From NCBI GenBank assembly GCA_903927615.1, contig CAIYNU010000087.1:124001-188000 (forward strand): a stretch of DNA of 64,000 nucleotides, given 5' to 3'. This stretch comes from an uncultured Rhodospirillales bacterium (GTDB lineage: Bacteria > Pseudomonadota > Alphaproteobacteria > Azospirillales > Azospirillaceae). Below the pieces are notes generated by a model. That model saw only the letters and a program-made list of their open reading frames with translations, was not told where the DNA came from and did no database searches. Position numbers and translations under genes: made by a program. Positions 1-64,000 of this stretch are shown here, one piece after another (position 1 is the stretch's first letter; the number at the start of each line of letters is the position of its first letter).

Positions 1-1
1 T

Positions 2-1468
2 TGGTTTGCACGGCGGAATGAGGACTTTGCTGGTAAATTATGGAGTGCCTGGAATCCCAAGATCGTTACATACGTCCATGAGACCAGCCCAAACCACGAG
101 ATTAAGCTTCCTCTCGATGATATTGATCAGGAAGCCCTGGCAACCGGACAATTAACTGCTCGTTTTGTCGGCAACTCTTACCGAATGAGTCTTCCGATTG
201 TCTTTGGCGTGACCCGTGGCGCTGACGAGGCGTCCTGCCATACCTGCCACGAGACTCTGATTGGCCAGGCCAATGGTGATGTTATTGCGGTATTATCAAG
301 CGAGATGAGTATCGAATCCAATATGTGGCAATTATGGAATGTCATTTTTACCATGACCATTGCGACATTGATCGCTACAGCTTTGTTATTATTGGCTATC
401 CGGGTCGTCCTGAACCGTACCATCACCACCCCTATTGCCGCCATCACGGAAACCATGACCAGATTGGCTCGCAGTGATTTGACCGTGGAGATTCCCGCCC
501 TGTCCCGCGCGGACGAGGTCGGTGCGATGGCCCAGGCGGTTGCCATCTTTAAAGAAAATGCCGTTCTCGCCCAAAGCCTCGCCGTGGAACGCCAAAATGA
601 ACAGAGCGCGAAGGGGCGCCGCGCCGGGATCATCGAGACCTTGATCGGCGAACTCGACCGGGAAGCCCACCAAGCCTTCACGACCGTGGCGACGGCGGCC
701 ACCGACATGGAGGATTCGGCGCAAACCATGTCGGAACGGGCAATACAGACCGCCAGACAAAGTGAACAGGTCTCCGATGCTTCCAAATGCGCGTCTGAAA
801 ATGTGGCCACCGTCGCCGCCGCCAGCGAAGAGATGGCGGCGGCCGTTTGCGACATTAGCGTGCAAGTGACGCGCGCCGCGACTTTAACCCGTGATGCCGT
901 GACGGAAACGCAGGCAGCCGGTGATCGGGTCCATGGCTTGACCAAAGCCGTGGCACAGATCAGCCAGGTGGTTCGCCTGATCGGCCAGATTGCGGACCAA
1001 ACCAACCTGTTGGCACTCAACGCGACCATCGAGGCGGCCCGGGCGGGTGAGGCCGGCCGAGGATTTTCGGTGGTCGCCAACGAAGTTAAGACTCTCTCCG
1101 CCCAGACGACCCGGGCAACTGAACAGATTGTCAAAAGTATCGAAGACGTGACTCGGGCCAGCACCGAGACCAGCCAGGTCATTTTCGATATTTCCAAGAC
1201 TATTTGTGAAATCAACACCATTTCGGAGTCGATTGCTCAAGCTGTTGACGGACAGCGCGTGGTTACCCGGGCCATCAGCCACTCGACGCAGATCGCCGCG
1301 GCACGAACCACCGAGGTGTCCGACAATATTTCGGCGGTCAGCAGTGCCGCGGTTGACACCCACGCTTGCGCCGATAAGGTCCTTGAGGCCACCACATTAT
1401 TGAAAGAGACGTCAAAAACACTTCGTTCAAAAATTGATTTGTTTTTGGAAAATGTCAGGGCTGCCTAA
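2..1468 (+). CDS. Methyl-accepting chemotaxis protein with c-type heme sensor domain (5' truncated)
   Basis: The frame is open from base 2, so the gene begins before the window. The first visible part is the end of a periplasmic sensor domain. It carries a CXXCH motif (CHTCH, bases 236-250), followed by the G-D-V pattern typical of Tll0287-like/DUF3365 heme sensors. A membrane segment (about bases 340-410, a run of I/T/A/L) leads to a HAMP domain and then the MCP signalling domain, with the conserved hairpin-tip region [22 protein letters not shown]. It should signal to CheA/CheW at the inner membrane in response to redox state or a heme ligand. It lies 86 bases upstream of the decaheme cytochrome gene on the same strand, which suggests a sensing link. 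The N-terminal membrane segment is not visible. Confidence 0.9.
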
Positions 1469-1554
1469 TATTTCGTTAAATATCTGTTTTCTGCAATCAT
1501 CGATGTTGTTATTTTCACCGACAAGGCCGTGGTTGTGACGAGTTGGGGGAACTG

Positions 1555-2511
1555 ATGGTCTGGCGCTCGATTTTGCTTTTATCGATGATTAACCTATTGC
1601 TCCTGTTCAGCTCGCCGCCATTGCGCGCCGAGGCGGCATCGACTTCGACCGTTAGGCCAGAATTTGCCCGCAAAGGGGCCCTGACCTGTATGAAATGCCA
1701 TGATGACGCCGCGATCACACAGATCTTGCTGACCCCACACGCCGTCAAAGGCGATGCCGACACGCCGTTTGGCCAGCATGACTGCGAGTCCTGCCATGGC
1801 GCCAGTCCGGAGCATGTCCATAGCCGACCTCCGGAAGGCGCGTTGCGGGATCCGCCAACGGTGCGGTTTTCCGGACCCCACCCGTCATCGCTGGCAGAGC
1901 GCAATGCCGTTTGCCTCGGTTGCCACGAAAATGGCCAGGCCATCCATTGGACCGGCAGCAAACACGCCAATAACGAGGTGGCCTGCACCGCCTGCCATAC
2001 CGTTCATATTCAGAAAGACCCGGTGCTGGTGCGTGACCGACAAGCCACCGTCTGCTTTTCCTGCCATACCGAACAACGTGCCCAGAGCTTCAAGCCATCC
2101 CATCATCCGGTTCGCGAAGGTAAAGTCATATGCAGCGATTGTCACAATCCCCACGGCACCGGACAGGACATGATGTTGGTAAAGGACCGTATCAATGACA
2201 CCTGTTACAAGTGCCATGCAGAAAAACGTGGTCCTTTTTTATTCGAGCATGCTCCGGTTCGCGAGGATTGTACGTTGTGCCATAATCCTCATGGTTCCAC
2301 CAAGCCGGCACTGCTGACCTTGGGCGTTCCCTGGCTCTGCCAGGAATGCCACGATGGCGGCACCCACGCCGGTAACCCTTATAACGCCAGCAAAATTTTC
2401 GGCAATACCCTGGTTGCACCGGCGCCCCAAGCGATGGCGAGAGGCTGCCTCAATTGCCATCTCCAAATTCATGGCTCGAACAACCCATCCGCCCCTTTCT
2501 TTACACGCTAG
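1555..2511 (+). CDS. mtrA: Periplasmic decaheme c-type cytochrome, MtrA/DmsE family
   Basis: This protein of about 318 residues has a signal peptide (hydrophobic run after MVWRS, cleavage near AEA) and exactly ten CXXCH motifs: CMKCH, CESCH, CLGCH, CTACH, CFSCH, CSDCH, CYKCH, CTLCH, CQECH and CLNCH. Ten hemes and this length match MtrA/DmsE cytochromes, which plug into an MtrB barrel and carry electrons across the outer membrane. It lacks the long N-terminal extension known in PioA of phototrophic iron oxidisers. I prefer the ATG at 1555 because GGGGGA lies 4 bases upstream; a TTG at 1543 is also in frame. The next gene encodes the partner barrel. Electron direction (metal reduction or oxidation) cannot be read from the sequence. 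Confidence 0.9.
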   Translation: MVWRSILLLSMINLLLLFSSPPLRAEAASTSTVRPEFARKGALTCMKCHDDAAITQILLTPHAVKGDADTPFGQHDCESCHGASPEHVHSRPPEGALRDPPTVRFSGPHPSSLAERNAVCLGCHENGQAIHWTGSKHANNEVACTACHTVHIQKDPVLVRDRQATVCFSCHTEQRAQSFKPSHHPVREGKVICSDCHNPHGTGQDMMLVKDRINDTCYKCHAEKRGPFLFEHAPVREDCTLCHNPHGSTKPALLTLGVPWLCQECHDGGTHAGNPYNASKIFGNTLVAPAPQAMARGCLNCHLQIHGSNNPSAPFFTR

Positions 2512-2580
2512 CGTTGTGATCGAGACGCTTCGTTCCTGACGGTCGTATCGAGAGCACAACACAACACATTGAACCAGCTC

Positions 2581-2627
2581 GTGTTCCGGCCCAACGGGGT
2601 AGGAATGGTCCGTTGGCGTCGGAACAC
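2581..2627 (+). other. Large intercistronic stem-loop between mtrA and mtrB
   Basis: Two nested perfect inverted repeats form one interrupted stem: GTGTTCCG (2581-2588) with CGGAACAC (2620-2627), and CCAACGG (2591-2597) with CCGTTGG (2610-2616), around a 12-base loop. No T-run follows, so it is not a classical intrinsic terminator. It could act as an mRNA 3'-end stabiliser or a partial terminator that sets the cytochrome to porin ratio. Confidence 0.6.
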
Positions 2628-2667
2628 TAGACTCGCAGTGCTACCCTAACCGCTTCCGAGGTGCATT

Positions 2668-5016
2668 ATGAAAAGTCATGGCCAGATCCTGATGACTATG
2701 CTCGGAAGCCTGTCCCTGTTTCCTGCCGCCGCCGCCGCCGACGGCAGCGACGATAACGGCGCCCTCCGTCCACGCAACACGGTCGAGCTTGGGATTGGCT
2801 ATCAAAGTGAAAAATCCGCCGCGTTTGGCCGGTACACCGGGCAAGCCGAGCCGGGGCCGTTGGCCGTCAGCAATTTTACCAGTATCGGTGGCAGCGCCTG
2901 GGATTCCGGACAGACCGACACCTGGGAGGTGATGGGGACCGACCTGGGCTCGACCTCGCGCCGGGTCAGCGCAACCATGGGACAACAGGGACTTTGGAAC
3001 CTGTCAGTGCTTTTCGACGAGAGTCCCTTCCATCAGTCCGATACCGGGTCGGTGATCTTTAACCATGTGGGCAGCAATGTGCTGGGCCTGCCGTCGGGTG
3101 TTCTGACCCCATCCCAGACCAACGCACCCACCACCAACACCGCGACCGGCACAGCATCACAAGCGAACGGTTATACCCTGCAACGATTCCTGACCCGGCA
3201 GGATTTCGGGACCGACCGCAAAACCGAAAGCTTAGACGGCCGGTTCAAGCCGTCTGAAGACTGGACGTTCAACACCAGCCTCAGTCACGAGCACAAGGAA
3301 GGGCTTCAAGAGCGGTCCCTGGCGATCGGCGGTGGACGCAGCGGTGATTCGGTGTTCTTTCCACAGCCGGTCGACTACGATACCGATAATTTTGAGGCCA
3401 CTGCCAACTACAAACTCGACAATGTCTGGATGACGTTCGGCTACACCTTCTCCAAGTTCACCGACAACAACACCTCTCTCCTGGTCCCCAGTCCCTTCAC
3501 CGTCACCAGCAGCGCGACCACTGGCGCCGCGGTGTCCGTTAACGGGGCCCGGGTGCCGGTCGGCACCCTCAATCAAATCGCCTTGCCGCCAAGCAATATG
3601 GCCCACAACATCAATCTCGGTTTGACCGCCGCCATCACGCCGACCACGCGGCTGAATGTCGACTTCGGTTATGGCCTTCAAGTGCAAGACGACCCGCTGT
3701 TGCCATACGCCAGTTCGTCCCATCCCCTGCTGCCCGTGTTGGCCTCCCAATTGGCGCCGTTACCGCGAACCACGACCAATGGAGAGGTTGAGACCTACCA
3801 TGGCCAGGTCCGTTTCAGTGCCGAACCTCTGCCGAAGCTGGACCTGAGCGCAAGCTACAGCTACGACGGCACCGACGACAGGACGCCGAAATCTTTGTTT
3901 AAATCGGTTGATGAGGCGGAGGTGGCGTTGTGGAACCTCGACAATGTGCCCTACAGCTTTTCTAAACAAACCGCCAAGCTTGATGCCGGGTACCGCTTCT
4001 CGACCGGGACCAGGCTGGCCGCGACAGCGAACTTTGATGATACCACCCGCAGTATTGCGGAAGTCCTGAACCAGCAAACCGCCACCGGTCAATTCAAGGT
4101 GACCCAGACGATACCCTTCGGCACCGCTTCGGTCAGCTACCAACATGGGGTGCGGCGCGGCTCGACCGACCAGCCGGGCGCATTTTTTTTGGCCATGACC
4201 GGTACCGAACCAACCTCGACGCAGGATAACGCGCCATCCTTCCGTCGCTTCTATGAAGCGGATCGCACGCGGGACGGCTACAAACTTGGCTTTGAGGTGT
4301 CTCCCGCCGACACCCTGTCGATCACGCTGGCCGGTCGTCTGACCAACGACAACTATCCCCAGTCGCCGTTGGGTTTGCGACGGTCGGATTCCTGGGCGAC
4401 CGATGCCGATATCGGCTATTCACCGGTTCAAGGTCTGACGATACACGCCTTTTATACCTTCGAAGAGGTCGCCACGGATTCCAACGCTCTGGCTGGCGCG
4501 GGCTTCAGCCCCGACCCGAATGCACCGGTTCCTGGAACCGGAACCATCGCCTCGGTCGCCTATGCTTATGGGTATCATTTCGTCGATCGGGTCCACACCG
4601 CCGGCCTGGGGGCAACCTGGGATGTCATCCAAGAGACCTTGAAAATCGGCGTCGATTACGCAGTCAGCGCCGATTTCTCGGACGTCAAAAGCAAGGGCAG
4701 CGGACTCTTCAATATCGGCAACAGCACACTGACCAATGCTTTAGGATACGCGGCCAGTTCGTCGGTACCGACCGCCATGACTTTTTCCAATAGCGTTAAA
4801 CTATTTTGTGATTACACCTTTCTGCCGGGATTGACCCTCCGCTTGACCTACCGTTATGCTCAACAGGAAACCAATGATCCGCTTCTCGACACAGGCGCGC
4901 TGCCCAATGTCTCCGCTCCCGGTGTGACTGCCAGTTATCCTTATCTGTTCGCCGGAGAAACCAATCCCAATTACAATGTCCACTTGGCGGTGGCGTCGCT
5001 GATTTATAAATTCTAG
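2668..5016 (+). CDS. mtrB: Outer-membrane beta-barrel of MtrB/PioB family
   Basis: This 782-residue protein has a signal peptide (MKSHGQILMTMLGSLSLFPAAAAA) followed by alternating amphipathic strands rich in Tyr, Thr and Asn. It ends in phenylalanine (SLIYKF), the usual C-terminal signature of outer-membrane barrels. Length and position right after a decaheme cytochrome fit MtrB/PioB, the sheath that holds MtrA in the outer membrane. The N-terminal CXXC pair known from Shewanella MtrB is not seen; the only cysteine I notice is near the C-terminus (LFCDYTF). The start has a good GAGGTG site. No outer-surface cytochrome (MtrC type) or HiPIP (PioC type) gene follows; the next gene runs the opposite way. 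Confidence 0.88.
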   Translation: MKSHGQILMTMLGSLSLFPAAAAADGSDDNGALRPRNTVELGIGYQSEKSAAFGRYTGQAEPGPLAVSNFTSIGGSAWDSGQTDTWEVMGTDLGSTSRRVSATMGQQGLWNLSVLFDESPFHQSDTGSVIFNHVGSNVLGLPSGVLTPSQTNAPTTNTATGTASQANGYTLQRFLTRQDFGTDRKTESLDGRFKPSEDWTFNTSLSHEHKEGLQERSLAIGGGRSGDSVFFPQPVDYDTDNFEATANYKLDNVWMTFGYTFSKFTDNNTSLLVPSPFTVTSSATTGAAVSVNGARVPVGTLNQIALPPSNMAHNINLGLTAAITPTTRLNVDFGYGLQVQDDPLLPYASSSHPLLPVLASQLAPLPRTTTNGEVETYHGQVRFSAEPLPKLDLSASYSYDGTDDRTPKSLFKSVDEAEVALWNLDNVPYSFSKQTAKLDAGYRFSTGTRLAATANFDDTTRSIAEVLNQQTATGQFKVTQTIPFGTASVSYQHGVRRGSTDQPGAFFLAMTGTEPTSTQDNAPSFRRFYEADRTRDGYKLGFEVSPADTLSITLAGRLTNDNYPQSPLGLRRSDSWATDADIGYSPVQGLTIHAFYTFEEVATDSNALAGAGFSPDPNAPVPGTGTIASVAYAYGYHFVDRVHTAGLGATWDVIQETLKIGVDYAVSADFSDVKSKGSGLFNIGNSTLTNALGYAASSSVPTAMTFSNSVKLFCDYTFLPGLTLRLTYRYAQQETNDPLLDTGALPNVSAPGVTASYPYLFAGETNPNYNVHLAVASLIYKF

Positions 5017-5072
5017 TCTTCAACCCGGGCGCCCGCGGCACCGGGCCTCACGGCTTGCTGGGACCGAACCGC

Positions 5073-8000
5073 TCACTCTTGATCGCCGTCCGGGGTCCCC
5101 AGGTTCGACAGCATCGCCTCCACCGCCGCGGCCAGACCAACCGCCAGTTCGATCGCGTCCGCGTCGGATTGGCGCGCGGCGCGCTCGACCCGGCTTGCCA
5201 GGGCTTGCAGCTCCGATGCGACCAGGGTTCCGGCCGTGCCTTTGACAGCGTGGGCCAGTTGACCGATCCGTTCCAGGTTGCCGCCCCCGGCGGCGGCCCG
5301 CAGGGTTTGTGCGGTTTCCCTATGGCTGTTCACAACGGTTGCGATCAGCCGCCCGATGAAGTCATTCCGGTTACCGTAGCGCGCCTTCAACTTCTGAAGG
5401 TCAACCAGCGGCGGGTTGGCCCGAACGGTCGGACCGCCGGTGTTCGGTTTGGTATGCCGGAGAACGGTGGTCACCAGCACATCGTGATTGACGGGCTTGA
5501 CGACGCATTCGGCCATGCCGGCCTCCAGACAGCGGCGCCGTTCCGCCTCCATGGCATGGGCGGTCAGACCGATCACCGGCAGGGTGCCGGCCAGTGAGGT
5601 GACGGCGCGGGCCAGGTCATAGCCATCCATTTCCGGCATCTGAATGTCCGTGATGACCAGATCGAAGGCCTGGGCGCCCCGCTGCCGAAGATGGTCCAGC
5701 GCCAGCCGGCCGTTGCCGAAGCTGGCCAGTCGGGCACCTTCGCTGCACAGCATGTCCTCCAGCACCAGCCGATTGATCTCGTTGTCCTCGGCCGCCAGGA
5801 TGGACAAACCGACCAGGCGCGCCCTCGGCTCAGAGCCCGTGGCGGCGGCGATGGCCTGCCTCGGTGCGGACAGCGCCGACACCAGATGGCGGGCACGAAG
5901 CGGCCGTTCAATGACCGTAACCCTGTCCCACAAGGACCGCGGAATCTCACCCCGGTCCGGCGCGGCGACCACCGCCACCGGTCGGCCCCGCGCCAGTTCG
6001 CCTTCGACCTTGCACTGAACGGTCGCGTCCTTCAGGCTTGCCCCGTCGGCGACGATCATGACGGCGGCCTCCGGAACCCGGTCGAGGTCCTCCACCGGAT
6101 AACATCCCGCCAGGACGCGCGTCAGCGACGCCACTTCATCGGCAGGCAATCCGAACAGCGCCACCGGGTCGGCAGGGGCCGGCGCCCGGGAAACCGCTCC
6201 CACCAGCGGCAGCCGGACTTCGAACGTGCTCCCGTCTCCGGGCGTGCTCCGGACCGTGATGGTCCCCCCCATCAATTCGACCAGGGTTCTGGAAATCGAC
6301 AGCCCCAGCCCGGTACCGCCGAATTGCCGGGTGGTCGAGCCATCGGCCTGCTCGAACGGCTGAAACAGCCGCTCGACGGCGTCCGGGGCGATGCCGATGC
6401 CGGTGTCGACCACCCGGAACAGCAGTTGATCGCCGGCGCGGGCCGCCGACAGCACCACCAGGCCGCCGGGCGGGGTAAATTTGACCGCATTACTCTGCAA
6501 ATTGAGCAATATCTGTTCGATCCGCTTGGAATCGCCCTGACACCCCATGGGCAGGTCGAGATCCTCCTCGACCCGGAACCGCAGTTGCCTCGCGCAGGCG
6601 CGCACGGCCACGGTCCGCACCGAGCGGTCGATGACGTCGCCCAGGATAATGGGCGCGATCTCCAAGCTCATCCGGCCGGACTCGATTTTCGAGAAATCGA
6701 GGATGTCGTCAACCACACCCAGGAGGCCCTGTCCGGCATCCAGAATGCGGTTGAAGGTCTGAAGTGACGCCCCCCCGCTGCTCTCCCGGGCGCCGATTTG
6801 CGCCAGGCCGAGCACCGCATTCAAGGGCGTACGGATCTCGTGGCTCATATTCGCCAGAAATTCACGGCGCACATGGGCCAGCCGTCTGGCTTCGTTGAGC
6901 GCCTCTTCACGGGCCGCTTCGGTCGCTTTACGAAGGGAGATGTCGGTCATGAACGCGATGAACCGGGCCGGCACGCCCGCCCCGGCGGGACGGTAATGCA
7001 GGACGATGTCGACCGGGATGCGGCGTCCGTCCTTGGTCTTCTGGACCGTTTCGAACGCCACACGGCACTGGCGACTGAATTCCCCGACCGATTGCGCAAA
7101 TTTCACGTCGTCGAACTGCTCGTCGATATCCGGAATCCGCATCCGCAGCATTTCGTCCACGGTGTAGCCGAGCATTTCCGCGGCGAACCGGTTCACGTAC
7201 AGAAAGCGGCCGGTGTCCACCTCCACCCAGTGTATGCCGATGCCGACGCTGTCCATCGCGAACTGGGTAACCGACAGTTGGTCGTTGGCGGCCTGAAGGT
7301 CCGCCGTGCGCGCCGCGACCAGCTTCTCCAGATGTTCGCGGTACTGGGCCAACTCCGCTTCGGCCGCCTTGCGCTCGGTGACGTCGAGAACGATGCCGAT
7401 GTACCGGAGCGACCCGTCGGGGGCCCGAACCGGCCGCCCGCGACTGAGCAGCCAGCGATCCGGAGCCCCGGAGGCGCTGAAAACCCGCCACTCGACTTCG
7501 AACTCCTCGACCCGGGCGGTGGCCTCGGCGATCAGGGCCAGCACCCGGTCGCGATGGTCCGGATGAATCGCGGCCCGCCAGGTTTCGTAGGACGGCTCAC
7601 ACAAGTCCGGGACCAGATCATAGAGCCGCCAGATTTCCTCGGACCAGCGATTCCGGTCGGAACCCAGGTCCCACTCCCAGGTGCCGGCGCGGGCGGCGTC
7701 CAACGCCACACGCAGACGCTGCTCGCTGTCGCGCAACGCCGCGTTCGCCGCTTCGGTGCGGGTGCGGGCGGCAACCGCGTCTTCCATCAGATTCAGGGCC
7801 GCCACCCTGGCCCGGTGTTGCGCGTTCAGGGCTTCGGCCTGGGTTGCCTGCAAGGCCAGTTCGGCCCGCTTGCTGTCGGTGATGTCCTGGATGGTGCCCA
7901 GCAGTTCGACGATGGCGCCACCGGCGCCGCGACGCGCTTCGGTGCGGGCGACGATCCAGCGTCGGCCGCCGTCGGGACGCACCAGTTCGGCGTCGCATTG

Positions 8001-9575
8001 ATAGGGAATACCCTCGTTCAGGCAGCGATGGACCAGAACCGACAGCCGCGCCCAGCTTTCCGGCGTGAAAAATGCCGCCATCTCAGCGAAATTGGCGGCC
8101 GGCAGCGACGGATCCCGGCCGAAGATCTGAAAAACCTCCTCGGACCAGATCGCGGTGTCGGTACCGGCATCCCATCGCCAGTTGCCGACCCCCGCCAGGC
8201 GCCGGGCCTCCTTCATCGCCGCTTCGCTGGCCCGCAGCGCCGCTTCCATCGCGCCGCGTTCGGTCACGTCGAAAAAAGTGGCGAGAATATCCTCTCCGAC
8301 CAGGGATTTGGCGATGACGTGGATGCGCTCCACGCCGTCTTTGCCGGTGATCCGGCACTCCACCGGGCCCATCTCGGCGGCGGTCGCGGTGGCGCGCGTC
8401 ACCGCCGATGTCCACCGCTCCACCACGATTCTGCGATACTCGGGGTCCGGATACGCCAGCGCCCACCAGGCGTTCAGCGTGGGCAGATCGGTGCGGTCGT
8501 ACCCGAACGCCGCGGTAAAACGCGCGTTGACGCCAACGATAACGCCGTTTTGGTCGACGATCGCCTGGGGGACCGGGGCCTGTTCAAAGAGCTGCCGAAA
8601 TTTCCGTTCGCTGGCCCGCTGTTGGACCAGGGCTGCCTGGCGCGCCGCGGCTTCATCGGCCAGTCGGTCGCGCACCGCCCGGATTTCTTGTATGCCAATC
8701 TCGCCAGCCGGGATTTGAGCGGTGGCGGTCAGCGCGAACAAGGCGCGGGACAGCCGAAGGCTGGCGAACTTGCCGCCGAAAACGCCGGCCAGGGTGGCGC
8801 CCAGGATCATCATGACCAGCGCGACCGCAGTCTCGCGGGTCGTGGTGCTGGAAGCCCCTCGCGGCACCTCCAGGACCACGGTCCAGGGCGACAGGGCCGA
8901 CTTGACGGAAACGCGCTTCCGGTCCACCCCGACGTCCGTCATGGCGGTCGGCGCCCGGCTGGCCACCACGTCCCCCCGGTCGTCCAGCAAGGAGAGGCGC
9001 CAATCCGACGGCACCACGAGGTCCTCGAAACGCTGCTGAAACTGTCGGGTCTCAATGACCGTGAGCAGCACGTAGACCGGGTGGCCGGCGCGCAGAATCG
9101 GCACCGCGACCGCCACCAGCGGTTCCTGGGCGACCGGCCCCAGGAACGGGTCACCAACCGCCGGATGTCCCGTCGCCAGGGCGACCGGCGCGGCGGCCAG
9201 GCCCCGGACGTCCGGCAACGGCGGCAGCGGCGTCCCGAAGGGCACGCGGGTGTTGAAGCGCATCTGCCGGGCGGTGTCGGCCAGCAGGACATGGCTGCCG
9301 AAGCTGGTGACGAAGCCCAGAGCCTCCTGGTAAAACTCGCTCCAGCGCGCCGGATCGTCCACCAGCGGCGACGCCGCGAGCATCCCCAGGGCCGCGATCC
9401 GGGCTCCGAGATCGCGATCAATGGCGCCGGCGGTGTTCCGCGCCAGTTCGGCGGCTTCCACGTCACGCTGGGCTTCCAGCGCCCGCAAATGACCGACGGC
9501 CAGAGCGGCCGACAGGATCAGCGGTGGAAGAACGCAGACCCAGATCAACCGGGTCAGGAACGTGAGCAGTCTCAT
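5073..9575 (-). CDS. Hybrid sensor histidine kinase (dCache-like, four PAS, HisKA, HATPase, two receivers, Hpt)
   Basis: This large membrane kinase of about 1500 residues has TM1 near 8-28, a periplasmic dCache-like domain (about 31-248), TM2 near 250-268 and four PAS/PAC units between about 325 and 870. The HisKA motif is [14 protein letters not shown] (about 900) and the HATPase contains DTGIGIAPD and GGTGLGL. A degenerate receiver-like segment follows (about 1125-1235), then a full receiver ([19 protein letters not shown]) and a C-terminal Hpt domain ([10 protein letters not shown]). It can therefore run a His-Asp-His relay alone and hand phosphate to a separate regulator. The ATG at 9575 overlaps the upstream stop (ATGA). 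The frame is open further upstream, but those residues are an out-of-frame reading of the preceding gene. Confidence 0.9.
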
Positions 9576-11101
9576 GCGCCCGGACTCCCCGGAACCGTCT
9601 CCGCGAGAAAATTGAGAGAAAAGGGCGGCTGCCGCCCGAGTTGACGGGACAGATCGTTGACCTGCCGCTTCAGGTCGACCATGTCCAGTTCGCGCCCCAC
9701 CGAGGCCCGGTTGAATCGCTCCAGCTCTTGGTTGCGCTCGCGGAGTTCCTCGGTCCGGTGCCGGAGTTCGTCGGCCTGCCGCCGCACTTCGTCGTCGGCC
9801 TGCCGGCGTTCGGTGACATCGGTCAGGGTGCCGACCATGCGAAGCGGCCGTCCATCGCCCCAGATGGGATTGGCCATGTTTGTGACCCACCGGACCTCGC
9901 CTCTGGGCCGCAGAATGCGGAATTCCGCGGCGAACGTCCGTCGCCCGGCCAGCGCCGCCCTCATGTCCGCCATCACCCATTCGGCATCTTCGGGATGGAA
10001 CCGGGCCGTGAAGTCATCAAGTGTGGCGTTGAAGTCCGTCACCCCGCAGATGCGGAAGCATTCCGCCGACCAATACAGGACGCCGGATTCGACATGCCAC
10101 TCCCAGACCCCCATTTGCGACGCCGCCAGAGCCAGCTTCAGCCGGTCCTCACTGTCCTGACGCGCCCGCTCCGCCTCCACCCGGTCGCTGACGTCCAGGG
10201 CAACGCCAATCAGGGCGGGGCGTCCCTCGTACCGGAAAGCGCGGCCGTGGATATCCACCGCCAAGGGACTTCCATCGGCCCGGCAGGCCGGGAACCCGTA
10301 TCGGAGCTTCGACGCCGAATCGCCGAGACACCGCTGGATGTGGTCGCTCAATACGGCCCGATGGTCCGGCGCAACCCGGGTCTCCAGGGCCCGGCGCCCG
10401 ATCATGGCGGTGGACGACGCATAGCCGAACATCTGCGCGAAGGCCTGGTTGACATAGCGGAAGTCGCCGTCGCCGATGATGTAGACGCCCACCAGCGTTT
10501 GGTCGACCAGGGCACGGAACTTGGCGTCGGCCGCGCCCTGTTCGACCTGGCGCAGGCGCTGGTGAGTGAGAGCGAACAGCACGCCCATGGCGAAGAATAT
10601 CCCGATGGGAATAATCGAAAACGGGTTTTCCAATGCGAAGGAGAACCGAACCGGGATGAAGACGTACCAGACCAACAGGGTCGACAGCGTGGTTGCCAAC
10701 AGACCGCCGACCATACCACCGATCCAGGAACTCAAGACCACCACGGGCAAGAACAGAAACCAGGCATAGGGCTGGATTTGCTGCCAGAACGTCCACTGGA
10801 GGGCGAACGCGACCAGGGGCAACATCAGGGCGACCAGGAGGCGACGCCAGCCGCCTGCCGTCCCGCCCCAGGACGGGACTCCGGCCTCCTCCTCCGGAGG
10901 AACCGCCCGCAACGCAAACAGCAGCAGCAGTGCCGTCACCGCGACGAAGGTCAGGCCCTTGGCCGAAGCAAACCAAGTCTGGTCCGCCGGACCGACCAGA
11001 GCGGCCACGGTCTGGTCGGTGAGGACGATCCACAGGGAGGCAAAAGCCAAGTAGCCGAGGGTGACGCCGGCAGCGAAGCGGTTGCGCCGAGACAAAGTCA
11101 T
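9572..11101 (-). CDS. Membrane PAS-domain protein without kinase domain
   Basis: This protein of about 509 residues has an N-terminal multi-helix membrane part (two helices, then a DUF4118-like block reading YAWFLFLPVVVLSSWIGG and GGLLATTLSTLLV). Two PAS/PAC domains follow, and it ends in a charged coiled coil (EVRRQADELRHRTEELRERN). No HisKA, HATPase, GGDEF or EAL domain is present. It lies between two histidine kinases, overlapping the downstream one by 4 bases, and may act as a sensory partner or scaffold for them. The start at 11101 is chosen because GGAGAG lies 6 bases upstream; an upstream in-frame start at 11170 has no clear site and would add a Cys/Gly-rich stretch. Confidence 0.8.
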   Translation of the reverse strand: MTLSRRNRFAAGVTLGYLAFASLWIVLTDQTVAALVGPADQTWFASAKGLTFVAVTALLLLFALRAVPPEEEAGVPSWGGTAGGWRRLLVALMLPLVAFALQWTFWQQIQPYAWFLFLPVVVLSSWIGGMVGGLLATTLSTLLVWYVFIPVRFSFALENPFSIIPIGIFFAMGVLFALTHQRLRQVEQGAADAKFRALVDQTLVGVYIIGDGDFRYVNQAFAQMFGYASSTAMIGRRALETRVAPDHRAVLSDHIQRCLGDSASKLRYGFPACRADGSPLAVDIHGRAFRYEGRPALIGVALDVSDRVEAERARQDSEDRLKLALAASQMGVWEWHVESGVLYWSAECFRICGVTDFNATLDDFTARFHPEDAEWVMADMRAALAGRRTFAAEFRILRPRGEVRWVTNMANPIWGDGRPLRMVGTLTDVTERRQADDEVRRQADELRHRTEELRERNQELERFNRASVGRELDMVDLKRQVNDLSRQLGRQPPFSLNFLAETVPGSPGA

Positions 11102-11179
11102 TCCGCACTCTCCAGGGCCGCACACTCCAAAGCTGCACTCTCCGGGGGCAGCGGCAACCCCGCAGATCATCCCGGCCGG

Positions 11180-12820
11180 TCACACAGGATGGTACCGCGC
11201 GCCGGGTCCGTCGACAGGGATCGGCGGCAGGGTTTCATGGCCGGTCATCCCGACCGGCTTGGCCGGACTTCGCGTCATAACGACGGTGAAGGAGACATGG
11301 GTTCCCGACCCGACCGTCGACCGCAGCCAAAGCCGCCCGCCCAGCAGCCGAACCAGCCGGCTGGCAATGGCCAGCCCCAGGCCGATGCCGCCATGTCGGC
11401 GACTCAACGCATTGTCCTCCTGCTCGAACAGGTCGAAAATGCGGGCCTGGTTTTCCTCCCGAATGCCGACGCCGGTGTCGACGACATGGAACGCCAGCGT
11501 CACCGGACCGTCGCCGTCTTGCCCCTCATCCCGCCCGCTTCCACCGTCCACGCTGGCCCCGCCGTCCACGCGGTCGACCTCCAGCGTAATGCCGCCGCAG
11601 GCGGTGAATTTGACGGCGTTGCCGATCAGATTGACCAGCACCTGACGCAACAGGCGGGCATCGCCGGACAGCCGGGGCGGAACCCCTTGACCGACCGCCA
11701 CCGTGAAGGTGAGCTGCTTGCGCCGAACCTCGATCTCGAAGTACCGGCCCATCAGCGAAAGTTCATCCATCAACACGAAGGGGCGAGGATCGACCAGGCT
11801 GCGGCCAGACTCGATCGCGGACACGTCGAGAATATCCTGGATGAGCAGAAGCAGATTATCCGCCGCCTGACAGATGATATCCAACTGTTCACACCACTCC
11901 CGGCGGTCCACTGCGGCGCGCAGCAACCGCCCGAAGCCGCTGATGGCGTTGAGCGGCGTCCGCAACTCGTGGCTCATGATGGCCAGGAAATTGCTTTTGG
12001 CGACGCTGGCCGCCTCGGCCCGGGCCTTGGCCCGCCCCAGTTCCTCCAGGGCACGCCGATAGTCGGTCACGTCCCAGTTGGTCCCAAGCAGCCGGCTCGC
12101 TCTCCCGGCGGCATTCCGGCGGACTACGGCATTCGCCTTAATCACGCGGATGTCGCCGTCGGGTCGGATCACCCGGAACTCCGAAGCGATGGTCCCCTCG
12201 CCCGCCAGCGCCAGCCGGTATTCCCGGCTCACCCGCTCCAGGTCGTCCGGATGAATCTGGGCCAGCAGTTCGGTGAGGCCCGCGGATAACCCCTGCCGGG
12301 GGATGCCGTACAGCCGGAACATCTCGTCGTTCCAGGCCATTCGTTCGCCCCGCACGTCATAGTCCCAAACCCCCAGTCCCGCGGCCTCGGTGGCCAGCCG
12401 CTCCATGTCTTCATTGCGCTCGCGCAACAGCCGTGTCGCCTTGGACAATTTCAGATGGTTCTTCACCCGGGCCAGCACGATCGACGGCGACACCGGCTTG
12501 TGGATGAAATCCTCGGCGCCCAGGGCCAACCCCAGCGCCTCATCGGCGTCACTTTCCAGTCCGGTCAGGAAGATGACCGGAATCTCCCGGGTCGCCGGAT
12601 TGGCCTTGAGCCGCCGGCAGACCTCGAACCCGTCCAAATCCGGCATGACGATGTCGAGCAAAATCAAGTCCGCCGGTTGACCGGTGTCGACGTAATGCAG
12701 GGCCGCCTCCCCACCCTCAACCCCGTGGACCGTGTAGAGACCACCCAGAATATCGTCCAACACGAGAATATTCTCCGGCTGGTCGTCGGCAATCAGGACG
12801 TGACTCAGGTCTTCGGCCAT
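11180..12820 (-). CDS. Response regulator-PAS-histidine kinase, cytoplasmic
   Basis: This protein of about 546 residues starts with a receiver domain (LIADDQPENI, acceptor Asp in LILLDIVMPDLDG, Lys in FIHKPVS). A PAS domain follows (GLGVWDYDVRGERMAWN...), then HisKA (FLAIMSHELRTPLNAISG) and HATPase (VNLIGNAVKFT, DTGVGI, GGIGLGLAIA). There is no membrane segment. It is the first gene of a minus-strand trio and could receive phosphate from the Hpt domain of the third gene's product, giving a closed relay; that is inference. The start at MAEDLSH is chosen because receivers normally begin a few residues before the beta-1 strand; the 16 residues upstream look non-coding. Confidence 0.88.
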   Translation of the reverse strand: MAEDLSHVLIADDQPENILVLDDILGGLYTVHGVEGGEAALHYVDTGQPADLILLDIVMPDLDGFEVCRRLKANPATREIPVIFLTGLESDADEALGLALGAEDFIHKPVSPSIVLARVKNHLKLSKATRLLRERNEDMERLATEAAGLGVWDYDVRGERMAWNDEMFRLYGIPRQGLSAGLTELLAQIHPDDLERVSREYRLALAGEGTIASEFRVIRPDGDIRVIKANAVVRRNAAGRASRLLGTNWDVTDYRRALEELGRAKARAEAASVAKSNFLAIMSHELRTPLNAISGFGRLLRAAVDRREWCEQLDIICQAADNLLLLIQDILDVSAIESGRSLVDPRPFVLMDELSLMGRYFEIEVRRKQLTFTVAVGQGVPPRLSGDARLLRQVLVNLIGNAVKFTACGGITLEVDRVDGGASVDGGSGRDEGQDGDGPVTLAFHVVDTGVGIREENQARIFDLFEQEDNALSRRHGGIGLGLAIASRLVRLLGGRLWLRSTVGSGTHVSFTVVMTRSPAKPVGMTGHETLPPIPVDGPGARYHPV

Positions 12821-12983
12821 AACGGTATCCGGGACTCTTGGATTCCGGCAGGCTCCATGCCGTGACAACTTCCGGAGAAATCGGTTCCAAACGGCGTGAA
12901 GCCTGTCAAAGCTCGTGGCGACAGCATAAATGGCCGAGCTGATGATGACAAGTAACGATTGAACAAGAAAAGGAGTGCGGTCA

Positions 12984-13358
12984 ATGGCAGATTACCGCTT
13001 ATGGTCGCACATCGGTGCGACTCAACGCCGCATCAATCGACCCGATCGCGTCGACAGGCACTCGCGCTCATTTTTGAACCCGAAATTAACTATAATCGTT
13101 ATTAATTTGTCAATAATTATTGGAATCAAACCATTTTTCTCCCAGACCATCACGGACCAAAATTTTAGTTGGGTTCATTTCTTTTCTAAGGATGGATATC
13201 ATCACATTCCTGGCGTCGGGACGGGAAAGGCCAAGCAGTGGTCGTTCATGGAAACGGAACCGCCGTCCGACCCGACGCGAGAATCAGGGACGTCCGACGC
13301 CTCCGTTGACAGCCCTGGTGATGGGTTTATCCTTAAGGGTCACAACGGTGGACACTGA
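12984..13358 (+). CDS. Small hypothetical protein with one hydrophobic segment
   Basis: This possible 124-residue protein has an ATG 8 bases after AAAAGGAG, an unusually good ribosome site for this intergenic region. It contains a single hydrophobic stretch (LTIIVINLSIIIGI, around residues 38-52) and a polar C-terminal half without recognisable motifs. The surrounding DNA (about 13080-13200) is clearly AT-rich compared with the genes on either side, so this may instead be a regulatory region of the EAL gene downstream. Confidence 0.28.
   Translation: MADYRLWSHIGATQRRINRPDRVDRHSRSFLNPKLTIIVINLSIIIGIKPFFSQTITDQNFSWVHFFSKDGYHHIPGVGTGKAKQWSFMETEPPSDPTRESGTSDASVDSPGDGFILKGHNGGH
13004..13021 (+). 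other. Inverted repeat, 7-bp arms
   Basis: GTCGCAC and GTGCGAC are separated by four bases (ATCG). The repeat sits between the divergent kinase and EAL genes, so it could be an operator or a short hairpin. No protein can be assigned. Confidence 0.35.
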
Positions 13359-13403
13359 ACCCTGGGCGCTGTCCACGCCTCTGACAGTGGTGGAACCGCA
13401 AGG

Positions 13404-15038
13404 ATGAATAAACTATCCCCGGCGGAGCGGGCAAAACCAAATCGGGACCGATTTGTCGGCTTCGCCTTTGCCGGCGCCCACCTGCTGCTGGAAACCGACA
13501 ACGCCGGGCGCATCACCTTTGCCGCCGGGGCGCGGTGTGGCTTGGTCACGGGCACGCTTGACGATATGATCAACCACAGCGTGTTCGACTATTTCCCCCA
13601 GGAAGAGCATCCCTTGCTGCGGATGCTGCTGCAACGCCTGTTCAAAAAGGGCAAGCTCGACGTGACCCATGTGGTCATGAAATCCGCCGCGGCCCAACCC
13701 TTTTCGGCCTTCCTGGGCGCCTGCCGCCTGCCCAACACGCCCGACCGCTGCTTTCTCAGCATCAGCATCCGGGGCCAGGCCACCAATCGGGCGGCGGGGC
13801 GCGGCATGCCCGACCTTGCCGCTTTCATGCCCGTGCTGGAAAGCCAGCTCGCGGCGGCCAACGCCACCGAAATTTCCCAGGCGCTGTCGATGATTCTGGT
13901 CGAAGGCCTTCAGAACGCCAAGGGCGGCAACAAGATTCGCGAGTTGCTGGAAGCCTATTTCCTGTCGATCTCGACCGGGGGCGACAGCGCCGTGCGGCTC
14001 TCCGACGATCATTACGCGGTATTGCACGGCGAAGAGGGCGCGTTGGAGGATATCCAGCGCAACATCAACCAGTTACTGGCCGACTCGAATGCCGAGGAAC
14101 TGTCCTCTTCAACCCGGATGTGGCGTATCAATATCGGAAAGACGGAATTGCCGCTGTCGGATGTCGCCCGCGCCATCGGCTTTACCCTCAAGCGATTTGC
14201 CCGTGAAAGCCCCAAGGGCTTCGAAATTATCGATATCGACCAGACCATCGAAGAGTTGCTCTCCAACACCGTCGACCGGGTCGCGCGGGTGCGCAGCACC
14301 TTGGAGCAAAGAAAATTTCATCTGGTGTTCCAGCCCATCGTGCGTCTGGCCACCGGCCAGCTGCATCATGTGGAAGCCTACATGCGCATTGGCGACGGCG
14401 GCGCACCGGCCGACTTCGTCGCCTTCGCCGAAGGCATCGGCCTCAACAGCGATCTCGACCTGATGGTGGTTCAGGAGGCGCTGGACATTCTCCATAACGC
14501 CTGCCGCAGAAAGCAGATCATTCCCGATATCGCCGTCAACATCTCGGGCCAGTCGCTCAGCAGTAAGATCTTTCTCGACCAGCTCGAAAAAGTTTTACAG
14601 CCTTACGGCGACCTATCCAAAAAGCTGTTGATCGACATCACCGAGTTCTCGACCCTCGGCGATCTCGGGCTGTTGAAGACGGCGCTGGTCCGGTTGCGCA
14701 AACTGGGCCTGCGACGATGTCTGGGCGATGTCGGAGCCGGAAGCGCCTCTTTCATGTCGCTCAACCAACTCCCGGTCGACTTCGCCAAGCTCGATGGTCA
14801 GATCGTCCACAATGCGGTCCGGGATGGGCGGGAACGGACCATCCTCCAGTCGATCGTCCAGATTTGCGGTCACCTGGGGATCACCACCATCGCCGAAAAG
14901 GTCGAAACCGAGCAGCAAAAAGTATCGTTACGCAATCTGGGTGTATTATTCGGCCAAGGCTTTCTTTTCGGCCAGCCGTCGGCTGATATGCCCATGATCG
15001 ATATGCAGTTAAAGCAACAAGACAAGCTAAAAGGGTAA
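13404..15038 (+). CDS. EAL-domain protein with altered active-site motifs
   Basis: This 544-residue protein has no clear membrane segment. The N-terminal ~290 residues contain a PAS-like start (AFAGAHLLLETDNAGRITFA). The C-terminal ~245 residues are an EAL domain: FQPIVRL, then EAY in place of EAL, IAVNISGQS, IDITE, AKLDGQIV, TIAEKVE and FGQGFLFGQP. The metal-binding DDFG motif reads GDVG, so its first aspartate is missing, and AEGVE reads AEKVE. Hydrolysis of cyclic-di-GMP is therefore doubtful; it may be a c-di-GMP receptor or protein-interaction module. The start is the ATG after GCAAGG. Confidence 0.82.
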   Translation: MNKLSPAERAKPNRDRFVGFAFAGAHLLLETDNAGRITFAAGARCGLVTGTLDDMINHSVFDYFPQEEHPLLRMLLQRLFKKGKLDVTHVVMKSAAAQPFSAFLGACRLPNTPDRCFLSISIRGQATNRAAGRGMPDLAAFMPVLESQLAAANATEISQALSMILVEGLQNAKGGNKIRELLEAYFLSISTGGDSAVRLSDDHYAVLHGEEGALEDIQRNINQLLADSNAEELSSSTRMWRINIGKTELPLSDVARAIGFTLKRFARESPKGFEIIDIDQTIEELLSNTVDRVARVRSTLEQRKFHLVFQPIVRLATGQLHHVEAYMRIGDGGAPADFVAFAEGIGLNSDLDLMVVQEALDILHNACRRKQIIPDIAVNISGQSLSSKIFLDQLEKVLQPYGDLSKKLLIDITEFSTLGDLGLLKTALVRLRKLGLRRCLGDVGAGSASFMSLNQLPVDFAKLDGQIVHNAVRDGRERTILQSIVQICGHLGITTIAEKVETEQQKVSLRNLGVLFGQGFLFGQPSADMPMIDMQLKQQDKLKG

Positions 15039-15058
15039 ATCTGGCACTCGGCGAACCG

Positions 15059-15076
15059 GGGCGCCACCAGGCGCCC
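15059..15076 (+). terminator. Terminator-like hairpin after the EAL gene
   Basis: GGGCGCC and GGCGCCC pair around a 4-base loop, about 20 bases after the stop of the EAL gene. No T-run follows, so efficiency is uncertain. Confidence 0.4.
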
Positions 15077-15116
15077 GGCGCGATGACCTCTGGTCACGTT
15101 TGTCGACATCGGGCGG

Positions 15117-15145
15117 TTGACAGCGGCCGGGGCTCACTTGATAGT
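15117..15145 (+). promoter_or_regulatory. Candidate sigma-70 promoter for the argD operon
   Basis: A perfect TTGACA (15117-15122) is followed after 17 bases by GATAGT (15140-15145), four of six matches to TATAAT. It lies about 60 bases before the argD start. Housekeeping sigma factors of alphaproteobacteria accept such elements. Confidence 0.45.
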
Positions 15146-15206
15146 GTGCGCTTTTCGCGGCGGCCATCTCCCGGGTGGTCGAACGGCTTTTCAGGGAGCG
15201 TTGTTC

Positions 15207-16394
15207 GTGATTTCCGCGGTCATGCCCACCTACGCCCGCGCCGACATCGTGTTCGAGCGGGGCGAGGGGGCGTATCTTTTCGATTCTGCCGGTCGGCGGT
15301 ACCTGGATTTCTCCAGCGGTGTGGCGGTGACCGCCTTCGGTCACGCCCATCCGCGCTTGGTCGAGGCTTTGACCGGGCAGGCGCGAAAGGTCTGGCACAC
15401 CTCCAACCTGTTCCGAGTCGCGGGCCAGGAGCGGGTGGCTGCCCGCCTGATCGGCGCGAGTTTTGCCGACACCGTTTTCTTCTGCAATTCCGGCGCCGAG
15501 GCGTGGGAATGCGGGGTCAAGGTGATTCGCCGGCACTTCCACGACAGCGACCAACCCGAGCGGTACCGGATCATCACCTGCGGCGGCGGCTTTCACGGCC
15601 GCACCCTGGCGGCGATTTCGGCCGCCAACCAAGAGAAGCTGGTCAAGGGCTTCGGGCCCTTGCTGGACGGTTTCGATCAGGTTCCGTTCGGCGACCTGGA
15701 CGCTCTGCGGGCCGCCGTCACCTCCAAAACCGCGGCGATTTGCATCGAGCCGATACAGGGCGAGGGCGGCATTCACGTGGCGCCCGCCGGTTACCTGCGC
15801 GCGGTGCGGGCGATCGCCGATGAACACGGACTGCTGCTGTTTTATGATGAAATTCAAACCGGCATCGGCCGTACCGGTACGCTGTTCGCGCACCAACGGG
15901 AAGGCGCCATGCCGGACGTGATGTGCCTGGCCAAGGGCCTGGGCGGAGGCTTCCCGGTGGGCGCATGCCTGGCTACGGAACGCGCGGCGGCGGCCATGAC
16001 CGCCGGTTCCCACGGTTCGACCTTCGGCGGCAATCCGCTGGCCATGGCGGTGGCCGATGCCGTTCTGGATCTGGTGTTGGCGCCCGGCTTCCTCGACGGT
16101 GTGGCCGCGCTGGGCGAACGGTTCGGCGCCCTGCTCGAGTCGCTGGTCGCGCGCCATCCCTCGGTGTTCGCCGACGCCCGGGGCGTCGGCCTGATGCGGG
16201 GCCTGAAATGCCGGCCGCCCAACACCATGGTGATCGACGCCCTGCGCCGGGAGGGCTTGCTGGCGGTGGGGGCCTCCGACAACGTGGTGCGCCTGCTGCC
16301 GCCCCTGATCATCGCCGATGCCCAAGTGCAAGAGGCGTTGGCCGTCCTCGACCGCGTCGCCGCGGTGCTGGCCGGGGGCGAGGCGGCATCATGA
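15207..16394 (+). CDS. argD: Acetylornithine aminotransferase
   Basis: This PLP-dependent class III aminotransferase of about 395 residues converts N-acetylglutamate semialdehyde and glutamate to N-acetylornithine in arginine synthesis. It has a PLP-phosphate site ([11 protein letters not shown]), the aspartate contacting the pyridine ring ([16 protein letters not shown]) and the Schiff-base lysine ([14 protein letters not shown]). The GTG at 15207 is chosen because AGGGAG lies about 8 bases upstream; an ATG at 15222 is an alternative. Its stop overlaps the argF start (ATGA), so the two are translationally coupled. It may also serve as succinyldiaminopimelate aminotransferase, as known for this family. 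Confidence 0.94.
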
Positions 16395-17311
16395 GCCGCC
16401 CCGTTCGCCATTTTCTTGACATCGATCAGCTTGACACCGCCACGCTGCGAACCCTTCTGGAACGCGGGCTGGCCTACAAGCGAAAGACCCTGGCCGACCG
16501 GCCGCTGGTGGGCCGCACACTGGCCCTGATTTTCGAGAAGCCGTCGACCCGCACCCGGGTCTCGTTCGAGGTCGGCATGCGCCAGCTTGGCGGCGAAGTG
16601 GTCATGCTCGATGCCCAGGGAACCCAGCTTGGCCGCGGCGAGTCGGTGGGCGACACCGCGCGGGTGTTGTCACGCTATGTCGATGTCATCATGCTGCGCA
16701 CCGACAGCATCGGCAAGCTGATCGAGTTGAGCAACAATGCGTCGGTGCCGGTCATCAACGGTCTGACCGATCGGTCCCACCCCTGTCAGGTGATGGCCGA
16801 CGTCATGACCTTCGAGGAGCATCGGGGCCCCATCACCGGCCGGATTGTCGCCTGGAGCGGTGACGGCAACAACGTGGCCATTAGCTGGATTCACGCCGCG
16901 GCCCGCTTCGGCTTCGAGTTGCGGCTGGCCTGCCCGGCCTCGCTGCAACCGCCGCCGGCGCTGGTCACCTGGGCCAACGCTCACGGCGGCCGGGTGTCGG
17001 TCACCACCGACCCCCAGGCGGCGGTCCGCGATGCCGATTGCGTGGTCACCGATACCTGGGTGTCCATGAACCACAAGGACCGGACCGAGCGCATTAACCT
17101 GTTGCTCCCCTATCGGGTCGACGAGGCGTTGATGGCGCTGGCCCGGCCGGACGCCCTGTTCATGCACTGCCTGCCGGCCCACCGGGGCGAGGAGGTCACC
17201 GACCCGGTCATCGACGGCCCGAACTCCGTGGTCTGGGACGAAGCCGAGAACCGCTTGCACATCCAGAAGGCGATTCTGACGTGGTGCCTGGACGTTCAGG
17301 CCCCGCTATGA
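16391..17311 (+). CDS. argF: Ornithine carbamoyltransferase
   Basis: This 306-residue enzyme makes citrulline from ornithine and carbamoyl phosphate. Diagnostic motifs are the carbamoyl-phosphate loop [13 protein letters not shown], the ornithine loop DTWVSM and the catalytic [12 protein letters not shown]. The ATG overlaps the argD stop and its own stop overlaps the hslO start (both ATGA), placing it in the middle of a tight operon. The frame is open further upstream, but that is a shadow of argD. Confidence 0.96.
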
Positions 17312-18315
17312 CCAAGCCCGGTCAACCGGGACCCGACGACCGGGTTCAGGCCTTCCAAATCGAGACCGCCCCTCACCGGGGGCGGCTGGTTCGCTTGGGT
17401 CCGGTGCTCGACCGATGCCTGAGCCGTCACGCCTATCCGACGGCCGTGGCCCGGTTGTTGGGCGAAACCGTGGTACTGGCGGCAACCCTGGCAGCAACCC
17501 TAAAGTGTAATGGCATCTTCACGCTTCAGCTCAAGGGCGCCGGCCCCGTCAGTCTGGTGGTCGCCGACGTGCTGTCGGGCGGCCAAGGACGGGCCGGCGG
17601 GCGGGAAATTCGGGGCTACGCCCGATTTGACGCCGCCGCCCTGGCCGAGGTGACCGACGAACGGGGCGACGCGGTGCCGCTGGCGGCACTGCTGGGCGAA
17701 GGCTGGCTGGCCCTGACCATCGATCAGGGGCCGGACACCCAGCGCTATCAGGGGATTGTCACCTTGTCGGGTGAGACCCTGGCCGATTGCGTGATCCACT
17801 ATTTCCGGCAGTCGGAACAGCTTGCCACCGGCCTGAGGCTGGCGGTGGCCCGGACCGCCGACGGCTGGCGGGGGGGCGCCGTGCTGCTCCAACGGATGCC
17901 CGACGGCGGCGTTGACGCCGCCTCCGAAGACGACCGGCGGGAGCCCTGGCAGCGGGCGATGGTGCTGATGGCGACGCTGACCCCGGCCGAACTCCTGGAC
18001 CCCGGGCTCGCCCCCCCTGATCTGCTCTACCGCCTGTTTCATCAGGACGGCGTGCGGGTGTTCGAACCCGAGGCCATCCATCTCGGCTGCCGCTGCTCGC
18101 GTGAGCGGGTCGCGGACATGCTGCGCGCGCTCGGCCGGGCCGAAGTCGAGGCGTCGGTGCGCGACGGGGTGGTCGAGGTGGCCTGCGAGTTTTGCAGCAC
18201 CACGTACACCTTCGACCGGGGGCAGTTGGCCCTGGTCCTTGGCAACCTTGGGGGCAACCTTGGGGGCAACCTTGGGGGCCAACCCGGGGACGACCCCTTG
18301 GAACCCATGACCTGA
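17308..18315 (+). CDS. hslO: Redox-regulated chaperone Hsp33
   Basis: This protein of about 335 residues is a cytosolic holdase activated by disulfide formation. The C-terminal zinc centre is seen as CRC ([11 protein letters not shown]) and CXXC (ACEFCSTTY), the four cysteines of Hsp33. The N-terminal substrate-binding fold is recognisable ([19 protein letters not shown]). The C-terminus is extended by a repeated G-G-N-L segment encoded by a 12-base tandem repeat. It is translationally coupled to argF and followed 12 bases later by glutathione reductase, a functional match for thiol stress. Confidence 0.94.
18241..18276 (+). repeat. Three perfect 12-bp tandem repeats in the hslO C-terminus
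   Basis: The unit GGCAACCTTGGG occurs three times exactly and a fourth time degenerate. It adds Gly-Asn-Leu-Gly units to the Hsp33 tail without breaking frame, the kind of tract that changes length by slippage. Confidence 0.85.
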
Positions 18316-18327
18316 CGGAGCGCCGCC

Positions 18328-19680
18328 ATGACCGATGATTTTGATCTGCTCACCATCGGGGCCGGTTCGGGTGGCGTGGCGGCAAGCCGGCGGGCCGCCG
18401 GTTATGGCGCCCGGGTCGGCCTCTTTGAGGCCGGCCGGGTCGGTGGCACCTGCGTGTTGCGCGGTTGCGTGCCCAAGAAGTTGCTGATGTATGGCAGCCA
18501 GTTCCACGACGCCTTCGAAGATGCCCCAGGCTACGGCTGGACGCTGGATGCCCGGCCGCGCTTTGACTGGCCGACCCTGCTGGCGCGGAAGAATCGGGAG
18601 CTTGACCGGCTCAACCAGCTCTATCTGGGCATGCTGGACAAGGCCGGCGTCACCCTGATTCCGCACCACGCCCGGTTGGTGGACGGCAACACCGTGGAGG
18701 CCGGCGGACGGCGCTATCGGGCCCGGACGATCCTGATCGCCACCGGCGGCCATCCGGTGCGCCTGGCGGTTCCGGGACTGGAGCAAGCCCTGACCTCCGA
18801 TGATCTGTTGGAGATGCCGGAACTGCCGCGGCGGCTGCTGATCATCGGCGGCGGCTACATCGCCGTGGAATTCGCCGGCATCTGCCGTGGCTTGGGCGCC
18901 GAGGTGACCATGCTGATCCGGTCGCGGCACATCCTCAACGGGTTCGACGACGACATCCGGCAGGCCCTGGAAGTCGAGATGGGCCGGCGCGGCATCGCCA
19001 TCCACGCCGGTGTCCACCCCGCCAGCCTGGCGCCCGTGACCGGGGGCTTTGCCCTGACCGCCCAGGATGGCCGCCGCTTCGAAGCGGATCTCGTGCTGTG
19101 CGCCACCGGCCGCCGGCCCAACAGCGCCGGTCTGGGGCTGGAGGCCGCCGGGGTCCGGGTGACGGAGGCGGGCGCCATCGCGGTAGACGACTGGTCAGGC
19201 ACCTCGTCGCCCACCGTCTTTGCGGTGGGGGACGTGACCGACCGGATCAACCTGACGCCGGTCGCCATCGCCGAGGGCCGCGCCTTCATCGAAACCCGGT
19301 TCAACGGCAATCCGACCCAGGTCCGCTACGCCAATATCCCCACCGCGGTGTTCTCCAACCCGGCCATCGGCTCCGTCGGCCTGCCCGAGCACGAGGCCCG
19401 CGCCCGGGGACTCGAAATCGATGTCTATCGCACCGGCTTCCGCCCGATGAAGCACACGCTTTCGGGTCGGGAGGAACGGGTGATGATCAAGCTGGTGGTG
19501 GACCGCGCCACCGACCGGGTGCTGGGCGCCCATATGCTGGGGGCCGACGGCCCGGAGATCGTTCAGGGTCTGGCCATCGCGCTCAACTGCGGCGCCACCA
19601 AGGCGGATTTCGACCGCACCATCGGTCTCCACCCCTCGGCCGCCGAGGAATTCGTGACGCTGCGGGACAAGGTGAGCTGA
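18328..19680 (+). CDS. gor: Glutathione-disulfide reductase
   Basis: This 450-residue FAD/NADPH pyridine-nucleotide disulfide reductase regenerates glutathione. It has an FAD motif GAGSGGVAASRRAA (residues 11-24), redox cysteines C42 and C47 in GGTCVLRGCVPKK, a second nucleotide motif IIGGGYIAVEFAG, FAVGDV, and the C-terminal catalytic pair LHPSAAEE. The GGTC and PKK context is that of glutathione reductase rather than dihydrolipoamide dehydrogenase. It is the last gene of the arg-hslO operon. The following 170 bases up to the next gene hold only short GC-rich repeats. Confidence 0.93.
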   Translation: MTDDFDLLTIGAGSGGVAASRRAAGYGARVGLFEAGRVGGTCVLRGCVPKKLLMYGSQFHDAFEDAPGYGWTLDARPRFDWPTLLARKNRELDRLNQLYLGMLDKAGVTLIPHHARLVDGNTVEAGGRRYRARTILIATGGHPVRLAVPGLEQALTSDDLLEMPELPRRLLIIGGGYIAVEFAGICRGLGAEVTMLIRSRHILNGFDDDIRQALEVEMGRRGIAIHAGVHPASLAPVTGGFALTAQDGRRFEADLVLCATGRRPNSAGLGLEAAGVRVTEAGAIAVDDWSGTSSPTVFAVGDVTDRINLTPVAIAEGRAFIETRFNGNPTQVRYANIPTAVFSNPAIGSVGLPEHEARARGLEIDVYRTGFRPMKHTLSGREERVMIKLVVDRATDRVLGAHMLGADGPEIVQGLAIALNCGATKADFDRTIGLHPSAAEEFVTLRDKVS

Positions 19681-19853
19681 CGGCCGGCGCCGTCCTTCAG
19701 GCCATGACTGGGAAAGGCGCCGGACGTACCGGCAACCAACCCGCTCTTTCTTTCGCGTTCTTGGGGGGCGCGCTCTTGGGTGGCGCGCTCTGAAAGCCCG
19801 CGCCCCAGGGGCCAAGCCCCCGGGACTCACCCCGAACCTTCCAGGAGCTGCCC

Positions 19854-21899
19854 ATGACCATCAGCAGACAGGCGCAAATTGGGTTTTCGTTGATTATATT
19901 AATTGCAATACTGACGGTGACAATCTCAATGATTGTCAAGCACGACAATATCACTAGCATTTCTTCTGCTCAAATATTGAACAAGTCCGCCCAGGATACG
20001 CTACTGCCGTTGGAACGTCAGGCGCGCATTGCTCAATTTGACGTGATTCAAGTCCAACAGTTCCTTAGTGACGCTTCCGCCACCCATCATCAGGACAGCT
20101 TTGACGACGCCGCCCGCTATGCCAAGGACTTTCACGACCGGATCGCCGCGATTCACACGATTCTGGCCTCATCGGGCGCGGAACTGGCGCTGGGGGGCAA
20201 GACCAATAAGTTGAAGAATGCGCTTGAGCGGGCGGAACGGCTTTTTCCCGATTACAATGACGTCGGGATCGACATGGCCAAGACCTACATCGCCAATGGC
20301 ATTGATGCCGGTAACGAATTGATGAAAAAATTCGATCCGATGTCGGACGAGATCAACGACACCTTGCAGCTTTTGGTCGATACCGCGTCTGAAGCGAACG
20401 ATTCCGGCGCCGAGTTGGTCTCGAAGCGGATGACCGCGGTCCAAATCGCGACGGAAGAGGGCAGTTTATGGGTGGTGATCCTGATCGCCGTGCTGCTGGT
20501 GGCCTCGGTCCTGATTGCCGTTCAATTGGTCATCTTCAGTATGCCGCGACTGACCGCCATGACCGCGGCCATGCGGCGTCTGACCGAACACCACGACCTG
20601 ACCGTAGAGGTTCCGGGCGTCGGCCGTGCCGACGAAATCGGCGAGATGGCCAAGGCGGTCCAGGTCTTCAAGGGACACGCCGTTGAAAACCAACGGCTCA
20701 AGAGGCTCCAGGACGAGGAGATCCTGGCCAAGCAACGCCGCCAGGAAGAGGCCGAGGAGTTGATCGATATGTTCGGCTCCAGTGTCTCGGGGGTCTTCGA
20801 CAGCCTGTCCCAGTCCTCGGCGACCATGGCCGCTACCGCCCTGACCATGACCACGGCGGCGGCGGCGACCAATACCCAGGTGAACATCGTCACCCAAGCC
20901 ATCACGCGAACCACCGAAAACTCTCAATCGGTGGCCTCGGCGTCCGAGCAACTCACCGCGGCGATCACGGAAATCGGCCGGTTGATCCACACCGCGTCCG
21001 ACACCGCCCGGCACGGCGCGGAACAGTCGGAGGACGTCGCCGCCAAGGTGGCGGCGCTGCATCAGGCCTCCGAGCGCATCGGCAGCATCATCCAGATCAT
21101 CTCGGACATCGCCTCCCAAACCAATCTGCTGGCGCTCAACGCCACCATCGAGGCAGCCCGCGCCGGCGAGGCCGGCAAGGGCTTTGCGGTGGTGGCGAGC
21201 GAGGTCAAGACGCTCGCCAACCAAACCCAGCGCGCAACCGTGGACATCTCCGATCAAATCGGCACCATCCAAGGCTCGATCGGCAACATGGTCGGCGCGG
21301 TCCGTCTGGTCAGCCAGACGATCCAGGACATCCATCACGCCACCAACGAGATTGCCGCCGCGGTGGTCGAACAGCAGAGCGCCACCAACGAAATCGCGCG
21401 CAATGTTCAGTTTGTGTCAGCAAGTGCAGAAGAGATCGGCCAGAGTATCGGGAAGGTTCATGATGCCGCCGACCAGACCAGAACCGCCTCGGTGGAGGTC
21501 GGAGACGCCTCCCGTTCCATGGCCGGGCAGGCGGAGAAGCTCAGCGGCGAGGTCCGGGACTTCCTGTCGGCGATCCGCGGGGCCGGCAGCCGTCATGAAT
21601 TCCGCCGCCTGACCCTGGACAGTCCGGCCCGCATCACCGCGGCCGGCCAGGTTCACCAGGCCCAGGTCAAACAACTGTCCATTGGCGGCGCCTGGCTTGG
21701 GGTCAGCATCAACCTGCCCCTGGGCTCACCGGTGACGCTGGAGCTGAACGGGGTCTCGCGGCCCATCACCACGCGCGTGGCGGGCATCTCGAACCGGGGC
21801 ACGCGCCTGCAATTCCCCATGGACACCGCACACCTGGCCTTCATGACCAATACCCTGGAGCAACTCCATCGCCGGGCCGGTTCCGTCACCACGGCTTAG
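19854..21899 (+). CDS. Methyl-accepting chemotaxis protein with C-terminal PilZ-like domain
   Basis: This 681-residue chemoreceptor has TM1 at about 8-26 and a helical periplasmic domain (about 30-205) of the four-helix-bundle type. TM2 is at about 206-230, followed by HAMP and the MCP signalling domain ([26 protein letters not shown]). The last ~100 residues form a PilZ-like domain with RHEFRR (RXXXR) and QLSIGG where PilZ has D/N-X-S-X-X-G. Loss of the acidic or amide residue may weaken c-di-GMP binding. MCP-PilZ fusions are known from Azospirillum and relatives, where they tie motility to c-di-GMP. The start has AGGAG 6 bases upstream. Confidence 0.9.
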
Positions 21900-22128
21900 T
21901 CAGGTGCGTCACCATCTCCGGCGTAATCGCCCGGCCGGTCGCCGCCGACACCCGCGCAGCCGCCACGATACAGGCGTGGGTGCGGGCAGCGGCGGCGGTC
22001 AGGACCCGCATGCGCCGCACGGCCAGCAGGGTCTCGAGGTACGCATCCACAATAAAGTCATCGACATCGGAGTCGGGTGCGCGGTCCTGCACGCCATCAC
22101 CCGTCCGGTCAGGGGCCTGGGTCGCCAT
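21886..22128 (-). CDS. Small hypothetical protein downstream of rdrB
   Basis: This 80-residue protein has an acidic N-terminal part ([19 protein letters not shown]) and an alanine-rich helical part ([24 protein letters not shown]). I see no membrane segment and no known domain. The ATG at 22128 has a weak AGGTG site; a TTG at 22170 could extend it. It lies 90 bases after rdrB on the same strand and overlaps the end of the convergent chemoreceptor gene by 14 bases. It could be a third member of the defence operon or unrelated. Confidence 0.42.
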
Positions 22129-22218
22129 GGCACCTGAAATGGGTGCCGCCGGCGGAATGTCCACCCCCAACCGGCCCTGACTCCCAAAGAGCCGACGAGT
22201 CTCCGCCCGTCGGCGCCC

Positions 22219-24864
22219 TCACGGCGGCGGATAGGTCTTGGTGCCGATCACCCCCATCAGGTCTTTGCCGGATGCGGGCACGGTGAAGCGGCTGGCCAGC
22301 CCGCACTGTCGGGCGGCCTCGAGCCAGGCATCGACATTGGGGCCGTCGACGCCGGCACCGGCCAGCGCGTCGGCCAGAAGCTGGTATTCCTCGGGCAGCG
22401 TGGTGGCGAAGGTGATCGGGTCATCGGAGCCGATACAGACCCGCACCGGCGGCGCGGTGGTGGCCATCCCGGCCGGCGGACACAGACGCCACAGCGGGTG
22501 GGACGTCAAATCGCCGAGATGCCCGATCAGCAGATTGGAACTGGGATTGATTTCGACGACGATTCCCCGGGACGCGATTTCGCCCCGGACGTGCTCCTGA
22601 AGCGCCGTGACCAGCGGCACCTCCGGCTCGATCTCGATTTTTTTCAACTGCTGGGCGCGGTCATGCACCATCCGATCGGTCAGCCACCGGTACACCAACT
22701 CCCGCCGCAACGCCTCTTGCTCGTCCAGAGGCACCGGGGCGTAACGCCCGTCGGGAAAGCCCACAATCTTGCGCAACCCGGCGTCATGCAGGGCGTCCCA
22801 CCACGTCTGGAGTTGGTCGGCGCTGAGGGGACGATCGAACACTTGGCGGCCCAGCCGCACCAGTTCCTGGTCGATCCAGCCCAACCAGGAATAGAAGGCG
22901 TTCGGCGCGCGCAACCCCACCCGCCGGGCCCACAGCAGATCCAGCAGCCGCTCGCCGGCCGGGACCAACAATTTTCGGGAGCGCAGGGCCCATTCGCGAA
23001 CACTCACGCCCAGGGCCACCGCGTGGCCGATCCGCGCCCCGTCGCCCAACTCCAGTTGATCCACCGCTTCGTCGATCCGGCGCAGCCCGCCCAACAGGTG
23101 AACGTAGTCTTCGCCGGCGTGAACCGTCAGGCCCAGGGGCGGCGGGCTGTTCCCGTCCCGCGCCAGCAGCACGGCCCGGGCCCGGTGTCCGGCCGCCTGG
23201 ACATGCTGAACCAGCGGCGTGAGCACCCACAGCGGAATGGCCAGTTCATCGGTACACAGATCGATGCCGCGCACCCGTTCCAGCATCCGCGGGTAGGCGT
23301 CGAGCAGCTCCGCCAGGGCGGTGGCCAGGACCCGTTGTTTTTTATAATAGTCAGCGAAACGATAGCCCGTGATGTTCGCCGCCGGATCGTCGTGGCCACC
23401 CTTGGACCAGGCTGCCGGTCGTCCCGCTTCGGCGTCAGTGCCGCGGCTGCGGGACAGGTGGAAGACAATGCCCACCTCGGGTCCGCCGGCCGGCGCTGGC
23501 CCGGGGGATGCCGGTCCCCTCAGTCCCCGGGCCGCCTGGTCGACGGCGCACACCACGTCCCGCATCTTTTGGACGCTCTCTTCGGGCACCAGGCGAACCT
23601 CCAGGGAGCGCAGCCCGGGTCCGGCCAATGTTGCCGCCATCTGAACGAACGTCTCGTTCTTTAAGGGCTTCCTGGGTGGGCCGAGCCGGGCATAGGTCCG
23701 CGTGAACCATTGGAGGCCCGGGACCATCGGGCGTTGGACGACGTGCCGGTAAAACAGAACCCGGCATCGCACGGTCTGCCAGAATAATTGTGCAAAGAGC
23801 GGGTCCGTTTGGCCGGCGGCCCCCAGGTACCCGAAGGCCGCGACGGTATAGCCGAAATCCGGGTGGGCCTGAGCGGAGGAACCGAACCACCAGCCCATCG
23901 GGTCCACGTCACCGCCCGCCGGACCGGCATGACCGCGACCAATCCACCGGTCATAAAGATGTTGAAGGGGCTTAAACAGGCTCACGTCCGGGCGTTGACC
24001 CGCCGCCAGGGCAGACACCGCCTGCCACAGGGCTGCGATGGCGGAGCTGCCATAGTGGGCGACCAGCTGGCCGTTGACAGAGCCATGGACGAAGTCCCGC
24101 AACCCAGCCGGGTGAAACGCGGTCTGCTTCAGGAATTCCGCCAGCACCAGGCGGGTCACGGCACCGGCCAACAGCAGCGGCCCCAGGTCCCGGCCCTCGT
24201 CCCAATCGGCGCCGGGACTTTGCAGGAAGTCCGGCTCGACCGACAGATCCGCCAAAACCCGCATGGCCGAGGACCACAGGGACGGAAAGGTCATCGCCGC
24301 CTTCAAGTGCAGATGGGGCTCGGCGAAGCCCCGATCGGCCAGCCGGGCCTCCAGCGCCGGGGACACCATCGGGAGACGCTCGCAACACGAGCCGGCGGCG
24401 GCCAGCAGCAGATCCGGCGGAAGCGAGAAGCTATACCAGCGCCACAGCCGGCGCTGGGCCACTTCGTCCTGGGCCCGGCTCGGCTTCAGCCGCGCCTCGC
24501 CCGGACCGCCGGTGATCAGTTCAGCCGCCGCCCGCGCCAGCAGCCCGGCCAGCGGCACCTCGGGCGACCGCCCCGGGTGGCGATCAGGGCCGTCGAACCA
24601 CAGGCAATCCCGCCTCAGCACCAACTCATCAACCGACATGCCGGGAAAGTGGGCGAGCAACGTCCGTTCGGTCTCCCGCCACAGGGCGATGGTCGGAGAC
24701 GTGTTCCCGAAAGGCCGCTTTTCGAGACACGGGTCCAGCGCGATCATGGCATCGGCAAACGCCGTCGTGCCGGCGAACGGCGCCGCCAGCATTTCGGCCA
24801 TCAGATGCTCAATGGGAAACGCCGAAGTCCGCAACCCCGTCGCCTGGCCGCCATGGGCGGTCAT
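22219..24864 (-). CDS. rdrB: RdrB-like split adenosine deaminase of RADAR defence
   Basis: This 881-residue protein carries adenosine deaminase active-site motifs spread widely apart. HLH is at 184-186 (metal ligands), HAGED at 582-586 (catalytic Glu), RIGHA at 611-615 (metal His), then EINPSSN, and GSDDP near 825 (metal and catalytic Asp). Ordinary adenosine deaminases are about 350 residues; the ~400-residue insertion between HXH and HAGE is the arrangement known for RdrB, which deaminates adenosine nucleotides or RNA during phage infection. Its ATG overlaps the stop of an RdrA-like ATPase (ATGA), the gene pair that defines RADAR. The N-terminal ~170 residues are unassigned. Composition is GC-rich, unlike the 3' part of its partner. 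Confidence 0.85.
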   Translation of the reverse strand: MTAHGGQATGLRTSAFPIEHLMAEMLAAPFAGTTAFADAMIALDPCLEKRPFGNTSPTIALWRETERTLLAHFPGMSVDELVLRRDCLWFDGPDRHPGRSPEVPLAGLLARAAAELITGGPGEARLKPSRAQDEVAQRRLWRWYSFSLPPDLLLAAAGSCCERLPMVSPALEARLADRGFAEPHLHLKAAMTFPSLWSSAMRVLADLSVEPDFLQSPGADWDEGRDLGPLLLAGAVTRLVLAEFLKQTAFHPAGLRDFVHGSVNGQLVAHYGSSAIAALWQAVSALAAGQRPDVSLFKPLQHLYDRWIGRGHAGPAGGDVDPMGWWFGSSAQAHPDFGYTVAAFGYLGAAGQTDPLFAQLFWQTVRCRVLFYRHVVQRPMVPGLQWFTRTYARLGPPRKPLKNETFVQMAATLAGPGLRSLEVRLVPEESVQKMRDVVCAVDQAARGLRGPASPGPAPAGGPEVGIVFHLSRSRGTDAEAGRPAAWSKGGHDDPAANITGYRFADYYKKQRVLATALAELLDAYPRMLERVRGIDLCTDELAIPLWVLTPLVQHVQAAGHRARAVLLARDGNSPPPLGLTVHAGEDYVHLLGGLRRIDEAVDQLELGDGARIGHAVALGVSVREWALRSRKLLVPAGERLLDLLWARRVGLRAPNAFYSWLGWIDQELVRLGRQVFDRPLSADQLQTWWDALHDAGLRKIVGFPDGRYAPVPLDEQEALRRELVYRWLTDRMVHDRAQQLKKIEIEPEVPLVTALQEHVRGEIASRGIVVEINPSSNLLIGHLGDLTSHPLWRLCPPAGMATTAPPVRVCIGSDDPITFATTLPEEYQLLADALAGAGVDGPNVDAWLEAARQCGLASRFTVPASGKDLMGVIGTKTYPPP

Positions 24865-27524
24865 GGCGATGGCTCGGCATCTCGCTTGAAAGGCTCGAGG
24901 TCGCGCTCGGTGGGAATAAAGGCCCCTTCCAAAAAGTTATTGAAGGGATGTTTTAACCCATTAACTACTGCATCAAGCACCATTATCAACTTTTTTAAAT
25001 GTTCTGGCTCTGAATTAATAATTCGTTTATCACTTTGTCTAACAACTGCTAGCGCATTTTTGGGTGGTTCTTTTTGCAAAAAAATATCATTCAAGTCGTC
25101 CTCAATCTCATCAGACTTAAGAAAGTTTATCAGGTATTCTAGTTTATTATCATCACTTCGAAATATAATCATTATATTATCATTCATCAATATATTTTTC
25201 AATTTCTCCTTATTACTGTAATCACTTTGCAATATCTTTCTGGTCAAATTCATTCTTAATTCCTTAGGCAACACGTGCAAATAAGCTAGTACTGGCGATA
25301 TGTTGGCACAGAGCGTCGCTCCAGTCTCTGTATTAATTTTGCCTCCTTTAGACGCGGAAAAAAAATCTTGCGCTCTCATTCTTCGAATATTTTCCATAAT
25401 AGTCACGTCTTTTTGAAGATATTCCCTAACGCTAACGAGTATATCTATACTTAAGTGAGTTTCATTTTCAGGTGCGAAGAGCACCACCACTCGAGCTAAA
25501 GTATTACGGTATAATTCCAGGTCAACGATTGGATATAATTCGCTATTTTCCACTACTTGGATAAATCTACCTAACAGTTTGATCAAACGTAGAGACGTTT
25601 GATTACGCCAATCATCCCGATATGGCTCATCTAGAACAACCTCAAGAATTGATGTCAGCCATGCCAAACCACATTGCTTCTCTTCAGCCTCTGAAACGTA
25701 CCGGCGCCAATGGCGATCGAATCGCTCACAGTCACGAAAGGTCCGCCACCTCGGCATCGGCCATATGATATCCGTATACTGTTCGCCCGTACCCCACCTG
25801 GCCCACACTCCCGGGGCAGGGTCCGACTGCGTATAGGGTAACGGGCGCTGTCTCTGGTCGCTTCCGTCTAGCCCGGCGAGGAGATCATGGGCAAGCAAGA
25901 TGCCGGCCGCCAGACGGCGGGGCAGTTCGACACCAAGAGTCTGCGTTTGCTCATCATCCTCTTTTTGCTGTTTTTCGTTCAACTCATTCTTCTGTCTCCG
26001 AGGTGAGGTCTGGTCGGCACCTCTTGCGAACACACGGGGCGGACCAGACGCGACAGAACTTTTTAATTTTTCATATTCAAACTTGGTGGACACCGGCGCT
26101 CGTATAAATTCATACTCAACGGTGATATTCGTCTCAAAATCGACGGTACCATTTCTGTAACCGTCGAGGGCCTTATCAAGGCGATCGCGCACCGCATAAG
26201 GCAATTGCCACTCTTCCTTGATCTGGCGCCTCAGCTCCTCCAACACGCTGCCAACAACCCGACGATTGAATTCATTTTCGCTCTTATCCTTAATGGAAAC
26301 TTCTCCAAAGGATTTTAGTATCCTGTAGATATCAATGACTTGACGATGAGTCCCCGACAGCCATTGGGCGCTTTCGGACGGGATTTGGTGTTCCAACAGG
26401 AACAGTTCTGAGAAAGATATCTTCCGGTCTTTCGCCATCTCCCGGAATCGGAGAACCTTTAAAGCATCCAGCTCCTGCCGGAGCGTCTTATCATCTTCGC
26501 CGATTTTGAGTTCCAGCGCATCGGTAAGCGATATTGCCGCCAAGCGAGCCCGTTGGCCCGGGGGCAACAGCTTGCGCAAATTGTTTGCGGCGATCTCCCA
26601 GGCACTATTCAGTATCTCCGTAGAATTCGATCCCTTTGAATCCGCGAGCTTCCACAATTCCCCTTCGGTTTTCAGTTTGAGCACCGTTTCGGCAATGCGG
26701 ATATTGCCCGCCACCAAAAAGAACAGTCTGGGTGTCGTCACCATGCGGATCAGGCGCAACAGCTCCAGACAATGGGCGGGCGCCAGGTCAAAATCGTCCA
26801 CCGGCAGCACAAAGATATGATCTTGCTCGCTGTTGTCACTGGCCACGAGCCAAGCAAGCCCATTCATGACCTCGGCGAAACGCCCATGCAGGTTAAGGCC
26901 AGCCCTTTCCGCCTGCATGGTGGACAGCGCCCTGGCTTGGGCGTCGCCTTTATGTTCGCAACCGGCCGGACGTTCCCACACCAAGGCAGCGTCGTTCTGC
27001 AACTGCGCCAAGTTGGTCACCACCTCGGCCAAGGGGCTCTTACTGCCGAGAACGGCCGACAGGGGTGAAATGACTTTCATCTTGGCATCGAGAATTCGCT
27101 CGAGACGGGCGAGAATGGCCGCGAACAGGTTGATACCCTTGGACAAGGGCTCCATGTCCAGGGTCTCCAGCCAGATCACACGCCGCCTTCGGTCATAAAG
27201 TCTTTGGACGGCATCAGACAACGACTCTTTGTTTTGATCATCCCGGGACGTCAAGTCCATCAGGCTCAGCAGAACCGAGCTTTTTCCGGTGCCGCGATCA
27301 CCATCGATAAAGGCCAGTTGGCTATGGCGATTGGTATCCAGGGTCGGCGAGGGAATTCCGTATCGATCTTTACGGCGATCCTCGTTGATCTCCTTGACTT
27401 TGGGAACCGCATCAAGGGCATCGACCAGCCATTTCGCCACGGACTCGGCAGCCGTCTTTTGGGTTTCGCTCAAATCGTCCCATTTCCGCGGAATCGCTTC
27501 GATGCGGCGGCTGTCGTTGCTCAT
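24861..27524 (-). CDS. rdrA: RdrA-like P-loop ATPase of RADAR defence
   Basis: This 887-residue ATPase has Walker A GDRGTGKSS (about 75-83), a Walker B-like VLPVDDFDL (239-247), and FFLVAGN (268-274) in the sensor-1 position. The rest is long and mostly helical without a recognised domain; residues 520-545 are charged and low-complexity (RRQKNELNEKQQKEDDEQ). Size, P-loop position and coupling to an RdrB-like deaminase match RADAR RdrA, which forms a ring that assists the deaminase. The 3' third (about 24890-25700) is AT-rich by eye, quite unlike neighbouring genes, and suggests horizontal acquisition. Another class of STAND-like ATPase is possible but the pairing argues against it. Confidence 0.82.
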   Translation of the reverse strand: MSNDSRRIEAIPRKWDDLSETQKTAAESVAKWLVDALDAVPKVKEINEDRRKDRYGIPSPTLDTNRHSQLAFIDGDRGTGKSSVLLSLMDLTSRDDQNKESLSDAVQRLYDRRRRVIWLETLDMEPLSKGINLFAAILARLERILDAKMKVISPLSAVLGSKSPLAEVVTNLAQLQNDAALVWERPAGCEHKGDAQARALSTMQAERAGLNLHGRFAEVMNGLAWLVASDNSEQDHIFVLPVDDFDLAPAHCLELLRLIRMVTTPRLFFLVAGNIRIAETVLKLKTEGELWKLADSKGSNSTEILNSAWEIAANNLRKLLPPGQRARLAAISLTDALELKIGEDDKTLRQELDALKVLRFREMAKDRKISFSELFLLEHQIPSESAQWLSGTHRQVIDIYRILKSFGEVSIKDKSENEFNRRVVGSVLEELRRQIKEEWQLPYAVRDRLDKALDGYRNGTVDFETNITVEYEFIRAPVSTKFEYEKLKSSVASGPPRVFARGADQTSPRRQKNELNEKQQKEDDEQTQTLGVELPRRLAAGILLAHDLLAGLDGSDQRQRPLPYTQSDPAPGVWARWGTGEQYTDIIWPMPRWRTFRDCERFDRHWRRYVSEAEEKQCGLAWLTSILEVVLDEPYRDDWRNQTSLRLIKLLGRFIQVVENSELYPIVDLELYRNTLARVVVLFAPENETHLSIDILVSVREYLQKDVTIMENIRRMRAQDFFSASKGGKINTETGATLCANISPVLAYLHVLPKELRMNLTRKILQSDYSNKEKLKNILMNDNIMIIFRSDDNKLEYLINFLKSDEIEDDLNDIFLQKEPPKNALAVVRQSDKRIINSEPEHLKKLIMVLDAVVNGLKHPFNNFLEGAFIPTERDLEPFKRDAEPSP

Positions 27525-27690
27525 GGCGATCGCTTTCCCGTCCGTGACTGGTTCACCGTTCTGTCATGACGCGCGGGCAACCGCAACGGCAAAACAGACT
27601 TTCACGGGTGGTTGGCCATGGGACTCGCGGCGCTGGGAGCGCATCGGGCGGTCTGCATCACATGGTATGCATAACGATACCCCCTCCCCC

Positions 27691-27791
27691 GGACCGCGGG
27701 CGTCCCGCCCGCCCCTTCCTTTTGGGGCATCAGCAAAGGCCCACGGATAACCACGGGGCACACAAAAAGGCGGGCGGGACGCCCGCGGTCC
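27691..27791. repeat. Paired REP-like palindromes in inverted orientation
   Basis: A 23-base arm (27691-27713) and its exact reverse complement (27769-27791) flank a 55-base spacer. Each arm is itself a hairpin (GCGGGC, loop GTCCC, GCCCGC). Related copies occur near 53346 and 59091. The pair sits between the start of the RADAR operon and a truncated efflux gene, as expected for a BIME/REP-type element at a recombination junction. Confidence 0.8.
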
Positions 27792-27823
27792 CGTTCACGC
27801 TCGCCCCCTGAGCCCCGCCTCTT

Positions 27824-27967
27824 CATGGCCGCCGCCAGCAGATCAAGCCCCGAATGCGCCGCTTCCGCCAGAATCGCCAGGCCGCCGGTCATCAGACCCA
27901 CCACCAGCTTGGTGACGGTCAGAATGACGGTCCCGTGCTCATCCGACCCCCCGCCCTGCCCGATCAA
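27824..27967 (-). pseudogene. Truncated N-terminal fragment of a cation diffusion facilitator
   Basis: About 48 residues resemble the first transmembrane part of CDF metal exporters: TKLVVGLMTGGLAILAEAAHSGLDLLAAAM, with the E-A-X-H-S-X-X-D pattern. After that the frame runs into the palindromic repeat and low-complexity residues. No further CDF sequence (second HXXXD, cytoplasmic domain) is found in the window. The gene appears cut when the RADAR/repeat segment arrived or during a later deletion. Confidence 0.6.
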
Positions 27968-27972
27968 GCCCG

Positions 27973-29067
27973 CTACGGCGCGGCGGGCGCGGCGGGTTTG
28001 GCCGGTTTTTCGGTCAGATCATCGGCCTCGGGCGCCAGTTCCTTGGCCGCATACTCCGACAGCCGGTAGCTCCAGGCGGCGGTCCGCTCCTGAATCTCCT
28101 GAACCTCATGAACCGGGTCCGGCGCGCCGGCCTCCGGCTGGGCCGCGGCCTTGGCGGCCTGCGCCGAGTCGACCTCGGCGGCAAAGGTCGCCCAGGGCTT
28201 GTCGTCGTGCCGGTCGATCCGAACGGTCAGCACCACGCCGTCGAAGGTGCGGATCGTGGTGAAGGTGGTGTCGGCCCGGGGTTGGCTGGCCGGATCCTGC
28301 TTTGCCACATCCTCGAACGAGAGAAACTCCACCGCCGAAGCCCACTCGTTGACCGTGGCCTGCTTCGGCTTGGCCCCCGCTTTCAGGCCGTCCACGGTAA
28401 AGTCCGGCTGTTTGGCATCGGACCGGGTGATGGTCAGCGGCGCCACGCCCGGGCGGCTGACCGTCACCGTCATCACCCGCCCGGCGGCCAGCGTCGGCAG
28501 GATCCGATCCACCCACTGCATGGGGTCGATGGTCAGCGACGGCACCTGCCCCACCGCCAGCCACGACTGCGCCTCGCCGGCCCGGCGGGCATAGAACTGG
28601 TGGACCGGGTGGTCTGAATTGGGCGAGACGACGATCTTGCCCACCAGCACCGTCGGCAGCGCCGAACCGTCGGCAAGCCGTAAGGACAGGTGAACCGCAC
28701 CGGCGTCATCCACCTGGAGCTTGCCGTACTGCTCGGGCCTGACGGTTCGCGGCTCCAGGGTCTTGGCGGCATCCAGCCCCAGGATGGTCCGGCGCACCTG
28801 ATCCAGTGCCGCGGGATAATTGGCCTTGTCGGCCACCGTCCAGCGGTCGCTGTCCGGCCCCGGCCGCGCGACCGTCACGGAACCGCCACCGCCGGCAATG
28901 GTCATGGCCACCACCTGATTGATGTGCTCGGTCAGGCCTGGCACCAGCGGCGCCCCCACCGCGACCTCGGGCGCGGTCTCGGTGGTGCGGACGGCCACCG
29001 CATAGAGGGCGGCACCGGCAACCGCCGCGGTCAGGGCGGCAAGAACGGCAAAGGGAAAGGGTTTCAT
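27973..29067 (-). CDS. DUF4340-domain protein of the Gld-type ABC locus
   Basis: This protein of about 364 residues has an N-terminal signal anchor (MKPFPFAVLAALTAAVAGAALYAVAV) and a periplasmic region of repeated beta-rich units (GSVTVARPGPDSDRWTVADKANYPAA, APLTITRSDAKQPDFTV). This pattern is typical of DUF4340 proteins encoded with GldG/ABC-2 exporters. It ends in a Pro/Ala/Lys-rich tail. It lies 13 bases after the GldG-like gene, so same operon. The start at MKPF follows a G-rich site; the frame upstream overlaps the previous gene. Molecular function is unknown in the family. Confidence 0.8.
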   Translation of the reverse strand: MKPFPFAVLAALTAAVAGAALYAVAVRTTETAPEVAVGAPLVPGLTEHINQVVAMTIAGGGGSVTVARPGPDSDRWTVADKANYPAALDQVRRTILGLDAAKTLEPRTVRPEQYGKLQVDDAGAVHLSLRLADGSALPTVLVGKIVVSPNSDHPVHQFYARRAGEAQSWLAVGQVPSLTIDPMQWVDRILPTLAAGRVMTVTVSRPGVAPLTITRSDAKQPDFTVDGLKAGAKPKQATVNEWASAVEFLSFEDVAKQDPASQPRADTTFTTIRTFDGVVLTVRIDRHDDKPWATFAAEVDSAQAAKAAAQPEAGAPDPVHEVQEIQERTAAWSYRLSEYAAKELAPEADDLTEKPAKPAAPAAP

Positions 29068-29080
29068 GGCGGGCCCCCGG

Positions 29081-31018
29081 TTACTCGCGAACGGTTCGGC
29101 TGCGGCGGCGGGCGCGCCAGGCGGCAAGGCCCAGGGCAAAACCGGCCACCAACACCGGCACGGCGCCGATATTGAGGACTTTGACCGTGGCCGACAGCCG
29201 TTCGATATCCTGATTGAGGGTATGCTGGACCGAGCGCAATTCTTTGCGGGTGGCCAGCACTTCGGCCCGGAACCGCTCGATGGTGGCCTGCTCGTCCTTC
29301 GGCAGCAACGCGCCGCCGGCTCCGGCCTTGTTGGCCTTCCCTTCCAGGTCGGCGATTTGCCGCTCGGCCTGCTCCAGCTTCTTGCGCAAGGCCTGTTCCC
29401 GGGCCAGCACCTGTTCGCCCGCCGCCCGGTGCATATCCTCGACCACCTGGAACGGCCGCGACGCCCCGGCCCGGCCCCGCAGGCCGATCAGGTCCGAGGA
29501 GCCGGCCAGATTGTCGATACCGTTGGCGATGAAGTCGGCATTGCCGGCAAACGGCACCGACAATTGCTGGCCAAGCAGGTTCTGCTGCTGAACCCAGAAC
29601 CGGTCCTCCAGCATGTCGGTATCGGCCACCACGATCAGGTTGGCCGGTTGCACGCTGACCGTCAGCGGCTTGGCTTCGGTCTTCGGCGCGTCGGCCTTGT
29701 GATCCTCGCCGGCGGCCGGCGCCGGGGCAGAAGGCGGACCGTCGGGGAACGCCGTCCTGACGGTCCCGCTAAGCCGGGCCGCCAGGACATAGGTCTGTCC
29801 GCCGGCCGCCAACTGGGCCAACAGCCGCTCGGGATTGGGCTCGCCCTGAAGTTCCTTCACATCCACCAGCTTCGCCCGCGGCGAGCTGGTGACCAGCGGC
29901 GTCAGGACGATGCCGGCATCCGGACGCTTGCTCAACGCGCCGGCCGAAGCGAAGGTCAGGCTGGCCAGGTCGGCGGTGACCACGTCGGTCTTGTTCAGCG
30001 TCTCCGGCGTCACCATCAGCCAGGCGGCATAGGGAACTCCCCGGCGGCGGGCGCCCTCGCCGAACGCCACCTGGATGGCCAGCTTGGGGTCCGCGACGAA
30101 ATGACCGGCGTCCATGTCGATGCCCCAAGCCTGAAACAACAAGGGCAGGGTCGCGCTATGGGACGGCCCCGGCACCGGCACCCCGCCGGGACCGGCCTGG
30201 TCGGCGATGCTTTCCACATAGGGGTCGACGAACACCATCGCCCGGCCACCGGCCAGGACGTACTGATCCACCGCGTACAGTGCCTGGGGGCTCAGCTTCT
30301 GGGGCCGGAGCACCAGCAGCACCGAAACGTCCTTGTCGATGGCGGTCAGATCGGACTTTAACATCCGGATGTCGAAGGTCTGCCGCAACTGCTCCAGGAC
30401 GGCATAGGGGTGTTCCTCCCCCCGCATCGCCGCCATCATGCCGCCCGCACCATAGACCAAGTCCATGTCGGTGAGGACGCCCACCACCGTCTTCTTGGGA
30501 TCGGTCAGCGCATAGACCAGCTTGGTGATATCGTATTCGAGGAACGCCTCGCGATCCTGGGAGAAGAAGGGAATGGTCTGCTGATTGTCGGTGGTATTGG
30601 TGCCGACCAGGCCGAAATACACCGGCTTGCTGCCGTCCTGGTCAAGCGGCACCCCCTGGACGCCGGCTTCCACCGCCCGGTCCTCGGCATCCGAATACGG
30701 CTCGGGGTCGATCACCTGGAGCCGGATCAGGCCGTGGGCGCGGTTGGCGTACTCCTCCAGGATTTCGCGCACCCGCTGGCCGTAGGTGCGGAGTTGCGGG
30801 TTGGCGCCGGCCAGTTTTTCCGAGAAAAACAGCTTCAGCGTGACCGGTTCCTTCAGGGACGCCAGAATGTTGCGGGTGCCCTGGGACAGGGTGAACAACT
30901 GGTCCGCGGTCAGGTCCAACCGGGCCTGACGCAAGCTGGTTTGACTGAGAATGTTGATCGCAAGAAACAGAACGGCGGCAACGCCCAGCGCCGCCATCGA
31001 CAGGACTCTCCGGTTCAT
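29081..31018 (-). CDS. GldG-like periplasmic ABC-transport auxiliary protein
   Basis: This 645-residue protein has an N-terminal TM helix (VLSMAALGVAAVLFLAINILS), then the GldG signature LDLTADQLFTLSQGTRNILASLKEPVTLKLFFS. A long periplasmic IFT52/GldG-like domain follows, with a coiled-coil stretch (REQALRKKLEQAERQIADLEGKANK) and a C-terminal TM (VPVLVAGFALGLAAW) with a basic tail. In Bacteroidetes this family works with GldA/GldF in gliding; in proteobacteria it belongs to an exporter of unknown substrate. It lies between the permease gene (12 bases) and the DUF4340 gene. Confidence 0.86.
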   Translation of the reverse strand: MNRRVLSMAALGVAAVLFLAINILSQTSLRQARLDLTADQLFTLSQGTRNILASLKEPVTLKLFFSEKLAGANPQLRTYGQRVREILEEYANRAHGLIRLQVIDPEPYSDAEDRAVEAGVQGVPLDQDGSKPVYFGLVGTNTTDNQQTIPFFSQDREAFLEYDITKLVYALTDPKKTVVGVLTDMDLVYGAGGMMAAMRGEEHPYAVLEQLRQTFDIRMLKSDLTAIDKDVSVLLVLRPQKLSPQALYAVDQYVLAGGRAMVFVDPYVESIADQAGPGGVPVPGPSHSATLPLLFQAWGIDMDAGHFVADPKLAIQVAFGEGARRRGVPYAAWLMVTPETLNKTDVVTADLASLTFASAGALSKRPDAGIVLTPLVTSSPRAKLVDVKELQGEPNPERLLAQLAAGGQTYVLAARLSGTVRTAFPDGPPSAPAPAAGEDHKADAPKTEAKPLTVSVQPANLIVVADTDMLEDRFWVQQQNLLGQQLSVPFAGNADFIANGIDNLAGSSDLIGLRGRAGASRPFQVVEDMHRAAGEQVLAREQALRKKLEQAERQIADLEGKANKAGAGGALLPKDEQATIERFRAEVLATRKELRSVQHTLNQDIERLSATVKVLNIGAVPVLVAGFALGLAAWRARRRSRTVRE

Positions 31019-31030
31019 GATCGGGCTCCC

Positions 31031-31768
31031 TCAGCCGGCTTTGCGCAGCTCGACCACCACCGCGTTGGCGAACAGCCAGAACGCGATGAGGGACGCGAAA
31101 TAGATCAGGTCACGCACATCGATCACCCCCTGGACGATGGACTCGAAGCGGGTGAGAAAGCTGAAGGAGGCAATGGTCTCCACCAGCGCGTGCGGTGCCC
31201 AGGAACTGATCAGATCGAGCACGATCGGCGTGCCCGAAACCGTAAACAGCAGACACACGATGACCCCGACCACGAAGGCAATCACCTGATTGCGGGTCGC
31301 GGCCGACAGACAGGCACAGATCGCCAGGTAGCCGCCGGCCATCAGCAGGCTGCCGAGATAACCCGCCAGAATCACCCCCTGGTCGGGATGGCCCAGCAAG
31401 CTGACGGTCAGCCAGATCGGAAAGGTCAGGGCCAGCGCAATCGCGGTAAAACACCAGGCGGCCAGGAATTTGCCGACCACCACATCGAACAGGCCGACCG
31501 GCAGGGTCAGCAGCAACTCGATGGAGCCGCTGCGACGCTCCTCGGCCCACAGCCGCATGGCGATGGCCGGCATCAGCAGCAGGTAAAGCCACGGATGGAA
31601 CACGAAGAACGGCCGCAAATCAGCCTGACCGCGTTCGAAAAACCCGCCCACATAGAAGGTAAAGATGCCGTTCAGCAACAGAAAGATGATGATGAAGACG
31701 AAGGCGACCGGCGTCGCGAAATAGCCTGCCAGTTCGCGCCGAAAAATCGCAACGGTTCCGGTGATCAT
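31031..31768 (-). CDS. ABC-2 type permease, GldF-like
   Basis: This 245-residue protein has about six membrane helices (FIIIFLLLNGIFTFYVG, YLLLMPAIAMRLWAEERRSGSIELLLTLP, and others). The E-E-R-R-S-G-S-I-E motif is typical of ABC-2 exporters. Its ATG overlaps the stop of the ATPase gene (ATGA). It forms the membrane pore for the ATPase; the substrate is unknown. The extra upstream reading frame is a shadow of the ATPase gene. Confidence 0.88.
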   Translation of the reverse strand: MITGTVAIFRRELAGYFATPVAFVFIIIFLLLNGIFTFYVGGFFERGQADLRPFFVFHPWLYLLLMPAIAMRLWAEERRSGSIELLLTLPVGLFDVVVGKFLAAWCFTAIALALTFPIWLTVSLLGHPDQGVILAGYLGSLLMAGGYLAICACLSAATRNQVIAFVVGVIVCLLFTVSGTPIVLDLISSWAPHALVETIASFSFLTRFESIVQGVIDVRDLIYFASLIAFWLFANAVVVELRKAG

Positions 31769-32541
31769 GCCGCCAACTCCGTGACCTGATCGGAAGCCCC
31801 CTGGCCGGTGGTGATCTGACGGAACACCGCGTCGAGTCGCCCCGGCGCGGCTTCCAGCGTGCCGAACCGCCAGCCGGCGGCATCCGGCAGCGGTTCCCCC
31901 TCGGCCAGCACCTTGCCGCGCGCGATGATCAGAGACCGGGTACAAACCGCCTCGACCTCTTCCAGGATGTGGGTCGAGATGATGATCGCCTTGGTGGCGG
32001 CCATCCCCTTGATCAGAGTCCGCACCGCATGTTTCTGGTTGGGATCGAGGCCGTCGGTGGGCTCGTCCAAAATCAGCACCTCGGGGTCATGCAGGATCGC
32101 CTGGGCCAATCCCACCCGGCGCTTGAACCCTTTGGATAGCGTGTCGATCGGCTGCTCCAGCACCGGTTCCAGGTCGATCCGGGCAATCGCCTCGTCAAGC
32201 TTGCGCTGACGGTCGGCCCCGGTCAGGCCGCGGACATCGGCAATGAAATCCAGAAAAGCCCGGGGCGTCATGTCGGCATAGGCCGGCGCGCCCTCGGGCA
32301 GATAGCCGATGCACCGCTTGGCCGAGAGCGGCTGTTCCGCAATGTCGAACCCCGAGACCGCAATGCGTCCCGAGGTCGGCGGCAAGAAGCCGGTGATCAT
32401 TTTCATTGTCGTCGACTTGCCGGCCCCGTTGGGGCCCAGAAATCCCAGCACGGTGCCGCGCTCAACGGAGAAACCGACACCATCGACCGCGGTGAAGGCG
32501 CCGAAGCGTTTGACCAGCCGTTCGATCTCGATCATCGCCAT
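31765..32541 (-). CDS. ABC transporter ATP-binding protein, GldA-like
   Basis: This 258-residue nucleotide-binding subunit has Walker A GPNGAGKST, Q-loop region GYLPEGAPAYADMT, signature LSKGFKRRVGLAQA, Walker B VLILDEPTDGLDP and switch histidine ISTHILEE. The LSKGFKRR signature is usual in the GldA/CcmA/NatA branch. It is the first gene of a four-gene minus-strand operon (ATPase, permease, GldG-like, DUF4340). M-A-M gives two possible starts three codons apart at most. Confidence 0.92.
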   Translation of the reverse strand: MAMIEIERLVKRFGAFTAVDGVGFSVERGTVLGFLGPNGAGKSTTMKMITGFLPPTSGRIAVSGFDIAEQPLSAKRCIGYLPEGAPAYADMTPRAFLDFIADVRGLTGADRQRKLDEAIARIDLEPVLEQPIDTLSKGFKRRVGLAQAILHDPEVLILDEPTDGLDPNQKHAVRTLIKGMAATKAIIISTHILEEVEAVCTRSLIIARGKVLAEGEPLPDAAGWRFGTLEAAPGRLDAVFRQITTGQGASDQVTELAA

Positions 32542-32848
32542 GGTAAAATTTGTCCCCTACGCACCCACAGTTGCCCATCCGGGCGAAATCCCCAGCCGGA
32601 CCCCGATCCAGCCGCGCCCCATATGGACCGTCGGCGGTGACCTGGCGAGGGCATTTTTGTGGCATTCTGAAGGCAGCCGCCGCCACGGCGTCCTGCCTTG
32701 CCCGTGGCGACACCCTAACACAGTTCGTTGCCACAGGCACGCAACGACCAACCCCACCCGCGCCAAGCACACGGCGGTCCGGCGGGCCATGACGACGACC
32801 CATCACCGGTGATCGGAAACCGGGTTGGACCTCAGGGCGTTCGGTTGC
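32542..32848. other. Intergenic region without recognised gene
   Basis: About 300 bases lie between the divergent-looking promoter side of the ABC operon and the end of the Myb-like regulator gene. Short open frames exist on both strands but none has a ribosome site or protein-like composition. No clear promoter or hairpin was identified. Confidence 0.5.
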
Positions 32849-33940
32849 TCACCCGGTCGCCGCCATCGCCTCGACGGCCCGGGACTGGGCAGCGCAGCCC
32901 GACGTGATGAACGGCGGCAGGTTCAGCCGATGGCGGCGAATATTGACGAATTCCAGCAACGAGACTTCGTCCTCCAGGACATGGCGGTCGACCTGCCAGC
33001 CCGGCACCCGGTACAGCACCATGAAGTCACGGGAGCGCAGCCAGCGCACCATCTCATCCACCGACGCCATCACGACGGTCGGCTTGATCTCCCGCCGTTC
33101 GCGAATCAGACGAACCGCCGTCCGGGCCGGTGACGGTACCGAGGCCGCCGCCGACCGGAACACCGGTGCCGCCGGCGGCGATTCCGCCGGCCGCTCCGCC
33201 TTGGCCTTGACCGCCACCGCCATGCGGGTGCGTTGGGCCGAGCGAAAGGGGGCCGGGCCGACCAGTTCCTGCAACTTTTGCTGTACCGCGTCGGCGCTCC
33301 GGTTCGGAACGGCCTGGGCGATGGCGGTCAACGAGGCTCCGGCGGCATGGAGCGCCAGCACCGTGTCGCGCTCGCCATCGGTCCAGGGGCGACGGAACCG
33401 CAGACTCTGGATATTGAGCCGACGGAGTTTATCGGCCACCGACGACCGCGGATGACCGGTGGTGTCGGCAATCTGCTTCAGGCTGCACCCGTCTTCAAGC
33501 ATCCGCTGGAGCAACCGCAACTGGCCGCCGGTCCAGGGCTGCGCCGTGTCCCGCCGCCGCAGACCCAGTCGCCGGCTCATGTTGCTCACCGCCTCACTGG
33601 TCCGACCGAGGCGGCAGGCAATCTCGGTGTTGGCGAGGTGCTGGGCATGCAACACCCGAAGCGCCTCCCGCTCCTCTTCGGTCCAGGGGCGCAACTCCTC
33701 GCGCCGGCCGCTGCCGGACCCGGCCCCCCGGTCCGCCCGCCCTCCGGCCGTCTCCGAAGGCCCCTTCGTTGCGAAAATATCTTGGCCAATGATCCGTTCG
33801 CTTTGACTGGCGCTCGATTCCGGGGGATAGTTACCGGCACTTTTTCCCGTCTCACTCATGGCATTCGACCGGGCAGCCAACCCGGGTAGCGGTGACGATT
33901 CGAACAATAAGCCAGAACGGCGATGGTCGACGGTGTCCAT
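32849..33940 (-). CDS. Putative DNA-binding protein with three Myb/SANT-like repeats
   Basis: This protein of about 363 residues shows three successive ~47-residue helix-turn-helix repeats, each opening with a P-W-T motif: RPWTEEEREALRVLH, QPWTGGQLRLLQRML and RPWTDGERDTVLALH. Each ends in a recognition-helix-like segment (AVSNMSRRLGL, SVADKLRRLNI, AVQQKLQELV). A linker and a conserved-looking C-terminal block follow (VDEMVRWLRSRDFMVLYRVPGWQVDRHVLEDEVSLLEFVNIRRHRLNLPPF). The N-terminal ~90 residues are disordered and Ser/Gly-rich. It is probably a nucleic-acid-binding regulator; the target is unknown. Start uncertain (ATG at 33952, 33940 or 33859); none has a strong ribosome site. Confidence 0.65.
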   Translation of the reverse strand: MDTVDHRRSGLLFESSPLPGLAARSNAMSETGKSAGNYPPESSASQSERIIGQDIFATKGPSETAGGRADRGAGSGSGRREELRPWTEEEREALRVLHAQHLANTEIACRLGRTSEAVSNMSRRLGLRRRDTAQPWTGGQLRLLQRMLEDGCSLKQIADTTGHPRSSVADKLRRLNIQSLRFRRPWTDGERDTVLALHAAGASLTAIAQAVPNRSADAVQQKLQELVGPAPFRSAQRTRMAVAVKAKAERPAESPPAAPVFRSAAASVPSPARTAVRLIRERREIKPTVVMASVDEMVRWLRSRDFMVLYRVPGWQVDRHVLEDEVSLLEFVNIRRHRLNLPPFITSGCAAQSRAVEAMAATG

Positions 33941-34047
33941 TGTTCCGATCATCCATTCGTTAAGACTAAACTCGAGGCAATTGACGCCGTGCTGCCGACA
34001 GAACAAAGCGCATTTGTGATATTAGCGAGCCATTTTCGTATAAAATA

Positions 34048-34063
34048 CTATCTATATGGATAG
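34048..34063. promoter_or_regulatory. AT-rich inverted repeat in divergent promoter region
   Basis: CTATC and GATAG are separated by TATATG, within an AT-rich stretch (about 33960-34070) between the divergent Myb-like and kinase genes. It is a possible operator or -10 region for either gene. Confidence 0.3.
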
Positions 34064-34157
34064 GTCATTTTCCGCAGGCCGGCGTTTGCGTTGCAAAGAA
34101 AGTATTTTTGTGCCGTGACGAAGGCCTTTCCCGCCACCACGCCGGCCTTGATCGGGC

Positions 34158-35588
34158 ATGCGTCTTGCCACCCGACACCGCCGCCCGGCGGGCAAAATCC
34201 TGATCATCGAAAGCCGTCCGCCCATGCCCGATTCCGAATATGCCGGCGCCCTGACCAGTGATCAACTGGACCGCCCGATCGGGCTCAAGCGCCTGTTGCC
34301 GCAGACCCTGTTCGGCCGCTCCCTGCTGATCATCGTCACGCCGGTGGTGCTGGCCCAGTTGGTGGCCACCTGGATTTTTTATGACCGGCACTGGGAAACC
34401 GTGACCCGCCGGCTGGCGTTTGGCGTGGCCGGCGACGTTGCGCTGGTCATCGACCAATTGAACCGCTTTCCCGATCCCACCTCCCAGTCCCAAATTCTGG
34501 AAGCGGCGGCCCGAACCACCGATCTGGTCATCACACTGGAACCCGGCGCCCGGCTGCCGCTCCGCACCCGGCCGCTCACCGGCCGCCTGGAGCGTACCCT
34601 GGCCGCCGCCCTGGAAGAACAGGTGGCACGGCCGTTCGCCATCAACACCCGTATCGCTCATGAATGGTACGAAATCCGCGTGCAATTACCCGACGGCGTG
34701 GTGCGGGTTCTATCACCCGAACGGCGAATGTTCAGCCCGACCACCTACATCTTCATCTTATGGATGACCGGCAGCGCCCTGGTCCTCTTCGGCATCGCCA
34801 TCGTGTTCATGCGTAACCAGATTCGCTCGATCCGGCGGCTGGCCATCGCCGCCGACCGCTTCGGCAAGGGGCGCGATACCCCCGACTTCAAGCCCGAAGG
34901 CGCCGCCGAAGTCCGTCAGGCCGCCGCGGCCTTCCTGGTGATGCGGGAGCGCATCCAGCGCCAGATGCGCCAGCGCACCGAGATGCTGGCCGGGGTCAGT
35001 CACGACCTGCGCACGCCGCTGACCCGGATGAAGCTGGCGCTGGCCATGCTGAGCGAAGACCCCGAGGTGGAGGAACTCAAGGACGACGTCGCGGAAATGG
35101 AGGCGATGATCGAAACCTACCTGGCCTTTGCCCGGGGCGAGGGCACCGAGCAGATTCAACCCACCGATCTTGGCCGGTTGATCGGCGAGGTGGTGGTGGG
35201 CGCCCGCCGGGCCGGCAGCCGGATCAACCTGACCATCGCCGAGCCGCTGTCCCTGCCGCTCCGGGCCAACGGCTTCAAGCGGTGCCTGAGCAACCTGCTG
35301 GCCAACAGCCGCCGCCACGCCCAGACCGTGTGGATCCACGCCGGCCGCCGGGACCCCATGACCATCCAGATCATGGTGGACGACGACGGCCCGGGCATTC
35401 CCGAAGCCGCCCGGGAAGACGTGTTCAAACCCTTCTTCCGCCTCGACACCTCCCGCAACCCGGAAACCGGCGGCACCGGCCTGGGCCTGGCCATCGCCCG
35501 GGACGTGGTCCGCTCCCACGGCGGCGACATCACCCTGGACGACAGCCCCCAAGGCGGGCTGCGGGTGATCGTCCGGTTGCCGGTGTGA
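34158..35588 (+). CDS. EnvZ-like sensor histidine kinase
   Basis: This protein of up to 476 residues (454 from the ATG at 34224) has TM1 LLIIVTPVVLAQLVATWIF, a periplasmic domain of about 130 residues, TM2 FILWMTGSALVLFGIAIVF and HAMP. HisKA is MLAGVSHDLRTPLTRMKLALAML and the HATPase has SNLLANSRRHA, VDDDGPGIP and GGTGLGLAIARDVV. SHDLRTPLTR is the EnvZ/OmpR-type box. Such kinases usually follow their OmpR-type regulator; none is present here, so it is an orphan in this window. The next gene is convergent amtB with a strong hairpin between. Confidence 0.87.
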   Translation: MRLATRHRRPAGKILIIESRPPMPDSEYAGALTSDQLDRPIGLKRLLPQTLFGRSLLIIVTPVVLAQLVATWIFYDRHWETVTRRLAFGVAGDVALVIDQLNRFPDPTSQSQILEAAARTTDLVITLEPGARLPLRTRPLTGRLERTLAAALEEQVARPFAINTRIAHEWYEIRVQLPDGVVRVLSPERRMFSPTTYIFILWMTGSALVLFGIAIVFMRNQIRSIRRLAIAADRFGKGRDTPDFKPEGAAEVRQAAAAFLVMRERIQRQMRQRTEMLAGVSHDLRTPLTRMKLALAMLSEDPEVEELKDDVAEMEAMIETYLAFARGEGTEQIQPTDLGRLIGEVVVGARRAGSRINLTIAEPLSLPLRANGFKRCLSNLLANSRRHAQTVWIHAGRRDPMTIQIMVDDDGPGIPEAAREDVFKPFFRLDTSRNPETGGTGLGLAIARDVVRSHGGDITLDDSPQGGLRVIVRLPV

Positions 35589-35687
35589 CGGCTGCCGGGC
35601 TCTGCCCCGGCGGCGCGGAAAGGCCTGTCCCGGATGCGCGGGCAAACGGCCCGCAGTCCCCAGGACGTCGCTCCCAAAGACGTCGAA

Positions 35688-35715
35688 CCGCCGCCGGAGC
35701 GAGCCCCGGCGGCGG
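35688..35715. terminator. Bidirectional terminator-like hairpin
   Basis: CCGCCGCCGG (35688-35697) pairs perfectly with CCGGCGGCGG (35706-35715) around an 8-base loop, placed between the convergent kinase and amtB genes. Confidence 0.6.
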
Positions 35716-35751
35716 TGTCGATGAGGACGGTCGACCGGTGACGGCGACAGT

Positions 35752-37134
35752 TTACCGGACGGTCTCGCCGTGCAGGGCGAGGTCGAGGCCTTCGCGCTCC
35801 ACGTCCTGGTCGACCCGCAGGCCGATGACCAGATCGATGAGCTTGAGGATGATGAAGGTGCCGATCACATCCCAGGCCACGACGTAACCGATGCCCTGTA
35901 ACTGGATCCACAACTGCTCGGTGTGGCCTTCCAGCACACCCAGGGGGCTGGTTTTGCCGGCGATGGCGGCCTTGGCGAAGACGCCGGTCAGCACGGCACC
36001 GGCGAAGCCACCGATGGCATGGACGCCGAAGGCATCGAGCGCATCGTCATAGCCCAACAGCGCCTTGAGGTGAGTCGAAGCCCAGAAGCACAGCACGCCG
36101 GCAACCAGACCGATGATGATGGCGCCATTGGGATCGACGAAGCCCGAGGCCGGAGTGATCGCGACCAGACCGGCTACGGCACCGCTGATGATGCCCAGAA
36201 CCGACGGCTTGCCGCGCACGATCCACTCGGCGAACATCCAGGACAGCGCGGCACCCGCCGTCGCGATCTGGGTGGCGGCCATGGCCATGCCGGCATTGTT
36301 GCCCGCAGTCAACGCCGAACCGGCGTTGAACCCGAACCAGCCGACCCACAGCAGCGCGGCGCCGATCAGGCTCAGCACCAGATTGTGGGGCGAGAAGTTC
36401 TCGGTCCCATAGCCGCGACGCTTGCCGATCATCAGTGCCGCAACCAGACCGGCAATACCGGCATTCATATGCACGACGGTGCCGCCGGCGAAGTCAAGCA
36501 CGCCCAGGTCGCCGAGGAAGCCGCCCGGACCCCAGACCCAATGGGCGATCGGGGCATAGACCACCACCGACCACAGACACATGAACACGAACATCGCCGA
36601 AAACTTCATGCGATCGGCAAAGGCCCCGGCAATCAGCGCCGGTGTGATGATCGCGAACGTCATCTGGAAGCTCATATATACCGACTCGGGAATGGTCGGC
36701 GCGAGCGAGCTGATCGAATCGATCGCCATGCCCGACAGCAGCACCCGCGAGAAGCCGCCGATATACGGCGCCAGGTCCGGCGACGGCCATGCGGTGAAGG
36801 CCAGCGAATAGCCGATCACGTACCACAGCACCGTCACCAGGCAGGTGATGGCGAAGCTTTGCATGACGGTGGACAGCACGTTCATTTTACGAACCATGCC
36901 GCCGTAATACAGTGCGAGGCCCGGGATGGTCATCATCAGCACCAGGGCCGTCGATGTCAGCATCCACGCGGTGTCGCCACTGTCGAGCTTGAGGACCGGG
37001 GCGGCCGGTGTCGCGGCAGCGGCGGCGGCAGCAGCGGCGGCGGGCGCGTCATCCGCCCAGGCGCCGGTCGCCATTCCGGCTACTCCGACAACAAGAGCCG
37101 CAAAGGGCACAGCCAGGGAGTCCCAACGTTTCAT
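35752..37134 (-). CDS. amtB: Ammonium transporter
   Basis: This 460-residue protein has a signal peptide (ending GAWADDAP), an alanine tract (11 Ala in a row), and eleven or so membrane helices. Amt family motifs include GDTAWMLTSTALVLMMTIPGLALYYGG, DFAGGTVVHMNAGIAGL (first pore His), GWFGFNAGSAL and DDALDAFGVHAIGGFAGAVLTGVFA (second pore His). It conducts ammonium across the inner membrane. It usually follows the PII gene glnK, but no glnK is found in the 400 bases upstream, so PII control must come from elsewhere. Confidence 0.95.
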   Translation of the reverse strand: MKRWDSLAVPFAALVVGVAGMATGAWADDAPAAAAAAAAAATPAAPVLKLDSGDTAWMLTSTALVLMMTIPGLALYYGGMVRKMNVLSTVMQSFAITCLVTVLWYVIGYSLAFTAWPSPDLAPYIGGFSRVLLSGMAIDSISSLAPTIPESVYMSFQMTFAIITPALIAGAFADRMKFSAMFVFMCLWSVVVYAPIAHWVWGPGGFLGDLGVLDFAGGTVVHMNAGIAGLVAALMIGKRRGYGTENFSPHNLVLSLIGAALLWVGWFGFNAGSALTAGNNAGMAMAATQIATAGAALSWMFAEWIVRGKPSVLGIISGAVAGLVAITPASGFVDPNGAIIIGLVAGVLCFWASTHLKALLGYDDALDAFGVHAIGGFAGAVLTGVFAKAAIAGKTSPLGVLEGHTEQLWIQLQGIGYVVAWDVIGTFIILKLIDLVIGLRVDQDVEREGLDLALHGETVR

Positions 37135-37458
37135 CGATCTTCCTCATCCATCAAGTGGTGACAGCAAGCAAGGGTTCCGACCTGCCCGCCAGGTCCCCAG
37201 GCATCCTGCCCGGGGCCCAACGGCTGCGGAGCCGTTCTGGCTCGCTATCATTCAAGAACCGTGCCGAAGTCGGGAACCGCAGGATCTCGTGCCGCAGCGG
37301 GCCGGCGCCGGTCACCGCCCGACACGCCAAGCCCCCGCCAACCCCGAGTCGAAACCGGCACTTGCATACCAATTGCGCATCTCTCCGCCGGGACCGGGAA
37401 CCCAACCGCCAGCGCCTTGGCGACCTTCGCGCCAACGCTCCACAAATTTGCCACAGTA
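37135..37458. other. Intergenic region upstream of amtB
   Basis: More than 300 bases lie between the start of amtB and the promoter of the Crp/Fnr gene. Open frames here overlap each other on both strands and resemble no protein; no glnK. Presumably it holds the amtB promoter, but I could not identify a convincing sigma-54 (GG-N10-GC) element. Confidence 0.4.
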
Positions 37459-37488
37459 TTGCATAACCATAAAGCATGTGATTATGAT
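37459..37488 (+). promoter_or_regulatory. Candidate sigma-70 promoter for the Crp/Fnr-hemerythrin-Tad genes
   Basis: TTGCAT (37459-37464) and TATGAT (37483-37488) are spaced by 18 bases in a locally AT-rich stretch, about 45 bases before the first Crp/Fnr start. Confidence 0.4.
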
Positions 37489-37533
37489 TTAGGCAACCCG
37501 TTTGAGCCGTGACGGGGCATTCCGGAGGGAGAC

Positions 37534-38241
37534 ATGGGCCTGACGCCGCCGGGCGGAACCCCGCTGAACGACGCGGATCGGGTGCGGATGCGGGGCATCG
37601 GCCTGTTCGCGCCGTTGCCGCCCGACACGCTGGCGGCGCTGCTGGCCGGAGCGTGGGCGATCGCGCCAGCGCCCTTTGAGAGTCTTTTTGAACAGGAACA
37701 GCAAGTGGGTGCCCTGTTCGTGGTGATGGACGGAACCATTGGGACGCTGGCGGCGCTCGGTCCCCAGGAATCGTGCCTGGTGGCGTTGTTGGGACCCGGC
37801 CAGGTGGTCGGCGAGGGCGGACTGTTCGACACCGGATGCATGCCGCTGGCGGCTCGGGCCATCACGCCGGCCCGGCTGGTGGCCATTCCGGCGGCGGCGG
37901 TGCTGGCCTGCCTGGACACCGACGCGCCGTTCCGGCGGCGCATGCTGGCCTTTCTGTCGGCACGGCTGCGGGTGCTGGTGCGCCAGATCAGCCAATTGAA
38001 GCTGATGTCGGCGCCCCAACGCCTGGGCCTGTTTCTGCTGGGGCTGACCGAGCCACAGGATGGTCCGCAGACGGTTCAGTTGATGTGCGATCGGCGGATC
38101 ATTGCCGGCCTGCTGGGGATGACGCCGGAATGCCTGTCACGGTCCTTGCGCTCGTTGCAGGCGTTGGGCGTCCGCAACCAGGGCAAACGCGGTATTGTGG
38201 TCGAAGACCGGGAGCAATTGAGCGCCTACTGCCAACCGTAA
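37534..38241 (+). CDS. Crp/Fnr-family transcription regulator (first of a tandem pair)
   Basis: This 235-residue protein has an N-terminal cyclic-nucleotide-binding fold (VGALFVVMDGTIGTLAALGPQ, LLGPGQVVGEGGLF), a dimer helix (RRRMLAFLSARLRVLVRQISQLKLMSAPQRLGLFLL) and a C-terminal winged helix (RRIIAGLLGMTPECLSRSLRSLQ). The N-terminal cysteine cluster of FNR is absent, so it is not an iron-sulfur sensor. It may bind a nucleotide, heme or nothing. The start follows GGAGGGAG. The paralogous regulator gene starts 22 bases after its stop. Confidence 0.86.
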   Translation: MGLTPPGGTPLNDADRVRMRGIGLFAPLPPDTLAALLAGAWAIAPAPFESLFEQEQQVGALFVVMDGTIGTLAALGPQESCLVALLGPGQVVGEGGLFDTGCMPLAARAITPARLVAIPAAAVLACLDTDAPFRRRMLAFLSARLRVLVRQISQLKLMSAPQRLGLFLLGLTEPQDGPQTVQLMCDRRIIAGLLGMTPECLSRSLRSLQALGVRNQGKRGIVVEDREQLSAYCQP

Positions 38242-38263
38242 CCCGGGGGAGGATGTTAGGAAC

Positions 38264-38956
38264 ATGCTCAACCAGGCCGACTTAGATCTGGTCCGTCACA
38301 CCCCACTGTTTGAAGGGCTGCCGCCGGCTCTGGTGGCCGCTTTCGTCGGGGATGCCCGGGTGACGCCGTTCGAGGCGCGAACGCTGCTGTTTTCCCAGGG
38401 CGATCCCGCCGATTCGTTTTTTGTGGTGCTGGTCGGGCAAGTCCGCCTGTTTGTGCTCACCGCCGAGGGACGGGACAGCGTCATCGAATTCGTCGAGCCC
38501 GGCCAGAGCTTTGCCGAAGCCGCCATGTTCGGCAGCGGCCGCCTGCCGGTCAATGCCGAAGTGGCGGCCGGGACCCGGCTGGTCCGGATTCCGGCACAGC
38601 GGATTCTGGCCGGCATCAACGGGGATACCACGCTGGCCCGCAAAATGCTCGACTCCCTGGCACGCCGCCAGCGCCGGCTGATCGGCCGGATCGGTGATCT
38701 CAAACTCCGGTCCCCGGGCCAACGGCTGGCCGCGGCGCTGCTGGCCCTCAGCACCGTTGACTTTGGCGCCACGACCGTGCATCTCGGCGTGACCAAGGCC
38801 GGACTTGCCAGTCACATCGGCATCACACCGGAAAGCCTGTCGCGGGCCATGTCACGCCTGCGGAATCGGGGTGTGACCTGTCGCGGCCACGAGGTTACCA
38901 TTGCCGACGTTTCGGCGTTGCGTCGCTATTGCGAGGATCGGGAGCCGGAAGCGTGA
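38264..38956 (+). CDS. Crp/Fnr-family transcription regulator (second of a tandem pair)
   Basis: This 230-residue protein has the same architecture as the preceding gene: a cNMP-binding fold (FFVVLVGQVRLFVLTAEGRDSVIEFVEPGQSFAEAAMF), dimer helix and HTH (TKAGLASHIGITPESLSRAMSRLRNRGV). The T-P-E-S-L-S-R helix is typical of the Dnr/NnrR branch that responds to NO or oxygen, but ligand choice cannot be settled by eye. No FNR cysteines. It is followed 29 bases later by the hemerythrin gene on the same strand. Confidence 0.87.
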   Translation: MLNQADLDLVRHTPLFEGLPPALVAAFVGDARVTPFEARTLLFSQGDPADSFFVVLVGQVRLFVLTAEGRDSVIEFVEPGQSFAEAAMFGSGRLPVNAEVAAGTRLVRIPAQRILAGINGDTTLARKMLDSLARRQRRLIGRIGDLKLRSPGQRLAAALLALSTVDFGATTVHLGVTKAGLASHIGITPESLSRAMSRLRNRGVTCRGHEVTIADVSALRRYCEDREPEA

Positions 38957-38985
38957 CCGCACGGAACCCACGGGAGAGGCAGATC

Positions 38986-39396
38986 ATGCCGCTGATGGAA
39001 TGGAGTGACCAGCTAAGCGTCGGCATCGGACAGTTCGACCGGGAGCATCGGGTCATGGTCGATATGATCAATGACCTGTTCGACGCCGTTCAGGCCGGAC
39101 GGGGACGGGAGAGCTTGGGCCTGACGCTCAATCATCTGCTCGACTACACCAAGACCCACATGATCAAGGAAGAACAGATTCTCGAAAAGCACGGCTATCC
39201 GGATCTCGCGGCCCATCGCCTGGAACACAAGGCGGTCGGCCGGGAGATTATGGAGATTCGTCAGCGTTATGAAGCCGGAGCGACCGGCCCCATGTGCATG
39301 GAAGTTCTGACGCTGATGAGGAAGTGGCTGATAGAGCATATTCAAGGCACCGACAAGCAGTACCAAAGCTTTCTGAACGCCAAGGGACTGCATTGA
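38986..39396 (+). CDS. Bacteriohemerythrin
   Basis: This 136-residue single-domain di-iron O2-binding protein has the hemerythrin pattern WSDQLSVGIGQFDREH, THMIKEEQILEKHGYPDLAAHRLEH and WLIEHIQGTDK, supplying five His plus Glu and Asp ligands. It is likely cytoplasmic and carries or senses oxygen. The start at MPLMEWS has GGGAGAGG upstream. Its stop overlaps the TTG start of the secretin gene cpaC by 4 bases, so pilus secretin translation is coupled to it. Confidence 0.93.
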   Translation: MPLMEWSDQLSVGIGQFDREHRVMVDMINDLFDAVQAGRGRESLGLTLNHLLDYTKTHMIKEEQILEKHGYPDLAAHRLEHKAVGREIMEIRQRYEAGATGPMCMEVLTLMRKWLIEHIQGTDKQYQSFLNAKGLH

Positions 39397-40916
39397 TCGC
39401 CAGGCCCGACCGCTTCCTGTCTTGGTTGCCCAAGCCCCGGGGTCTTGGTGCGATGGCTTGGCTGATGCTGGCGTCCCTGCTGCTGGTGCCTCTCGCCGTT
39501 GCGGCGCCCCGCGGCGGCGACCTCGACCCCGGGCAATCGGTGGTGCTGACCCTGACCAAGGCCCGGCAGTTCAAGCTACCCATCGATATCCGCGACGTGC
39601 TGGTGGCGGATCCGACCATCGCCGACGTGCTGATCAAGACACCACGGCTGGTCTACCTGATCGGCAACAAGGTTGGCGATACCAACGCGATTTTCCTGGA
39701 TGCCGCGGGCCGACAGGTCCTGAAACTCGACGTTCGGGTCGACCGCGACCTCGCGGCGGTGCGAACGGCGCTCAGTCAGTTGGTGCCCGACGCCGACGTC
39801 ACCGTGGCGACCCTGAATCAGGACCTGGCGATCAGCGGGTCGGTACCCTCGGCCCAGACCGCAGATAATGTGCGGGCGGTGGTGCGGCGCTTCGTGGACA
39901 AGGACGAGAATATCGTCAATCTGATGAAAATCACCGGCGCCCAGCAAGTGGTCATCCGGCTCAAGATCGCCGAAGTGTCCCGCAAGGTCACCAAGGAACT
40001 GGGGTTTGATCTGTTTCTTCAGGGAAACTCCTTTTCCTTTCAATCCGGAGCCCTGACGGGATTGGGCCTGTTCAGCGACCGCTTCGGGACCGGTTCCACG
40101 GTCGGCAGCTCCCTCGGGACCTTGAACGGCAACGCCGGCAAGGGGGCCGATGTCTTTTCCAACGGCTTCACCACCCCTCCCCCCCCGACCGGCGGTCAGG
40201 GCTACACCTACACCAGCGGCCCCGCCGCCAGCCCGATTGCCGGCAGCGTCGAAGCCCTGGAGCAGCAGGGACTGGTCAAAATCCTGGCCGAACCCAATCT
40301 GACCGCGGTTTCGGGCGAACCCGCATCGTTCCTGGCCGGCGGTGAATTCCCGGTGCCCAGCAGCAAGGACAACCAGGGCAATCCGGTGATCGAGTTCAAG
40401 ACCTACGGGGTCAGTCTGGCCTTTACCCCGGTGGTGCTGAGCCAGGGCCGCATCAGTCTGCGCATCAGCACCGAGGTCAGCGACATCGACCGCTCGGTTC
40501 AGGTCATGCTGGCCGGGATCAGCGTCCCGGGACTCACCACCCGCCGGGCCCAAACCACCGTGGATATTCCCAGCGGCGGCAGCCTGGTGCTGGGCGGCCT
40601 GCTGCGCAACGACGCCACCAATACCATCAACGGCTTGCCCGGACTGAAGGACGTGCCGGTGCTGGGCGCGCTGTTCCGCAGCGAAGCCTTTCTCAGCAAC
40701 GAGTCCGAACTGGTGGTGATCGCCACGCCCTATGTGGTGCGCCCCGCCGCACCGGCGGCACTGGCAGCCCCCACCGACGGCTTTGCCCCGGCCAGCGACC
40801 TCGACATGTACCTGTTGAACGGCCTGTACGCCCGCTACGGCGGCGGCAGCAAGCCCCCCGGCGCGACCACCAAGCCCGCGGCGCCGGACCAGCCGTTCGG
40901 CTATATCATGCCGTGA
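39393..40916 (+). CDS. cpaC: Tad pilus outer-membrane secretin CpaC/RcpA
   Basis: This protein of about 507 residues has a signal peptide (AMAWLMLASLLLVPLAVAAPRG), an N-terminal pilus-secretin domain (SVVLTLTKARQFKLPIDIRDVLVADPTIADV) and a BON-like segment (DADVTVATLNQDLAISGSV). The secretin core follows (IRLKIAEVSRKVTKELGFD, LVKILAEPNLTAVSGEPASFLAGGEFPVP, TTVDIPSGGSLVLGGLL, VPVLGALF). It forms the outer-membrane channel for the Flp pilus. I prefer the TTG at 39393, 5 bases after AAGGGA and overlapping the hemerythrin stop; an ATG at 39453 is an alternative. Confidence 0.93.
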   Translation: MIARPDRFLSWLPKPRGLGAMAWLMLASLLLVPLAVAAPRGGDLDPGQSVVLTLTKARQFKLPIDIRDVLVADPTIADVLIKTPRLVYLIGNKVGDTNAIFLDAAGRQVLKLDVRVDRDLAAVRTALSQLVPDADVTVATLNQDLAISGSVPSAQTADNVRAVVRRFVDKDENIVNLMKITGAQQVVIRLKIAEVSRKVTKELGFDLFLQGNSFSFQSGALTGLGLFSDRFGTGSTVGSSLGTLNGNAGKGADVFSNGFTTPPPPTGGQGYTYTSGPAASPIAGSVEALEQQGLVKILAEPNLTAVSGEPASFLAGGEFPVPSSKDNQGNPVIEFKTYGVSLAFTPVVLSQGRISLRISTEVSDIDRSVQVMLAGISVPGLTTRRAQTTVDIPSGGSLVLGGLLRNDATNTINGLPGLKDVPVLGALFRSEAFLSNESELVVIATPYVVRPAAPAALAAPTDGFAPASDLDMYLLNGLYARYGGGSKPPGATTKPAAPDQPFGYIMP

Positions 40917-40972
40917 CGGGGCGGCACCCCAAATGAGCGGGCAAGAGCCCCGCGCTCCCAGGAGCGGCACGC

Positions 40973-41710
40973 ATGACCGGACGGGAACAGGACGGGCGAC
41001 TGACGGCGGCAACCCAAACGACGCTGGCCCAAACGACGCTGGCCCAAACGATTCTCGCCCAAACGATTCTCGCCCTGACGATGCTGGCCCTGACGGCCTG
41101 CACGTCGCCGGAATCCGACGCCTACCCGGAACCGCCCCAGCCCCGCGCCCAGGTGATCAGCGTACCGGCGACCCTGCATGGGGCGCTGCCCGACCCGGCC
41201 GGTGACTTCGCCGGCCCCGAACATGACCGGTTGGGCGCCTTTCTGGATGCCTACCGCGACGGCGGCCGGGGCCCCCTCAAGACCGTTATCACCGCCCCCG
41301 ACGCCCGCACCGCCGGCCGGGCCGAGGCCGCCCTGCGCACCCTGGCCCGGCGGCGCGGGGTGGTCGAGGAGGCGTTGGCCGTGACGGTCACGGTGGCGGC
41401 CGGCGCCCCCCCGGGCCTGACCCTGGCCTATACCGACTTCGCCGTGACGCCGCCGCCCTGCAACCCCGAAGTGGTGCTTAGCCGCACCCCCACCGCCGCG
41501 GTCTCGCCCAACCTGGGTTGCGCCCTTGAAACCAGCATCACCGCCACGTTGGCGCACCCGGCCGACTATGCCGCGCCCACGGGCGGCACCCCGGCCGACG
41601 CCGCCCGCCAGAGCCGGGTGGTCACCCTGTATCGTCAGGGCAAGGCCACCGAGGCCGAAGCGAACCGCAACGACGACTTGAAGGCCAGCACCATTTCCAT
41701 CAGCAAATGA
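40973..41710 (+). CDS. cpaD: Tad pilus lipoprotein CpaD
   Basis: This 245-residue protein has a lipobox L-T-A-C near residue 43 and a CpaD domain (KTVITAPDARTAGRAEAALRTLARRRG, DFAVTPPPCNP, NLGCALETSITATLAHPADYA). It probably supports secretin assembly at the outer membrane. The N-terminal region before the cysteine is unusual: five 15-base repeats encode T-T/I-L-A-Q units, lengthening and forming the hydrophobic signal segment. It lies between cpaC and cpaE with short gaps. Confidence 0.88.
   Translation: MTGREQDGRLTAATQTTLAQTTLAQTILAQTILALTMLALTACTSPESDAYPEPPQPRAQVISVPATLHGALPDPAGDFAGPEHDRLGAFLDAYRDGGRGPLKTVITAPDARTAGRAEAALRTLARRRGVVEEALAVTVTVAAGAPPGLTLAYTDFAVTPPPCNPEVVLSRTPTAAVSPNLGCALETSITATLAHPADYAAPTGGTPADAARQSRVVTLYRQGKATEAEANRNDDLKASTISISK
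41018..41092 (+). repeat. Five 15-bp tandem repeats in the cpaD signal peptide
   Basis: Units at 41018, 41033, 41048, 41063 and 41078 share the pattern ACG-NNN-CTN-GCC-CAA/CTG. The first two are identical; the later ones diverge so that glutamine becomes leucine, raising hydrophobicity toward the lipobox. Confidence 0.8.
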
Positions 41711-41772
41711 AACCGGCCTGACGCCGACCGCCCAGGGAGCCCGCCATTCTTCGCCAGAACGTCCATGCCTTC

Positions 41773-42966
41773 GTGACCAGCGCGGCTGCCGGAGCCCTGG
41801 TCGATCAGGCCTTTGCCGACCGCCGCCTGTTCAAGATGGCGCTGGCCCGGCGGCCCGGCGGCCCGGCCGAAGCCCGGAGCCGTTATGCCGGCGAAACCTC
41901 GCCGCCACTGCTGCTGGTGGAAGCCCCCGCCGGGGTCGGGATCGAGGCGCTGCTGGCGGAGATCGACGCCCTGGCCGAGACCTGCTCGGCCGGAACCAAT
42001 CTGATCCTGCTCGGCACCCTCAACGATGTCACGCTCTACCGGAACCTGCTGCGCCAGGGCGTGGCCGACTATCTGGTCCTGCCCGCCCCGCCCATGCGAC
42101 TGATCGAGGCGATCCTGGATCTGTATCGGGACGCCGGCAAGCGGCCGGCGGGTCAGGTGATTGCCTTCATCGGCGCCAAAGGCGGCTGCGGCAACACCAC
42201 GCTGGCCTGCCATGTCGGCCACCAGTTGGCGCACCAGACCCAGGCTGATGTGGTGGTGGCGGATCTGGACCTGCCGTTCGGCGGTGCCGATCTGGCGTTC
42301 AACCTGGAAGCGCCGGTCGGCGTTCAGTCGATCTTGAACGACCCGGAACGGATCGACGAAAGCTTCCTCCAGCGGTTTTCGGGCAAAGTCGCCGAGCACC
42401 TCTATCTGCTGGCGGCGCCGGGCTCGGCGGAGGTTGACGCCGCGGTGTCGGGCGTCGCCCTGGAGACCTGCGTGGCGGCGCTCCGGCAACAGGCCGGGTA
42501 CGTGATCCTGGATCTGCCCCGGGTTTGGAGCGACTGGGTGCGCCAGGCCCTGATCACCGCCGATCATGTGGTGGTGACGGCCATCCCCGATCTGGTGGCG
42601 GTGCGCAACACCCGCAACATGCTCGACCTGCTGGTGACGTCCCGGGCGCTCGACCAGCCGCCAACCCTGGTGTTGAACCGGCTGGGCGCGGCCCGGCGCG
42701 GCGAGGTCACGATCCGGGACTTTGCCGCCGCGGTCCGGTTCGCCCCGACCTTGACCATCGCCGAGGAGCCTCAAGGGCTGGGCCTGGCCACCAGCCTGGG
42801 CAAAATGGTTCACGAGGTTCAGCGGGGTTCCAAGGCCGCCCTGGCCATCCGCGCGCTGGCGGCCCGGTTCGTCAGTGCGCCGCCGCCCCGGCCAGGCCAC
42901 GCCGCCGCCGGCAGCGGCACCGCAACGGCACCGGGCTGGCTCGCCCGGCTGCTGGCCAAGGGGTAA
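41773..42966 (+). CDS. cpaE: Tad pilus localisation ATPase-like protein CpaE/TadZ
   Basis: This protein of about 397 residues has an atypical receiver-like N-terminal part (ETCSAGTNLILLGTLNDVTLYRNLLRQGVADYLVLP) and a MinD/ParA-like ATPase domain. Its P-loop reads AKGGCGNTTLA, where the canonical lysine before TT is replaced by Asn; TadZ proteins often carry such altered loops. Also seen are VVVADLDLPFGGADLAFN and YVILDLPRVWSDW. It places the pilus machine at the pole in known systems. The GTG at 41773 lacks a ribosome site. In the same frame an ATT at 41746 stands 6 bases after AGGGAG and would add nine residues (ILRQNVHAF) that look like the family's usual N-terminus. Confidence 0.9.
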   Translation: MTSAAAGALVDQAFADRRLFKMALARRPGGPAEARSRYAGETSPPLLLVEAPAGVGIEALLAEIDALAETCSAGTNLILLGTLNDVTLYRNLLRQGVADYLVLPAPPMRLIEAILDLYRDAGKRPAGQVIAFIGAKGGCGNTTLACHVGHQLAHQTQADVVVADLDLPFGGADLAFNLEAPVGVQSILNDPERIDESFLQRFSGKVAEHLYLLAAPGSAEVDAAVSGVALETCVAALRQQAGYVILDLPRVWSDWVRQALITADHVVVTAIPDLVAVRNTRNMLDLLVTSRALDQPPTLVLNRLGAARRGEVTIRDFAAAVRFAPTLTIAEEPQGLGLATSLGKMVHEVQRGSKAALAIRALAARFVSAPPPRPGHAAAGSGTATAPGWLARLLAKG

Positions 42967-42972
42967 TCGGAC

Positions 42973-44433
42973 ATGTTCGGCCGCCGCACGCCAGCACCGC
43001 ACCGGGCGCCACAGCCGGCCCCCGCCACCGATCGGGTCCCGCTGCCGAACCGGTTTCAGGAACCGGCCGCCATACCCGCCCCGGGGGCCACGGCCCCCGC
43101 TGCCGTGGCCCCCGCTGCCCTAACCCCGGCCGAGCCCCCGCCCTTGCCGGCCGCGCTCGCGGACAGCGACGGCTATTACCAGATGAAGACCGGCGTCTTC
43201 GACGCCCTGCTCGATTCGGTGGACCTGACCGAACTGGGTCGGATGGATTTGAGCGCCAAGCGCGACGAGTTGTCCGACATCTGCCGGGAAATCGTCAACG
43301 TCAAGGGATTCCTGCTCAGTCCGACCAAGGAAGAGGCGCTGATCCGGGAAATCTGCGACGACGTGCTGGGTCTGGGGCCGCTGGAGCCGCTGTTGGCCCG
43401 GGACGACATCGCCGATATCATGGTGAACGGCGCCGGCCGGGTTTACATCGAGGTGGACGGCAAGATCACCCTGACCCCGATCCGCTTTCGCGACAATGCG
43501 CAGTTGATGAATATCTGCCAGCGGATCGTCAGCGCCGTCGGCCGCCGGGTTGACGAGACCAGCCCGATTTGCGACGCCCGGTTGCTGGACGGCTCCCGGG
43601 TCAACGTCATCGCGCCGCCTTTGTCCCTGGACGGCCCGACGCTGACCATCCGCAAATTCAAAAAGGAAAAGCTGACGCTGGACAAGCTGATCCAGTTCAA
43701 CAGCGTGTCCCCCGCCTGCGCCGCGGTGATGCGCATCGCCGCCGCCAGCCGCTGCAACATCCTGATTTCCGGCGGCACGGGCAGCGGCAAGACCACCTTG
43801 CTCAATTGCCTGACCCAGTTCATCGACAGCGGCGAGCGGATCGTCACCTGCGAGGACGCGGCCGAGCTTCAGCTACAGCAACCCCATGTGGTCCGCCTGG
43901 AAACCCGGCCCAAGAATCTGGAAGGGGCCGGCGAGATCACCATGCGGGATCTGGTGCGCAACTGCCTGCGCATGCGGCCCGAGCGCATCATCGTCGGCGA
44001 GGTGCGCGGACCCGAGGCCTTTGACCTGCTCCAGGCCATGAACACCGGCCACGACGGCTCCATGGGCACGCTCCACGCCAACAGCCCGCGCGAGGCCACC
44101 TCCCGCCTGGAAAACATGATCGCCATGGGCGGCTTCAACCTGCCGGCCCGGGCGGTGCGCGAGCAAATCGCCTCGGCGCTGGACGTCATCGTGCAAGCCC
44201 AGCGTCTGCGGGACGGCTCCCGCAAGATCACCCACGTCACCGAGGTGGTCGGCATGGAAGGCGACGTGATCGTGATGCAAGATCTGGTGGTCTTCGAATA
44301 CACCGGCGAAGACGCCGCCGGCCGGGTCCTGGGACGCCACCGCACCAGCGGCATCCGCCCCCATTTCTACGACAAGGCCCGCTACTACGGTTTCGATCGC
44401 GAACTGATGGCGGTGATCGAACAAACCCCATAA
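42973..44433 (+). CDS. cpaF: Tad pilus assembly ATPase CpaF/TadA
   Basis: This 486-residue type II/IV secretion ATPase has a Pro/Ala-rich N-terminal linker and the CpaF N-domain ([18 protein letters not shown]). Walker A is [14 protein letters not shown], the Asp box is [10 protein letters not shown], and Walker B/His boxes are [37 protein letters not shown]. It drives pilus assembly at the inner membrane with TadB/TadC. It starts 6 bases after cpaE. TadB/TadC, which normally follow at once, are displaced by about 4.4 kb. Confidence 0.95.
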
Positions 44434-45451
44434 GACCGGCGCGCATTGGGGGCGCGGGAGCCCATCTGCTCGGGGTGCTTTTCGGCACCAGATGCGCGGT
44501 CAAGCGCCGCGTGAGGGCAAGTCCGATCATGGTCGTATATTATCGGACGCAAGGGGGCTGTGGGTTTTCAATAATGGAACAACTTGGCGAAAAAATGGGA
44601 TTCACGGTAAGCCATTAGAACAAACAAAGTTGTTCATGCTTCATCTCAGTGATGTGATGGAAGAGCTGCATTTTCGATCTGCTTTGGAACGAGCGGGCTC
44701 TGACATATGCATTACTAACGATTCGAGATGAGAAACGTTGCTGATCGTTCTAAATTCCTTATCCTTATTTACGAAGACAACTGCTTTCTTCCCCCTCTTA
44801 ATAAGCTCAATAATATTGTTGAGTTGTGTCCAACACAGGCGCTGGACAATACGTGCTTGTCAAGCGCGTAGCCCTGATTCCAATTACCTTTAATTTCCCG
44901 GATCGAAGTTTTCATCGGACGATTCGCAACGAGACGGTTCATCCTTTTCGTATATAGCACATTGCAGGGCTCTTTACATAGGACACCATCGGGAACGGTG
45001 GCTCCGGCACATAAGCCGCCATTTTGCGGTTCTGCTTGTCAAATCGGCGCTTGGGCGACAGCACCCAATCTTGCACAATTCAAGACTGTCGCACGGTTGT
45101 CAGTCCCTTGAAATTACGCCCGTTTTCTCGTGCGAACCAGACGCGCATAGGGCTGACATGTTTTACGGCTCCCCGCAAGTGCGGCACCTCACGGCCGCCG
45201 GATGCGCGAAAATGTTCCGGGACGTGGCAAGCGGAGCACAGGCCGGCCGCGCCCAGCTTCGCCGCTGGGCCGACTCGACCACCGCCAATCGACCACCGCC
45301 AAGGGCGCGGCCTTCGGTGCTGGAATCCACCCGGTGGCCACGACTCCGTGCTAGAGTCGGCCCCGATCGCGTGGCACACTCCGCCGCCTGGGGGCGAGCG
45401 GCCCACGCACCCGAACCGGGTCCAGCTTGGCGCCTATGGGGAGAGCCGGTC
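44434..45451. other. Low-GC region interrupting the Tad locus
   Basis: About 1 kb has no intact gene. The part from about 44530 to 45060 is visibly AT-rich compared with the genes on either side. It contains decayed minus-strand coding (separate entry) and short open frames without ribosome sites. It looks like the remains of an inserted segment. Confidence 0.5.
44641..44915 (-). pseudogene. Decayed coding remnant, possibly phosphoribosyltransferase/DprA-like genes
   Basis: The first part (from ATG 44915) reads MKTSIREIKGNWNQGYALDKHVLSS, resembling the start of ComF-like phosphoribosyltransferase proteins found in genomic islands. After a shift of frame the reading continues as NNIIELIKRGKKAVVFVNKD and on to a stop at 44641-44643, which resembles the end of a DprA-like protein. 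A deletion joining two neighbouring genes would explain this. The family resemblance is from memory and weak. Confidence 0.35.
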
Positions 45452-46408
45452 TTGTCAATTGCCGCCGTCATCGGTCTTTCCCTGCTGGTCCCCGGCCTGG
45501 CCCGGGCCGTCCGGCGATTTCCGCCCCAAGGCCGGCGATCGCCCGCCGGACTGGTGGCCGCGGTACTGGTGGTTGCCGGGGTGCTTGGCCCCAACGGGGT
45601 CGCCGCGGCAACCGACCCTGCCCTGACCGACCCCGCCCTGACCGACGCGCCGATCCGGGTGCCGCTGACCGGGACCGGGACCGGGGAGCCGGACCACCTG
45701 ACCGCCACACTCAGCAAACCCCAGGGCGCCGGCCCCTTCCCGGCGGTGGTGCTGTTGCATGGCTGCGGCGGCCTGCGCAGCAACGGCGCGCACTGGCGGG
45801 CGTTCTTCACCCGCCTCGGTATGGCCACCCTGGTGCTGGACAGCTTCACGGCGCGCGGAATCAAGGAAATCTGCACCGCGCCCGGACGGATCAACGGACG
45901 CACCCGGGTCCTGGATGCCTATGCCGCCCTCGACACCCTGGCGGCCCAGCCCTTCATTCGGGCCGACCGCATCCTCGTCATGGGGTTCTCCCACGGGGCC
46001 GGCATCGCCCTCGATGCCGTTTCCGAGCGTCGGCTGCGGTTGCGCGGCCCGGCCCCGGCCCGCTTCCGGGCGGCCATGGCGCTCTATCCCGGTTGCGGCT
46101 CGAACCAACGCCTGGCAGACCGTTACCGGGCCCCGGTGCTCATCCTTTCCGGTGAAGCCGACGACTGGAGCCCCGCCGAGGCCTGCCGCACCCTCGAACA
46201 ACGGCACCCCGGGCAGATTTCCCTCAAGGTCTACCCAGAGGCGTTACATGCCTTCGACATCGTCGAACGGCCGCGCACCGTCCTGCCGCATGTGCTGAAC
46301 AAGAACAGTCCGACCGGCAAAGGAGCAACCGTCGGTGGCAATGCGGCGGCGCTGGCCGCCGCCCAGACCGACGTCACCGCCTTCGTCACGCAGCAGGTTA
46401 TGCCCTAA
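45452..46408 (+). CDS. Dienelactone hydrolase family protein, exported
   Basis: This alpha/beta hydrolase of about 318 residues has a hydrophobic N-terminus (SIAAVIGLSLLVPGLA and LVAAVLVVAGVLGPNGVAAA). Its core motifs are FPAVVLLHGCGG (oxyanion region), GFSHGAGIAL (nucleophile Ser), SGEADDWSP (Asp) and EALHAFD (His). Substrate is unknown. The TTG at 45452 is chosen because GGGGAGAG lies 6 bases upstream; the longer upstream frame is low-complexity and overlaps the scar region. It stands between the two halves of the Tad gene set, facing the convergent adenylate cyclase. Confidence 0.78.
   Translation: MSIAAVIGLSLLVPGLARAVRRFPPQGRRSPAGLVAAVLVVAGVLGPNGVAAATDPALTDPALTDAPIRVPLTGTGTGEPDHLTATLSKPQGAGPFPAVVLLHGCGGLRSNGAHWRAFFTRLGMATLVLDSFTARGIKEICTAPGRINGRTRVLDAYAALDTLAAQPFIRADRILVMGFSHGAGIALDAVSERRLRLRGPAPARFRAAMALYPGCGSNQRLADRYRAPVLILSGEADDWSPAEACRTLEQRHPGQISLKVYPEALHAFDIVERPRTVLPHVLNKNSPTGKGATVGGNAAALAAAQTDVTAFVTQQVMP
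45611..45640 (+). repeat. Two 15-bp tandem repeats in the hydrolase N-terminus
   Basis: ACCGACCCTGCCCTG is followed by ACCGACCCCGCCCTG, encoding T-D-P-A-L twice just after the signal region. It is the same style of in-frame tandem duplication as in cpaD and hslO. Confidence 0.65.
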
Positions 46409-46441
46409 AAATCCGTCCAGCCCCGAGCGTCCGTCGGGGAC

Positions 46442-48661
46442 TCACTTGCTGGTAAAGCGAATGGCGCCGTCCCAATCCACCGGCGGTGGCTCGACCTGCA
46501 ACAGCCGGCAGCGTTCCCGTAGCAGCAGGCCCGATGGATCGTCGGGGCAGGCCGCCAGGTAAGCCCCGAAGGCGTCCATGGCGCGGCCCCAATCGCGCCC
46601 GCGGTAGGCGGCGAACGCCTGATCCCACAAGCTGCAACGGGCGATATCCGCAGCCGGAGCGCCGGTCGCCGGACCGACCAGTTCAAACAGCGGCGTCGGG
46701 TGGCTGGTGCCGACCGGAACCACCAGATCCACCATCCGGACCAGGAAGTGACCGCGCACGGCTTCCTCCACCGGCCCGGTCATCAGGCAGCGGGTGCCAT
46801 AGGTCTTGTTCAGGTTTTCGACCCGGGAGGCCAGATTCACCATGGCCCCGAGTGCGGTGTATTGCATGCGGTCCCGGCTTCCGACGTTTCCGATCACCGC
46901 GGTTCCGGTATGCAGGCCGAAACGGGTGGAAAAGGGCTCCTTGCCCTGGGCGAGAAACGCGGCATTGAGGGCGTCTTCCGCCCGCATGCACCCCAGCAGC
47001 GCCCGGCAGGCGTTGACGGCATGCCGCTCATCGGGAATCGGCGCATTCCAGATGGCCATGATCGCGTCGCCGATGAATTTATCCACCACACCGCCGCTGT
47101 CGTGGATGGCATGGGACATGACGTCAAAATACCGGGACAACCGCTCCAGGACGTCTTCGGGGGGCAACCCTTCCGAGAGGGTGGTAAAGTCCTTGAGGTC
47201 GGAAAACAGGACGGTCAGCGGACGGCGGCTGCCGCCGATGTTGGTACTGACCCCGGAGGCGACGATCTGCCGGACCAGTTCCTTCGGGACATAGGCGCCG
47301 AAACTGCGCAGACCCGACTTCATCCGGTCCACCGATTCGGCCAGGGCATCGACATCGACGATCCCCGACTGCACCACCGGCCGTTCGGCCAGATCGAACT
47401 GGCGGATGCGGTCCGACTCGCGGATCAGGGCCTGGATCGGCCTGGTCAGCAGTCGCGACAACAGCAGGACGGCCACCACCACCACCAGGATGACGCCGAA
47501 TCCCACCGCCAGAATCATCAGGCTGGCCCGTTGGATCGGCCCGACGAACTCCTGAACCGGCGCGGCGATGCCGATCACCCAGGCCCGGCCGAAACGGGAC
47601 GGAAACGGTTGGAACGCCACCAGGAACTCGTCGCCCCCCGTGCCCAAACGCGCCCTGAAATGGTCGCCGGCGCCCGCGCCGCGCCGACGCACGGCATCGG
47701 CGACCACCGGATCGGCGCTTTCCCCGGCCATCACCATCGAGACCCGATCGCCGACTCGGGACACCGCCAGGTCGGCCCGGGGATGGCCGATCAGACGCCC
47801 GTCCTCGTCCATGATGAACACCACGCCGTTACGACCCACCCGCCGCTGATCCAGAAATTGCGAAAGGGCTTGCAACGACAGATCGGCGCCGACCACGCCC
47901 ACCGGTTTGCGGTCGCCGTCGGTCAGCCGGCGGGACACGGTCAGGCCCAAATTTCCGGTGCCGGAAAAGGCATAGACATCGGAAATCGTCAGGCCGTCGC
48001 CCGCCATCGCCGCCTGATACCACGCGCGCCGGCGGGGATCGTAGCGAACCGGCCCCAACTCGGCCCCCACGGCCTGCCCGTGCGCCTTGAGATAGGTATA
48101 AGCATCAACCATCCTGCCGTCTCTGGCATCCAGTTCCCGCAGGACGAAACCGGCACCGGCCGGAATCACCCCCAGATCGGGCCCCAGACGATCGAGACCG
48201 GGCCGGACCCGAAGGACCTGATAAAAGCCCCCATCCACCGCAAAGCCGGCGTAAAGGCTGGTGACTTCGGGCAGCCGTTGCAGCATCTCCAGAACCTTGT
48301 CCTGGGACCCGGCGTGCCGCAAGCCATACCGGTCGAGTTGGGCCATGGCCACCAGCGCCTCGACCGCCTGACCGACCGGCGCCAGCAGGGAATCAATTTT
48401 GTCCGTCACCTCAATGGTGGTACGCCGCATCGCGGTGTCGGCCATGTCAAAGGCCAGCGAGACCGTCCGGCTGTAGACGAACACCACCAGCCCGGCATTG
48501 AGCGGGACCATGACCACCAGAAAGGCCAGGATAATCCCCGGGCGCAACCTTACTTTCAGCGTTGTCCAGGATATGGTCCGCCTCCTGCCGCCCTTGACCG
48601 CAACCCCGCCGTCCGTCCTGACGGTCCTGCCTATGCGGGCCGGTTTCAGAATGGAAGACAT
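46442..48661 (-). CDS. Membrane adenylate cyclase (class III) with dCache and HAMP domains
   Basis: This 739-residue protein has TM1 (about 42-65, IILAFLVVMVPLNAGLVVFVY), a large periplasmic dCache-type domain (YDPRRRAWYQAAMAGDGLTISDVYAFSGTGNLGLTVSRRL), TM2 (ILAVGFGVILVVVVAVLLL), HAMP and a cyclase domain. Metal aspartates lie in VLFSDLKDF and IGDAIMA, the adenine-selecting lysine in VVDKFIGD, and the transition-state Asn/Arg in MVNLASRVENL, all pointing to cAMP production. A C-terminal tail follows. It runs opposite to the Tad genes. Two Crp/Fnr proteins nearby could in principle respond to its product. Confidence 0.9.
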   Translation of the reverse strand: MSSILKPARIGRTVRTDGGVAVKGGRRRTISWTTLKVRLRPGIILAFLVVMVPLNAGLVVFVYSRTVSLAFDMADTAMRRTTIEVTDKIDSLLAPVGQAVEALVAMAQLDRYGLRHAGSQDKVLEMLQRLPEVTSLYAGFAVDGGFYQVLRVRPGLDRLGPDLGVIPAGAGFVLRELDARDGRMVDAYTYLKAHGQAVGAELGPVRYDPRRRAWYQAAMAGDGLTISDVYAFSGTGNLGLTVSRRLTDGDRKPVGVVGADLSLQALSQFLDQRRVGRNGVVFIMDEDGRLIGHPRADLAVSRVGDRVSMVMAGESADPVVADAVRRRGAGAGDHFRARLGTGGDEFLVAFQPFPSRFGRAWVIGIAAPVQEFVGPIQRASLMILAVGFGVILVVVVAVLLLSRLLTRPIQALIRESDRIRQFDLAERPVVQSGIVDVDALAESVDRMKSGLRSFGAYVPKELVRQIVASGVSTNIGGSRRPLTVLFSDLKDFTTLSEGLPPEDVLERLSRYFDVMSHAIHDSGGVVDKFIGDAIMAIWNAPIPDERHAVNACRALLGCMRAEDALNAAFLAQGKEPFSTRFGLHTGTAVIGNVGSRDRMQYTALGAMVNLASRVENLNKTYGTRCLMTGPVEEAVRGHFLVRMVDLVVPVGTSHPTPLFELVGPATGAPAADIARCSLWDQAFAAYRGRDWGRAMDAFGAYLAACPDDPSGLLLRERCRLLQVEPPPVDWDGAIRFTSK

Positions 48662-48834
48662 TCAGCGCATGATCAATATGTGTTTTTGACGGATAAGCCG
48701 CGCCGTCGGGGCCGGGCGCCGTTTCCAGGCGGTTGCCCGCCCGGGCCCGGCCAGGCATGCTATCATCGGGCACGTTACCCATCGGACGGCCGCCCGGCGA
48801 GCCGTCCGCCCGTTGCGGTGAGGAGCGACCGGCC

Positions 48835-49803
48835 TTGGATTTCGTGGTCTTCATCGGCCTTTCGGTGCTGGTGCTGGGTGTCGCCCTGCCCTTCCTGATC
48901 CTGCACCAGAGCCGGCTGTCGCCGGCCGCGATCCTGCGCCGGCGGGTCGAGGCGCTGGCGCCTTCGGCCCGAACCGGCCCCGAAGCCAGCGATGCCCGCG
49001 CCCGGCAGCAGTTGATCCAAAGCAAGCTCAAGGAAATGGAGCGGCAGCGCAGCCGCCGCCGCAACACCCTCAGCCACCTTATCCTGCAATCGGGACTCGA
49101 GCTGAGCGTGTCCGGCTATCTCGGCCTGTGCGCCGGCTTGGGCGGCGTCAGCGCCCTGACCCTGGTCCTGCTGAAGATGACGCCGCTGGTGATCCTGACC
49201 GGGACCGCGGCGGGCGCCATCGGACTGCCCCGGCTGGTGCTGGTCCAAGTCGTCAACCGACGGCAGACCCGGTTTACCAGCCATTTCGCCGAGGCCCTGG
49301 ACATCCTGGTGCGCGGCGCCCGCACCGGCCTGCCGGTGGGAGAATGCCTGCGCATCGTCGGCCGCGAGGTTCCCGACCCGGTAGGCTTCGAGTTCCGGAT
49401 GCTGGTGGATGCCCAACGGCTGGGCATGACCACCGACCAGGCGTTGGAGCGCGGCCTTCAGCGCATGCCCACCGCCGAGTTCCAGTTCTTCGCGGTGGTG
49501 CTGGTGATCCAGCAGCAAACCGGCGGCAATCTGGCCCAGACGCTGGAAAACCTGTCCAACGTGCTGCGCGCCCGCAAGCGCATCCGGGACAAGATCGCCG
49601 CGATGTCGTCCGAAGCCAAATCCTCGGCGATGATCATCGGGGTGTTGCCGTTCCTGGTGGCCGGCATGATCTATCTGATCAATCCCGCCTATATGGCCCT
49701 GCTGTTCACCACCAAACTTGGCATGACGATCATTGGCGGCGGCCTGTTCTGGATGGCCTTGGGGATTCTGGTGATGTACCAGATGATTAATTTTAAGATT
49801 TAG
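48835..49803 (+). CDS. tadB: Tad pilus inner-membrane protein TadB
   Basis: This protein of about 322 residues has an N-terminal TM (DFVVFIGLSVLVLGVALPFLIL), a central pair of TMs, and a T2SSF domain (FAEALDILVRGARTGLPVGECLRIV, FFAVVLVIQQQTGGNLAQTLENLSNVLRAR). C-terminal TMs include MIIGVLPFLVAGMIYLINP. The TTG at 48835 is chosen because AGGAG lies 9 bases upstream and the residues before it look non-coding. It forms the inner-membrane platform with TadC for the CpaF ATPase. Confidence 0.92.
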   Translation: MDFVVFIGLSVLVLGVALPFLILHQSRLSPAAILRRRVEALAPSARTGPEASDARARQQLIQSKLKEMERQRSRRRNTLSHLILQSGLELSVSGYLGLCAGLGGVSALTLVLLKMTPLVILTGTAAGAIGLPRLVLVQVVNRRQTRFTSHFAEALDILVRGARTGLPVGECLRIVGREVPDPVGFEFRMLVDAQRLGMTTDQALERGLQRMPTAEFQFFAVVLVIQQQTGGNLAQTLENLSNVLRARKRIRDKIAAMSSEAKSSAMIIGVLPFLVAGMIYLINPAYMALLFTTKLGMTIIGGGLFWMALGILVMYQMINFKI

Positions 49804-49862
49804 CCTCCTCCCCTAAAACCGCCAGAAACCGTAAGAAACCGCGAGAAGCCACGAGGTTACCC

Positions 49863-50810
49863 ATGAACCCGGTCGCCGACCCCACCCAAGTCATCGTGCT
49901 GGCGGCCATGCTCGGCACCTTCCTGACCGTGCTGGCGTTCATTCTTCCCCATGTCCGGGCGGATCCCCTGACTACCCGGCTGAAAAGCATCACCCGGCGG
50001 CGGCAGGAACTGCGCAGCCAACGGCTGGATAGCCAACCCACCCGGTCGAAGCTGCGCCGTGCCCGGCCGGGGTGGTTGCAGATGCTGGTGGACCGGCTTA
50101 AACTGCGCGAAATCTTTGCCGGCGACGACCTTCGGGGCAAGCTGCTTCAGGCCAATTGGCGCGGCCCCAACGCGGTCGCGGTGTTCGTGGCCGCCCGGGT
50201 GGCAACGCCGTTGCTGTTTCTGCTGCTGGCGATCCTGATTCTCTATGGCGGCAAAACCGCGCCGGTCAGCCCCTCGCTCAAGCCGACGGTGCTGCTGGTC
50301 TCGGTGATTGCCGGCGTCTACCTGCCGAATCTGCTGGTGCAGAACGCCATCATCCAGCGCCAGAAAGCCTTCACCCTGGGCTTTCCCGACGCCCTGGACC
50401 TGCTGCTGATCTGCGTCGAGTCCGGTCTGGCCATGGAGGCGGCGTTCGGCCGGGTGGCCCAGGAAATCGGCGACAGCTTTCCCGAACTGGCCGAGGAACT
50501 GGAACTCACCACCGCCGAACTGGCCTATCTGCCCGATCGTCGGGTGGCCTTGGAGAATCTGACCGTCCGGACCGGCCTGCCCGCGGTCAAGGCGGTCTGC
50601 ACCACCCTGATCCAGGCGGAAAAGTACGGCACCCCGCTGACCGCCGCGCTGCGCACCGCCGCCCAGGAAAACCGCGAGAACCGTCTGGCCATCGCCGAAA
50701 AGAAAGCCGCCACACTGCCCGCCACGCTCACCGTGCCGATGATCGTGTTCTTCCTGCCGGTGCTGTTCCTGGTGATCCTGGGGCCGGCGGTGATCCAGTT
50801 CCACCATTGA
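49863..50810 (+). CDS. tadC: Tad pilus inner-membrane protein TadC
   Basis: This 315-residue protein has an N-terminal TM, TM pairs in the middle (VAVFVAARVATPLLFLLLAILILYGG), and a T2SSF domain (FPDALDLLLICVESGLAMEAAFGRVAQEIGDSFPELAEEL, LIQAEKYGTPLTAALRTAAQENRENRLAIAEKKAATLP). The last TM is IVFFLPVLFLVILGPAVIQF. It follows tadB by 59 bases. No later tad genes (tadD, tadE/F/G) follow; the next gene is on the other strand. Confidence 0.93.
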   Translation: MNPVADPTQVIVLAAMLGTFLTVLAFILPHVRADPLTTRLKSITRRRQELRSQRLDSQPTRSKLRRARPGWLQMLVDRLKLREIFAGDDLRGKLLQANWRGPNAVAVFVAARVATPLLFLLLAILILYGGKTAPVSPSLKPTVLLVSVIAGVYLPNLLVQNAIIQRQKAFTLGFPDALDLLLICVESGLAMEAAFGRVAQEIGDSFPELAEELELTTAELAYLPDRRVALENLTVRTGLPAVKAVCTTLIQAEKYGTPLTAALRTAAQENRENRLAIAEKKAATLPATLTVPMIVFFLPVLFLVILGPAVIQFHH

Positions 50811-50813
50811 TCG

Positions 50814-50832
50814 GGCGGGCGGTCAGCCCGCC
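50814..50832 (+). terminator. Terminator-like hairpin after tadC
   Basis: GGCGGGC (50814-50820) pairs with GCCCGCC (50826-50832) around GGTCA, directly after the tadC stop codon and before a convergent gene. No T-run. Confidence 0.5.
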
Positions 50833-50900
50833 GCAACCCACCTTGTCGGGTTGGGGCGGGATTACCGACGCCGTGTCGTTACACCCGGTTCCGCCCCTGA

Positions 50901-51605
50901 TCAGTCGCCCAACCCCAGGGCGGCCCGCAGTTCGGCCTTGGCCGGCTGGTACAGGGCCTGAAAGTCTTCGTGAGGCAGGATGGTGAAGGCGATGGCCGCG
51001 CCGGCAATCCGCCCGGCCGTGACATCCGAGCGGAAATGGATGCCGGCGATCATCCGATTCTCGGCGAACTGGCGGGACCGGGCCTGAATCTCGGCCCGCT
51101 TTTCCGGCACCATTTCGGCCAGGATGATGCCCATCAGGGTACCGACGGTGGCGTGGCCGGACGGGTAGGCCCCCGACGAGGAGAGGCGGACCACCGGCTT
51201 GACCTCGGCGCTGACCATGTGCGGCCGGGGCCGCTGCCAAACCTGCTTGGCCGGGTCGACCACGGCGCTCTCGGTTTCAACCACCCGGTCGAACAGCGCC
51301 GTCACCTTGGGCAGGGCGTCCCTGGTGAATTTGGGCCCCAGGACATCGGCGAACCGCCAGACATTTTCTTCGGCGTCGGCCTGGGCCAAGGCCACCTGCT
51401 CCGGCGTGCGGGCCGCCTGGATTTGCAGCAACTCGGCCAGTTCGGCCTTGGTCTCGTTCGAATCGGTGGCGGACGGCGGCGGCAGGATCAGGGACAGGTC
51501 AAGTTGCTTGGCCGTGATGAAGGGTTCAGCCCCCTCGGCCAAGGCCGAAGCCGTTGGGGCGCCGGCCAACAAGCCGAGCAAAAGTAAAGCGATGATCGCG
51601 CGCAT
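50901..51605 (-). CDS. PAP2-type acid phosphatase, exported
   Basis: This protein of about 234 residues has a signal peptide (MRAIIALLLLGLLAGAPTASALA). The three-part phosphatase signature of class A bacterial acid phosphatases is present: KQVWQRPRP, GAYPSGHATVG and NRMIAGIHFRSD, supplying the active Lys/Arg, Ser-Gly-His and His-Asp. It should be a periplasmic, vanadate-type phosphatase of broad substrate range. The start at MRAII is chosen for the signal peptide. A duplicated 16-base unit lies just upstream. Confidence 0.9.
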   Translation of the reverse strand: MRAIIALLLLGLLAGAPTASALAEGAEPFITAKQLDLSLILPPPSATDSNETKAELAELLQIQAARTPEQVALAQADAEENVWRFADVLGPKFTRDALPKVTALFDRVVETESAVVDPAKQVWQRPRPHMVSAEVKPVVRLSSSGAYPSGHATVGTLMGIILAEMVPEKRAEIQARSRQFAENRMIAGIHFRSDVTAGRIAGAAIAFTILPHEDFQALYQPAKAELRAALGLGD

Positions 51606-51612
51606 GGTACTC

Positions 51613-51644
51613 TCCCTATGGAAACGGGTCCCTATGGAAACGGG
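51613..51644. repeat. Tandem 16-bp duplication upstream of the PAP2 gene
   Basis: TCCCTATGGAAACGGG occurs twice back to back. It covers the ribosome-binding and leader region of the phosphatase gene (minus strand) and so could affect its expression. Confidence 0.8.
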
Positions 51645-51654
51645 CATACCGAAC

Positions 51655-51683
51655 CCGACGGCGGACTCGCTGTCCGCCGTCGG
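51655..51683 (-). terminator. Terminator-like hairpin after the porin gene
   Basis: CCGACGGCGGAC (51655-51666) pairs perfectly with GTCCGCCGTCGG (51672-51683) around a 5-base loop. It lies about 40 bases past the porin stop on the minus strand and before the phosphatase start, so it separates the two genes. Confidence 0.6.
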
Positions 51684-51720
51684 ACCAGATTACCTCCCGA
51701 CGGGGCCTAACCCGAAGGCT

Positions 51721-53007
51721 TTAGAACACCACCAGCGAGCGGAAGATGAAAACATTGCCCGTATCACCGTATTTGGTATTGGTGGCCGGAACATCGGTCA
51801 GATCGCTTTTTGATACGTAATGGGTGTACTCCGGACCGATCCGGAGCCCCGGCGCCACGGTATACAGCGAGCTGAACGTGACATAGTCCAGGGTCCGATC
51901 GCCCGGAACCGAGATGTTGCCGGCATCCTTCACCCACTGATAGTGAACGCCCAACGCCCAGGCACCGGTGACATATTCGCCCCCGACAATCCAGCTTTCC
52001 ATATCGGACAGACGAGTCGCCACCATGCCGGCCTTCGGCGTGTTGCTCTTGGCGCCGTTGGCATAGGCGGTGGACAGGCTCCGGGTGACGTAGGCGGCGT
52101 CGGTATAACCACTCTTGCCGGCCCAGAGATAGCTGCCGCCCAACGAGAATCCGGCATACCCGAGTTGAATACCGAATTGGGCACTCTCCAGATCGTGGTA
52201 ACGCTGGCTGCTGTCGCCGGCGGCATCGGCCAGCGCGGTCCCGCCGCTGTAGCCGCCGCCGACCTTGACATCCAGGCCCTGGAACTTTTCCTTATAATTG
52301 AAGGTCGCTTCCCAGACGTCCTGGAATATCGTGGTCTGCTGACCCTGATTCGACCCTGCTATGGTGTTCCGAACCACGCCGGTGTTGATGGCATCGGTGC
52401 GCGGGGCGTAGGTGAACGCCGCTTGCAGGCCACTCCAGCGCGGCGAGTAGTAGGACACGCGGTTGTGCTTGTCCTGGGAGGTCAGCAGATCCACGTCTTC
52501 GCCACCCGGTGCGCTGGCGAACTGGCCCCAGGCGAAATTGCCGTTCTGACCGAAGGCGCCGGTGCCGTTGGTGGCGCTGCCGGCCAAGTACTGCTGAAAG
52601 CGGTCCCAGTGATCGACGATCTCGGAGTCCATGGGAATGCCGACCCAGGTATCGTCGCTGACGCCTTTGGTCCGGCCGCCCCGGAACTCGCCGAAATTGC
52701 CCCCGAGGAAGATATAGGCGTAGTCCGCATCCATCACACCGCTGCCCTTGGCGGCCCGGATGCGCACACGAGCCCCGTATTTCAGGCCGTTGTCGGCGGT
52801 TGCGGTGGGAATGAAGTTCACCCGGAAGCGGTTGACGAAGTCCGTGCTTCGATTTCCCGCACTCTGCTGCTGGCTGACGGTTCCGGATTCGAAGAACGCA
52901 TCACCGTTGATTTTGATATCGAATGTGCCGGGGGCATCCGCCCAGGCGCAACTGCCCGCCAGCACAATGGCCAGCGCCGAGCAGCCGCCAAGAAGAGAAG
53001 ATTTCAT
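51721..53007 (-). CDS. Outer-membrane porin
   Basis: This protein of about 428 residues has a signal peptide (MKSSLLGGCSALAIVLAGSCAWA), then beta-strand pattern from FDIKINGDAFFESG to the C-terminal phenylalanine (FRSLVVF). Features such as GLKYGARVRIRAAKGSGVMDADYAYIFLGGNFGEFRGGRTKG are those of alphaproteobacterial general porins. It is a trimeric diffusion channel in the family; selectivity unknown. The ATG at 53007 has GGAG 8 bases upstream; the earlier in-frame start adds a non-signal sequence. Confidence 0.88.
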   Translation of the reverse strand: MKSSLLGGCSALAIVLAGSCAWADAPGTFDIKINGDAFFESGTVSQQQSAGNRSTDFVNRFRVNFIPTATADNGLKYGARVRIRAAKGSGVMDADYAYIFLGGNFGEFRGGRTKGVSDDTWVGIPMDSEIVDHWDRFQQYLAGSATNGTGAFGQNGNFAWGQFASAPGGEDVDLLTSQDKHNRVSYYSPRWSGLQAAFTYAPRTDAINTGVVRNTIAGSNQGQQTTIFQDVWEATFNYKEKFQGLDVKVGGGYSGGTALADAAGDSSQRYHDLESAQFGIQLGYAGFSLGGSYLWAGKSGYTDAAYVTRSLSTAYANGAKSNTPKAGMVATRLSDMESWIVGGEYVTGAWALGVHYQWVKDAGNISVPGDRTLDYVTFSSLYTVAPGLRIGPEYTHYVSKSDLTDVPATNTKYGDTGNVFIFRSLVVF

Positions 53008-53345
53008 GGAACCGACTCCATCACTAAAAAAAGGGCTCTGTTGGTCGAACCCCGGCAAAAGGTCGAAGATCTCCACCGCAGGGTCCTTCGAACAGGGATC
53101 AAAGACACAGACAAGCGGATGGGTAGCCGGTGAATGTGACACACACAGTTACAGAGCGTTACACTTTCGTGACTTGCAGCCCGCAAGGCCAAGCGCACAG
53201 CGAGGTGTGCTAAAATAGGCACGCTCTGGTAAATGTCTTGTACTGAATCGGATCGCTCGTGCCCGTCGTCCCATGCGCCCATCCGGGCTTACGAACGGGG
53301 GTGCCGGCGCAGACGCAAACGGTTTCCAAACCGGTTGCGGAGTCT

Positions 53346-53393
53346 GGACCGCGGCCGTCCCGGCCGCAAAAGGGCGGGCGAGACGCCGCGCTT
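53346..53393. repeat. REP-like palindrome with degenerate inverted partner
   Basis: The left arm (53346-53368) is a hairpin with stem GCGGCC/GGCCGC and loop GTCCC, identical over 23 bases to a copy at 59091. A degenerate opposite arm (about 53372-53392) resembles the right arm of the pair at 27769. It lies between the porin and modE promoters. Confidence 0.65.
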
Positions 53394-53422
53394 GATAAAA
53401 GCTTCCGTTGCCGGCGACGCTC

Positions 53423-53447
53423 CGTTATATAGGTTCGCTATATTGCG
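53423..53447 (+). promoter_or_regulatory. ModE-like box upstream of modE
   Basis: CGTTATATA (53423-53431) and TATATTGCG (53439-53447) form an imperfect inverted repeat (7 of 9 matching) with a 7-base spacer, close to the ModE consensus half-sites. It ends 20 bases before the modE start, suggesting molybdate-dependent autoregulation of modE-modABC. Confidence 0.65.
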
Positions 53448-53467
53448 GCAAGCGCCGGAGAGTCAGC

Positions 53468-54259
53468 GTGTCGATCCGTGCTCACGTTACCTTCGAAGCC
53501 GACAACGCCTCGCCGATGGGCCGGGAGCGCATCCGCCTGCTGGAGGCGGTGGCGCGGGCCGGCAGCATTTCGGGCGCCGCCCGGGCAATCGGCATCACCT
53601 ACAAGGCCGCGTGGGACGCCCTTGATGCGGTCAACAACCTGTTCGGCCGGCCGCTGATCGCGGCCCAGGCCGGCGGCCGGCGGGGCGGCGGGGCGGCCCT
53701 GACCCCCGAGGGGGTGCGCGTGATCGAAACCTTCCACCGTTTGGAAGCCGAACTCGCCCGCACGCTGAAAACCCTGGAGCCCGACCTGTCCGGCACCGGC
53801 ATTTCGGCCACCACCCTGATGTGGAACTTCCTGATGCGCACCAGCGCCCGCAACGCCCTGCGCGGCACCGTGATCGCCGTGGTCGAAGATGCCGTCAGCG
53901 CCGAGGTCACGCTGGCCCTGTCGGAAGGCACGACGCTGACCAGCGTCATCACCCGGGACAGCGTCCGGGATCTGGGCCTGTTCGCCGGACGCGAGGCGGT
54001 GGCCCTGATCAAGTCGTCCTTCGTCCTGCTGGCCCCGGCCGGCGAGGTCGGCCGCACCTCGGTACGCAACCGCCTGGAGGGCACCGTCAGCCGGCGCGAA
54101 GACGCCGCCATCAACACCGAGATCACCCTCGAGATCGGCGGGGGCAAGACGCTGACCGCCGTGATCACCACCGGCAGCGCCGACGAATTGGGCTTCCGGG
54201 TCGGCGACCGGGCGCTGGCGCTGATCGATGCCGCACACGTCATCCTTGCCGTAGACTGA
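53468..54259 (+). CDS. modE: Molybdate-responsive regulator ModE
   Basis: This protein of about 263 residues has an N-terminal LysR-like winged helix ([37 protein letters not shown]). Two consecutive Mop/TOBE domains that bind molybdate follow (about 125-190 and 197-262: [24 protein letters not shown] and [24 protein letters not shown]). The GTG at 53468 has GGAGA 7 bases upstream; the longer frame runs through the operator. When molybdate is bound, ModE dimers normally repress mod transport genes. It is first in the modEABC operon, 18 bases before modA. Confidence 0.93.
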
Positions 54260-54277
54260 AAAGAGGAGTCGTCCATC

Positions 54278-55054
54278 ATGAGAACCCTGTTCCGCTCCAC
54301 CCTCGGTGGGTGGGCCGCCCCCCTGGCCCTGCTGACCCTGCTGGCCCTGTCGGCTCCGGCCCGGGCCGACGACACCACGGTGGCGGTCGCGGCCAATTTC
54401 ACCGAACCGGCCAAGGAAATCGCCCGGGCGTTCGAGGCCCAGACCGGCCACACGGTGACGCTGAGCTTCGGTTCGACCGGCCAGTTCTACATCCAGATCA
54501 AGCAGGATGCGCCCTTCGCGGTGCTGCTGGCCGCCGACCAGGAGACGCCGAAGAAGATGGGCGACGACGGCCTGGCGGTGGCCGAGACGCGCTTCACCTA
54601 TGCCATCGGCCGGCTGGTGCTCTGGGGCAAGTCGCCCAACGCGCCGGCGGGCGAGGCAATCCTGAGAAGCGGCGGCTTCGACAAGCTGGCCGTGGCCAAC
54701 CCCAAGCTTGCCCCTTACGGCGCCGCCGGTTTGCAGGTGCTGACCAAGCTCGGCGTTTACGACGCGCTGGCGCCGAAGCTGGTGCAGGGCAACAACATCA
54801 CCCAAACCTTCCAGTTCGTGGACACCGGCAACGCCGAGTTGGGCTTTGTGGCGCTGTCCCAGGTGATTGCCCGAACCGACGGCCATTATTGGCTGGTTCC
54901 GGCGGGGTTATACAGCCCGATCCTTCAGGATGCGGTCCTCCTCCGGAAAGGCGCCGGCGATCCCACCGCCCGGGCGTTCCTGGCGTTCCTCAAAGGGCCG
55001 GAGGCGCTGAAGATCATCCAAACCTTTGGCTATGGTATCGGCGCGGCGGACTAG
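54278..55054 (+). CDS. modA: Molybdate-binding periplasmic protein ModA
   Basis: This 258-residue protein has a signal peptide ([15 protein letters not shown]) and the ModA start [59 protein letters not shown]. That segment carries the Ser residues that grip the oxyanion. It later shows [19 protein letters not shown]. It captures molybdate (or tungstate) for ModB/ModC. The start follows GAGGAG. Confidence 0.95.
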
Positions 55055-55116
55055 GCGTTGGGCCAGGCCCGCACGCCGGCGGCAGGCGGAACGTCACCAC
55101 CAACCGACGAGACCCC

Positions 55117-55785
55117 ATGCTGGCGCAACCGATCCTGCTGACCTTGCAACTGGCCGCCCTGACCACCGTGATTTTGCTGGTGGTCGGCACGCCGATGGCG
55201 TGGTGGCTGGCGCGCTCCACCGCCTGGTGGAAAGAAGCCGTGGCCACCGTGGTGGCGTTGCCGCTGGTGCTGCCGCCGACGGTGCTGGGGTTTTACCTGC
55301 TGCTGCTGCTGGGGCCCCACGGCCCCGGCGGCTGGCTGGCCGGCTGGTGGGGCGGGCATTCGCTGGCCTTCACCTTCCCGGGCCTGGTGATCGGTTCGGT
55401 GCTGTACTCGATGCCGTTCGTGGTCCAGCCGATCCGCAACGCCTTTGAGGCGTTCGGCGACCGGCCCCTGGAGGTGGCGGCGACTCTGCGCGCCGGACCG
55501 GTCGACCGCTTCCTGACCGTGGCCCTGCCCCTGGCCCGGCGGGGCTTTCTGACCGGGGCGGTGCTGGGCTTCGCCCACACCGTCGGCGAATTCGGGGTGG
55601 TGCTGATGATCGGGGGCAGCATCCCCGGCCAAACCCGGGTGTTGTCGGTGGCCATTTACGATTACGTGGAAACCGGCGAGTGGGGCACCGCCCATTGGCT
55701 GGCCGGCGGCATGCTGGCGTTCTCCTTCATCGTCATCCTGACCATGATGACGCTGGAAAAGCGCATCGGACGGACCGGACCATGA
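55117..55785 (+). CDS. modB: Molybdate ABC transporter permease ModB
   Basis: This 222-residue permease has five membrane helices and motifs [60 protein letters not shown] and the EAA-loop segment [32 protein letters not shown], all typical of ModB. The frame is open much further upstream but that is a shadow of modA and modE. The stop overlaps the modC start (ATGA). Confidence 0.95.
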
Positions 55786-56912
55786 CCGGGGCGCCTCAGC
55801 TTTCGGCGCGGTTCCGGGGCCGTCTCGGCGCCTTCGCGCTGGACGTGGCCTTCACCGCCCCGGCCCGGGGGATCACCGCGCTGTTCGGCCCCTCGGGCTG
55901 CGGCAAAACCACGGTGCTACGGTGCGTCGCCGGCTTGCAGCGGCTGGCCGACGGCCATTTTGCCCTGAAGGGCGACGTCTGGCAGGGTGACGGCGCGTTT
56001 CGCCCGCCCCACCGGCGGCCGATCGGCTATGTCTTTCAGGAGGCCAGCCTGTTTGCCCATCTGTCGGTGCGGGCCAACCTGCTTTACGGCCACCGCCGGG
56101 TGGTCGGCCGGGGCGCCCCCGAAACCGTCCGCTTCGACGAGGTGGTCGGGTTGTTGGGGCTGGCGCCGCTGCTGGCGCGGGCGCCCCTGCATCTTTCGGG
56201 CGGCGAGCGCCAACGGGTGGCCATCGGCCGGGCGCTGCTGTCCCAACCCCAACTGCTGCTGATGGACGAACCGCTGGCGGCGCTCGACCGCTTCAGCAAG
56301 GACGAAATCCTGCCCTATCTGGAGCGGCTGCACGGCGTCCTGTCGGTGCCGGTGCTGTATGTCAGCCACGACATCGCCGAAGTGGAACGGCTGGCCGATT
56401 ATCTGGTGTTGCTCGAGGCCGGTCGGGTGACGGCCGCGGGTCCGCTGCCGGACATGCAGGCCGATCCCGCGTTGCCCATCGCCCGGATGCCCGAAGCCGG
56501 CGCGACCTTGCCGGCGACGGTGGAACGCTTCGACCCGCATTACGGCCTGGTGACTCTGGCGCTGGCGGGCGGGCGGCTGCTGGTGCCGGGGAACCCCGAG
56601 CCCCCGGGCACCCCGCACCGCGTCCGCATCGCCGCGTCCGACGTCAGTCTGGCCCGCACGCCTGCGGCCGACAGCACCATCCTCAACGTGCTGCCCACCC
56701 GCATTCTGGCGGCCGAACCCCAGGACGGCGTTCAGGTCATGGTGGCCATCGCGCTGGGGACCGACGGCAGCGGCGCCCGCCTGCTCGCCCGCGTGACCCG
56801 CAAGTCCTGGGATACCCTTGGGCTGGCGCCGGGCCAACCGGTGTTCGCCCAGATCAAGGGCGTGGCCCTGGCCGATCCCGGAGGCTGGACCCGAGGACCT
56901 GGCTCGCTTTAA
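55782..56912 (+). CDS. modC: Molybdate ABC transporter ATPase ModC
   Basis: This protein of about 376 residues has Walker [15 protein letters not shown]-loop [13 protein letters not shown], signature [16 protein letters not shown], Walker [13 protein letters not shown] and switch His YVSHD. A C-terminal Mop/TOBE domain (about 295-370, [30 protein letters not shown]) can sense molybdate and inhibit transport. The start is translationally coupled to modB. Confidence 0.95.
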
Positions 56913-56928
56913 CGCCCCGGTCGGACTT

Positions 56929-57210
56929 TTAGGGCCGGCCTTCAGACTCTCCCGCGGGCTCGATCACCCGCTCCGACACCGTCCGCGCCAGGGAGAGCCC
57001 CTTGTGCGCTTCCTGGCAAAGTCCACCGACCATCGGTGCCGACCGGGCGGCCTGCGCGGCGGGATCAACCCGCACGAGCATGCAGGCCATCCGATCCAGA
57101 AAGAAGGCGTGCGCCAGGGCCTCGATTTGCTGCGCGGACAGAACCAGACCAGACGCCACACGCCCTCCCGTTTCGCCGATCGTGTGCGCGTCTTCCGAAG
57201 AAAGACCCAC
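56929..57210 (-). CDS. Possible small hypothetical protein
   Basis: This is a 93-residue frame with a helical, protein-like middle (LSAQQIEALAHAFFLDRMACMLVRVDPAAQ) and no known domain. The GTG at 57210 has GGAGG only one base upstream, which is poor; an internal GTG after GGGAGG would give about 76 residues. It lies between modC and the DUF2478 gene on the opposite strand. It may be spurious. Confidence 0.3.
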   Translation of the reverse strand: MGLSSEDAHTIGETGGRVASGLVLSAQQIEALAHAFFLDRMACMLVRVDPAAQAARSAPMVGGLCQEAHKGLSLARTVSERVIEPAGESEGRP

Positions 57211-57376
57211 ACCTCCCGGATGACCCCGGAGTTCCCTAAAATTGTATGAATGAGTGCCGGCTCGGGGTCAAGCGGCATGGACCCGACCGAACGGCAAGCC
57301 CGGCGGCCACGCCGCGCCTTGCTCGGTTAGCTGGCATGGTTTGTGCGTGCCCCCGGCGCGCGCACGGTGCCAGGGG

Positions 57377-58648
57377 ATGACAACGATGATGATGCAGCCG
57401 GTTCAAGCACCATGGATTCGACCAGGCGTGGTGATTCACGATCCCTCGGTCCCGATTGCGCCCCTCCTCGCGGACTTCGCACGCGCGATCCAGGCCCGAG
57501 GCTTTGCAGTGGGGGCTCTTGGTCCCGACGACGGTCAGACCGGTTTGCCGGACCCACTGGCCCGAGCGGCCCTGTGCCTGCGCGGCGCCATGCGCGACGA
57601 TGCGGATCTGGTGGTGATCAGCGGGTTTGCCGCCTTCGAGCACGCCGCCCGGGAACTGAAGGCCACGGTCGAACGGGAGATGTCGCCCGGGCTGCCGGTC
57701 CTGACCGCCATCACCGGTCAGGACTTGCACCGGTGGCATGATTTCATCGGCCAGAATGGAGCCATGCTGGCCCCCACCCTGGACTCGCTGTGGCGCTGGT
57801 GGGGACCGGACCGCCTCTACCGCGATCTGGCCTTGGGCGTCGCCGATCAGGCGGTCCGCCGGGTGGTGTGTGGTCGGCGCTGGGTCATGGTCGAGAGCCC
57901 CTACGGCGCCGGACTGGCCTATTTGCCCAAGAATCCCTCATCACTGCTGACCCGATTGCCGCACTTGCGGCACCAGTCGCTCCGGCAGCTCGCCGGGTTG
58001 TGCCAGTCCTGGGATTGCCTGGACATGGCGGTGGGCATCGCCGCCATCAACGCCCATTACAACCGGACCGACCTTGCCGGCGCCGCCGGCGGCGACGGCA
58101 CCGCCGGGTTTCGCGACGAGGCCGGACGGGTGGTGGTGATCGGCAGCTTTCCCGGCCAGCACGACCGGTTTCCCCGGGCGCAGATCATCGACGCCGACCC
58201 TCAGCCCGGCGAATATCCCATCGTCGCCATCGACACCCTGGTTCCGGGCGCGGCCGCGGCGGTCGTCACCTCGTCGACCCTGGTCAACCGCAATCTGCCC
58301 CGGATTCTGCGCCTGGCCCACGGCACGCGCGTGGCCCTGACCGGGCCGGCAACGCCGCTGACCCCGCGCCTTCATGATTACGGCATCGAAATCCTCGGGG
58401 GCCTGGTGATTCGTGACCCCGCCGGGCTGGCGTCGGCCATCGAAGCCGGAGCCAGCCCGCGGGAATTCACCCGATTCGGGTCCACGGTTCACCTCCACCG
58501 CCACGCCGGCGGCGCCGCCCGGCCCAGAACCCAACCGCCACCCCGCGACGCCGACTGTCAACGGCGCGAGGCCCGGCGGAACCAGAGAATGACCGGAGGC
58601 GGAGGCGGACGCGAAGTGGAAAGCAAGCGATCGCTTACTTGCCGATGA
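57377..58648 (+). CDS. Fusion of DUF2478 and DUF4213/DUF364 domains, molybdenum-linked
   Basis: This protein of about 423 residues combines two families. Residues ~15-150 match the latter part of DUF2478 proteins (RPGVVIHDPSVPIAPLLADFARAIQARGFAVGAL, DADLVVISGFAAFEHAARELKATV, GLPVLTAITGQDLHRWHDFIG), an NTPase-like family often coded beside molybdate transporters; no P-loop is visible. Residues ~170-390 match DUF4213 (AVGIAAINAHYNR) and DUF364 (VVVIGSFPG, VTSSTLVNRNLPRILRLAHGTRVALTGPATPLTPRLHDYGIEILGG), a Rossmann-like fold linked to metal chelation. It lies between modC and mop. The C-terminal ~60 residues are low-complexity. Confidence 0.75.
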   Translation: MTTMMMQPVQAPWIRPGVVIHDPSVPIAPLLADFARAIQARGFAVGALGPDDGQTGLPDPLARAALCLRGAMRDDADLVVISGFAAFEHAARELKATVEREMSPGLPVLTAITGQDLHRWHDFIGQNGAMLAPTLDSLWRWWGPDRLYRDLALGVADQAVRRVVCGRRWVMVESPYGAGLAYLPKNPSSLLTRLPHLRHQSLRQLAGLCQSWDCLDMAVGIAAINAHYNRTDLAGAAGGDGTAGFRDEAGRVVVIGSFPGQHDRFPRAQIIDADPQPGEYPIVAIDTLVPGAAAAVVTSSTLVNRNLPRILRLAHGTRVALTGPATPLTPRLHDYGIEILGGLVIRDPAGLASAIEAGASPREFTRFGSTVHLHRHAGGAARPRTQPPPRDADCQRREARRNQRMTGGGGGREVESKRSLTCR

Positions 58649-58841
58649 TGACATCGCTCGATTTGATGATCGCCGAAATCTCATCGCCGATGGCGAGCGC
58701 CAAATCTTCGGCCGCTTCGGTGGTAATCGAAGACGTCAGGATGTTGCCACCGCCGATTTCCACCTTTACCTTGGTCGTCGCTGGCCCTTTGGCGATCTCG
58801 ATAACTTTACCTTTGACAATATTTCTGGCGCTGAGTTTCAT
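58635..58841 (-). CDS. mop: Molbindin (Mop), molybdate-binding protein
   Basis: This 68-residue single Mop/TOBE domain (MKLSARNIVKGKVIEIAKGPATTKVKVEIGGGNILTSSITTEAAEDLALAIGDEISAIIKSSDVII) has the exact size of classical molbindins, which form hexamers storing molybdate. The start at 58841 has GAGGA 5 bases upstream; longer frames lack this. A ModE-like box lies about 75-100 bases upstream. Its 3' end overlaps the end of the convergent DUF2478 fusion gene by 14 bases. Confidence 0.95.
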   Translation of the reverse strand: MKLSARNIVKGKVIEIAKGPATTKVKVEIGGGNILTSSITTEAAEDLALAIGDEISAIIKSSDVIIGK

Positions 58842-58914
58842 TGCAGTCCTCATAAGGTGACGAGTTAAGAAAAAGTCAGGCACATCTCCGAACAGAATCA
58901 CCACCATCCGCTAC

Positions 58915-58939
58915 CGTTATGTACCTTAACTTTATGACG
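58915..58939 (-). promoter_or_regulatory. ModE-like box upstream of mop
   Basis: CGTTATGTA (58915-58923) and TTTATGACG (58931-58939) are inverted half-sites (7 of 9 matching) with the same 7-base spacer as the modE box. The position suits molybdate-dependent control of mop. Confidence 0.6.
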
Positions 58940-59090
58940 GTCTTCGGGCCGACCACAGGCCAACCACTGACGGCACCATGTAATCTTTTACCCCGGGGGG
59001 TCAAGCCCCATCGCCAACAATCGGACTTCATCGGGCCTTGGCCAGTTCCTGACCACCGACACACCGCATTTTTGATCCATCACACCAGGC

Positions 59091-59113
59091 GGACCGCGGC
59101 CGTCCCGGCCGCA
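59091..59113. repeat. REP-like palindrome copy
   Basis: This 23-base sequence is identical to 53346-53368, with hairpin stem GCGGCC/GGCCGC and loop GTCCC. It sits 16 bases before a ModE-like box. Confidence 0.7.
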
Positions 59114-59129
59114 CCCGGCACCAAGACAG

Positions 59130-59153
59130 CGTTATATAATTGTAGGTATAACG
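59130..59153 (+). promoter_or_regulatory. ModE-like box upstream of the ATP-grasp gene
   Basis: CGTTATATA (59130-59138) and GGTATAACG (59145-59153) are inverted half-sites (7 of 9 matching) with a 6-base spacer. The next gene on the plus strand is the ATP-grasp ligase about 230 bases on; control of mop from this distance is less likely because mop has its own box. Confidence 0.55.
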
Positions 59154-59381
59154 ACAGGAACCGGGGCCGATGTCCGGACTCCGACAGCGCCACCGGCGAA
59201 CCGACGTACCGCCGATGACCGAAAGCGGGCCAAGCCCGATGTCCCGGCACGATTCCGGTGGACAAGTCCGGTTTCGGGCGGCGAACTCGGTCCCAAGCCG
59301 CCATCCCGGCCGTTGGCTGCGCTCTTGCCGGGCGCAACGAGCCACTGGCCCGGCAACCCCCGCTCCAGGAGCCTGCCCGCC

Positions 59382-60404
59382 ATGGTGTCCGCCGCCGTCT
59401 CCGATCTGCTGATCCGCCCGCCGAAGGCGCCCGCCACGCGCCTTTTGTTCATGGCCCAACATGCGCCCACCGAACCGGCCTACTCCTGCCGGTCCTACCC
59501 CGGCGACGGCGGCTATCCCGCCTATTACCACCGAATCTGGCAAGTCCTGACCACCTTGGGCTACACCGTGCGCACCGCCGACCACTGTCTGGCCCTGTTG
59601 GCCGCGCCGGGGAACGTCGATCTGGTGTTTTCGCTGTACAACCGGATGCCCGTCGCCAACCCTGAAATCTTTGTCGCCTCCACCTGTGCCTTTCTCGGCC
59701 TCCCCTGTGTCGGCGCCGGTCCCAACGTCCGCGCCCTCGCCGAGGACAAATGGTTTTCCAAGCTGGCGGCGCGGGCGGTGGGGATTCCGGTGGCCGACGG
59801 CGCCGTTTACGGGGCGGCCGAAGACCTGACGGTGCCGCCCCCCTTCGCCGGCCCCTATTTCGTCAAGAACCGCTTCGGGGCGGCCTCGGAGGGCATCTGT
59901 GCCGAGTCCATTCAGGACGACTGGGCCGGGGCCGCCCGCGTCGCCCGCAACCTGTTGGCGCGCGGCCTGTCGGTCCTGGTGGAAGCCTTCGTCCCGGGCA
60001 TCGACCTCACGGTTCCGGTGCTCGGCGGCCGGCAGCCGATCACCCTGGGGGTGGTCCGGCCCCGGTCCGACAAGGCCGGCGGGATCATTACCGAAGACCT
60101 CAAGCGCAACGATCCGCTGGGCTACGAACTGTTCGAGGCCGGCGGTGCCGAAACCGCCTTCAGGGCCGATGTCGCCGCCCTGTGGGCCGCCGCCGGTCCC
60201 ATGGACTACACCCGCCTGGATTACCGGTTCGATCCCCGGACCGGCCGGCGGGTGTTCCTGGAATTCAACATCTGCTGCCACATCGGCCGCAGCGGCGCCA
60301 TCAGCCTGGCCGCAGCCCAATGGGGGCTCGATCAGGCCGACCTGCTCGGCCATGTGGTCGAATACAGCCTGCGGCGCCAGACTCCCAAAGGATGTCGGGC
60401 ATAG
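59382..60404 (+). CDS. ATP-grasp ligase, D-Ala-D-Ala-ligase-like
   Basis: This protein of about 340 residues has the D-Ala-D-Ala ligase layout. An N-terminal domain ends in VDLVFSLYNRMPVANPEIFVASTCAFLGLPCVGAGPNVRALAEDKWFSKLAARAVGIPVADG. Then come the ATP-binding YFVKNRFGAASEGI and VLVEAFVPGIDLTVPVLGG, and metal-binding MDYTRLDYRFDPRTGRRVFLEFNICCHIG. The usual E-X-N-T-X-P-G end motif reads E-F-N-I-C-C, with a Cys pair, so substrate differs from D-alanine. The start at 59382 follows AGGAG by 10 bases. Placed in the Mo region behind a ModE-like box; the product is unknown. Confidence 0.78.
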   Translation: MVSAAVSDLLIRPPKAPATRLLFMAQHAPTEPAYSCRSYPGDGGYPAYYHRIWQVLTTLGYTVRTADHCLALLAAPGNVDLVFSLYNRMPVANPEIFVASTCAFLGLPCVGAGPNVRALAEDKWFSKLAARAVGIPVADGAVYGAAEDLTVPPPFAGPYFVKNRFGAASEGICAESIQDDWAGAARVARNLLARGLSVLVEAFVPGIDLTVPVLGGRQPITLGVVRPRSDKAGGIITEDLKRNDPLGYELFEAGGAETAFRADVAALWAAAGPMDYTRLDYRFDPRTGRRVFLEFNICCHIGRSGAISLAAAQWGLDQADLLGHVVEYSLRRQTPKGCRA

Positions 60405-60438
60405 ACATTTTGGAGATAGACTGATGTTGTGCGGCCAA

Positions 60439-60460
60439 GACCGGTCCCGCCGGACCGGTC
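60439..60460. terminator. Bidirectional terminator-like hairpin
   Basis: GACCGGTC (60439-60446) is repeated as its own complement at 60453-60460 around a 6-base loop, between the convergent ATP-grasp and TolC-family genes; it reaches into the stop codon of the latter. Confidence 0.5.
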
Positions 60461-61763
60461 ACCGCAGAATCGCCAAGTCCAACAGGCCGGTGGCCCGAAA
60501 CAGGGTAAAGGCGGCGATGGCCACGTCGGCGTGGGCCGAAGCGGCGTCGCTCTGGGCGTTGATCAGCGAGGTTTCGCCGGTCAGCACGTCAATCAGGGAG
60601 CGGCGGCCTTGCAGACGCTCTTCCCGGGCCAGACGCAGGAACTCGCCGGTGATGGACACCTGATTGTCCAGATAGCCGGCATTCTGCCGGGCGTTCTCCA
60701 GATTCTGCCAGGCATTGCGGACCTGTTCTTCGACCAGATCCAGCAGTTCCTTGTACTTGGCGTCGGCCGAGGCGGCGGCGCCGGCGGCCGCGTCCACGGC
60801 GTAGAAGGCGCCGAGGCCGGTGTTGAACTGATAGGTCAGTTCAACCTTGACCACCTGTTGGGTCCGGCCGCCCACGATACCGTCCGGATTGTGTTCCTGG
60901 ATGCTCTGGGCCACGGCGTGGATGTTGGGATACAACTCGGTGGCGCGCACCCGGTCGATTTCGGCGCGGCTCCCTTCGGCGGCGAGTCGCTGTACCTCCA
61001 ACTGGCTGTTGCGCTTCAGACCCGACGCAATGGCGACGTCCAGAGAGGACGGCAACAGGTCGTCGGGCACCGGGATGTCGCCGCCGGTGCCGGTGCCGGC
61101 GTCCGGTTCACGGCCGAACACCGCCCGATAGCGGTTCACGGCGTTGGCCTCCTGGCCCTGGGCGCGGACCAGCCGGGCCTGGGCGCCGGCCAGTTGACTC
61201 TTGGCCTGAAGAACGTCCGACGTGAAGCCGCCGCCCATTTCGACCCGGCTTTCCTCGAGTCCGGTCTGCTTTTCGACATTCGCCACCGACTGTTCGGCAA
61301 AGGCCACGGCCCGGCGGGCACGCTCCAGATTGATGATGGCGGTCAGACCCTCAAGCAGCAGGTCCTGCACCACCTGGGTCAGGCTGGCCTGGGCCTGCCG
61401 GACCCCGACATCCGCCCGGTCGATGGTGGCGTCGGTGGCGCCGAAGTCCCACAAGGTCTGGCGCAAGCCGAAGGTAATACCGCGCGTGTCCAGATTGGTG
61501 GCGACGGTGCCGTTGGTGTAGGCCATGGACTGATGACCCGCCGAGGCGGTGAACGACAGGTCGGGGTACCAGGCGCTCCGCGCCCGGGACGCCGAAGCCT
61601 GAGCACTGTCGAGATCGGCGCGGGCCGCGGCGACCCGCTGGTGATCCGTCACCAACTGGGCCAGAACCTGATGAATGTCTTCGGCAGCCCGGACCGGCCA
61701 GGCCGCAAAGGCAACCAGAAAAACGAGTCCCAGAGTGACGATAGCCACGGTCTTATTGAGCAT
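60459..61763 (-). CDS. TolC-family outer-membrane channel of a type I secretion system
   Basis: This 434-residue protein has a signal peptide (VAIVTLGLVFLVAFAAWPVRA). TolC-like repeats of long helices and beta strands follow (QVLAQLVTDHQRVAAARADLDSAQASASRARSAWYPDLSFTASAG; VQDLLLEGLTAIINLERARRAVAFAEQSVANVEKQ; LVEEQVRNAWQNLENARQNAGYLDNQVSITGEFLRLAREERLQGRRSLIDVLTGETSLINAQSD). The last segment is the signature of the LapE/AggC-type T1SS outer-membrane branch. It lies 5 bases after the HlyD-family gene. Confidence 0.9.
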   Translation of the reverse strand: MLNKTVAIVTLGLVFLVAFAAWPVRAAEDIHQVLAQLVTDHQRVAAARADLDSAQASASRARSAWYPDLSFTASAGHQSMAYTNGTVATNLDTRGITFGLRQTLWDFGATDATIDRADVGVRQAQASLTQVVQDLLLEGLTAIINLERARRAVAFAEQSVANVEKQTGLEESRVEMGGGFTSDVLQAKSQLAGAQARLVRAQGQEANAVNRYRAVFGREPDAGTGTGGDIPVPDDLLPSSLDVAIASGLKRNSQLEVQRLAAEGSRAEIDRVRATELYPNIHAVAQSIQEHNPDGIVGGRTQQVVKVELTYQFNTGLGAFYAVDAAAGAAASADAKYKELLDLVEEQVRNAWQNLENARQNAGYLDNQVSITGEFLRLAREERLQGRRSLIDVLTGETSLINAQSDAASAHADVAIAAFTLFRATGLLDLAILR

Positions 61764-61768
61764 TCCGG

Positions 61769-63085
61769 CTACCTTTCCTGGAAAGCAAAACGCAGGGAAC
61801 GGAACCAGGGGCTCACCAGATATTCAAAGACCGAGCGGGTTCCGACCCTGATGCTGCACAGCACCTGCATCCCTGGATAGAGTCTATAGTCCCAACTGCC
61901 AACCGTGAAGTGGTTTTGACCGGTTTCGATCCGGACCTTGTAAAATGGCCGGGCGCCCGCCCCGGTCCCGCTGACCACGGTGGCGTCGGGACCGACCCGG
62001 ATCACCTGGCCGTCGAGATGACCGAAGGCTGCGGCCTCGGGACTGACCAGGGTCACCCGGACCATCTGGCCGGGATGCACGTAACTGATGTCCTGGATCG
62101 GCAGCTCGGCTTCGATGATCAGACGATCTTCCACCGGCACAATCTCCGCCACGGTCTGACCGGGTTGAATCACGCCGCCCTCGGTGGTGACCGCGAGACT
62201 CTTGACGATGCCGTCAACCGGCGCGCGTAATATCGTGCGCTCTTGGATGTTCGCGAACTTGATGGCCCGCTGGGACAATTCATCGATCTGTTGTTGGGCG
62301 GTGGCCAATTCGCCCCGCGCCTGCTCGATGAACGCCTCCTTGATCGAACCGAAACGCTCCCGAGCCTCCCGCAGCGCCGCCTCGGCCCGGGGCATGGCGT
62401 TGCGGTCACCTTCGATCTGCGCCTTCAACGTCTGCTGCTGGCGCAGGAACTCCAGATGAGCCATGCGGCTGGTGAGATCGCTGCGCAGCAGATTGGCGCT
62501 GATCTCGACCTCGTTGCTGACGATGTCCAGGGTCTTCTCGCTGTTGGCAACCCGCTGACGGAGTTCCCGCACATCGTCTTCGCGTTGATTGATCAGGTCT
62601 TCCTGGGTCTTCACGTCGTGACTGAATCGCTTGCGCCGGGTTTCAAAGACCGCCCGGGCCTGGGCACACAGATCGGGGACAGCGGCTTCCAGGTCGGGGG
62701 GAATGGCCACGGCATCGGTCCCCTGAACCTCCGCACGCAGCCGGGCCGCGTCGACCTTCAGCCCGGCCAGGCGCGTCCGCAGCTCGTCGGACTCGGCCAG
62801 CGCCCGGATCGGGTCGAGACGGATCAGCGGGGCGCCCTTCCGGACGAAGGCCCCTTCCTCCACCATAATCTCCTGGATGATGCCGCCTTCCAGATGCTGC
62901 ACCGCCTTGAGGCGGGTCGCCGGCACCACCTCGCCCTCGGCATTGCTGACCACGTCGAGAGGCGCCAGGGCCGCCCAGGCGATCAGAACCGCCAGAAGAC
63001 CCGCCGAGGCCAGCAAAAACAGGCGCTCGGCCCGGCGGGGCGGCGCCACCGGGGGCGGGGCAACGGCAGGGGCTCGCCCGGTCAT
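61769..63085 (-). CDS. HlyD-family type I secretion adaptor
   Basis: This 438-residue membrane fusion protein has one TM near the N-terminus (LFLLASAGLLAVLIAWAALA), then the family start DVVSNAEGEVVPATRLKAVQHLEGGIIQEIMVEEGAFVRKGAPLIRLD. A long coiled coil (about 130-270) and a C-terminal beta-barrel follow (ILRAPVDGIVKSLAVTTEGGVIQPGQTVAEIVPVEDRLIIEAELP, the RTX-adaptor signature; IRVGTRSVFEYL). It links the ABC exporter to the TolC channel. It overlaps the ABC gene by 4 bases. Confidence 0.93.
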   Translation of the reverse strand: MTGRAPAVAPPPVAPPRRAERLFLLASAGLLAVLIAWAALAPLDVVSNAEGEVVPATRLKAVQHLEGGIIQEIMVEEGAFVRKGAPLIRLDPIRALAESDELRTRLAGLKVDAARLRAEVQGTDAVAIPPDLEAAVPDLCAQARAVFETRRKRFSHDVKTQEDLINQREDDVRELRQRVANSEKTLDIVSNEVEISANLLRSDLTSRMAHLEFLRQQQTLKAQIEGDRNAMPRAEAALREARERFGSIKEAFIEQARGELATAQQQIDELSQRAIKFANIQERTILRAPVDGIVKSLAVTTEGGVIQPGQTVAEIVPVEDRLIIEAELPIQDISYVHPGQMVRVTLVSPEAAAFGHLDGQVIRVGPDATVVSGTGAGARPFYKVRIETGQNHFTVGSWDYRLYPGMQVLCSIRVGTRSVFEYLVSPWFRSLRFAFQER

Positions 63086-64000
63086 GGGGTCGCTCCCGAC
63101 GGGGCCGGCAGCCCCGGCCGGACCAACACCGGCTCCCCGCCCTCGAAGCGCAGCAACAGGCGGGCGCCGCGCAGGATCACCGGATCGTGACTGACCACCA
63201 CCAGGGTCTTGCCCCGCCGGGCCAGATCGATCAGCAGGGTATAGACGGCCTCGGCGCCCTCACGGTCGAGGCCCTCGGACGGCTCGTCGAGAAGGAACAG
63301 CGGTCCATCCACCAGGATGGCCCGGGCCATGGCCAGGCGACGGCGCAAGCCGGGGGCCAAATTCCAGCCGCCGCCGACCAGCGGCTGGTCCAGCCCGGCG
63401 GGATGGCGATCGATGAACGGCCGCAGACCGGCGGTCCCCAGGCACGCCAAAAGCACCTCGTCTCCCACGTCGGGGCGAACCGCCCGCAGGTTTTCGCGCA
63501 CCGTGGCGTCCAGGAACACCGGTTCCTGGGGCACGTAGGACACTTGACTCCGCCACCAGTCCCGCGACACCTGCCGGAATTCGACGCCGTCCACCAGCAT
63601 CTGGCCCCGGGACGGCTCGATCAGCCCGGCCGCCAGCCGCAACAGGCTGGACTTGCCGGTCCCGTTGCGCCCGGTGATCACCAGCACGCCGCCAGGCTCC
63701 AGGTCCAGAGTCACCGCGGAAAAGAGCGGCGCCGGCGCCCCCGGAAACCCCAGCCCGAGCCCCGCCAGCGTCAGCCGCCCGCCCCATCCGGGCAACACCT
63801 TGCCGCCTTCGGGGCCCCCCGCGGTTTCGGCAAAGCGCCGTGCCGCCGCCAGCCCCTGTTCCGCCGCCTTGAGCGCCTTGCCCATGGGCACCAGCCGGGA
63901 CAACGGCGCCAGCGCCCGGGCGGCGATCAGGTTGGCGCCGACCAGGGCGCCGACATCCAGGCGGCCTGCGACCACCAGCAAGGCCCCGGTGCAGATCACC
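63082..64000 (-). CDS. Type I secretion ABC transporter, permease-ATPase (5' truncated by window)
   Basis: The C-terminal ~305 residues are visible. The end of the membrane domain (MICTGALLVVAGRLDVGALVGANLIAARALAPLSRL) is followed by the ATPase: Walker A ITGRNGTGKSSLLR, Q-loop VSYVPQEPVFLDATVRENL, Walker B LFLLDEPSEGLD and switch His VVSHDP. The signature motif, normally L-S-G-G-Q, reads N-L-A-P-G-L-R-R-R, an unusual form that could affect ATPase activity. Substrate is unknown; no RTX protein gene is present in the window. Confidence 0.88.
   Translation of the reverse strand, partial: VICTGALLVVAGRLDVGALVGANLIAARALAPLSRLVPMGKALKAAEQGLAAARRFAETAGGPEGGKVLPGWGGRLTLAGLGLGFPGAPAPLFSAVTLDLEPGGVLVITGRNGTGKSSLLRLAAGLIEPSRGQMLVDGVEFRQVSRDWWRSQVSYVPQEPVFLDATVRENLRAVRPDVGDEVLLACLGTAGLRPFIDRHPAGLDQPLVGGGWNLAPGLRRRLAMARAILVDGPLFLLDEPSEGLDREGAEAVYTLLIDLARRGKTLVVVSHDPVILRGARLLLRFEGGEPVLVRPGLPAPSGATP

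What the first reader, a model, noticed from the sequence alone, without database searches (positions are those of the whole stretch)
22219..27524. RADAR-type anti-phage locus (rdrA-rdrB)
Sequence: a P-loop ATPase of 887 residues overlaps by 4 bases with an 881-residue protein carrying adenosine deaminase motifs (HLH, HAGED, RIGHA, SDDP) split by about 400 residues. Established: this pairing and the split deaminase define RADAR, which edits adenosines during phage infection. Inference: this is a RADAR system in an alphaproteobacterium, possibly divergent from those studied.
Basis: partly seen in the sequence, partly recalled or inferred. Interest (0 to 1): 0.8.

Follow-up and report, generated by a model that had tools for sequence, protein, structure and literature searches.

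The report
Divergent RADAR anti-phage gene pair
This is a two-gene bacterial defence system against viruses of the known RADAR kind, from a deep and little-known branch, and some of its relatives show that the probable virus-sensing end of one protein is swapped between bacteria like a cassette.

Summary
Two intact minus-strand genes overlap by 4 bases: rdrA (887 aa, P-loop ATPase) and rdrB (881 aa, split adenosine deaminase). Profiles, predicted folds and gene order place both in RADAR. RdrB hits the NCBI RdrB model (E 7e-46) and its model aligns to E. coli RdrB over 666 residues (Z 34). RdrA's Foldseek matches at E <= 0.001 are all solved RdrA chains. Both lie far below NCBI's naming cut-offs, as do 9 of 10 relatives tested for each. 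The RdrB belongs to a small deep clade. In two of four sibling genomes the site holds a cation-efflux gene, of which the window keeps about 46 codons. So this is an ordinary, divergent, horizontally acquired RADAR, which most likely deaminates ATP/dATP on infection rather than editing mRNA.

Odd codon usage of rdrA led further. In some relatives the RdrA C-terminal lobe, a proposed phage sensor, is replaced as a cassette between the AAA+ domain and the rdrA/rdrB junction, while rdrB and the AAA+ part stay alike. The window's rdrA has an AT-rich lobe ending at that junction. RADAR's unknown trigger could be tested with lobe chimeras.

The parts
24861..27524 (-). rdrA: AAA+ ATPase, 887 aa
   Evidence: NCBIfam RdrA 46.8 bits, E 1.6e-12; Foldseek: all 17 PDB matches at E<=0.001 are RdrA chains
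26295..27524 (-). RdrA residues 1-410, AAA+ module (pLDDT mostly above 80 up to about residue 330)
   Evidence: Z 23.2 to 8hr8_F, 305 residues aligned, model 6-410
27279..27302 (-). Walker A of RdrA (residues 75-82)
26793..26798 (-). Walker B DD of RdrA (residues 243-244)
24861..26294 (-). RdrA residues 411-887, C-terminal helical lobe (proposed sensor)
   Evidence: Helical but low confidence; no relative at E<=0.001 in 397 other genomes, none in phages or plasmids at E<=0.01
24861..25724 (-). AT-rich tail of rdrA (codons 601-887): GC3 0.34 against 0.77 expected
22219..24864 (-). rdrB: adenosine-deaminase-fold protein, 881 aa
   Evidence: NCBIfam RdrB 157.2 bits, E 7e-46; model pLDDT 82.4, pTM 0.89; Z 34.1 to E. 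coli RdrB over 666 residues
24307..24315 (-). RdrB HLH (residues 184-186), equivalent to E. coli H152/H154
   Evidence: E. coli numbering from PMC9994260
23107..23121 (-). RdrB HAGED (582-586), equivalent to E. coli H498 and E501
23020..23034 (-). RdrB RIGHA (611-615), equivalent to E. coli H530
22417..22428 (-). RdrB SDDP (813-816)
22071..27829 (.). Stretch with no DNA counterpart at the homologous site of sibling genome G388: the rdrAB insertion/replacement
27830..27967 (-). Remnant (about 46 N-terminal codons) of a cation-efflux (CDF) transporter gene that is whole in siblings G386 and G388
   Evidence: Pfam Cation_efflux E 1.6e-4 (22.0 bits, under the gathering score 26.6) over residues 14-46 of ORF 27602-27967; 82-87% DNA identity to the sibling genes over 85-89 bases
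27691..27791 (.). REP-like inverted repeat pair (27691-27713 and 27769-27791) between rdrA and the CDF remnant

Best explanation
A complete RADAR system of a deep, sparsely sampled clade, acquired horizontally by replacing most of a cation-efflux gene. RdrA is a ring-forming AAA+ ATPase whose helical C-terminal lobe senses an unknown product of phage infection. It then docks on RdrB. RdrB is an adenosine-deaminase-fold enzyme with RdrB-type extra regions, and it converts ATP and dATP to ITP and dITP, poisoning the nucleotide pool and stopping the phage. Shown here: gene structure, homology, predicted fold, catalytic residues, pairing in relatives, the occupied site, and exchange of the RdrA lobe in some relatives. 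Inferred from the studied RADARs: assembly, substrate and defence. Inferred here: that the lobe sets which infections are sensed, and that the window's lobe was itself exchanged.
For: Profiles; PDB phmmer of RdrB to E. coli RdrB 1.1e-23; family profiles to E. coli RdrB 2.9e-147, RdrA 8hr7 6.5e-72 and S. suis RdrA 1.3e-25; fold matches; H184, H186, H582, E585 and H614 invariant in 55 of 55 RdrBs (window included), D814 and D815 in 90% or more, equivalent to the E. coli tetrad and catalytic Glu; a tandem partner in 10 of 13 fetched loci (the other three had matched only the common deaminase segment); a same-strand ORF of at least 300 aa just upstream in 72 of 79 named-collection loci (6 of the 7 exceptions start at or within 0.8 kb of a contig end); the site holds a CDF gene in two siblings.
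Against: Both proteins fall far below NCBI's equivalog cut-offs (157 against 800, 47 against 600), RdrA alone matches nothing in the PDB by sequence at E<=1, and the RdrA C-lobe could not be modelled with confidence. Sensor 1 is N274 where E. coli has D253, and the E. coli RdrB 3-fold interface glutamates E595-E597 have no acidic counterpart in the aligned stretch. No other defence gene was seen among 10 neighbouring ORFs scanned.
Confidence: 0.9

Rival explanations
1. A RADAR-derived pair that has left phage defence, or is decaying, and acts if at all on nucleotide metabolism.
For: Host-like codon usage of rdrB would fit long residence; the sensor-1 change and the missing interface glutamates; no neighbouring defence gene among 10 ORFs scanned.
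Against: Both frames are intact and the catalytic residues are kept. The gene is sporadic: of the 5 genus genomes searched, only the window's and G386 have an RdrB match, and G386's is a different RADAR. A helper ATPase-sized gene lies beside it in nearly all relatives.
Confidence: 0.07
2. An unrelated deaminase system, for example a Cad1-like or ordinary ADA enzyme beside an unrelated AAA+ protein.
For: The deaminase core alone also matches ADAs (Z about 23-26) and Cad1 (Z 22-26).
Against: RdrB aligns over 666-682 residues to solved RdrB against 306 to the best ADA. Pfam shows only A_deaminase, no CARF domain, at E<=1. The partner's Foldseek matches at E<=0.001 are all RdrA; next best by VIA is BrxC at Z 12 against 19-23.
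Confidence: 0.02
3. RdrA's C-lobe is not exchanged but merely evolves fast, and AT-richness reflects selection on codon use before the rdrA/rdrB overlap.
For: N-part identity exceeds C-part identity in 376 of 387 pairs; a mild C-third GC3 drop is common (56 of 69); unlike lobes keep weak homology (local z 8-36); L094/L108 and L067/L118 show a gradual rather than stepped decline.
Against: Lobe retention is nearly bimodal: of 27 pairs with like rdrB and rdrA-N DNA, 14 keep at most 4% of the lobe as alignable DNA, 9 keep 82-100%, 4 lie between (pairs share loci). The C-lobe tree contradicts the RdrA-N and RdrB trees in Campylobacterota. L113 and L097 align in both flanks, rdrA-N and rdrB but not in the lobe.
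Confidence: 0.1

Closest known systems
RADAR of E. coli P0304799.3 (PDB 8fnt, 8fnv, 8fnw)
   Same: Tandem rdrA-rdrB, AAA+ domain with Walker A/B, RdrB fold with extra regions, His tetrad and catalytic Glu
   Different: 19% identity over 666 structurally aligned residues for RdrB; sensor-1 N for D; no EEE patch; C-lobe not alignable with confidence
RADAR of Streptococcus suis SS993 (RdrA, PDB 8fnu)
   Same: Experimentally active RADAR whose RdrA is under 20% identical to E. coli's (PMC9994260), so the window's divergence is not outside the known range; VIA Z 19.2 to the window's RdrA
   Different: No S. suis RdrB was matched in the PDB; its relation to the window's clade was not tested
NCBIfam RdrA/RdrB equivalogs (NF041743, NF041744)
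   Same: Best-scoring NCBI family for both proteins
   Different: Scores are far under the cut-offs; only L104 of 10 relatives tested passes each
Uncharacterised RADAR pairs of Vicinamibacterales (L057), Acidicaldus organivorans (L058), Polyangium fumosum (L074) and an unnamed bacterium (L064)
   Same: Same RdrB clade for L057, L064, L074 (quick tree: pair with L057 98, with L064 82, four rows 100); RdrB identity 30-37% for these three; RdrA AAA+ part 26-32% for all four
   Different: RdrA lobes share little with the window's: local z 8.5 (L058), 6.5 (L057), 15.5 (L074), -0.9 (L064); L058's rdrB reads as two ORFs in different frames and was not in the tree
Cad1 (CARF-adenosine deaminase, type III CRISPR)
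   Same: Deaminase core fold; ATP to ITP (PMC11645235, title and abstract start in the search listing only)
   Different: The window's protein lacks CARF, has RdrB extra regions and an RdrA partner

Membership tests
RADAR | rdrA and rdrB encoded in tandem | tested here: met
   4-base overlap, same strand
RADAR | RdrA AAA+ domain with Walker A, Walker B, sensor 1, sensor 2 | tested here: met
   GDRGTGKSS, DD243-244, R394; sensor 1 is N274 instead of D; Z 23.2 to solved RdrA
RADAR | RdrB zinc tetrad and catalytic Glu of adenosine deaminases | tested here: met
   H184, H186, H582, E585, H614 align to E. coli H152, H154, H498, E501, H530
RADAR | RdrB-specific extra regions around the deaminase core | tested here: met
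   666-682 residues aligned to RdrB (model 25-863) against 306 to the best ADA; the three insertions were not traced one by one, and the E. coli EEE interface patch has no counterpart
RADAR | Two-layered RdrA with helical C-terminal lobe | tested here: inconclusive
   Predicted helical but pLDDT mostly below 65 beyond residue 340
RADAR | RdrA heptamer docking on RdrB dodecamer | not testable with these tools
   No complex prediction or experiment available
RADAR | ATP/dATP to ITP/dITP conversion and phage defence | not testable with these tools
   Needs bench work
NCBIfam equivalogs RdrA and RdrB (naming cut-offs) | Score at or above 600 (RdrA) and 800 (RdrB) bits | tested here: not met
   46.8 and 157.2 bits; 9 of 10 RdrA and 9 of 10 RdrB relatives tested also fail, so the cut-offs look fitted to one lineage
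Cad1 (CARF-ADA) | CARF domain fused to the deaminase | tested here: not met
   Only A_deaminase found by Pfam at E<=1

The most novel reading that the evidence does not exclude
RdrA is a modular receptor. Its C-terminal lobe is a swappable recognition cassette, exchanged by recombination between the end of the AAA+ domain and the rdrA/rdrB junction, while the ATPase and the deaminase are kept. This lets a RADAR retarget to new phages. The window's RdrA carries such a lobe from an AT-rich source in a GC-rich host.
Probability: 0.6. Interest if true: 0.75.

Novelty: new member of a known kind. Interest (0 to 1): 0.5.

Why it matters
The locus adds a deep clade to RADAR and shows that current NCBI naming cut-offs miss most of the relatives tested here. 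More important, what RADAR senses is stated to be unknown (PMC9994260, Limitations), with the RdrA C-terminal domain only hypothesised to be the sensor. Cassette-like exchange of exactly that lobe is what a recognition module in an arms race should show, and it supplies natural pairs for chimera experiments that could find the trigger.

Tried and rejected
Scans of genome contigs and viral contigs with RdrB alone found no relative; the alignment-based scan did. phmmer of RdrA alone against the PDB found nothing at E<=1; the profile did. I considered that the low GC of rdrA was amino-acid bias: against host codon usage it is not (z -17 for codons 601-887). I considered that low-GC rdrA was peculiar to the window: it is partly a family trend (rdrA GC below rdrB GC in 57 of 61 pairs, GC3 in 50 of 61), so only the size of the effect is special. 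I looked for lobe variety within E. coli: 21 of 5426 genomes hold the full locus at 99.9-100% identity and 2 more hold 15% of it, so no variety there. The window's own lobe gave no donor in plasmids, phages, 397 other genomes or viral contigs. Rfam found no RNA family in window 15000-36000. The careful RdrB tree did not finish; the quick tree is used, and L064, L031 and L112 have long branches in it. The groups AU-tested were chosen after seeing identities, so those p-values are post hoc; the RdrA-N test against L091+L113 is weak (p 0.034), L128 was left out of the lobe tree, and the outgroups have long branches. The pairs share loci and are not independent; the 15 pairs were picked by hand. 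L105 and several loci with short upstream ORFs (L068, L078, L093, L095, L096, L107, L124) may have a mis-called or broken rdrA. Rows under 600 or 700 aa, or cut at a contig start, were dropped from the counts by the scripts; L058 (split rdrB) was dropped from the RdrB tree and from the paired counts. L032's RdrB, cut by its contig end, was left out of the tree.

Full report
OBSERVATION. Two overlapping minus-strand genes are present as described: 24861-27524 (887 aa) and 22219-24864 (881 aa), sharing 4 bases.

IDENTITY. RdrB: NCBIfam RdrB 157.2 bits, E 7e-46 (cut-off 800); PADLOC RdrB E 4e-36; Pfam A_deaminase E 1.6e-7. RdrA: NCBIfam RdrA 46.8 bits, E 1.6e-12 (cut-off 600); PADLOC RdrA E 5.9e-10. 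Neither reaches the naming cut-off, but of 10 RdrB and 10 RdrA relatives tested only L104 passes (852.7 and 606 bits), and for all 20 the RdrA or RdrB model is the best NCBI family. PDB phmmer links RdrB to E. coli RdrB (1.1e-23); RdrA alone finds nothing at E<=1. Profiles of the family reach E. coli RdrB (2.9e-147), RdrA of 8hr7 and of E. coli 8fnt (6.5e-72, 7.8e-72) and S. suis RdrA (1.3e-25).

FOLD. The RdrB model (55-row alignment) has pLDDT 82.4 and pTM 0.89. Foldseek's first 8 matches are RdrB chains (E 1.1e-26 to 2.1e-22), then ADAs at 2.2e-5 or worse. VIA gives Z 34 over 666-682 residues for RdrB against Z 26 over 306 for the best ADA, so the match extends well beyond the core. The RdrA model (48 rows) has pLDDT 61.4, with the AAA+ part mostly high and the C-terminal lobe helical but low. 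All 17 Foldseek matches at E<=0.001 are RdrA; VIA Z is 19-23 for RdrA and 12 for the next family, BrxC.

ACTIVE SITES. H184, H186, H582, E585 and H614 are invariant in 55 of 55 RdrBs, D814 and D815 in 90% or more, and the first five correspond to E. coli H152, H154, H498, E501 and H530 (numbering from PMC9994260). RdrA keeps Walker A, Walker B and R394; sensor 1 is N274 where E. coli has D253.

RELATIVES. In the class, 16 of 385 genomes had any match, the window's own included; 10 of the 16 matched only within residues 759-866, the common deaminase segment, and 9 of those 10 were not examined in context. Of 13 loci I fetched, 10 had the two-gene pair. An alignment-based scan found 308 relatives in genome contigs, of which 79 loci were kept. 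A same-strand ORF of at least 300 aa lies just upstream of RdrB in 72 of 79; some of these ORFs are short or set apart (for example L068, 402 aa, 337 bases away). Of the 7 without, L066, L087, L092, L098, L101 and L131 begin at or within 0.8 kb of a contig end, and L073 is unexplained. I tested 10 upstream ORFs by profile (10 of 10 match RdrA, E 9.9e-6 to 1e-181) and aligned 47 with the window's RdrA, where Walker residues are nearly invariant. In the quick RdrB tree of 84 rows the window pairs with L057 (Vicinamibacterales, 98), joined by L064 (82) and L074 (100), beside a group of 23 rows, nearly all Bacillota. Sibling G386 has a different RADAR lineage (L034).

SITE. Two of the four siblings show a whole cation-efflux gene here: beside the DUF4340 gene in G386, beside the chemoreceptor gene in G388, where the contig then ends. 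G387's contig ends before the site, and G385's neighbour was not identified. In the window DNA similarity to G388 stops at 22070 and resumes at 27830, and the resumed part is the first ~46 codons of that gene. So rdrAB most likely replaced most of it. A REP-like inverted pair lies at 27691-27791; the 23-mer has 9 places in the genome at up to 1 mismatch, two of them these.

MECHANISM. PMC9994260 reports that RdrB converts ATP/dATP to ITP/dITP, that RNA editing incompletely explains defence, and that the RdrA C-terminal domain may be the sensor. By homology the same is inferred here. Assembly, substrate and defence are not shown.

CODON MOSAIC. rdrB matches host codon use (GC3 0.80 and 0.81 observed, 0.81 expected). 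rdrA does not: 0.65 against 0.80 (codons 1-410), 0.58 against 0.78 (411-600), 0.34 against 0.77 (601-887, z -17) (host use from 12 neighbouring genes). The lowest of 47 host 100-codon bins is 0.57. In Acidicaldus L058 GC3 falls from 0.62-0.84 to 0.16-0.48 at about codon 350, and its first rdrB ORF is at 0.78. Over 69 pairs, the window included, the RdrA C-third is below the N-part in 56 (median -0.039) against 40 for RdrB (median -0.007), paired p 3e-4; most effects are small.

LOBE EXCHANGE. Of 387 RdrA pairs with RdrB identity of at least 33%, the N-part is more alike than the C-part in 376. Of 15 pairs looked at along the protein, several show steps near residues 250-400: L097/L113 goes from 72-92% through 48-57% to 18-41%, L102/L120 from 56-86% to 19-44%. 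Others keep the lobe: L091/L113 stays at 54-94% to about residue 750, and L062/L080, L084/L106, L109/L116 and L059/L060 stay alike throughout. L094/L108 and L067/L118 decline gradually. In DNA, L113 and L097 align over the upstream flank (84%), rdrA-N (78%), rdrB (80%) and downstream flank (88%), but not from 4106 to 5552, the lobe. L102/L120, and L123/L132 but for one 65-base piece, likewise lack alignment over the lobe and resume at the rdrA/rdrB junction. Of 27 pairs with rdrB cover above 0.7 and rdrA-N cover above 0.5, 14 keep at most 4% of the lobe, 4 keep 16-45%, 9 keep 82-100%. In Campylobacterota, RdrB and RdrA-N join L091 with L114 (98/100, 95/96) and reject L091 with L113 (AU 1e-47 and 0.034), while the C-lobe joins L091 with L113 (100/99) and rejects L097 with L113 (1e-6) and L091 with L114 (3e-6). 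Fast evolution alone does not give such conflict. These groups were picked after seeing identities, and the outgroups have long branches. RdrB itself is unevenly alike in some pairs (L097/L113), so exchange may not be confined to the lobe. For the window, exchange is inferred from codon use and the weak lobe match to its relatives; no donor was found.

IN PRINT. Searches of the paper library for RADAR with RdrA/RdrB, adenosine deaminase, sensor and C-terminal domain, and for hypervariable/recombination terms (not every hit was listed) showed PMC9994260 as the only dedicated RADAR study among the titles listed; it notes low conservation outside the ATPase site but, in the parts read, no lobe exchange. 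Most subscription papers, including a companion 2023 structural study that I recall, are not held, so this is not a claim of absence from print.

VERDICT. An ordinary RADAR in kind, divergent in sequence; the lobe exchange seen in its relatives is the part worth following.

Noticed in passing
L113:4106-5552 against L097 (and L102/L120, L123/L132): Cassette-like replacement of the RdrA C-terminal lobe, with rdrA-N and rdrB alike on both sides (and, for L113/L097, both flanks).
   Followed up: partly
L058:6989-9746: Acidicaldus organivorans rdrB reads as two ORFs in different frames; frameshift or assembly error; its rdrA shows a sharp GC3 cliff at about codon 350.
   Followed up: no
window 27691-27791: REP-like inverted repeat beside the truncated cation-efflux remnant; 9 places of the 23-mer in the genome at up to 1 mismatch.
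   Followed up: partly
window 19854-21899: Chemoreceptor with a PilZ domain; the genome gave 87 matches to this one protein, so it looks rich in chemoreceptors.
   Followed up: no
L153-L159: Seven IMG/VR viral contigs encode RdrB-like proteins: RADAR on possible prophages or mis-assigned contigs.
   Followed up: no
L034 (G386, same genus): A sibling genome holds a RADAR of a different RdrB lineage, which suggests that the genus acquired RADAR more than once.
   Followed up: partly
L088: A contig titled Candidatus Heimdallarchaeota carries a RADAR-like pair (671 and 794 aa) grouping with a Crocinitomicaceae row; may be mis-binned.
   Followed up: no
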